Source: a virus | Virus record (IMG/VR): IMGVR_UViG_3300034064_000681 | Span: 1 to 26,042 of that record | DNA length: 26,042 nt | Reading direction: 5' to 3' (one strand) | Part shown: positions 1 through 26,042 of the stretch, piece by piece | Numbering within the stretch: the first letter of the stretch is position 1 | Layout of the letters: the number at the start of each line of letters is the position of its first letter | The notes under the pieces: generated by a model | Told to the model about the DNA's origin: nothing | The model's input: the letters and a program-made list of their open reading frames with translations, nothing else | Databases searched by the model: none | Translations under genes and position numbers: made by a program

Positions 1-128
1 TTGCACCCATATAACGGCATCACCTGGAAGGATTGCACCCATATAACGGCATCACCTGGAAGGATTGCACCCATATAACGGCATCACCTGGAAGGATTGC
101 ACCCATATAACGGCATCACCTGGAAGGA
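1..128. repeat. 32-bp tandem repeat, 4 identical copies at the window edge
   Basis: Four perfect head-to-tail copies of a 32-bp unit (1-32, 33-64, 65-96, 97-128) beginning TTGCACCCATATAACGGC and ending GGAAGGA. No spacers separate them, so this is not a CRISPR array. The unit is richer in GC than the surrounding sequence. The array runs up to the left edge and may continue beyond it. It ends 6 bases before the A-run of the terminator for the leftward operon, so it lies outside that transcription unit. 32 is not a multiple of three, so no frame gives a clean peptide repeat. Function unknown. Confidence 0.95.
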
Positions 129-134
129 TAACGT

Positions 135-167
135 AAAAAAAAAGCCTCACTAAATTAATAATGAGGC
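135..167 (-). terminator. Rho-independent terminator of the leftward accessory operon
   Basis: Read leftwards, a 6-bp stem (GCCTCA/TGAGGC; 144-149 with 162-167) with a 12-nt loop is followed by nine T residues (the A-run at 135-143). It lies downstream of the micro membrane protein, amidotransferase and amidoligase genes, all on the minus strand. Confidence 0.8.
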
Positions 168-249
168 AAATGTTATTTAAAAATGTTATACGTTTGTGCG
201 TAAATTGTTCGCGTTGTCTGTTGGCTTTTTTGTCTAACCTTCTGTATTT

Positions 250-354
250 TTACATTTCTATTAACATACCGATTAAAGTAATAATTCCGTACATCGCACC
301 AATAACGGTAAAAGCTAGGCACAAACCTAAAAACTGGCTTTCGTTATTTTGCAT
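250..354 (-). CDS. 34-aa single-span membrane micro-protein
   Basis: ATG at 354 overlaps the last codons of the upstream amidotransferase gene by 11 bases, suggesting translational coupling. The protein starts MQNNESQFLGLCLAF and is one hydrophobic stretch from about residue 8 to 32, enough for one membrane span and little else. It is the last gene before the terminator at 135-167. I do not recognise a family. The tight overlap and clean hydrophobic profile favour a real gene, but it is short and could be spurious. Confidence 0.5.
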   Translation of the reverse strand: MQNNESQFLGLCLAFTVIGAMYGIITLIGMLIEM

Positions 355-1138
355 AATCATATAGGGTTTTGTTGCTTTTCAAATGTTGTAATAGTTCGTA
401 AACGTCGGCACAATTATTTAACTCGCAATAGTACTCTATTTCCGTATCGCTATTTATATTCATTTCGTCGATATTGTAGTAACTGCAACATTCTGCAAAC
501 GTATCCCAATATGACTCTTCCTCTGCGAAGGTGTCGATTTTGTAATTATACTTTTTTACGGTGTTGTATATTTTCGTACTTCCGTACCATTTATAGTCGT
601 TATATGCTTTATAACTATCGTTTGAGAACCAATTTAATTTGGCTTTATCCCAATGCCCCTTGGACTCGTTTATTAATGTATGGTTTCCGTTATTGTCTAA
701 AAATACCAATTTTGAGCCACTGCCAATATAGTTGGCAATAAACAAATTTGAGGTTTTACAGTTAATAAAGTCGTGTTTGAAGCCTTTTAGTATTTCGTTA
801 AATTGGTATGTATCGGAGTGCTTTGTATTTCCCAATCCCGAAATTACCCCATTGTGAACAAAACCTAAATTATCATTAACATTAAAAGGGTGCAAATTTT
901 CTTTACCATTTATTCCGCTCGTTGCTATTCTGAAATGTAAAACGATTTTGCCTGTTTTTGTATTATTTCTCAATTCATTATATTTTTGTAGTAGGGCGTT
1001 AAATTTGTAGGTTTTAAAACTATTTAGTTTACCGTTTGCGTTCCATAATAAACCGGCTCCCATTTCGTTATTGTCAAAACTGTTTTTAATCGTTTCTTTA
1101 CTTAATTTTCCTTTTGTATTTAATATTGCTATACACAT
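344..1138 (-). CDS. Class II glutamine amidotransferase (Ntn-hydrolase) domain protein
   Basis: 264 aa. The start MCIAI places Cys2 where class II amidotransferases carry the N-terminal nucleophile after Met removal. Further family signatures appear in order: HFRIATSG at 68-75 (compare HTRWATHG of GlmS), HPF at 83-85, HNGVISG at 95-101 (compare HNGIIEN) and SDT at 108-110. These residues bind and hydrolyse glutamine to give ammonia. No sugar-isomerase or synthetase domain follows, so ammonia transfer would need a partner. The adjacent upstream gene is an amidoligase-family protein, 6 nt away in the same direction. Known amidoligase neighbourhoods pair these two families. The C-terminal 100 residues are Tyr/Asn-rich and unassigned. 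Substrate unknown. Confidence 0.82.
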   Translation of the reverse strand: MCIAILNTKGKLSKETIKNSFDNNEMGAGLLWNANGKLNSFKTYKFNALLQKYNELRNNTKTGKIVLHFRIATSGINGKENLHPFNVNDNLGFVHNGVISGLGNTKHSDTYQFNEILKGFKHDFINCKTSNLFIANYIGSGSKLVFLDNNGNHTLINESKGHWDKAKLNWFSNDSYKAYNDYKWYGSTKIYNTVKKYNYKIDTFAEEESYWDTFAECCSYYNIDEMNINSDTEIEYYCELNNCADVYELLQHLKSNKTLYDYAK

Positions 1139-1144
1139 AATTTC

Positions 1145-2335
1145 TTAGTTTTTATCGTTGTTATTATTATCGTTTTTTCTTGTTTTTGTCAAATCGACGC
1201 CTTCAAATTTGAGGGTATTTTTTATAATTCTATCGTTTAAAATCTGCATCTTATCTGCATTATAAACTTCGCTTAAAAGTGTTTTAAACTTTGTTTTTAT
1301 GTGCCAATATGCAGTCCTTACGTCTGCCGTTGGGTGTTCCAACATCTTTTCAATTAATTTAGTTCGCCATAATAAAGTAGATACATTTGGGACTGCCGAA
1401 ATTATACGAAATTCGATTCGATTGTTATGAATTTTAATCGCTTGATATTTTTCATTATCGTTTTTTAGGTCTTTATTGCTTTTGCCTTTACTGTAATTTT
1501 TGTCAACTCTACCGTAATATAAAGAGTAAAGCAAGGGAGTATAACCACAAACAAGATTAAAAACTTCTTCACCATTGCAGTCTTTTTTTGATAAATTTAT
1601 ATGCCCTCCGCAACTTGTTGAAAAACTCGCGTTTATATGGTCTTTCAAAGTTTCGTTATTGTTTATCAAGTCGAAAATCTTTTCTGTGTCAAGTTCAAAA
1701 GTAGGACTTATTAGCTCGAAGCCTGAACCACTATTTAAACTGCTATCTTCCTCTTTTCTCCAAATATAGTCCGTTTCACATTCAAAATCGTCTATATTAA
1801 TACTCTCTAAAATATCCCTATCTTCTTTCTCTATTTCAAAACCGATTTTGTAAAGTGAGGTATTATCGAAATTTTTTTCTTTATAGTTTCCGTTATGATA
1901 ACCGCGTGTAAAATCCTCACAAGGTGGGTAGCTGAAATACGCATCACTATTTTCGTGCCAAAACGCATCTCTATCGCTATATTCTTGCAAATCTTCAAGA
2001 TAATAAATTTGGTTATAATCAAGAGCGTCTTCGTCGTAAAACTTCCCGTCAAAATAAACTAAATTTAGTCTATCTATTGCCAATTGGGAGTAATATTGAG
2101 TGTTTTTATAAATTTCCACTTCTCTCACGTCGTCGTTATAAAAATATTCCTCGTAATATTCGCAATACATCGCATCTTCGGTTTCACAAACATCTCCGTT
2201 ATGTAAAATTACGTAATTATCTATACTATAATATAGTCCGTTATGTTCAAAAACATCTTCGTTTCTTAATTCGTGTTTCGTGCAAAAATCTTCGTTTATC
2301 GATTTTACTGCGTTTCTTAATTCTTGAGTTTCCAT
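1145..2335 (-). CDS. Putative amidoligase-family (COOH-NH2 ligase) protein
   Basis: 396 aa. The C-terminal two thirds match the amidoligase family (glutamine-synthetase-like fold) by pattern: GFEIE at 165-169, an EEDSSL segment at 195-200 followed by SGFELISP at 204-211, CGGHINLS at 242-249, and RIEFR at 306-310. These acidic, His and Arg positions are those expected for metal-ATP and carboxylate handling in the family. The N-terminal ~140 residues are very rich in Tyr, Asp and Glu, with short repeats such as YCEYYEEYFYNDD that look like a degenerate zinc-binding or treble-clef region. The gene sits directly upstream of the class II amidotransferase, so it may use ammonia from glutamine or another amine to form an amide bond. 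Acceptor unknown. Confidence 0.75.
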   Translation of the reverse strand: METQELRNAVKSINEDFCTKHELRNEDVFEHNGLYYSIDNYVILHNGDVCETEDAMYCEYYEEYFYNDDVREVEIYKNTQYYSQLAIDRLNLVYFDGKFYDEDALDYNQIYYLEDLQEYSDRDAFWHENSDAYFSYPPCEDFTRGYHNGNYKEKNFDNTSLYKIGFEIEKEDRDILESINIDDFECETDYIWRKEEDSSLNSGSGFELISPTFELDTEKIFDLINNNETLKDHINASFSTSCGGHINLSKKDCNGEEVFNLVCGYTPLLYSLYYGRVDKNYSKGKSNKDLKNDNEKYQAIKIHNNRIEFRIISAVPNVSTLLWRTKLIEKMLEHPTADVRTAYWHIKTKFKTLLSEVYNADKMQILNDRIIKNTLKFEGVDLTKTRKNDNNNNDKN

Positions 2336-2339
2336 AATT

Positions 2340-2438
2340 TTAGTTTATTAAATTGATTAAAAAATTGATTAAAATGTAAGTGGCTATAAATTGAGCAAAT
2401 AAAATTTGTTTGTTTTGGTATTTAAAAAAGTCTTTCAT
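2340..2438 (-). CDS. 32-aa membrane micro-protein, copy B of a duplicated pair
   Basis: Starts MKDFFKYQNKQILFAQF and is hydrophobic from about residue 11. It matches the 32-aa product at 2956-3054 at 22 of 32 positions with no gaps, including QNKQI and the C terminus LINLIN, so both are under protein-level constraint. The stop lies 4 nt before the ATG of the amidoligase gene. In this copy the frame is open upstream to an ATG at 2519, giving a possible 59-aa fusion (see the neighbouring frameshifted ORF). Function unknown; possibly a small membrane partner of the following gene. Confidence 0.6.
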   Translation of the reverse strand: MKDFFKYQNKQILFAQFIATYILINFLINLIN

Positions 2439-2519
2439 TATCTGTATTGTGTCGGGGTTAGTAAATGGATTGTTACTATTGCGGTCAATAGAATGGTAAA
2501 AAACAAGGCGGTTTTTCAT
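2438..2519 (-). pseudogene. Frameshifted relative of the 29-aa micro-protein at 3057-3146
   Basis: The ATG at 2519 is followed by a run of five A. Removing one A gives a 26-residue product (KTALFFTILL...TPTQYR) similar to the intact copy at 3057-3146: both start MK, are hydrophobic in the middle, have IHLLT/VHFLT near the end, and finish with YR and a stop at the ATG of the 32-aa ORF. As written, the first ORF instead reads in frame into the 32-aa protein, giving 59 aa. This may be a real mutation, slippage in the A-run, or a sequencing error. Confidence 0.5.
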
Positions 2520-2547
2520 GTTGTTTAAAGTTTTATTAAATTAATTA

Positions 2548-2751
2548 TTAAAAGATTGTTATTAAAAGATTGAAATTAGGGTCATTATATAGGTCAATTT
2601 TAGAAAATTGATAGTTAGTATTTATGATATTAAAAAAATAGTAATAACACGTTTCAATTGGTTCGTGTGTACTGTAATAAAAAATAAATTTTTTATAGGT
2701 TTGCGGGTCATTGTCAACTATATAAGTTGCTTGAATTTTATAATTTTCCAT
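2548..2751 (-). CDS. Hypothetical 67-aa protein
   Basis: Leftward gene 5 nt after the stop of the 64-aa ORF at 2757-2951. Starts MENYKIQATYIVDNDPQTY. It is rich in Tyr, Phe and Asn, with no clear membrane span, no cysteine pairs and no family I recognise. Kept because of tight spacing within the leftward operon and because no better reading exists in the region. Confidence 0.5.
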   Translation of the reverse strand: MENYKIQATYIVDNDPQTYKKFIFYYSTHEPIETCYYYFFNIINTNYQFSKIDLYNDPNFNLLITIF

Positions 2752-2756
2752 AAGTT

Positions 2757-2951
2757 TTAAATGTATTGATTAATTAATTTTTTATCGTTGTTTGCGATTG
2801 CCTTTATATATGCCTTATGATTAATTTTATAATGAATATTCCCCAAATTATAGGTATTAATAAAAAAATGATAATCACAAGCTATCAAAATTGATAAACT
2901 TGAATTATTATTTCTGAATTTACTATTATATGCGTTTTTTTTATTTAACAT
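2757..2951 (-). CDS. Hypothetical 64-aa protein
   Basis: Leftward gene starting MLNKKNAYNSKFRNNN, its ATG 4 nt beyond the stop of the 32-aa micro-protein copy A. Asn/Lys/Ile-rich with a moderately hydrophobic centre (SLSILIACDYHFFI). No recognised domain. In copy B the equivalent place downstream of the micro-protein pair is taken by the amidoligase gene, so the micro-protein pair precedes two unrelated genes. Confidence 0.5.
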   Translation of the reverse strand: MLNKKNAYNSKFRNNNSSLSILIACDYHFFINTYNLGNIHYKINHKAYIKAIANNDKKLINQYI

Positions 2952-2955
2952 GATT

Positions 2956-3054
2956 TTAGTTTATTAGATTAATTAGTAAATTGATTAAAAAATATATTCC
3001 GATAATTTGACCGAAAATAATTTGTTTGTTTTGATGTTGAAAAAATGATTTCAT
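2956..3054 (-). CDS. 32-aa membrane micro-protein, copy A
   Basis: Starts MKSFFQHQNKQIIFGQI and ends INLLINLIN. One hydrophobic segment spans about residues 12-31 behind a polar N terminus. 22 of 32 residues are identical to copy B at 2340-2438, without gaps. Its ATG is 2 nt after the stop of the 29-aa ORF. Too short for most gene finders, but paralogy supports it. Confidence 0.62.
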   Translation of the reverse strand: MKSFFQHQNKQIIFGQIIGIYFLINLLINLIN

Positions 3055-3056
3055 AA

Positions 3057-3146
3057 TTATCTGTAACAGGATAAAGTTAAAAAATGTACACTTGTTGCCA
3101 AAATTGTAACTACTGCAAAAAATAAGATTAAATTAAAATTTTTCAT
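3057..3146 (-). CDS. 29-aa hydrophobic micro-protein, copy A
   Basis: Starts MKNFNLILFFAVVTILATSV and ends LSCYR. One hydrophobic span covers residues 4-26; the LTLSC near the end could be read as a poor lipobox, but only two residues follow it, so a membrane peptide is likelier. It is the first gene after the leftward promoter box at 3194-3201, with a leader of about 40 nt. A frameshifted homologue lies at 2438-2519, in the same order before the paralogous 32-aa ORF. Confidence 0.55.
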   Translation of the reverse strand: MKNFNLILFFAVVTILATSVHFLTLSCYR

Positions 3147-3193
3147 TCTATAAAGTATTTAGATTTGCCCCGTTTTGGTTCCTTAATCTGTTA

Positions 3194-3201
3194 CAAATAT
3201 A
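3194..3201 (-). promoter_or_regulatory. Bacteroidota-type -7 box (TATATTTG) for the leftward accessory operon
   Basis: The minus strand reads TATATTTG, an exact match to TAnnTTTG, about 48 nt upstream of the first micro-protein ATG. No good TTTG lies 19-21 nt further upstream. All genes from 3146 down to 250 are co-directional with no terminator seen between them, so this may drive the whole amidoligase block. Confidence 0.6.
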
Positions 3202-3261
3202 AGGCGGTTATTTGAATAATAAACTACTTTTAACAAAAAATTAAGATAAATTTAACATATT

Positions 3262-3416
3262 GCACCAGATAGACTGGAACCAGAAGCGGACGGCACCAGA
3301 TAGACTGGAACCAGAAGCGGACGGCACCAGATAGACTGGAACCAGAAGCGGACGGCACCAGATAGACTGGAACCAGAAGCGGACGGCACCAGATAGACTG
3401 GAACCAGAAGCGGACG
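3262..3416. repeat. 31-bp tandem array, 5 perfect copies
   Basis: Five identical units of 31 bp (starts 3262, 3293, 3324, 3355, 3386) beginning GCACCAGATAGACTGGAACC. No spacers. Clearly richer in GC than the surrounding AT-rich sequence. The last base of unit 5 is the first base of the following 21-bp array, so the two arrays abut exactly. Because 31 is 1 mod 3, each unit is read in a new frame; long open frames on either strand are a by-product. Confidence 0.97.
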
Positions 3417-3682
3417 AGGCAACCTATAAACCCTACGAGGCAACCTATAAACCCCACGAGGCAACCTATAAACCCTACGAGGCAACCTATAAACCCCACG
3501 AGGCAACCTATAAACCCTACGAGGCAACCTATAAACCCTACGAGGCAACCTATAAACCCCACGAGGCAACCTATAAACCCTACGAGGCAACCTATAAACC
3601 CCACGAGGCAACCTATAAACCCCACGAGGCAACCTATAAACCCCACGAGGCAACCTATAAACCCTACGAGGCAACCTATAAA
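3416..3682. repeat. 21-bp tandem array, 12 copies plus a 15-nt partial, with a C/T polymorphism
   Basis: Unit of 21 bp beginning GAGGCAACCTATAAACCC and ending with TAC or CAC. The variable base runs T C T C T T C T C C C T across the 12 full units; all other positions are invariant. The partial 13th copy ends at 3682 where AT-rich sequence resumes. Since 21 is a multiple of three, the plus strand encodes a heptapeptide repeat (EATYKP followed by Y or H), but no start codon precedes it. A near-copy of the unit lies inside the phage exonuclease gene at about 6774-6794. Confidence 0.97.
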
Positions 3683-3719
3683 AATATAAATTACATTAGG
3701 ATATATAAATATTATTTTG

Positions 3720-3727
3720 TATCTTTG
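3720..3727 (+). promoter_or_regulatory. -7 box TATCTTTG upstream of the HNH endonuclease
   Basis: Exact TAnnTTTG match 92 nt before the preferred HNH start. Between box and gene lies a 7-bp inverted repeat (GTCGCTG 3738-3744 with CAGCGAC 3786-3792) that could fold the leader. No clear TTTG at the upstream spacing. Confidence 0.45.
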
Positions 3728-3818
3728 TTTTAGTATTGTCGCTGATACAAATAAAAATTTAATAAAATTCCTGCATTGATATAGACAGCGACCTATTGAT
3801 ATGTGGGTTTTTTGTATT

Positions 3819-4295
3819 ATGGAAGAAATATATAAAGATGTTATTGGGTATGAAGGAATTTATCAGGTATCTAATTTTGGTAATATTAAATGCTGTAAAA
3901 CTAATTTAATTAAAAATTATTATTTAGAAAAAAACGGATATTATTCTATTACATTGCGTAAAAATGGAATTGGAAAGACAAGAAAAGTTCATCAATTAGT
4001 TGCTGAATCATTTTTAAATCATAAAAGATGCGGATTAAAGTTGGTTATAAATCACATTGATTTAGATAAAACTAATAACAAAGTGGACAATTTAGAATTA
4101 ATTACAAATAGAGAAAATTGTAATAGAAAGCATTTAAAATCAACATCTAAATATATAGGTGTCCACTGGAATACAAAAGATAAAAAATGGAAGTCAGTTA
4201 TCTCTATAAATGGAAAGTCTAAATTTTTAGGATATTTTATAACTGAATTAGAAGCATCAGAAGCATATCAAGAAGCATTGTTAAACTTTTGTTAA
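3819..4295 (+). CDS. Free-standing homing endonuclease: NUMOD4 - HNH - AP2-like
   Basis: 158 aa from ATG 3819 (an in-frame ATG at 3801 would add six residues, MWVFCI, but the product from 3819 begins exactly at the NUMOD4 motif). Domains in order: NUMOD4-like EIYKDVIGYEGIYQVSNFG at 3-21; HNH core with VHQLVAESF at 57-65, INHIDLDKTNN at 77-87 and VDNLELIT at 89-96; an AP2-like DNA-binding segment from about 109 to 155 (SKYIGVHWN, FLGYFITELEASEAY). Such enzymes cut DNA at specific sites and spread their own gene. It sits alone between the repeat arrays and small genes, with its own promoter box. Confidence 0.88.
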   Translation: MEEIYKDVIGYEGIYQVSNFGNIKCCKTNLIKNYYLEKNGYYSITLRKNGIGKTRKVHQLVAESFLNHKRCGLKLVINHIDLDKTNNKVDNLELITNRENCNRKHLKSTSKYIGVHWNTKDKKWKSVISINGKSKFLGYFITELEASEAYQEALLNFC

Positions 4296-4324
4296 TCCAT
4301 AGTTCGTAATTCAAACAGTTGCCA

Positions 4325-4332
4325 TATATTTG
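4325..4332 (+). promoter_or_regulatory. -7 box TATATTTG
   Basis: Exact TAnnTTTG match 18 nt before the ATG of the 51-aa ORF at 4351. It lies in the gap after the HNH gene, so the small ORF has its own transcript. Confidence 0.55.
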
Positions 4333-4350
4333 CAGAAGAAAATAATAACT

Positions 4351-4506
4351 ATGAAAACATACTACGCAAGTTCAGAAAGTGGATATTACAGATTTGTAGC
4401 AAAAAACATATCAGAAGCAAAGCATTGGGTTATAAATCATTTAGACAGTTCAAAAGAATGGATTGTAGGTGAGATTATAAACCCAACAGATATAAACCCC
4501 GATTAA
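4351..4506 (+). CDS. Hypothetical 51-aa protein
   Basis: ATG 18 nt downstream of a TAnnTTTG box. Starts MKTYYASSESGYYRFVAKN; contains a helix-like ISEAKHWVINHL segment and ends NPTDINPD. Soluble, no cysteines, no recognised domain. The promoter, ordinary amino-acid composition and lack of alternatives support it as a real gene. Confidence 0.55.
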   Translation: MKTYYASSESGYYRFVAKNISEAKHWVINHLDSSKEWIVGEIINPTDINPD

Positions 4507-4536
4507 CAAAAAGGAATCTATATAAAAGATATATCG

Positions 4537-4640
4537 ATGGCGGTGTATATGCGTGAGTCAAAGTTAGGTGTTAATCAATGGGGAAAATATTCATAAGCCT
4601 AACAAATATACATATTCTTTGACGTTTCGGAAAGACGAAA
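4537..4640 (+). ncRNA. Possible structured RNA or leader-peptide region
   Basis: Downstream of the 51-aa ORF the transcript can fold into nested helices: GTCAAAG (4557-4563) with CTTTGAC (4617-4623), and inside it TTAGG (4564-4568) with CCTAA (4598-4602). A small hairpin around CGTTTCGGAAAGACG follows, then a strong terminator stem at 4645. The same stretch holds a 19-codon ORF (4537-4596, MAVYMRESKLGVNQWGKYS), so it could be a peptide gene instead. No known RNA family recognised. Confidence 0.3.
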
Positions 4641-4644
4641 AAAT

Positions 4645-4680
4645 ATAACCCTTATAGCATTAATTTGTTGTAAGGGTTAT
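4645..4680. terminator. Terminator, 10-bp stem
   Basis: ATAACCCTTA (4645-4654) pairs perfectly with TAAGGGTTAT (4671-4680) around a 16-nt loop. TTTAAT follows on the plus strand and an A-rich run precedes it, so it could act in both directions. It ends the small unit starting at 4325. Confidence 0.7.
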
Positions 4681-4685
4681 TTTAA

Positions 4686-4719
4686 TACCCACCGTAGAAA
4701 TATACCCACCGTAGAAATA
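4686..4719 (+). repeat. Two tandem copies of a 17-bp element
   Basis: TACCCACCGTAGAAATA occurs at 4686-4702 and again at 4703-4719, directly upstream of a palindrome and a TATATTTG box. Position suggests a protein-binding site controlling the gene at 4760. Confidence 0.6.
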
Positions 4720-4721
4720 TT

Positions 4722-4755
4722 TTACACATTAGTAATGTGTAATTTTGTATATTTG
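4722..4755 (+). promoter_or_regulatory. Palindromic operator plus -7 box for a leaderless gene
   Basis: TTACACAT (4722-4729) and ATGTGTAA (4735-4742) form a perfect 8-bp inverted repeat around 5 nt. TATATTTG (4748-4755) follows 5 nt later and the ATG at 4760 is only 4 nt beyond the box. The palindrome covers the region between -33 and -7, where a repressor would block RNA polymerase. Confidence 0.55.
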
Positions 4756-4759
4756 CAAT

Positions 4760-5038
4760 ATGACAGATGAAAAACTTATAGAAATAGCTAAAAATAATCA
4801 AACCATACTGGACAGTAAGGAAATTGATGTTGATTTTGTAAACCTGACAAGGCAACTTATGCACTCAACCGCTGTTGACTATTTCAATTGGAAAAAGCGG
4901 ACAGTTTTACTCAAAAGAATAAGCTGGAAAACCAATACAACCGATGAGGTTATGAATATAGTTGAGAGAGGTTTGGCTCAAATGAAGTACGACACCAAAT
5001 CTGAAGTGGACATTAATCTATTGAAGTTCTTTAGATAG
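4760..5038 (+). CDS. Hypothetical 92-aa protein, probably leaderless
   Basis: Starts MTDEKLIEIAKNNQTILDS; mostly helical and polar, no membrane span or recognised motif. The ATG at 4760 is preferred over an upstream TTG (4745) because the -7 box at 4748-4755 would place transcription start at or within a few bases of this ATG. The gene is preceded by a 17-bp direct repeat and a palindrome, so it is probably tightly regulated. It converges on the leftward gene ending at 5050, with 11 nt between. Confidence 0.65.
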   Translation: MTDEKLIEIAKNNQTILDSKEIDVDFVNLTRQLMHSTAVDYFNWKKRTVLLKRISWKTNTTDEVMNIVERGLAQMKYDTKSEVDINLLKFFR

Positions 5039-5049
5039 CCACAAAGGAA

Positions 5050-5373
5050 TTATCTACATTGACAATTTATTCCAAAAGTAGTAGTTGAGTCTGTTCCAGT
5101 AAAAGTATCCAACAATTCTTTATCTTTAGTATCTTGGATTACACGTTCTAAATATAATAATCCATCCATCAGTTCTTCTCGGAAGTGAATCATCCATTCT
5201 AAGGTACTTAAATCTTTTCTATCTAATGTAGTACCATATTTAGTAATTCCTACTTCAGAACGCTCTTTAAATCGATTTACAACGCTTTCTACAATTGAAT
5301 CCTTAACTATTTCAGATTCTTTATAAGGTTTTGCTTCAGTTCCAAAGTAAACCATTCCAGTGTGACTTATCAT
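5050..5373 (-). CDS. Small phage protein, possibly MazG-like
   Basis: 107 aa. The central part (RFKERSEVGITKYGTTLDR, then LSTLEWMIHFREELMDGLLYL) has the pattern of short all-alpha phage proteins with an EELxD helix, found in MazG-like nucleotide pyrophosphohydrolases, which remove pyrophosphate from (d)NTPs. Only part of the metal-binding set is visible, so catalytic activity is unproven. The tail TFGINCQCR ends in two cysteines. Its start overlaps the preceding gene's stop by 4 nt (5370-5373). Confidence 0.5.
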   Translation of the reverse strand: MISHTGMVYFGTEAKPYKESEIVKDSIVESVVNRFKERSEVGITKYGTTLDRKDLSTLEWMIHFREELMDGLLYLERVIQDTKDKELLDTFTGTDSTTTFGINCQCR

Positions 5374-5669
5374 ATTTCTTCTAACAGTTTAATTTCTCCA
5401 TTTTTATCTGAACCGCATATCTTTCCATTGTTAATATATATGGGATTTGATTTAACAAACATTTCTTTGGACATATTAAGAAAAGTATATTTCTTATGTT
5501 TTGATTTCAAAAGTACCAAATCCAAATAGAAGTTAATGTCCATTGTGATTACGCTATCGGTTTCATATTCATTTCCATAAACATCGTAGTGCAGTATGTG
5601 TCCATTGATATATACTAATCCTTCTTCTTCTTTAAAAGGTTTAGTCTTTAAATAAAAGTATACAATCAT
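5370..5669 (-). CDS. Hypothetical 99-aa protein
   Basis: Starts MIVYFYLKTKPFKEEEGLV; strand-rich with alternating Tyr/Phe/Ile, no recognised motif. First gene of a two-gene leftward unit; a TATCTTTG box lies 7 nt upstream of its ATG, implying a very short or absent leader. The 4-nt overlap with the following gene indicates coupling. Confidence 0.6.
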   Translation of the reverse strand: MIVYFYLKTKPFKEEEGLVYINGHILHYDVYGNEYETDSVITMDINFYLDLVLLKSKHKKYTFLNMSKEMFVKSNPIYINNGKICGSDKNGEIKLLEEI

Positions 5670-5676
5670 ATTGCTA

Positions 5677-5684
5677 CAAAGATA
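5677..5684 (-). promoter_or_regulatory. -7 box TATCTTTG, 7 nt before the ATG
   Basis: Minus-strand exact TAnnTTTG match for the leftward pair 5669-5050. The spacing leaves room for no more than a few leader bases. Confidence 0.55.
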
Positions 5685-5976
5685 CTAAATTAATTAATAC
5701 TATTTATATATATTTATTATTATTATTATTTGTAGGAAATATATATATATAAATGGCTATTATTAAAAAAACTAAAAAAATATAGAAAATAGACCCCCCC
5801 ACCCTATTTTGGTATTTCGTTTAGGGGGGGGTATAAAAACGCACTTTTTTTTTATAAAAATTGAAATATGGCACTTTTCAATACTTTTTTCCTACAAATA
5901 TAGGTTGCGAAGCAATTTATAGATACAGATATGTTAAAGTTTTCTAAAAGAGTATTGTGGATTTATATAACTAATG
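5685..5976. other. Gene-free AT-rich region with C7/G8 hairpin; candidate origin or control region
   Basis: Between divergent units (leftward from 5669, rightward from 6035). It contains TTATTATTATTATT, an alternating AT run near 5740-5751, then C7 (5794-5800) and G8 (5824-5831), which can form a stem of seven G:C pairs plus a flanking A:T around a 23-nt loop, and an A/T run at about 5844-5858. No convincing ORF on either strand. Divergent promoters, extreme base skew and a strong hairpin fit a replication origin or a transcription switch, but nothing here proves either. Confidence 0.4.
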
Positions 5977-5984
5977 TAGATTTG
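5955..5984 (+). promoter_or_regulatory. Promoter for the rightward early block
   Basis: TTG at 5955-5957 and TAGATTTG at 5977-5984 are separated by 19 nt, close to the Bacteroidota TTTG/TAnnTTTG consensus. The leader to the ATG at 6035 is about 45 nt. Genes from 6035 to 9143 follow with overlaps or short gaps, so this could drive all of them. Confidence 0.6.
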
Positions 5985-6034
5985 TACTCGAAGTCAAGGA
6001 AACAAATTTGTGGCAGACTTTAAATAAATACATT

Positions 6035-6265
6035 ATGACAACACTTGAAGATTTAATTGAATATGTAGATGACACATTTCAAGATGACGAATTAAACGAG
6101 TACATTGAAATGGTTAATTTTGTAGCTGGAAACATTTACAAGATTAATAAAAGAATTAATTTAATTGAGAAAGAACGAACTACTTTTGGAAGTATTAGTT
6201 CAGAAACACAATTGGATTTAGATAAATTAAGACAATCATTAACAAAAGAAATAAATAGACTATAA
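6035..6265 (+). CDS. Small coiled-coil protein, paralogue 1
   Basis: 76 aa from ATG 6035 (a TTG at 6008 would add nine residues but has less support). Starts MTTLEDLIEYVDDTFQDDE; long helices and near the end TTFGSISSETQLDLDKL. The next gene carries a close variant of that motif, so the two are paralogues. The stop overlaps the next ATG (TAATG). Function unknown; composition suggests a coiled coil. Confidence 0.65.
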   Translation: MTTLEDLIEYVDDTFQDDELNEYIEMVNFVAGNIYKINKRINLIEKERTTFGSISSETQLDLDKLRQSLTKEINRL

Positions 6266-6453
6266 TGGAAGAAGTAATCCTACAACAGATAGAATCATTA
6301 GAATTGATTATGAAGCACGAACAAAGAAAATTATATATTGCTACAAATCATTTAAAAGAATTAGCTAAAATTGAATCAAATTTTATTACCTTTGGCTCGT
6401 TATCAAATGAAGAACAGTTAGATAAACAAATAATCCTATCACAATACTTATAA
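6265..6453 (+). CDS. Small coiled-coil protein, paralogue 2
   Basis: 62 aa. Starts MEEVILQQIESLELIMKHEQ and ends with ITFGSLSNEEQLDKQII, matching TTFGSISSETQLDLDKL of the preceding protein. Helical throughout, coiled-coil-like. Start and stop both overlap neighbours by one base (TAATG). Confidence 0.65.
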   Translation: MEEVILQQIESLELIMKHEQRKLYIATNHLKELAKIESNFITFGSLSNEEQLDKQIILSQYL

Positions 6454-6560
6454 TGAAAGAGATAAAACGATTTGACAAATGGATGAGAAAAACAGTACAA
6501 TCCATACATTACCACGACAACGAACAAATGTGTAACGCTTACGAAAGAATTAAGAAATGA
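6453..6560 (+). CDS. 35-aa basic micro-protein
   Basis: ATG at 6453 overlaps the preceding stop (TAATG) and the TGA at 6558-6560 overlaps the next ATG at 6557, so it is fully embedded in an overlapping chain. Starts MKEIKRFDKWMRKTVQSIHY, contains HYHDNEQMCNAYERIKK. No recognised family. Confidence 0.6.
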   Translation: MKEIKRFDKWMRKTVQSIHYHDNEQMCNAYERIKK

Positions 6561-6733
6561 AGAACGGATATACAATAAATAATTATGGGAATGGAACTTA
6601 TGTTCTTGTAAATAATTATAAAGGATTAAATGAGATTGTAAATTTTATATATACAGACCCATTGTACCAAGTAAATAGAAGTATCAACTCCATTGGATTA
6701 TGGAAACCAAAAGCAAAAAAAAATGAGCAATAG
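6557..6733 (+). CDS. Hypothetical 58-aa protein
   Basis: Starts MKNGYTINNYGNGTYVLVNN, a strand-rich N terminus with NYG/NGTY turns, ends KPKAKKNEQ. The start overlaps the previous TGA (ATGA) and its end overlaps the exonuclease start by 11 nt. No recognised domain; retained for its coupled position. Confidence 0.6.
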   Translation: MKNGYTINNYGNGTYVLVNNYKGLNEIVNFIYTDPLYQVNRSINSIGLWKPKAKKNEQ

Positions 6734-7400
6734 ACATCAAGCAATCGAACAATTAGAAACAATTAATAACTTACCGTACGAGGCAACCTATCAAGGCAAT
6801 CAAAACCAACAAAGGTCAGAAAGCTGGTTCAAAGAAAGATATGGCAAATTCACAGCATCAGAGATACACAAACTTTTAGGAGTTCGTGGATTAGGAGAAA
6901 CTGGAAAGACTTATGCGATTGAAAAAGCAATCGAACAATTGTACGGTCAAGTCGAAGATAGTTATCGTGGTGCTGATATGCAACGTGGGGTTGAATTAGA
7001 GCCATTAGCATTTGCTAAATTCCAAGAGATGCACCCTGAAGCAACTGAATCATTTATGTTTCCTTATGGCAGTCACGCTGGAGCATCACCCGATGGCGTT
7101 GTAGGAAAGGATGCGATACTTGAGATTAAGTGTCCACGAGCAACTAAGTTCTTTAAGATTGTAGCTGACGAGAATATTGATAAGGAATACTATGCTCAGA
7201 TGCAGATGCAGATGTTATGTAGTAATTCTGATAAGGCATATTTCTTTAACTACTGCATCATTGATGGCGAGGAATTTCATCACACAATTGAAGTAAAAAG
7301 AGATGAGGAAATGATTAGTCTTATTAAAGAAAGACTTGAGGAAGCAATAGCTATTAAAGAAGCATATATTGAGAAGATAACTAAAAACATACAGAAATAA
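6723..7400 (+). CDS. YqaJ/lambda-exonuclease-family recombination nuclease
   Basis: 225 aa from ATG 6723. PD-(D/E)XK nuclease signatures in order: TASEIHKLLGVRG at 44-56, RGVELEPLA at 88-96 (acidic residues E91/E93), GASPDGVVG at 120-128 (D124) and LEIKCP at 133-138 (E134, K136). Enzymes of this family digest one strand of double-stranded DNA 5' to 3', giving ssDNA for annealing-based recombination and replication restart. An SSB follows 1.8 kb downstream in the same direction; no obvious annealase is seen. Residues 18-23 (PYEATY) are encoded by sequence almost identical to the 21-bp repeat unit at 3416-3682. Confidence 0.88.
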   Translation: MSNRHQAIEQLETINNLPYEATYQGNQNQQRSESWFKERYGKFTASEIHKLLGVRGLGETGKTYAIEKAIEQLYGQVEDSYRGADMQRGVELEPLAFAKFQEMHPEATESFMFPYGSHAGASPDGVVGKDAILEIKCPRATKFFKIVADENIDKEYYAQMQMQMLCSNSDKAYFFNYCIIDGEEFHHTIEVKRDEEMISLIKERLEEAIAIKEAYIEKITKNIQK

Positions 7401-7750
7401 TGGCTCACTATATAAGTGCAATAGATTTAGCGAATCAATTTCGAGTAAGTAAACAAACGATTGTAAAGAGGTTTGATAAACTGGACATCCAACCATTAAA
7501 CCTAAACCACAAACTGTATTATTTAAAATCAAATATTGATTTGCTCAATGGTATGAAGAATCCACGTATTTTTATAACTCCTAATGAGAGATTTGCAGTT
7601 GTAGAGTATTTCCTAACCCACCGAGATAACAGAGCTATGGATTTAGAAAAAGTATTCTTCATACCTCAGCATAGAATTGATAGAATTTTAAGCGAGTATT
7701 TAAAAAATGATTTATGTATAACCGTACCAAGTAAACTAAACAAAGAATGA
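7400..7750 (+). CDS. Putative helix-turn-helix DNA-binding protein
   Basis: 116 aa. The N terminus (AIDLANQFRVSKQTIVKRFDKL, about residues 7-28) reads as a helix-turn-helix: helix, turn around FRVSK, recognition helix. The rest contains TPNERFAVVEYFLTHRDNRA and a second helical repeat. The start overlaps the exonuclease stop by one base (TAATG). Could regulate the early block or assist recombination; function inferred only from the HTH pattern. Confidence 0.5.
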   Translation: MAHYISAIDLANQFRVSKQTIVKRFDKLDIQPLNLNHKLYYLKSNIDLLNGMKNPRIFITPNERFAVVEYFLTHRDNRAMDLEKVFFIPQHRIDRILSEYLKNDLCITVPSKLNKE

Positions 7751-8025
7751 AACAACAAATTTTTATAGACGACATACACGAGTATGATTATGAAGAACTG
7801 ACCAAAGGAGATGTAATACACCATATTCTTTATTTCAGCAACGCAGAGCAATGGAATGACCATATAAAAGGCAAAATTGCAATGGAAATTAAAGACGATG
7901 GAAATGGATTAGAAGGAGATGAATCAGGTAAAATTGATTACCACAAAGCAGAGCAATTATTTATACTTCTAAAACTAATCAATCCTATACAAAAATACGA
8001 AATAGGAACTAAAAAGTTATTGTAA
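7747..8025 (+). CDS. Hypothetical 92-aa acidic protein
   Basis: Starts MKQQIFIDDIHEYDYEELTK, acidic, with DDGNGLEGDESGKID in the middle and a helical C terminus (AEQLFILLKLINPIQKYEI). Overlaps both neighbours by 1-4 nt. No family recognised. Confidence 0.62.
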   Translation: MKQQIFIDDIHEYDYEELTKGDVIHHILYFSNAEQWNDHIKGKIAMEIKDDGNGLEGDESGKIDYHKAEQLFILLKLINPIQKYEIGTKKLL

Positions 8026-8252
8026 TGAGCGATATAACTAAATGCAAAGGCACTAATTGCGACAAACGAGAGTTCTGTTACCGATACACCGCAATGGAAA
8101 GTAAGTATTATCAATCTTGGTTTGTTGATGTACCGATAAAAAAAGATGGAACTTGTGATGAGTTTTGGGAAATGAAATGCGAACATTGTGGTCAATATAA
8201 TGGTATTCACAAACTTAGTTGCAAAACTGGAAAAATAACCGTACATTTGTAA
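8025..8252 (+). CDS. Small cysteine-rich zinc-binding protein
   Basis: 75 aa with two Cys clusters: CKGTNCDKREFCYRYTA near residues 7-23, and CDEFWEMKCEHCGQYNGIHK followed by SCKTGK near 44-68. Spacing of CxxC and HxxxC pairs suggests one or two zinc ribbons or knuckles. Similar Cys-rich proteins are common in phage early regions, with unknown roles. Start overlaps the previous stop (TAATG). Confidence 0.65.
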   Translation: MSDITKCKGTNCDKREFCYRYTAMESKYYQSWFVDVPIKKDGTCDEFWEMKCEHCGQYNGIHKLSCKTGKITVHL

Positions 8253-8253
8253 A

Positions 8254-8499
8254 ATGACAAGACAAGACTATATCAGATTAAAGCAGACTAACCCCACCGA
8301 GCTAATATACATATATTACAAGGAAAAATTTGATGGGTACAAACATAAACCTGAATTAAGTAGAAACGAACTTATGATGTACGTTCAGATGTACAACGAT
8401 GTAAATTCTATACTTAATTATGTTGTTCAGGAATACGATAGGAAATTTGATATAGTCTTGCTTATAGACACTAATGGACAATACATAAAATCATTATGA
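8254..8499 (+). CDS. Hypothetical 81-aa protein
   Basis: Starts MTRQDYIRLKQTNPTELIYI; mostly helical with two hydrophobic patches (LMMYVQMYNDVNSILNYVV, IVLLIDTNG). One base separates it from the preceding stop and it overlaps the next gene by 4 nt. No recognised domain. Confidence 0.6.
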   Translation: MTRQDYIRLKQTNPTELIYIYYKEKFDGYKHKPELSRNELMMYVQMYNDVNSILNYVVQEYDRKFDIVLLIDTNGQYIKSL

Positions 8500-8876
8500 G
8501 AAACCACGAGATAAGTAAAGTCTTGCGAGATGCTGGAATAAAAGAACATCGGTTATGGGACAAGCCAAGACCAAAATGGGATGATTATGATTTCATAGTC
8601 TTAGAATGTATCAAACGTGGATTACCAATTCCTAATAAGAAAAGTGAAAGCGAAGTTTCTATTATTAGAAAAATAAAAAGATTAAAAGATGGCAAAGTAT
8701 ATGAGTCAGTAAAATTAGCTTCTGAAGATAATGGAATAGGATTAAATTTAATATACGATAATTGCAACGGAATAAAAGAACAACAAAAATTTATATATAT
8801 ATATGAAAAGAAAGTACAGTCATTGGCAAAGAGTTTTGAGGATTATGGAATTTTACCACAAGAGGGGTGTGAATAA
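8496..8876 (+). CDS. Phage protein with a NUMOD1-like segment
   Basis: 126 aa. Residues 1-45 (MRNHEISKVLRDAGIKEHRL, KWDDYDF...RGLPIP) look like a small phage domain. Residues 55-100 (IKRLKDGKVYESVKLASEDN then GLNLIYDNCNG...KFIYI) resemble the NUMOD1 DNA-binding repeat normally found in homing endonucleases, but no nuclease motif is present. It may be a chimera of a phage gene and an endonuclease remnant. Its last 74 bases are also read in another frame as the ORF at 8803-8931. Confidence 0.5.
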   Translation: MRNHEISKVLRDAGIKEHRLWDKPRPKWDDYDFIVLECIKRGLPIPNKKSESEVSIIRKIKRLKDGKVYESVKLASEDNGIGLNLIYDNCNGIKEQQKFIYIYEKKVQSLAKSFEDYGILPQEGCE

Positions 8877-8931
8877 GGAACGAGTAAACGAAGTGTATAG
8901 AAAAATTAACTTAATAAGATTAGAAAAATGA
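8803..8931 (+). CDS. 42-aa basic ORF nested across the end of the previous gene
   Basis: ATG at 8803 lies inside the preceding gene in a different frame; the stop TGA overlaps the next ATG as ATGA (8928-8931), the coupling pattern used throughout this operon. Product starts MKRKYSHWQRVLRIMEFYHK and is very basic, possibly helical and nucleic-acid binding. If the upstream gene was altered by an insertion, this could be the original reading frame. Short and partly overlapping, so uncertain. Confidence 0.42.
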   Translation: MKRKYSHWQRVLRIMEFYHKRGVNKERVNEVYRKINLIRLEK

Positions 8932-9143
8932 TAACAATAGCAGCTGGATTAATAGCAGTAGTTTGGTTCTTAATGGAATTAATTTACCATTATCAAGGAG
9001 AAATAACAATAGTTCCAATTAAGGGCGTAATGCTCGGAGCGTTATATAATAGTGAGGAAATCGAAGAAGAAGATACCGAACATATTATCCAAATACTTTT
9101 TTTTGTATTTTCTTTCAATTTTATTTGGATAACTGAGAATTAA
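8928..9143 (+). CDS. 71-aa membrane protein
   Basis: Starts MITIAAGLIAVVWFLMELIY, a first membrane span at about 2-20, then a loop with EEIEEEDTEH, and a second span near residues 52-67 (IIQILFFVFSFNFIWI). Last gene before the promoter at 9124-9155, which lies over its 3' end. Function unknown. Confidence 0.6.
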   Translation: MITIAAGLIAVVWFLMELIYHYQGEITIVPIKGVMLGALYNSEEIEEEDTEHIIQILFFVFSFNFIWITEN

Positions 9144-9155
9144 GTATTACATTTG
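9124..9155 (+). promoter_or_regulatory. Strong promoter TTTG-N20-TACATTTG for the SSB gene
   Basis: TTTG at 9124-9127, 20 nt spacer, TACATTTG at 9148-9155. The surrounding AAGTATTACATTTGTCAA is shared with three other rightward promoters. The ~45-nt leader can form a 5-bp GGGGA/TCCCC hairpin (9169-9173 with 9185-9189). Confidence 0.75.
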
Positions 9156-9207
9156 TCAAGATGTTATGGGGGAGCATCATAATTTCCCCTACTAAATTTT
9201 ATATGCT

Positions 9208-9873
9208 ATGAGCAATAGAACACAAGTTTTCGCTGGAGGAAGTAAAAATCCAGCAACAAAGTTTTTAGATTGGAAATCTGACCAAAAAGGATTTTCTTAT
9301 TACGACAAAGGATTAGGCAAAAATGTTGAAGTTCCGCTTCCATTTAAGTTTGTTTTCCTTGATGAATTATCAACCGTAAAGGGTTGGAATGATGCAAGTT
9401 CTTCAGGTATTTTCTCGAATGAGGTTAAGTATCTTTCTAAAGAGCCAATGACCGTTAAGGCATTTAAAGGCGGAGAGATTGCAAAAGGATTGTATAATGA
9501 GATTAAAGAACGTGTTAAAAACGCAGGTGGACACTACTCAAAGTCTATCTACATTATGACTGAGGATGGTGCATTAGCTAACATCCAGTTGAAAGGTTCT
9601 GCTACCCAACAATGGGGAGAGTTTGTGAAAGCAAACAGACAAAGCATTACTCGTACTTGGGTAAATGTAAAAACTGCTACCGAGAGTAAAAAAGGTAAGG
9701 TTGTATTCTCTGTTCCAAACTTCACAATCGGTGCTGATATTGAGGATTTAGATGCGAGAGATGCTGATGCAAAGTTTGATGAGTTAGAGTCTTATCTTAA
9801 AACATATCTTGCTAAAGTTGATGTAGAGGATATTGATGTCGAAGCAGAGATTGAAGCAGACGTTCCGTTTTAG
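9208..9873 (+). CDS. Phage single-stranded DNA-binding protein
   Basis: 221 aa. Starts MSNRTQVFAGGSKNPATKFL, with an aromatic and basic N-terminal part (FLDWKSDQKGFSYYDKG) and a beta-rich middle. The C terminus is strongly acidic and ends EADVPF, very like the DDIPF tip of bacterial SSB that recruits other repair and replication proteins. Recognised as a Bacteroidota phage SSB-type protein by overall pattern rather than by a classical OB-fold signature. It has its own promoter, consistent with high expression, and sits between the exonuclease and the primase-helicase. Confidence 0.7.
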   Translation: MSNRTQVFAGGSKNPATKFLDWKSDQKGFSYYDKGLGKNVEVPLPFKFVFLDELSTVKGWNDASSSGIFSNEVKYLSKEPMTVKAFKGGEIAKGLYNEIKERVKNAGGHYSKSIYIMTEDGALANIQLKGSATQQWGEFVKANRQSITRTWVNVKTATESKKGKVVFSVPNFTIGADIEDLDARDADAKFDELESYLKTYLAKVDVEDIDVEAEIEADVPF

Positions 9874-9958
9874 CATAAAGTAACTGGCTTTAGAAAGTAA
9901 AGAAAACTAAAGGGAATACAAATCCACTTTACAGGATTGTGGTATCGGGAGCTAAACA

Positions 9959-10138
9959 ATGAAGCGTTTAATTAGCAAGTTAGTAAGTCAGGTGGGAAAG
10001 GCTAACATTTTATTACCATTCGTGGTAAGAAAGACCCTAAAAAATGGGGTTTATCATACAAGTATAACATCCACATACTTTAAGAAATTAGGTGTAAAAA
10101 CCATAAGAGCCTTAATGATTTGGAGTGGATGCCAATGA
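9959..10138 (+). CDS. Possible 59-aa basic protein
   Basis: Starts MKRLISKLVSQVGKANILLP, rich in Lys/Arg (VVRKTLKNG, STYFKKLGVKTIRAL). It fills most of the 291-nt gap between SSB and methyltransferase. Its last ten codons coincide with one arm and the loop of a terminator-like hairpin, which is unusual and leaves open that this is an untranslated leader. No family recognised. Confidence 0.42.
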   Translation: MKRLISKLVSQVGKANILLPFVVRKTLKNGVYHTSITSTYFKKLGVKTIRALMIWSGCQ

Positions 10139-10150
10139 GTTAAGGCTCTT
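10105..10150 (+). terminator. 11-bp hairpin ahead of the methyltransferase
   Basis: AAGAGCCTTAA (10105-10115) pairs perfectly with TTAAGGCTCTT (10140-10150) around a 24-nt loop. Only TAAATT follows, so it is a weak terminator and may instead control read-through from the SSB promoter into the methyltransferase and primase-helicase. Confidence 0.55.
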
Positions 10151-10164
10151 TAAATTATAACAAT

Positions 10165-10800
10165 ATGAAAAGAATATTAGTGGCTTGTGAAGAAAGCCAG
10201 GCGGTAACAAAAGCATTTAGGAATTTAGGTTATGAAGCATTTAGTTGCGATTTATTACCTTGTAGCGGAGGTCATCCCGAATGGCATTTTAATGAAGATA
10301 TGTTTGAGGTTATTAAAAGAGAATCTAAATTTGATTTGATGATTGCTTTTCCACCTTGTACAGACTTAGCAGTTAGTGGGGCAAGACATTTTGAAAGAAA
10401 GATTGCTGATGGAAGTCAAGCAAAAAGTATTCAGTTCTTTATGGATGTAATCAATGCAGATGTAGAAAGAATTGCAGTTGAAAATCCGATAGGAATAATG
10501 AGTAGATTATACAAAAAACCAAATCAAATAATACAACCCTACTGGTTTGGAGATAAAGCACAGAAAAGTACTTGCTTATGGTTGAAAAACCTACCTAATT
10601 TAGAACCAACCGACATAGTTGAAAAGGGAGAGTTTAAAGAATGGAATGATAGAAAGACAGGTAAATTAAAAAGACAAGCGTTGTGGTATTATGAAGCATT
10701 ATTAAAAGCTAAAAGTCCAGAAGAAAGAAGAACATTAAGAAGCAAAACATTTCAAGGCATAGCTAACGCAATGGCAGAACAATGGACAAAAAATTTATAG
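10165..10800 (+). CDS. Small phage DNA (cytosine-5) methyltransferase-like protein
   Basis: 211 aa, about two thirds of the usual C5-methylase length. It keeps motif IV as AFPPCTDLAVSG (61-72, PPC at 63-65 with Cys65 as the expected attacking residue), motif VI as VENPIG (105-110), and an N-terminal VACEESQAVTKAF that stands for the SAM-binding start. The region between GEFKEWND and the C terminus replaces the usual target-recognition domain. It would methylate cytosine in phage DNA, perhaps to evade restriction. No matching endonuclease is present. The stop is 1 nt before the next ATG. Confidence 0.75.
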   Translation: MKRILVACEESQAVTKAFRNLGYEAFSCDLLPCSGGHPEWHFNEDMFEVIKRESKFDLMIAFPPCTDLAVSGARHFERKIADGSQAKSIQFFMDVINADVERIAVENPIGIMSRLYKKPNQIIQPYWFGDKAQKSTCLWLKNLPNLEPTDIVEKGEFKEWNDRKTGKLKRQALWYYEALLKAKSPEERRTLRSKTFQGIANAMAEQWTKNL

Positions 10801-10801
10801 T

Positions 10802-13117
10802 ATGAAAATATCAGTATTCAAAGATTTATTAAAATCAAAAGAAGTTCCATTTATTGTTCCAATCGAAAAGGTTGTAGCACGAATAAAAGAAGGTAAAAGC
10901 AAAGAACTAATTGAACGCATCCGCAATGGAGAGGATTTAAAAAAACAACTACCTTGCATCTTATTTGCTGGAGAGTTTAGCGAAAGAAATTCAAATGGAT
11001 TGATTACTCATTCGGGACTAATGGTTGTAGATTACGACAAATACCCCAATAATGACGTAATTAACGAACATTTTGAATTATTGAAGCAAAATCCACACTT
11101 CGTTTTATTGTTCATTTCTCCTTCAGGGAATGGTATAAAAGGAGTTGTAAAAATACCAGTTGCTACTAAAGAAACACATCCAAAGTACTTCAAAGAATTT
11201 CAGAAAAAATTTGATTTTGATTATTTTGACATTGCCAATTCAAACGTGGACAGAGTTTGTTTTGAGTCTTATGACCCGAATATATATGTTAATTATGATG
11301 CAGAAATGTTTGATGCAAAGTTAGTTGATGAGGGTTTTACTATTTCAGAACGTGTGCCATTAGTTCCAATTACAGATGAAGATAAGATTATTGATAGGAT
11401 AATGAAATTCAATTGGGGCAAAGGATTTAATGAAGGAGAGCGTAATGCGTTTGTGTTTGATTTAGCTGGAGCATTTTGTGAGTATGGAGTTAGCCAATAT
11501 ACTGCTGAGGGATATATACTTAACAATGTAATCATTGGAGAGTTTTCAGAGCAAGAAGCTAAGACTACTATTAAGTCTGCATACCGTAAAAGGCAATTCG
11601 ATTCTAAATACTTTGAGGATTATCAGAAAATTGATAGGATTAAACTTGACTTGCATAGAGGTAAAGCAGAGGTAATGAAAATCCATAACATCGATGAAGA
11701 TACATTTGACGATTTAAAAGTAGTAAGCGAAAACTCAAACTTTTGGTACTTAGATAAAAAGGACAATGTAAAAATTGATTCTTTAAAGTATAAGATATTC
11801 TTAGAAGAAAAGGGGTTTTATAAACACTATCCAAATGGAAGTGATAAACCAATGTTTGTGTACACAAAATCAAATAAAGTAAGAGAATCATCAGTAGCAA
11901 GAATTAAAGATTTTGTTCTTACCTACCTACTTCAAGGAAAGCATATCGATGTATTTAATTACTGCTCAACTTATCATAACTTGTTTACCGAGCAATATTT
12001 GATAATGTTAGAAACTATTGACCTAATGATGCTCAAGGATTTAAAAGATGTAAGTTATATTCCATTCTCAAATGGTATTTTAGAAATCACTCAAACCAAA
12101 GTAGAATTGAAGGAATACTTTGAGATGGATGGGTATATTTGGGAAAGTCAGATATTGGATAGGGACTGGGTAAAAACAAAATCAAGTGACAATGACTATC
12201 AGAAATTCATCGAGAACATATCACACAACGATTCTGATGCAATGAAATGCACGATAGGTTACTTACTATTAAATTATAAAAATCGTTCTCAAAACAAGGC
12301 TGTAATCCTTAATGACGAAATCATATCAGAATCCCCTGAAGGTGGAACTGGAAAAGGATTATTCGTACAAGGGATTGGTCAGATTAGAAGAACGGACATT
12401 ATAGATGGTAAGCAGTACGATAGTAAAAAACAATTCTCGTACCAAACCATATCATTAGAAACCAAAGTACTTGTGTTTGATGATGTTAAGAAAGGATTTG
12501 ACTTTGAGAATAATTTTAGTTTGATTACAGAAGGAATTACATTGGAGAAAAAAAATAAGGATGCTATCAAGCTAAATGTACACGAAAGTCCTAAAGTAAT
12601 CATCTCTACTAACTATGCAATCAAAGGAGATGGACACTCACAAGACCGTAGAAGGCACGAGCTGGAGATAGCACAATATTATGGTAAGTCATTGACTCCT
12701 GAGCAGGATTTTGGCAGACAACTGTTTGATGATTGGGAGATGGATGATTTCCACAGATTTGATAACTATATGGTGGAGTGCTTACAAACTTATTTTACTT
12801 ATGGATTGATTGCTCAAAATAGTAAGAACACTAAATTGCGTAAGTTTATTGCGAGTACCTCTCCTGAGTTTAACGAATGGTCAATGGATAGCGAAAACCT
12901 ACCGATAGGAATACGATTAGATAAGCAGATATATCTTGATAATTTCAAACGTGATTATCCCGATTTTGCTCAATTCAAATTAACACACAAACGATTCCAA
13001 ATATTCATACAGAAATATTGCCAGTTTAGAGATATTAAATACGATGATGGTAATAGCAACGGAATGAAATGGTTTATGGTTGGAGAAGAAGGAACTGAAG
13101 AAGAAGTTATGTTTTAA
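10802..13117 (+). CDS. Primase-helicase: VirE_N-like, PriCT-like, SF3/D5-type helicase
   Basis: 771 aa. Residues ~1-170 resemble the VirE_N (BT4734-like) domain with GLITHSGLMVVDYDK and FISPSGNGIKGVVKI, a primase-related region. Residues ~195-265 (FNEGERNAFVFDLAGAFCEY, YILNNV) resemble a primase C-terminal helical domain. The C-terminal half is a D5/DUF5906-type helicase: Walker A ESPEGGTGKGLF at ~509-520, Walker B VLVFDDV at ~555-561, and PKVIISTNYAIKGDG then QDRRRHELEI as sensor/Arg-finger region. It would prime and unwind the phage DNA. This architecture is common in Bacteroidota mobile elements. The hairpin at 13121 ends the unit. Confidence 0.85.
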   Translation: MKISVFKDLLKSKEVPFIVPIEKVVARIKEGKSKELIERIRNGEDLKKQLPCILFAGEFSERNSNGLITHSGLMVVDYDKYPNNDVINEHFELLKQNPHFVLLFISPSGNGIKGVVKIPVATKETHPKYFKEFQKKFDFDYFDIANSNVDRVCFESYDPNIYVNYDAEMFDAKLVDEGFTISERVPLVPITDEDKIIDRIMKFNWGKGFNEGERNAFVFDLAGAFCEYGVSQYTAEGYILNNVIIGEFSEQEAKTTIKSAYRKRQFDSKYFEDYQKIDRIKLDLHRGKAEVMKIHNIDEDTFDDLKVVSENSNFWYLDKKDNVKIDSLKYKIFLEEKGFYKHYPNGSDKPMFVYTKSNKVRESSVARIKDFVLTYLLQGKHIDVFNYCSTYHNLFTEQYLIMLETIDLMMLKDLKDVSYIPFSNGILEITQTKVELKEYFEMDGYIWESQILDRDWVKTKSSDNDYQKFIENISHNDSDAMKCTIGYLLLNYKNRSQNKAVILNDEIISESPEGGTGKGLFVQGIGQIRRTDIIDGKQYDSKKQFSYQTISLETKVLVFDDVKKGFDFENNFSLITEGITLEKKNKDAIKLNVHESPKVIISTNYAIKGDGHSQDRRRHELEIAQYYGKSLTPEQDFGRQLFDDWEMDDFHRFDNYMVECLQTYFTYGLIAQNSKNTKLRKFIASTSPEFNEWSMDSENLPIGIRLDKQIYLDNFKRDYPDFAQFKLTHKRFQIFIQKYCQFRDIKYDDGNSNGMKWFMVGEEGTEEEVMF

Positions 13118-13120
13118 CCT

Positions 13121-13156
13121 CAGCCAAATCTACCAAATAAATACACCTTTTGGCTG
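13121..13156 (+). terminator. Terminator after the primase-helicase
   Basis: CAGCCAAA (13121-13128) pairs with TTTGGCTG (13149-13156), 8 bp with a 20-nt loop, 4 nt after the stop codon. Downstream sequence is AT-rich without a long T run, so moderate strength. Confidence 0.6.
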
Positions 13157-13192
13157 ATGTTAATAATATGTTAAATAATGTTTTAATAAAAT

Positions 13193-13208
13193 AAAAGTAT
13201 TACATTTA
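13193..13208 (+). promoter_or_regulatory. Promoter-like AAAAGTATTACATTTA
   Basis: Shares AAGTATTACATTT with the promoter at 9148, but the box ends in A instead of G and no clear TTTG lies upstream. It sits between the terminator and the first gene (13225) of the next overlapping set, where a promoter is expected. Confidence 0.5.
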
Positions 13209-13224
13209 CAAAAAACAAATAGAT

Positions 13225-13362
13225 ATGACAGAGCAAGAAGAAGGATTAGAATTGTATTTAGAGCTATATGATAAAGATATAGTAGATGCTTTTGGAAGAA
13301 TATATATATCTGATGGAGTATATTTATGTCCAAATGGAAAATATGAAGTAGATGACTTATGA
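13225..13362 (+). CDS. 45-aa acidic micro-protein
   Basis: Starts MTEQEEGLELYLELYDKDIV, continues DAFGRIYISDGVYLCPNGKY. The first half is an acidic helix, the second strand-like. The ATG is 16 nt after the promoter-like box and the stop overlaps the next ATG (ATGA, 13359-13362). No known family. Confidence 0.6.
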   Translation: MTEQEEGLELYLELYDKDIVDAFGRIYISDGVYLCPNGKYEVDDL

Positions 13363-13589
13363 GAAATACAAAAGAAAAAGCAATACAGTTAGTAAACTCA
13401 TTTGATGAGTTGGGTAGAGATTTCACAAGAGGAGTTTCTATGAAGGAATTTTCAAAGCAATGTGCTTTATTAGCAGTTGATGAGATTGATGCTATTTATC
13501 AAAAATTAACACCAAAAGACGACCCTTATTATTTCTTGTTAGAATTAGAATATTGGCAAGAAATTAAACAAAACATAGAGAAATTATGA
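13359..13589 (+). CDS. Small phage protein, paralogue of the next gene
   Basis: 76 aa. Starts MRNTKEKAIQLVNSFDELGR and contains KQCALLAVDEIDAI, a pattern often seen in small phage proteins of Bacteroidota. NTKEKAIQLVNSFDELGRDFT aligns with NTKGEAIRFANACYEVAEDFT in the next product, so the pair arose by duplication. Role unknown. Confidence 0.68.
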   Translation: MRNTKEKAIQLVNSFDELGRDFTRGVSMKEFSKQCALLAVDEIDAIYQKLTPKDDPYYFLLELEYWQEIKQNIEKL

Positions 13590-13786
13590 TAGAGAAATTC
13601 ACAACAGAAATATCAATAAACACTAAAGGAGAAGCAATCAGATTTGCAAATGCGTGTTATGAAGTAGCAGAAGATTTTACAATTAATTTTTGTATTTGGA
13701 TGTCAAAGCAAATGATAAATTTAGATACTGATTATAAAAAAGAACATTTTGAAGTATTATTAGAAGAATATAAAAAAACATTATGA
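13586..13786 (+). CDS. Small phage protein, diverged paralogue
   Basis: 66 aa. Starts MIEKFTTEISINTKGEAIRF; the NTKxEAI...DFT segment matches the preceding gene, but the Cys-Ala-Leu-Leu-Ala-Val helix is replaced by MSKQMINLDTD. Overlaps its neighbours by ATGA junctions at both ends. Confidence 0.65.
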   Translation: MIEKFTTEISINTKGEAIRFANACYEVAEDFTINFCIWMSKQMINLDTDYKKEHFEVLLEEYKKTL

Positions 13787-13875
13787 AATATATTTTAGTA
13801 TTAATCGCATACGAGTTTACAAGGTCAAAAATGATTTGGCTATGGTATTATTTAATTAAAAAAGGAACAGAATGA
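13783..13875 (+). CDS. 30-aa hydrophobic micro-protein
   Basis: Starts MKYILVLIAYEFTRSKMIWL and ends YYLIKKGTE. ATGA overlaps join it to the genes before (13783) and after (13872), and it is absent from ordinary gene calls because of its length. Amphipathic or membrane-associated; function unknown. Confidence 0.58.
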   Translation: MKYILVLIAYEFTRSKMIWLWYYLIKKGTE

Positions 13876-14066
13876 AACAATCAGCAGTAGAATGGTTGAT
13901 ATTCCATTGGATGGAACTTGACTACCAGTATTATTCAGGTGAAATAGGAAGGATAGATTATAGGAACAAAAGAGACTCTATACAATTAGAAGCCAAAGAA
14001 ATGGAAAATAAACAGATACAAGATGCCTTTAAAAAAGGTCAGCAAAGTACATTAAAAATATCATAA
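13872..14066 (+). CDS. Conserved small phage protein (SAVEWL type)
   Basis: 64 aa. The frame QSAVEWLIFHW ... EAKEMENKQIQDAFKKGQ is a pattern I recognise from many Bacteroidota phages and prophages, where it is a short helical protein of unknown role in the early region. Confidence 0.7.
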   Translation: MKQSAVEWLIFHWMELDYQYYSGEIGRIDYRNKRDSIQLEAKEMENKQIQDAFKKGQQSTLKIS

Positions 14067-14069
14067 ATT

Positions 14070-14315
14070 ATGAAAGCAACATTAGAATTTAATTTACCCG
14101 AAGAACAAATGGAGTTTAATAGAGTAAATCAGTCATTAGATATGGCTTGTGCTTTATTTGATATACTACAATTGCGTAAGAAATTAGAAAGGCATTACGA
14201 TTCATTTACTGATGAAAATATACCTGATGCTTATGATGCATTGTACAGGATGGCAGACGAAATAGGAGAGATACTTAACGACCATAATATTAACATTGAT
14301 AAATTAATAGAGTAA
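14070..14315 (+). CDS. Conserved small phage protein (MKATLEFNLPEE type)
   Basis: 81 aa. The start MKATLEFNLPEEQMEF followed by a helical stretch (VNQSLDMACALFDILQLRKKL) is typical of a widespread phage family of unknown function. Stop overlaps the next ATG (TAATG). Confidence 0.7.
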   Translation: MKATLEFNLPEEQMEFNRVNQSLDMACALFDILQLRKKLERHYDSFTDENIPDAYDALYRMADEIGEILNDHNINIDKLIE

Positions 14316-14686
14316 TGAGTAGATTTAACATAGATTTTTTTGAATTTAGTTTTTTAGTTGAAGCGTGTATTCCTCCAAGAGCTATTGCAAGAGCAATGTT
14401 TTGGGATGATGTAATTGATATACATTATAATTTTTTGACTGATAATGAAAGAGTAAGATTGTTTGAATGGATTAATAGAAATTCTTGTATGCAAGATGGA
14501 ATAGAACAAGGAAATGAAGATTGTCTTTTATTTAATGCTAGATTTAATCCTGACAATCAATACAAAGTACATACCAATTACAATGATAAACTTGAAGTGT
14601 ATAATGCGTTTAAATTAAATGATAGGTATTATATAAAGAAAAATACATCAATAGAAGATAAGTATATAGTAAAAGTAGAAAAGTAA
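14315..14686 (+). CDS. Conserved hypothetical phage protein
   Basis: 123 aa. Starts MSRFNIDFFEFSFLVEACIP; contains PPRAIARAMFWDDVIDIHYN, LTDNERVRLFEWINRN and a C-terminal strand-rich part. The pattern resembles a recurrent phage early protein with no known activity. One nt separates it from the helicase ATG. Confidence 0.65.
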   Translation: MSRFNIDFFEFSFLVEACIPPRAIARAMFWDDVIDIHYNFLTDNERVRLFEWINRNSCMQDGIEQGNEDCLLFNARFNPDNQYKVHTNYNDKLEVYNAFKLNDRYYIKKNTSIEDKYIVKVEK

Positions 14687-14687
14687 T

Positions 14688-15911
14688 ATGGAATTAAGAC
14701 CTTATCAAGACGAAATAGCTCAAAAAGCTACTAAAATCCTAAAAGAATGTGGATTTGTTTACCTATCGATGGAAGTTAGAACTGGAAAGACAATTACCGC
14801 ATTAGAAACTGCTTATAACTTTGGTGCTGAACGTGTGCTATTTATAACTAAAATCAAAGCATTTTCCTCAATCAAAAGTGATTACGATAACATTGGGTAC
14901 TTATATAACCTAACTATTATTAACAAGGAATCTTTGCATACAATTGAGGATAATGACTTTGATGTGATTATAATTGATGAAGCACACGGATTAGCTGCAT
15001 TTCCAAAAGCATCAAAATATCAAAAGGACATACGTAAAAGATTTAGTAAAGTGCCAATGATATTTTTATCAGGAACACCAACTCCTGAATCATTCAGCCA
15101 ATGGTATCACCAATTGCAGGTAACAGATAAAAGTCCATTCAAACATTACATTAACTTCTACAAATGGGCGAATGATTATGTGAATGTAACAGAACAGAAT
15201 TTAGGATATGCAAGAGTTAAAGTTTATAAGGATGGAATTGAAAGTAAAATTTTACCTCAAATACAACCGTATATTATAACTTTTACACAAGCACAAGCTG
15301 GATTTACATCCGAAGTAAACGAACATATATTAGAGTGCCAAATGGAGGATATAACCTATGATATTATTAAGCGATTAAAACGTGATAAGATAGTGCAGGG
15401 TAAAAGTGGACTCATATTAGGAGATACTGGAGTAAAATTGATGCAGAAGGTACACCAATTATCGTCAGGGACTTGTAAGTTTGAAGATGGCACATCAATG
15501 GTAATTGATTATTCAAAGGCAAAGTTTATAGAGGAAAGGTTTAGATTTAATAAGATTGCTATATTCTATAAATTTAAGGAAGAACTAAATGCCTTAAAAA
15601 GCATTTATGGAAGTGATTTAACAGAAGATTTGGATGAGTTTAATAATACCTTTAAATGTATAGCTTTACAAATCGTGTCAGGTCGTGAAGGTATAAGTTT
15701 AAAAAACGCAAAGTACTTAGTGTACTACAATATTGATTTTTCTGCTACAAGTTATTGGCAATCAAGAGATAGGCTAACCACAATGGACAGAAATACTAAT
15801 GATATTTATTGGGTATTCTCTAAAGGAGGTATTGAGAAAAGTATCTATAAATCTGTGATGAATAAAAAGAATTACACTTTATCGAATTTTAATCGTGAAA
15901 ACATTTTGTAA
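14688..15911 (+). CDS. SF2 DNA helicase (DEAH-type), phage
   Basis: 407 aa. Motifs in order: Walker A EVRTGKT at 29-35, ITKIKAFSSIKSDY motif-Ia region, DEAH at 97-100 (VIIIDEAHG), motif III FLSGTPTPES at 127-135, and motif VI WQSRDRLTT near residue 370. RecA-like domain 1 spans about 1-190, domain 2 about 230-400. It would unwind or remodel DNA during phage replication or recombination. The C-terminal segment (FSKGGIEKSIYKSVMNKKNY) is typical of phage SF2 helicases. Its last bases contain the TTTG of the next promoter. Confidence 0.85.
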   Translation: MELRPYQDEIAQKATKILKECGFVYLSMEVRTGKTITALETAYNFGAERVLFITKIKAFSSIKSDYDNIGYLYNLTIINKESLHTIEDNDFDVIIIDEAHGLAAFPKASKYQKDIRKRFSKVPMIFLSGTPTPESFSQWYHQLQVTDKSPFKHYINFYKWANDYVNVTEQNLGYARVKVYKDGIESKILPQIQPYIITFTQAQAGFTSEVNEHILECQMEDITYDIIKRLKRDKIVQGKSGLILGDTGVKLMQKVHQLSSGTCKFEDGTSMVIDYSKAKFIEERFRFNKIAIFYKFKEELNALKSIYGSDLTEDLDEFNNTFKCIALQIVSGREGISLKNAKYLVYYNIDFSATSYWQSRDRLTTMDRNTNDIYWVFSKGGIEKSIYKSVMNKKNYTLSNFNRENIL

Positions 15912-15934
15912 TTCAAAATAAAGTATTATATTTG
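15905..15934 (+). promoter_or_regulatory. Promoter TTTG-N18-TATATTTG ahead of the attC-like hairpin
   Basis: TTTG 15905-15908 and TATATTTG 15927-15934. The 21-nt string from 15919 to 15939 recurs exactly at 17509-17529. It would transcribe through the hairpin at 15946-16022 into the following two-gene segment. Confidence 0.7.
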
Positions 15935-15945
15935 TCAAAAATAAG

Positions 15946-16022
15946 GCATAACGTTTGTCGCTTGTACTAGGCGGCTATGCAGTTGCGTATATTCTGCCGC
16001 TTAGTACAAGCGATTGTTAGGG
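15946..16022 (+). other. attC-like long hairpin
   Basis: TCGCTTGTACTA (15958-15969) pairs with TAGTACAAGCGA (16002-16013); then one G:U, then GCGGC (15971-15975) with GCCGC (15996-16000), an 18-pair imperfect stem. Outside it TAAC (15949-15952) pairs with GTTA (16016-16019), separated by unequal unpaired spacers (5 and 2 nt). This order matches integron attC sites: R'' box, spacer, L'', loop, L', spacer, R' box. The boxes deviate from RYYYAAC/GTTRRRY by one base each (GCATAAC, GTTAGGG). No T-run follows, so it is not a plain terminator. Confidence 0.45.
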
Positions 16023-16058
16023 GATGTTATTTTATTAATAATTTTTAAAAAAACTAAA

Positions 16059-16367
16059 ATGAAAAAACAATGTTTACATAAATTTCATTCTGTTTACTAC
16101 GGGAGTGAATGGGAAGTAGAGTGTGAAAAATGCGATAAAAATGTACGTGATTTATACGGTAAAGAAGATGCTAATAAAATAGTTGATGATTTATTACTTA
16201 TTACAAATCATAAAAAATATAATTTTTATAACACTGGAACGGCTCAGGAATGTATAGATGAAGATAATTATTGGAATCCAAGAACAGAAGAAGAAAAAGA
16301 GTTTGGATGTATTGTTTCTTTAGTTTTTGCAGCAATAGTTTTTATTATAATTTATTTTATATGGTAG
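16059..16367 (+). CDS. 102-aa zinc-knuckle protein with C-terminal membrane anchor
   Basis: From ATG 16059. N-terminal CxxxFH...C..C pattern (CLHKFHSVYYGSEWEVECEK then CDKNVRDLYG) could bind zinc. The C terminus is a clear membrane span (IVSLVFAAIVFIIIYFIW) ending at the last residue, so the protein is probably tail-anchored with the N terminus in the cytoplasm. It overlaps the PAPS-reductase-like gene by 7 nt and forms with it the content of the cassette-like segment. No family recognised. Confidence 0.62.
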   Translation: MKKQCLHKFHSVYYGSEWEVECEKCDKNVRDLYGKEDANKIVDDLLLITNHKKYNFYNTGTAQECIDEDNYWNPRTEEEKEFGCIVSLVFAAIVFIIIYFIW

Positions 16368-17248
16368 TAGTAAAAGATGTTATTTGCTGGTGGTCGGGTG
16401 GAGTTACTTCCGCAGTTGCTTGTAAAATTGCTATTGATATTTACGGAATTGAAAGATGTAAATTAATAATGATTGATACACACAATGAAGATGATGATAC
16501 TTACAGATTTAAAGCAGATTGTGAAAAATGGTACGGCAAAGAAATTGAAACTATCACATACATAGGCGAAAAATACAGTTCTATTCAAGATGTATGGAGA
16601 AAGCATTTATCATTAAACGTGGCTACTGGTGCAATTTGTTCAAGTATATTAAAACGTAAATGCAGAGAAGATTGGCAAAAAACGGCAGTTTATGATTTTC
16701 AAGTGTTTGGATTTGAATTTGAGAAAAAAGAATTTAACCGAGCATTAGGAATGAAAATGAACCATCCGAAAGCGAAAGCAATATATCCTTTATTGATGTA
16801 TGGTTACGACAAAAAGAAATGTATTGAAATAGTCGAAGATGCAGAAATAGAAATTCCTAAAATGTATCAATTAGGTTTTCAAAATAACAACTGTTTTAAA
16901 ACTGGATGCGTTCAAGGTGGCATTGGTTATTGGCAAAAAATGAAACGTGAATTTCCTGATAAGTTTTATGCAATGGCTGAAATGGAACACGAATTAACAG
17001 ACGAAAGCGGAGAGCCTAAAACGATGTTAAAAGACCAAAGCAAAGAAGCAAAGGAAAGTTTTAACGAATTAGTTTTTTTAGTAAAGCATCCATACTATCC
17101 AAATTTAAAAAGCATTGATGAAATGCCTGATTGTAAAGTAGAACCTTTATTTGATTGCAACGGACTTTGTGGAATAAATGATTTTGACCGCAACAAAACC
17201 GAAAAAGATATTAATTATGAGGGGTCGTTGTTCTATAATATCCCCTAA
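16361..17248 (+). CDS. PAPS-reductase-like ATP pyrophosphatase (PP-loop) protein
   Basis: 295 aa from ATG 16361 (longer readings merely use another frame of the upstream gene). PP-loop WSGGVTSAV at 11-19 binds the ATP pyrophosphate; IDTHNEDDDTYRF follows as the second family strand. Cysteines in GAICSSILKRKCR, NNCFKTGCVQGG and CNGLCG could form a metal or Fe-S site. Phage members of this family are often labelled PAPS reductase, but no thioredoxin or sulfate genes are near; DNA or nucleotide modification is an alternative. Its stop codon lies in CCCCTAAC, the right boundary of the cassette-like segment. Confidence 0.78.
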   Translation: MVVVKDVICWWSGGVTSAVACKIAIDIYGIERCKLIMIDTHNEDDDTYRFKADCEKWYGKEIETITYIGEKYSSIQDVWRKHLSLNVATGAICSSILKRKCREDWQKTAVYDFQVFGFEFEKKEFNRALGMKMNHPKAKAIYPLLMYGYDKKKCIEIVEDAEIEIPKMYQLGFQNNNCFKTGCVQGGIGYWQKMKREFPDKFYAMAEMEHELTDESGEPKTMLKDQSKEAKESFNELVFLVKHPYYPNLKSIDEMPDCKVEPLFDCNGLCGINDFDRNKTEKDINYEGSLFYNIP

Positions 17249-17249
17249 C
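17235..17249 (-). repeat. Right boundary of a cassette-like segment, complementary to 16016-16030
   Basis: The 15 nt here are the reverse complement of 16016-16030 (GTTAGGGGATGTTAT) at 14 of 15 positions. In an integron cassette the first bases after the left attC cut and the first arm of the cassette's own attC are expected to be complementary in just this way. The remainder of a second hairpin is missing: the sequence after CCCCTAAC does not fold back. Confidence 0.5.
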
Positions 17250-17284
17250 TATTCGCTAACAGCAACTTTAATACACGCTTAACT

Positions 17285-17506
17285 ATGACTATCACTGTGA
17301 ATTATATTGCAAACTATCGTTTAAATTTCGCTACAAATTACGTGTTTACGAAATGTGGTTTGTGTTATAATATGCAAAGTGGTAAGTTAATAAAACAAAT
17401 ATTGAAAGGAAGTACAATAGGTTATGTTATAGCAAGTAAATTTTATTCACTTAATTTTTTAAGAAGTAAATTAGAATTTATACCTAAAAATATTTGTCCA
17501 TTTTAA
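17285..17506 (+). CDS. Small conserved phage protein
   Basis: 73 aa. The C-terminal half (SGKLIKQILKGSTIGYVIAS then KFYSLNFLRSKLEFIPK) is a pattern I have seen in Bacteroidota phage small proteins near replication genes; function unknown. The N-terminal half is strand-rich. No promoter box immediately upstream, so it probably relies on read-through from 15905. Confidence 0.55.
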   Translation: MTITVNYIANYRLNFATNYVFTKCGLCYNMQSGKLIKQILKGSTIGYVIASKFYSLNFLRSKLEFIPKNICPF

Positions 17507-17524
17507 ATTAAAGTATTATATTTG
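17493..17524 (+). promoter_or_regulatory. Promoter TTTG-N20-TATATTTG, 4 nt before an ATG
   Basis: TTTG 17493-17496, TATATTTG 17517-17524, ATG at 17529. The spacing implies transcription starting on or next to the start codon. The sequence from 17509 to 17529 duplicates 15919-15939. Confidence 0.75.
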
Positions 17525-17528
17525 TCAA

Positions 17529-17783
17529 ATGAAAAAGCAAATAGCTTATACCGCATTACCTCCTGAGTGCATTACATTTCAAAAGCGTGAGTATTGGTTA
17601 GACCAACGCATCCAGCTGACTCCATTAGGAAAAGAAATTAGATATAGTGGGATTAGAGTAAATGAGGATATGCCAAATAAGTACGGAAAGTATCATTGGA
17701 TATATACATTTATTTATTTAGATGGAAGTGGATTAGTAGAGTTTGAATGTGATTATGATAATAAGATATATGTTAGAAAGTAG
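17529..17783 (+). CDS. Hypothetical 84-aa protein, leaderless
   Basis: Starts MKKQIAYTALPPECITFQKR; beta-rich with many aromatic residues (KYGKYHWIYTFIYLDGSG). No recognised motif. The ATG directly follows the -7 box. The 3' end overlaps the VRR-NUC gene by 14 nt. Confidence 0.65.
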   Translation: MKKQIAYTALPPECITFQKREYWLDQRIQLTPLGKEIRYSGIRVNEDMPNKYGKYHWIYTFIYLDGSGLVEFECDYDNKIYVRK

Positions 17784-18027
17784 TAGGCAAACACAGATTA
17801 AGAAGAAGTTACAAGAAGATGGTTGGATAGTAGTAAAACTCATAAAGACCTCGCTTACAGGAATACCTGACATACTAGCATTGAAAGAAGGTAAAGCTAT
17901 GTTCGTGGAGGTTAAGCAAATTAAAGGAGTGCTATCGCCAATACAATCCCACGTTATAGAAACCCTCCGTACAAATGGATTTGAAGTAAATATTTGGACT
18001 AAATATAAAGAAGATTACCAACGCTAA
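17770..18027 (+). CDS. VRR-NUC domain nuclease
   Basis: 85 aa from ATG 17770. The PD-(D/E)XK core is visible: GIPDILALKEGKAMFVEVKQ gives the catalytic D, then E-x-K, followed by GVLSPIQ and the C-terminal helix. Stand-alone VRR-NUC proteins of this size are common in phages and are thought to act as structure-specific nucleases (Holliday junction or flap). It sits downstream of the SF2 helicase, a typical partner. An in-frame ATG at 17743 would add nine residues inside the previous gene and is less likely. Confidence 0.85.
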   Translation: MLESSRQTQIKKKLQEDGWIVVKLIKTSLTGIPDILALKEGKAMFVEVKQIKGVLSPIQSHVIETLRTNGFEVNIWTKYKEDYQR

Positions 18028-18110
18028 CTGTTAGGCTCGACATCTTAGAAAAAGGGTTAGTAGTAAGGTCGGCAAACCAGTAACCCTGAAAGACACAGGT
18101 TGGTATGGAA
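18028..18110 (+). other. Non-coding region with hairpins before the tRNA-like element
   Basis: Contains AGGGTTA/TAACCCT around a 21-nt loop and a smaller hairpin AACCCTGAAAGACACAGGTT. No convincing ORF. Together with the tRNA-like element that follows it makes a 140-nt structured stretch between the VRR-NUC and HNH genes. Confidence 0.4.
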
Positions 18111-18167
18111 GTCAGGAGAATGGCTCGGTAGTTTAAACTACAAGTGGGTTCAATTCCCACCCTGACG
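18111..18167 (+). other. tRNA-like element without an anticodon arm
   Basis: Acceptor-like stem GTCAGG (18111-18116) with CCTGAC (18161-18166), and a perfect T-arm GTGGG-TTCAATT-CCCAC with consensus T-loop. GGCTCGGTAG resembles a D-loop. Only about 27 nt separate acceptor and T-arm, where a tRNA needs about 42; a palindrome GTAGTTTAAACTAC occupies the place. Total ~57 nt, so it is not a functional standard tRNA. It may be a decayed tRNA, an attachment-site remnant carrying a tRNA 3' end, or a tRNA mimic. Confidence 0.55.
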
Positions 18168-18244
18168 CTAATTAATATATAATGAAAGAAAAATTATTAA
18201 TAATTATAAATCCAATTACATTAAGTTATTAATAATAAAGTTCG

Positions 18245-18252
18245 TATATTTG
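18245..18252 (+). promoter_or_regulatory. -7 box TATATTTG for the HNH gene
   Basis: Exact TAnnTTTG match 19 nt before the ATG at 18272. No clear TTTG at the upstream spacing. Typical of homing genes that carry their own promoter. Confidence 0.55.
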
Positions 18253-18271
18253 TGACTACAAATATTTATTT

Positions 18272-18709
18272 ATGAAAAGATTTTTTGATAAAGTAGAAAA
18301 AACAGAAAACTGTTGGATATGGACTGCTGCAAGTAGAGGTAAATCAGGATATGGAGCATTTAAACTAAATGGTAAAGTTATAGATTCACATAGAGTTTCA
18401 TATTCATTACATAATGGAGATATTCCAATAGGTATGTATGTATGTCATAGTTGCGATAATAGAAAATGTGTTAATCCTAATCATTTATTCTTAGGAACTG
18501 CTAAAGATAATTGGCAAGACGCATTTAATAAAAATAGGATAAAACTTTTAGGAGGTATTAATATTGAAAAACTTAAAAAACATCCAAGTATAGGAGCTTA
18601 CAATAGAGGATGTAGATGTTTAGATTGTAAGGAATTAAAATTTACATCTCAAAAAAATTGGAGAAATAAACAAAAATTTATAAACAATGAAAGAAAATGC
18701 AATGATTAA
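18272..18709 (+). CDS. HNH (His-Me finger) endonuclease
   Basis: 145 aa. Pattern [19 protein letters not shown] then [36 protein letters not shown] and DNWQDA is the HNH_3-type His-Me finger fold; catalytic His in SHR/VCH, structural Cys pairs CHSC and CVNP bind zinc. The C terminus [15 protein letters not shown] is a second Cys motif common in phage HNH proteins. Its end overlaps the next gene by 23 nt, suggesting insertion close to a gene start. Confidence 0.85.
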
Positions 18710-18866
18710 AATAGGAGCTATGATTGAAGTAGCAAAAAGAGAAATGGATAACGACCCATTTTGGAAAATTGGAGTAGCAGATGCACTCGTATTGATAGAT
18801 GCTCAATTGAGAGAAGTTGAAACATTAGAATACATTTATTCACTAATACAAAACGACAATGACTAA
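18687..18866 (+). CDS. Hypothetical 59-aa protein
   Basis: Starts [20 protein letters not shown] (alternative ATG at 18702). Helical, contains [20 protein letters not shown]. The end overlaps the next ATG. It is the first of a chain of overlapping small genes leading to the phosphoesterase. No family recognised. Confidence 0.6.
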
Positions 18867-19020
18867 AACACAAGGAGGAGTTCGAGAAGGAGCTGGAAGA
18901 AAGAAATTAGATTACGATTTCAAAATATTACAGTTACGTGTTCCAACAGAAATGGAAGGAGCAGTAAAAGATTTCATTAAAAAACTTAGAAACGAATGGC
19001 TTACAGCAAACACACAGTAG
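18859..19020 (+). CDS. Small ribbon-helix-helix-like phage protein
   Basis: 53 aa. GGVREGAGRKK at the N terminus is a very common start in phage proteins; the following KILQLRVPTEMEGAVKDFI matches a ribbon-helix-helix pattern (a strand with RVP, then two helices). Probably a small DNA-binding regulator or terminase-associated protein. Confidence 0.6.
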   Translation: MTKTQGGVREGAGRKKLDYDFKILQLRVPTEMEGAVKDFIKKLRNEWLTANTQ

Positions 19021-19133
19021 AAAAAAGACTCTCAATATGGGAGTACGCAGCAGAGCAAAAACAAAAAGCAAAAGAACTATTAGAAAAATGTAAACAACGT
19101 GAAAAAGATTTGGCACATAAGCGACACCCATAG
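18996..19133 (+). CDS. 45-aa basic coiled-coil micro-protein
   Basis: ATG at 18996 overlaps the previous gene by 25 nt and its end overlaps the phosphoesterase start by 35 nt. Starts MAYSKHTVEKRLSIWEYAAE then QKQKAKELLEKCKQREKDLA: a charged continuous helix. Kept for its ordinary composition and its place in the overlapping chain. Confidence 0.5.
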   Translation: MAYSKHTVEKRLSIWEYAAEQKQKAKELLEKCKQREKDLAHKRHP

Positions 19134-19788
19134 TTACCACGATTTATTAGAAATTCCTAATAATATAGATATTGTGATACATTCAGGAGATTGTAGTAAT
19201 GTAAGAGATGCTTACAATAATGAACCTGAAGTTAGACGATTTATTGATTGGTATTCTGAATTACCTATTCCAATTAAAATTTATGTAGCTGGAAATCACG
19301 ATTCATCGATTGAAAAGAAGTTAATTACTAAAGAAGATTTTTATAATAATGGAATTATATATCTTGAAGATGATTTTACACACATAGGCGGATTTAAAAT
19401 TCACGGTAGTCCAATATCGCCTAACTTTGGTAATTGGAGCTTTATGAAAAGCCGAGATAAATTAGATAGGCATTGGGAACGAAGTATTGATGATGATGTA
19501 GATATATTAATCACTCATACACCGCCTAAGGGAATATTAGATATTTCTGAAGATAGAGATGGTAAATTAGAATATTGTGGCTGTAAGGCGTTAAAACGAC
19601 ACGTTATTACAAGAATAAAACCAAAACTAATGTTATTCGGACATATTCACAATAGCGATGATATTATTAATGCTGGAACAATGAAGCTATCTATTTGCGA
19701 TACCATATTTAGTAATGGCTCGGTAGTAACCGATAGAAGATTTGGCAAGTTGAGTAGTAATGGTAATATATTTGAAATAAACCCCTAA
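19099..19788 (+). CDS. Calcineurin-like metallophosphoesterase
   Basis: 229 aa with a GTG start at 19099, placed directly at the first motif. Motifs in order: HISDTH at 6-11, HSGDCSN at 28-34, GNHD at 65-68, THTPP at 139-143, GHIH at 181-184. These bind the two metal ions of the active site. Phage members hydrolyse phosphodiesters or remove phosphates from nucleotides or RNA/DNA ends; the substrate here is not evident. The last rightward gene before the convergent terminator. Confidence 0.85.
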   Translation: MKKIWHISDTHSYHDLLEIPNNIDIVIHSGDCSNVRDAYNNEPEVRRFIDWYSELPIPIKIYVAGNHDSSIEKKLITKEDFYNNGIIYLEDDFTHIGGFKIHGSPISPNFGNWSFMKSRDKLDRHWERSIDDDVDILITHTPPKGILDISEDRDGKLEYCGCKALKRHVITRIKPKLMLFGHIHNSDDIINAGTMKLSICDTIFSNGSVVTDRRFGKLSSNGNIFEINP

Positions 19789-19809
19789 TAAATATATTTA
19801 TTAGGGGTT
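19780..19809. terminator. Bidirectional terminator, perfect 30-bp inverted repeat
   Basis: AACCCCTAATAAAT (19780-19793) and ATTTATTAGGGGTT (19796-19809) are perfect complements around AT. It lies between convergent transcription units (phosphoesterase rightward, exonuclease leftward) and overlaps the end of the former. A second small hairpin (TGCGG/CCGCA) follows at about 19816-19834. Confidence 0.75.
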
Positions 19810-19834
19810 ACTTATTGCGGTGATTATCGCCGCA

Positions 19835-20737
19835 TCACTTAAACTTATCTTTCATTTCTAAATGAAGTTTGTACGCTGAATTGCTTATCTCGTAGACTCG
19901 ACCACAATCTTGACATTCCATTAATCTCTTGATAGTTCCCATAGCAGTAACTACATTTTTAAGCAAGACTACATTCTCACTTGAGCAAGATGGACAACTG
20001 TATTTAAGATTACCGTTTATAACTCCAGCGTGAGTGTTTGGTTTAATGTAGTTCTGCATCGTTAAGAATACATCTTCCAAGACAACTATATCCCCATCGC
20101 AGTAATTACCCATTTCTTCAAGTGCATCGGGATTACCTTTCATAACTTCCTTCCACATATCAAACCCACTATGCTTAATCTTTGCTCCAACTCCTAAAAA
20201 TTGTGCAATGTAATCCAGCTTATTGGAATTGAAATTAAAGCCACTTTTAGCCTTTTTAAGCGTATCTAATGTCTTGTACTGCGGAAACATTGAAACTCTA
20301 TGGAATATACAACGTGTTCTTATCCATTTGATGTCAAACCTATCCCCATTGTGTGCAATCATTTCGTCAGCCTTATTAGCCACCGATATAAAATCAATAA
20401 GCATTTGCTTATCACACATATCTTTATCCCACGTTAATCTATGGATTTTATCTTCGTGTTCCCACTTATAAGATATACATATAATTTTACGCTCGTCTAC
20501 GATGCTATCGGGGTGTATAGTTAGATTATAACCAATCCTCCAAGCATAAACAAGATTAGGAGAAGTTTCTATGTCAAAGAAAAGCCTTTTAATATGCTCT
20601 TGATTTTGAACGATGTCGAAATACTTATTCTCTTGTTCAGGAGTTAGTCGATAACGACCTTGCTTATTGATAATTACTCCAACTTTGTTAGCGATATAAT
20701 GGTTAAATCGATACCGCCTTTCAGCATTTTTTTTCAT
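19835..20737 (-). CDS. DnaQ/PolB-type 3'-5' exonuclease with C-terminal zinc ribbon
   Basis: 300 aa from ATG 20737. Exo I motif FFDIETSPN (DIE at 55-57), Exo II AHNGDRFDIKW (N130, D135), Exo III NYCDGDIVVLED (211-222). The C terminus has CPSC (248-251) and CQDC (275-278), a four-Cys zinc ribbon. It would proofread or trim DNA 3' ends; no polymerase is in the window. An upstream in-frame ATG at 20770 is excluded because the -7 box at 20768-20775 overlaps it. Residues 1-44 form a separate basic domain that also occurs as a stand-alone protein at 20781-20915. Confidence 0.85.
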   Translation of the reverse strand: MKKNAERRYRFNHYIANKVGVIINKQGRYRLTPEQENKYFDIVQNQEHIKRLFFDIETSPNLVYAWRIGYNLTIHPDSIVDERKIICISYKWEHEDKIHRLTWDKDMCDKQMLIDFISVANKADEMIAHNGDRFDIKWIRTRCIFHRVSMFPQYKTLDTLKKAKSGFNFNSNKLDYIAQFLGVGAKIKHSGFDMWKEVMKGNPDALEEMGNYCDGDIVVLEDVFLTMQNYIKPNTHAGVINGNLKYSCPSCSSENVVLLKNVVTAMGTIKRLMECQDCGRVYEISNSAYKLHLEMKDKFK

Positions 20738-20767
20738 ATTTTTTGTTTTTATAAGAGAAATCTCTCC

Positions 20768-20775
20768 CAAATATA
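20768..20775 (-). promoter_or_regulatory. -7 box TATATTTG for the exonuclease gene; decides its start
   Basis: Minus-strand TATATTTG 30 nt upstream of ATG 20737 and overlapping the alternative ATG at 20770. Transcription would begin near 20761, so only the downstream ATG can be used on this transcript. Confidence 0.6.
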
Positions 20776-20780
20776 TGAAA

Positions 20781-20915
20781 TTATTTTTTAATAACGCTTA
20801 ATTTCTTCTCTTGTTCTTTGGAAATCATATATCTACCACTTTTATTTAGCTTTGCACCAATCTTTTTAGCAGTAGCATTGTCCATTCTGTAACGTCTGTT
20901 TGAGTTCTTTTTCAT
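20781..20915 (-). CDS. 44-aa stand-alone copy of the exonuclease N-terminal domain
   Basis: Starts MKKNSNRRYRMDNATAKKIG and contains NKSGRYMISKEQEKKLS. Aligned with residues 1-44 of the adjacent exonuclease, 21 of 44 positions are identical with no gaps (MKKN, RRYR, A-K-G, NK-GRY, EQE-K). Basic, probably helix-turn-helix-like and DNA-binding. Its ATG overlaps the TGA of the spanin gene (ATGA), so it is the last gene of the lysis unit. Confidence 0.62.
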   Translation of the reverse strand: MKKNSNRRYRMDNATAKKIGAKLNKSGRYMISKEQEKKLSVIKK

Positions 20916-21376
20916 TTGAATCTATAAATTATATACGCAATTAGTGGAATTAATAACCATAACAAGATAAGATTAGAAGTTCTCTCTATATCTTTAACTT
21001 TTCTGTTTTGAGTGACTTTTGTGTCTTGTACTTTTAACTTTTCTTGAGATACTTTTATATTTTTTATAGTGTTGTCTTTTGTCTTTTTATAGTTAATAGT
21101 AACATTTCTATATGTTTTACCATCTATTACAATATCCTTACAAGTATCTAATGGGGTTATCGTAATCTCGTCTATTGTAATATCGTTCTCTATTTTAATA
21201 TCCTCTTTTGTCGCTATTTTAGTAGTAATTTGCGAAATAGAATCCTTCTTAACCTCATCTATAATTACCTTTCTTGTTGAACAAGATGATAACATTGTAA
21301 TTACAATTGATGCTACTATAACAGTTAGCCAAAAACCTATAAAATTATTCTTCTTTGAAATAGTTGTCTGCTTCAT
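20912..21376 (-). CDS. u-spanin (single-protein spanin) candidate
   Basis: 154 aa. N-terminal signal with lipobox LSSC (residues 29-32; Cys32 would be lipidated and held in the outer membrane), a periplasmic region rich in charged residues and short strands (about 33-133), and a C-terminal membrane span (LILLWLLIPLIAYIIY) ending in RFK. This two-ended topology is that of unimolecular spanins, which fuse inner and outer membranes in the last step of lysis. It lies directly downstream of the lysozyme, overlapping it by 32 nt. Confidence 0.72.
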   Translation of the reverse strand: MKQTTISKKNNFIGFWLTVIVASIVITMLSSCSTRKVIIDEVKKDSISQITTKIATKEDIKIENDITIDEITITPLDTCKDIVIDGKTYRNVTINYKKTKDNTIKNIKVSQEKLKVQDTKVTQNRKVKDIERTSNLILLWLLIPLIAYIIYRFK

Positions 21377-21800
21377 ATATTCTTCGTCTAGTTAAACCTG
21401 CTAATTTTTTAGTGCCTACCTTATCCCATTTTAAAAACTCTGTACGTATAGCTGGGTCTGTATGATTTAGATTTACTTTCTTTAATAGTGTACTATTCAT
21501 AAAATTTGCTACTCCTACATTATAAGCGAAAGACACTAAAGAATTGAATTGATTTTGAGTTATTGGTGATTTAACACAAGTTGAAACTCTTTTAGCAAAT
21601 TTGTCAGCAATATCCTTAAACATATCAAATGCTTCTGCTTTTGTAATTGACTTGTCAATCATAGTTACTTTTCTGCCATCTCTATAAAACGTATTGCCAT
21701 AGCCAATTGTTGCTAATTTAGCAGGGCATAGGTATGGTTTAGCACTAAATCCTTCAAATTCACATATCATTAAATATCCGCTGTTATTAAGTTTAGGCAT
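21345..21800 (-). CDS. Phage lysozyme (endolysin), GH24 muramidase
   Basis: 151 aa. Catalytic triad pattern E-x8-C-x5-T: E16 in CEFEGF, C25 in PYLCPAK, T31 in ATIGYGNT; the middle residue is Cys instead of Asp, as in the P1-like branch. NQFNSLVSFAYNVG and GLTRRRIYEADNY are the conserved C-terminal helices. It cleaves the glycan of peptidoglycan. No signal peptide or SAR segment is seen, so it needs a holin. Its start overlaps the GIY-YIG gene by 8 nt. Confidence 0.9.
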   Translation of the reverse strand: MPKLNNSGYLMICEFEGFSAKPYLCPAKLATIGYGNTFYRDGRKVTMIDKSITKAEAFDMFKDIADKFAKRVSTCVKSPITQNQFNSLVSFAYNVGVANFMNSTLLKKVNLNHTDPAIRTEFLKWDKVGTKKLAGLTRRRIYEADNYFKEE

Positions 21801-22638
21801 ATCTTAAGTTTGTTTTGTTTTTATTATTACCTTTTAATTGCATACACAATGTCGTTTCTTTTATATTATAAATTAATGAAGCTTCTCTTAATGATTCATA
21901 AAATACACCATTACTAATATCTATTATAATCATTGACCTATTAGATTTTTTTCCGTTTTTAGCTAATGATAAATTTTTCTTGTGTTCTTCTGAAAAGTTT
22001 TTACCTAACCAAAATTTAGAATTATTATCAATCATTTTTTTTATTGTTGATTCAGAAAAAATATTTCCTAATAATTTTTTAGATATTTTATTTTTTGTTT
22101 CTTCTGAACGTTTTTTACCACTCCAAAATTTAGCATTATTTTCTGACATTTTAATTTTAGTTGAAATAGAATGCTTCTTATTTAACATTGCACCTTTTCT
22201 ACCAATTCTAGATAAACTCATTTTTAATTTAGTTTCTTCAGAATGTTTTTTTCCTAAATTTATATTTTTTAACCTTGCTTTTTGTTTGTCAGACACTATT
22301 CTTCCTTTATTTGATAAACCTATTTTAATTTTAGTTTCTTCACTTAGTAATCCGCTTTTATCATTTGATTTAGTTAATTTACAATTCAAACCATTTTTTT
22401 CAATTGCTAAATATAAATCTTGATAATATCTTTCTTTGTCGTTTAATTCATTTATATTACACTCTAAAATAATTTCAAATCTATGATTATTAAAACCATA
22501 TTTTTTTAGAGAATTGTATAATCTTATTTGATTTTTACAATCTAAACATTTATATTTTGTAAATCTATTTTCTATATCAATAGACTGACCTATATAAATT
22601 TTATTCGTCGGACTTGTTATTTTATAAATTCCTATCAT
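21793..22638 (-). CDS. GIY-YIG homing endonuclease with NUMOD3 repeats
   Basis: 281 aa. Catalytic GIY (residues 3-5, GIYKIT) and YIG (15-17, KIYIGQS), followed by R25, NRF and E in the nuclease domain (1-90). Four or five NUMOD3-type repeats follow (SEETKIKIGLSNKGR, SEETKLKMSLSRIGR, SEETKNKISKKLLG, SEEHKKNLSLAKNGK), then a C-terminal NUMOD1-like segment (FYESLREASLIYNIKETTL). It has its own promoter at 22659 and sits between holin-like genes and the lysozyme. Confidence 0.88.
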   Translation of the reverse strand: MIGIYKITSPTNKIYIGQSIDIENRFTKYKCLDCKNQIRLYNSLKKYGFNNHRFEIILECNINELNDKERYYQDLYLAIEKNGLNCKLTKSNDKSGLLSEETKIKIGLSNKGRIVSDKQKARLKNINLGKKHSEETKLKMSLSRIGRKGAMLNKKHSISTKIKMSENNAKFWSGKKRSEETKNKISKKLLGNIFSESTIKKMIDNNSKFWLGKNFSEEHKKNLSLAKNGKKSNRSMIIIDISNGVFYESLREASLIYNIKETTLCMQLKGNNKNKTNLRYA

Positions 22639-22658
22639 ATAATGTTATTTTAATATTA

Positions 22659-22666
22659 CAAATATA
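22659..22666 (-). promoter_or_regulatory. -7 box TATATTTG for the GIY-YIG gene
   Basis: Minus-strand exact TAnnTTTG match 21 nt upstream of ATG 22638. Read-through from it may also feed the lysozyme and spanin genes. Confidence 0.55.
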
Positions 22667-22684
22667 GTTAATTTATATTAGCCT

Positions 22685-22849
22685 TTATTGTCCAGCTTCA
22701 TCTTTCTTTGGTTTTAATGATTCATATATTTTTACTCCAGTATATACAATAGATAGTAATAATAACATTATCTTCAATGTGTTTTCAACATCAGTAAATG
22801 TTATAAGCATTGTAAGCGAGTTCAGTAGGTACAGTTTAGTAGATTCCAT
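22685..22849 (-). CDS. 54-aa membrane protein, holin candidate
   Basis: Starts MESTKLYLLNSLTMLITFTD and has a hydrophobic span LKIMLLLLSIVYTGVKIYES (about 25-44) ending in a Lys-rich tail (KPKKDEAGQ). Small size, one span, basic tail and location beside lysozyme fit a holin of Bacteroidota phages. Spaced 4 nt from the preceding membrane ORF. Confidence 0.55.
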   Translation of the reverse strand: MESTKLYLLNSLTMLITFTDVENTLKIMLLLLSIVYTGVKIYESLKPKKDEAGQ

Positions 22850-22853
22850 TTTA

Positions 22854-22982
22854 TTAACTTTTTAATTTTGCAACTATATCAGTAAATCCTTGAATGCTTA
22901 CATAAGCAGTTGCGATTATTACCCAATCTTGAGATGTTAAATCTCCAGCGAATAATGCACAACAAGCTATTACAAAAACCAT
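22854..22982 (-). CDS. Small membrane protein, holin-like; 5' end uncertain
   Basis: From ATG 22982 the product is 42 aa (MVFVIACCALFAGDLTSQDW...). The frame stays open about 54 nt further upstream and reads ...NNLDKILNKVISRKL before that Met, matching the N-terminal shape of short phage holin-like proteins, but contains no ATG, GTG or TTG. Either initiation uses the internal ATG, a rare start, or a base is in error. Two hydrophobic segments are plausible (1-12 and 21-33). Confidence 0.48.
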   Translation of the reverse strand: MVFVIACCALFAGDLTSQDWVIIATAYVSIQGFTDIVAKLKS

Positions 22983-23022
22983 TAGTTTTCGTGATATAAC
23001 TTTATTTAATATTTTATCTAAA

Positions 23023-23187
23023 TTATTTATAATTCAAATATTGATGTTGTTCAGGTATATCGTCTTCCGATATTTCAAACCATTCTGGATGTTCTAAAAT
23101 TGAAGGGTGTTGTTCTAATGGCTCATTTGCTATAACTACTGTATAGCTATCTGTTCCTACTGAATTAATTTGTCTGATGTGCCTCAT
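23023..23187 (-). CDS. Hypothetical 54-aa protein after the tail gene
   Basis: Starts MRHIRQINSVGTDSYTVVIA, then EHPEWFEISEDDIPE and ends QYLNYK. The ATG overlaps the stop of the 840-aa tail gene (TAATG). Similar small acidic proteins often follow tail fibre genes. No membrane span. Confidence 0.55.
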   Translation of the reverse strand: MRHIRQINSVGTDSYTVVIANEPLEQHPSILEHPEWFEISEDDIPEQHQYLNYK

Positions 23188-25709
23188 TATACAAAGTATT
23201 GAATTGTTGCGTATGCGTATCTATAATTTGCTGGTGTTCTTACTATTGATACTTCGCAAACATTTGGTGAAGTGGATTTTAAACGTAAACTACAAAAAGG
23301 TAGATTTGAAACTGCTGATGCTTTTGATGTTGTTATCGCTCCCGAAACATAACTAACAACATCTCCAACTGCTGATACTGATGTTGGTAAGGCTGGTGTT
23401 GGTGCAGTTGATGGTAAATCAAAAGTTACTAATGTTAATCCACTTCCAGCTGTCGCATAAGATAAATTTATTACTAATGTTACCATATTACCAACTTGTG
23501 ATAAACTATAAGTATGTTGTATAGCTCCACTTGGTGCAGTTGTGCCACTCCAAGTTGGTGTCGCACCATCATAAGTTGCATTTGTTATATTTTCAAATAC
23601 TTTCTCTGTTGGTACTGCACTTGCATTTGTGTTATTTGCTAATATTGTAAATGCAGACTGTGAAGGAGTGGATGCACTAACAGTTAAATCTCCACTTCCT
23701 AATAAACTATTACCGTTTATAGATTTGATGTTTACAGTTGATTGTAAAGTATCTTGTTTTCCACTAAATTGCGTTTGAATTGCACTTGTAACTCCTTTTA
23801 CATAACTTAATTCGTTTAAACTTGGATATGTTGCAATAGGTAAACTAACTACATTTTTATTTGCATCAAAACTAGCTATTGTATTTATAGTTTGTCCTGA
23901 AGCGTTTAAGCCTGTTCCTATTACAGTTCCTACGCTATTAATATAGGCTTTTAATACACTAGATGTTTTAAATTCAGCAATATTAGAACCTGTCATAGTT
24001 TCAAAAACTCCACCAGTAGCTGAAAACGAAGTTCCGTATATACCATAATTACTATCTGAAGAACAAAATACACCAATCCCACCACCCAATGCAAAAGATT
24101 GTATGCCATCTCCGTTTGTAGATTGTGCAAATATAGCTGCATTATTATCAGACCCAGCAAATATTCCATATTCGGATTGAGAAAGAGCAGTTATAGGAAC
24201 ATCAGTAGGTGAATTAAATGTTTTTGCCCCAGCAATAGTTTGACTTCCTGTTGTAATTGCTCCTCTTGCAGTTGCACTTGCACTTGGTAAATTAAATGTA
24301 TGTGTGCTTCCACTTGAATTAATAGCAAAATCTGTTCCTGTTGTTCCTGTTGCAAAATTTTGAACTTGTGCTTGTAATCCATTTAAAGCAGTTAATCCAG
24401 CACTGAAAGTTGTTATTACTTCACAAAGATGTCCGTTTTGAGTATGTAATGTAATTGTTTTACTTGAAGCATTTACATATACTCTAATCGCTAATCTATC
24501 ATTAACTGTTAATACCGTTTCAGGCACTGCTAATGGTGTAAAATAAGCATCGATAGTCGTTCCATTTGTTATTCCTTCAGGATTAGCAGAATCACTTGCA
24601 ATCAAAGTAAAGGTAGTTCCATCGTATTTATATAATTCAACATAAAATGAAGGAGAGCCACCATTGGAACTTGAAGAAAAGAAAAATTCTAAATTCCAAT
24701 TTCCAGCAGGAATAAGTAATAATGATGGGTCTGCAACATCAGTTATAAATGAAGCTATATATCCATTTGTATTTCTATTAAAATCTGCACCTGTTCCTGT
24801 TACCGCAGTTTTACTAAACTCGTAATAAGTTGTACCACCGAAAGTTCCTTGACTTGTTCCACCGTTTAAATAATAATTAACACTTGAACCTCCGCCACCT
24901 GCACCACCAACAGAAGATATTTGACCACCTGATATTGTTATATTAGTACCAGCAGTTATTACCGAACCATCAGCAGCTAATATTTGAGATGAAGTACCTC
25001 CACTTTTAACAAATGAATTTGCAGTTATTGGAGTTGTTGTAGAAGAACCTAAATTAGTAACAGATTGTAAATTTTGGTCTCCTGTATTAGTTCCGCTTAT
25101 TGCAGCAAGTTTATTCTTTTCAGTTGTGGTGTAATCTTCTGTACTTAATCCTTTTCCTATTATTTTATCAACCTTTAAAGCATCTTGTGTATCTACATAA
25201 GTTACAGTTGCTAATCCACTAATTGAAGGAATAGTTGGTTTATTTAATATTTGAGCATCGCCAGTAGTAGCATTCCAATCAGCATTTACATTTACTTCAG
25301 CACCTGATGCAATACCACCTAATTTATTCTTTTCAGCAGTTGTATAATCATTTAAAGTAGCACCTGCTAATGTACCATTTCCTAAAGGAATAGTTGCATC
25401 TGTACCTGTGTCGCTGTTAATTGTAAAGTTAGTAGCAGTTTGAGTTGGAGATAAATTAGTAGCACCGCCAATAGAAGATAAAGCAACAGTATTACCGTTA
25501 TCTAATAATACATTCGTACCTGTTCCACCGCTTTTAACAAACGAATTAGCAGTTATAGGATTAGTAGTACTTGCACCAATATCAGTTACAGACTGTAAGT
25601 CTTGATTACCTCCACTTGTAGTAACTTTGTTAATATTGATAACATTAGTATTTGGCTCTACTTGAAAGCTAACTGATGTTACAGTCTGAAATACATCTAT
25701 ATCTGCCAT
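23187..25709 (-). CDS. Tail fibre / receptor-binding-type protein
   Basis: 840 aa, rich in Thr, Ser, Gly, Asn and Ala with few Lys/Arg. Long-range repeats: LQSVTDIGASTTNPITANSF near residue 38 recurs as LQSVTNLGSSTTTPITANSF near 214, each followed by VKSGGT; DYTTAEKNKL near 121 recurs as DYTTTEKNKL near 192. SINGNSLLGSGDLTVSA and GKQDTLQ are typical tail fibre phrases. The centre (SVNYYLNGGTSQGTFGG onward) probably folds as a receptor or appendage domain. No intramolecular chaperone motif was seen. Its stop overlaps the next ATG. Confidence 0.78.
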   Translation of the reverse strand: MADIDVFQTVTSVSFQVEPNTNVININKVTTSGGNQDLQSVTDIGASTTNPITANSFVKSGGTGTNVLLDNGNTVALSSIGGATNLSPTQTATNFTINSDTGTDATIPLGNGTLAGATLNDYTTAEKNKLGGIASGAEVNVNADWNATTGDAQILNKPTIPSISGLATVTYVDTQDALKVDKIIGKGLSTEDYTTTEKNKLAAISGTNTGDQNLQSVTNLGSSTTTPITANSFVKSGGTSSQILAADGSVITAGTNITISGGQISSVGGAGGGGSSVNYYLNGGTSQGTFGGTTYYEFSKTAVTGTGADFNRNTNGYIASFITDVADPSLLLIPAGNWNLEFFFSSSSNGGSPSFYVELYKYDGTTFTLIASDSANPEGITNGTTIDAYFTPLAVPETVLTVNDRLAIRVYVNASSKTITLHTQNGHLCEVITTFSAGLTALNGLQAQVQNFATGTTGTDFAINSSGSTHTFNLPSASATARGAITTGSQTIAGAKTFNSPTDVPITALSQSEYGIFAGSDNNAAIFAQSTNGDGIQSFALGGGIGVFCSSDSNYGIYGTSFSATGGVFETMTGSNIAEFKTSSVLKAYINSVGTVIGTGLNASGQTINTIASFDANKNVVSLPIATYPSLNELSYVKGVTSAIQTQFSGKQDTLQSTVNIKSINGNSLLGSGDLTVSASTPSQSAFTILANNTNASAVPTEKVFENITNATYDGATPTWSGTTAPSGAIQHTYSLSQVGNMVTLVINLSYATAGSGLTLVTFDLPSTAPTPALPTSVSAVGDVVSYVSGAITTSKASAVSNLPFCSLRLKSTSPNVCEVSIVRTPANYRYAYATIQYFV

Positions 25710-26042
25710 TATCGTGTTACATCATTAGTTATAATAAAATCTCCTTTGATTAATGTTTCAATTACGCCACCGATATTAAACTCCATATCATAGACATAAT
25801 TACCAGCTTGAATATCAATCATTTGTGTATTTATCTTAAAAGAACCTGTTGCAGCATTTGTAATAGTAATACCTGCGTTGGCAACAGAGGTTAATTCCAA
25901 ATAAGAAACACCATCTTTTTCTTTTCTTAACTGCATACGAATAATCGCTCCTGTTAAATTCTGTGGAGTACCGTTAAGTTTATATACCATTGGTATTTGC
26001 TTAAACGTATCGCCTTTATAATGCTCTATATTTGGAAATTCT
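25709..26042 (-). CDS. Baseplate/tail protein, BppU-like N-terminal domain, cut by the window edge
   Basis: The frame is open from the right edge to 25709; an internal ATG at 25990 gives 93 aa, but the residues upstream (EFPNIEHYKGDTFKQIP) contain the GDTF start typical of this domain, so the real start is beyond the window. The visible part (NGTPQNLTGAIIRMQLRKEK, then AGNYVYDMEFNIGG and LIKGDFIITNDVT) is a beta-sandwich pattern common in tail or baseplate proteins upstream of fibres. The stop overlaps the fibre gene start by one base. Confidence 0.7.
   Translation of the reverse strand, partial: EFPNIEHYKGDTFKQIPMVYKLNGTPQNLTGAIIRMQLRKEKDGVSYLELTSVANAGITITNAATGSFKINTQMIDIQAGNYVYDMEFNIGGVIETLIKGDFIITNDVTR

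Follow-up and report, generated by a model that had tools for sequence, protein, structure and literature searches.

A probable integron-like cassette with an upstream attC-type hairpin in a phage contig, and a related site family in Bacteroidota and their phages

In a virus contig of 26,042 nt (IMG/VR record IMGVR_UViG_3300034064_000681, positions 1 to 26,042; this whole stretch is called the window hereafter), the segment 15949-17245 is very probably a mobile cassette, complete in itself, that belongs to an integron-like system found in Bacteroidota and in phages of this phylum. It lies at an attI-like acceptor of the phage, with a helicase gene on one side and orf73/orf84 on the other, and consists of an attC-type hairpin, then orf102, and then a gene encoding a PAPS-reductase-like enzyme (Table 1). 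We consider it fairly probable that an integron-like system has been overlooked which is common to Bacteroidota and their phages and uses a recombinase without the IntI-specific insertion. The same proposal holds that the phages maintain a separate cassette pool with flipped genes, in which the hairpin also encodes the beginning of the protein (start codon and 15-20 residues), the frame continuing over the crossover core, and that the system is present in full in some phages, which have a recombinase and, in one record, as many as 43 sites. Integrons are the textbook device for gene capture and shuffling, and Bacteroidota are a dominant phylum of water, soil and gut.

The window record is a linear contig, a fragment, which besides the helicase also encodes phage endolysin, DNA polymerase exonuclease and RecE-like genes. 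The sequence-only reading had proposed to look for relatives lacking the segment, and six of these (L056, L057, L059, L071, L072 and L075) are empty at the locus: the helicase (92-95% amino acid identity) is directly followed by orf84, with neither cassette nor acceptor. A further relative, L065, is identical to the window up to GGCATAACG and then continues into a different hairpin; it possesses the window's left flank and a matching right flank (an orf73 homologue) with another cassette between them. On the other side, CCCCTAAC is common to the window, L003 and L004, and the flanks beyond it differ. An acceptor-like motif is also present at the array ends of L065, L060, L081, L099, L123, L004 and L044 and beside host recombinases. 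The PAPS-like gene stops, as had been noted before, in this arm-like end, its stop codon being the TAA of CCCCTAAC (17246-17248), and the end complementarity reported earlier at 14 of 15 positions is contained in a longer match of 16/18 between 16013-16030 and 17235-17252.

Table 1. Features of the cassette locus in the window (strand as given in the record; a dot marks features without strand)
Feature	Position	Strand	Remarks
Phage DNA helicase gene	14688..15911	+	phrog_62, 7e-49; backbone, upstream of the cassette locus
Promoter-like backbone repeat TTCAAAATAAAGTATTATATTTGTCAAA, copy 1	15912..15939	+	Bacteroidetes-type TATATTTG -7 motif; 28-nt direct repeat, 93%
Left recombination core TAACG	15949..15953	.	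left end of the mobile unit; boundary resolved to within the core
attC-type hairpin, short class (about 71 nt)	15949..16019	+	canonical attC orientation is the minus strand
First bases of the unit's coding part	16016..16030	+	inverted repeat, complementary to 17235-17249
orf102	16059..16367	+	small protein with a C-terminal hydrophobic stretch
PAPS-reductase-like PP-loop (SGGVTSA) enzyme	16361..17248	+	related to SspD and PptA
Right recombination core TAAC	17246..17249	.	unit end; stop codon of the PAPS-like gene inside the core
attI-like acceptor TAACTATTCGCTAACAGC	17246..17263	-	adjoins the insertion end
orf73, backbone gene	17285..17506	+	acceptor side; L065 has a homologue (37% amino acid identity) in the corresponding position
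Promoter-like backbone repeat, copy 2	17502..17529	+	directly before orf84

The promoter-like repeat has a weaker third match at 9142. The sequence-only reading had likened the copy before the hairpin to an array promoter; a promoter-like motif is indeed there, but because it also precedes orf84 in the cassette-free relatives, it is part of the phage backbone. From this position it can still read into the window cassette.

The hairpin itself was found as previously described, with outer boxes TAAC (15949-15952) and GTTA (16016-16019), unequal spacers of 5 and 2 nt, and 18-nt arms (15958-15975 and 15996-16013) that form 17 Watson-Crick pairs and one G.T pair. Folded as single-stranded DNA it reached a z of -5.5 to -6.0, no shuffled sequence being equally stable. 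A covariance model, R1, derived from 36 other short sites with the window site left out, recovered 15942-16027 with 48.3 bits (E 6.3e-9) as the sole match in the window; hence the hairpin was not rejected in a covariance search with a model of its own site family, which is distinct from the published attC model. As in classical attC sites, the window site is an imperfect palindrome with conserved secondary structure. Its single wobble lies at the G.T position of the site family, and it is 79.5% identical to a hairpin of the Flavobacterium phage FPSV-D15. In canonical orientation its R' box reads GTTATGC, which does not fit GTTRRRY, and an Rfam scan of the window gave no matching family at the gathering threshold.

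This hairpin belongs to a large family of sites. Other phage contigs were scanned for AACG followed, after a spacer of about 5 nt, by a stem-loop and, 1-2 nt further on, by GTT; many such sites were found, and they fall into three length classes of about 69, 86 and 124 nt. Searched for in exact form, a 19-mer of the left arm matched 82 stretches among 85,000 genomes, nearly all of them from Bacteroidota, and the pattern scan of 2.46 Mb of loci yielded 382 sites, compared to 84 in a reversed-sequence control and 42 in a swapped-spacer control; several hundred such sites thus occur in Bacteroidota chromosomes and phages. Covariation supports the stem, since 15 of its 16 pairs change on both sides, 96% of cells are paired and the covariation score is 0.581 versus 0.159 in shuffles. 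One stem position is G.T in all 35 scorable sequences, and the stem has no bulges. R1 sites were present in 53/148 Bacteroidota species, in 5/101 Bacillota (one with 12 sites) and in 2/101 Chloroflexota, one of the latter two being the seed genome; the phyla are those named in the titles of the centre-genome records. The family has its centre in Bacteroidota. The twelve R1 matches of the Bacillota genome G222 are partly clustered and lie on its contigs C1, C6, C8, C20 and C34, so that the same system is possibly present in a Bacillota species.

Neighbouring sites moreover obey a common rule at the cassette ends. When the 5 bases after GTT of one site were compared to the 5 bases before AAC of the next, 152 of 190 pairs were complementary at 5/5, where 14.6 are expected by shuffling. 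Cassette-end complementarity is therefore a general rule of the site family; the window has only one site in the R1 search, and there the rule applies just to the unit's own two ends. The rule, together with adjacent recombinases and variable gene content, also led us to reject a REP/IS200-type repeat, a terminator or a replication hairpin as an explanation of the sites.

A mobile unit of the same build could be delineated in FPSV-D15 and FPSV-D35, two cultured phages of Flavobacterium psychrophilum that both carry site arrays. These phages are 100% identical over 12 kb, save 390 nt found in FPSV-D35 alone (L331, 7917-8306). The additional stretch, placed at the acceptor end of the array, starts with TAACG and a hairpin of the 124-nt class, followed by one gene, and its ends are mutually complementary. 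At the junction, the two phages share a 6-nt overlap, TAACGT, with the crossover inside the core. This difference represents the natural gain or loss of a single cassette, in either direction. Because the mobile unit of FPSV-D35 is a hairpin with its downstream gene, the window unit is taken as complete from 15949 to 17245.

To orient the arrays, we turned to recombinases in host chromosomes. The best TIGR02249 matches in 20 host genomes are tyrosine recombinases, mostly of 345-395 aa. Of the 17 examined, 15 have sites in their region, with the recombinase on the same side in 14 of these 15, namely downstream in the AACG-to-GTTA reading; clear examples are the arrays of Schleiferia thermophila (L317) and Kaistella antarctica (L320), with 13 sites each. 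When the host arrays are read in reverse, the order is recombinase, acceptor, gene-site, gene-site, as in the textbook. AACG-to-GTTA was accordingly dropped as the canonical polarity, host genes and recombinases both pointing the other way.

Gene direction was scored by the longest ORF between complementary neighbouring sites, many of the viral records being fragments. In host cassettes this ORF runs opposite to the AACG-to-GTTA reading in 99 of 104 cases and with it in 5; in phage cassettes it runs with the reading in 58 of 63 and opposite in 5, and the window genes do as in phages. The hairpin thus stands before the gene in phage cassettes and behind it in bacterial cassettes. Phages with their own recombinase have it on the same array side as hosts. 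Because the recombinase side is the same but the gene direction opposite, phage cassettes carry their gene inverted relative to the site. The window cassette is read as the upstream hairpin plus the genes, since the polarity taken from chromosomal arrays with a recombinase is the reverse of the gene direction. Of the cassette proposed in the sequence-only reading, its mobile nature and the end-complementarity rule are thus upheld, and the relative direction of gene and site had to be reversed.

The same evidence bears on the loss of a second hairpin by truncation, which had also been put forward. Here the window would hold a cassette of classical polarity deprived of its own downstream attC, and the upstream hairpin would stem from a preceding cassette. 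Such a cassette would end its gene in an R''-like sequence, as the window gene does in CCCCTAAC. However, the window, L003 and L004 share the exact end after CCCCTAAC, followed by the acceptor-like motif, and truncation would not recur so precisely in three phages; furthermore, the mobile unit of FPSV-D35 has its hairpin upstream of the gene and the recombinase side sets the reverse polarity. We regard truncation as extremely unlikely and consider that the unit carries one site, at its upstream end.

The recombinases beside the arrays are related to, and distinct from, integron integrases. By NCBIfam they score 188-240 bits with NF040815 (cut-off 220), ahead of 168-215 bits with TIGR02249 (cut-off 265). 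In an alignment with IntI1 of R388 and IntI of Shewanella phage M16-3 as references, the IntI-specific insertion of roughly 25-30 residues is absent from all 17. In a tree with these two IntI references and an arbitrary root, the array recombinases fall together with the IntIs and are separated from the XerC/XerD of the hosts, with a support of 100/100. The IntI insertion is held necessary for recombination of folded sites, and an IntI-like recombinase without it makes this need testable.

Some phages encode a tyrosine recombinase themselves. In a virus record of 169.7 kb (L234 record, G175), 43 sites, all in one direction, are spread over 37 kb (77770-116461), and the array ends at a tyrosine recombinase (115994); a record of 362 kb (G174) shows the same arrangement, with a 13-site array and a recombinase at 280502. 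Baseplate and ribonucleotide reductase genes are present on the 362-kb contig, the 169.7-kb contig encodes a tail-fibre-like protein, and the terminase large subunit was found on eight array contigs, including L003, L004, L021 and L044. No PF00589 tyrosine recombinase was detected in the 26-kb window record, L003, L004, L065, L021, L044, L008 or Polaribacter phage P12002L, and the FPSV phages have one distant integrase of 401 aa, away from the array. On the window phage and other recombinase-free array phages, the recombinase would presumably act in trans.

A loose acceptor motif, AACTn6T(A/T)nnC(G/A), occurs at 12/32 phage ends and 7/17 host ends, versus 2.9% of the TAACT background. Found at array ends and beside recombinases, it is a candidate attI-like acceptor. 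In L060, L004, L044, L081, L099, L123 and L330 the acceptor is followed by the start of a small gene, AAATGTATTACAA(T/A)(T/A)ATG, whose protein begins with TKVIRIS and ends with ECPF. This gene is kept in several unrelated phages and might encode an accessory factor.

Taken as a mechanism, these elements would operate as follows. During infection phage DNA would be partly single-stranded, and the plus strand of the window, which we infer to be the folded strand, would form the hairpin. The enzyme would be a tyrosine recombinase supplied by the host or by a co-infecting phage that has one; it would cut at the core (5'-G^TTA on the minus strand, that is TAA^C on the plus strand) and join the cut core to one that matches it, in an acceptor or in a different array. 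In the circular cassette, the complementary ends GTTAGGGGATGTTAT and ATAATATCCCCTAAC would meet as the outer arms of the site. With the phage gene flipped relative to the site, the hairpin lies upstream and the gene runs along phage transcription. The sequences themselves show the site with its covariation, the complementarity of cassette ends, a recombinase beside arrays, a gene polarity that differs between hosts and phages, and the natural single-cassette difference; recombination through a folded single strand, and the host recombinase as the enzyme cutting these sites, are what this mechanism would presume.

Clusters of attC sites without integrase (CALINs) have been reported in virulent phages, including Polaribacter phage P12002L, by Qi et al. 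(2023, PMC9892861), who described a Bacteroidota phage with DNA methyltransferase cassettes and found five of six tested phage attCs to be substrates of IntI1. Such CALINs resemble the window in having attC sites and cassettes in phages without integrase. Their work called for classical models and a minimum of two attCs, whereas the window has a single site; a Bacteroidota-wide site family, an insertion-free recombinase, the inverted polarity, the acceptor motif and isogenic phages that differ in a single cassette are not part of it. In P12002L, R1 detects three sites, which lie on the same strand as the genes of this phage. The unit might be a bona fide classical cassette, an IntI-dependent CALIN from a proteobacterial-type integron: sites of the window type occur in P12002L, and its predicted attC2, which may be one of the R1 sites, was recombined by IntI1 (PMC9892861). 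Several findings argue against this reading, which we consider unlikely. R1 does not recognise the attCs of the class 1 integron of R388 and has one weak match (E 0.22) in the Shewanella phage integron. GTTRRRY fits just 20 of 357 R' boxes, the box of the present sites being GTTANNNG. The associated recombinases remain under the TIGR02249 cut-off and lack the IntI insertion, and the family is centred on Bacteroidota, with far smaller fractions of species in the two other phyla.

The system works like that of integron cassettes, without being classical. Shared with integrons of the IntI, attI and attC type are the arrays of genes and palindromic sites, the complementary R''/R' ends, the tyrosine recombinase at one array end, with a candidate acceptor beside it, and the grouping of the recombinases with IntI1 and the Shewanella IntI. 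Where classical attCs have bulged extrahelical bases, the present stems show an invariant G.T position and no bulges. The IntI insertion and the GTTRRRY box set it apart, as does, in phages, gene polarity: classical cassettes have their gene upstream of and co-oriented with attC, which holds in hosts and is reversed in phages and in the window. The IntegronFinder 2.0 survey listed one complete integron in Bacteroidetes, that of Salinibacter ruber M1, and otherwise In0 (PMC9024848), whereas arrays were found here in about a third of the species sampled from this phylum; the Bacteroidota arrays apparently are outside the reach of classical models. In the open-access literature, with few subscription papers and no preprints covered, we found no description of a Bacteroidota attC-array family. 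Phage-borne attC sites are already known, and the present variant appears to be new.

With respect to the genes carried, orf102 had no match in Pfam, PHROGs, PADLOC or PDB. The PAPS-like protein matches phrog_424 (1e-41), SspD in PADLOC (7e-11) and chain C of PDB entry 21fy, named PptA (1.9e-37), and thereby resembles SspD of the Ssp phosphorothioation system. It is probably a DNA-modification or counter-defence gene, as judged from these matches, and may help the phage against host defences that target DNA. Both genes occur together also in L003 (orf102 100% identical at the amino acid level) and L017 (68%). Because the pair is 96.5% identical in DNA between L003 and the window and the helicase just 58%, the gene pair moved recently. 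The stretch of identity shared by L003 and the window begins at 15995, within the right arm and away from a core, which indicates that at least one exchange took a route other than core recombination. The site upstream of orf102 in L003 (3525-3680) is a hybrid, in which a left half and loop of the 124-nt class are joined to the window's right arm; its arms pair poorly, and core recombination does not explain it.

Relatives carrying the genes without a hairpin had been named beforehand as evidence against a cassette. They do occur, since among the 53 relatives found for the PAPS-like gene about 45 have no site directly upstream, yet at least seven unrelated phage contigs besides L003 have a co-oriented site at that position. 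As some relatives have an upstream site and most do not, the gene occurs both inside and outside cassettes. This distribution, the 28-nt direct repeats flanking the island and the hybrid hairpin of L003 would also suit transfer of the genes by homologous or illegitimate recombination between phages, the hairpin being a passive conserved repeat, a terminator or a REP-like element. Passive hairpins do not account for the covariation, for end complementarity over hundreds of cassettes, for the adjacent recombinase or for the exact one-cassette difference at the core; every array has different units, and a transposase-like pattern is absent. We judge this explanation very improbable and retain the mobile cassette.

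Of 82 phage sites in the 124-nt class, 50 have a loop ATG from which a reading frame continues over the right arm and the GTTA box and extends into the cassette for 40 codons or more. Such frames are rare otherwise, with 4/172 host sites in the same direction, 8/172 in the other, and 4/82 phage sites when reversed. Several of the extended frames belong to recognisable enzymes, for instance a C5 methyltransferase (L258, 1488-2399, minus strand), N6/N4 methyltransferases (L270, 1118-1897, minus strand; L234; L224) and Mom (L008, 542-1267), the methyltransferases and Mom thus being encoded in phage cassettes other than that of the window. In L004 (3864-4900), the PAPS-like protein has its predicted start, MKTSTKQSSNKAENG, inside the hairpin. 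The window hairpin, of the short class, has no loop ATG, and orf102 and the PAPS-like gene use their own starts.

If these interpretations hold, sites of this kind are present in roughly one Bacteroidota species in three, in a phylum recorded as nearly integron-free (PMC9024848), and the phages of this phylum draw on the same kind of system. Phage cassettes would then form a separate pool of inverted polarity, made up mostly of DNA-modification genes (methyltransferases, Mom, PAPS/SspD-like). The system also offers natural phage pairs one cassette apart and a recombination site at which translation would start as well.

Elsewhere in the window, tandem-repeat arrays are located at 1-129 (32 nt x 4), 3262-3416 (31 nt x 5) and 3414-3682 (21 nt x 12.8). 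Two of the three are perfect, and the last two adjoin, yielding repetitive reading frames. A GIY-YIG homing endonuclease gene (phrog_314) lies at 21796-22638 on the minus strand, and HNH-like ORFs were recognised by eye at 18272-18709 and 3801-4295, both on the plus strand, which makes several homing-type genes in 26 kb.
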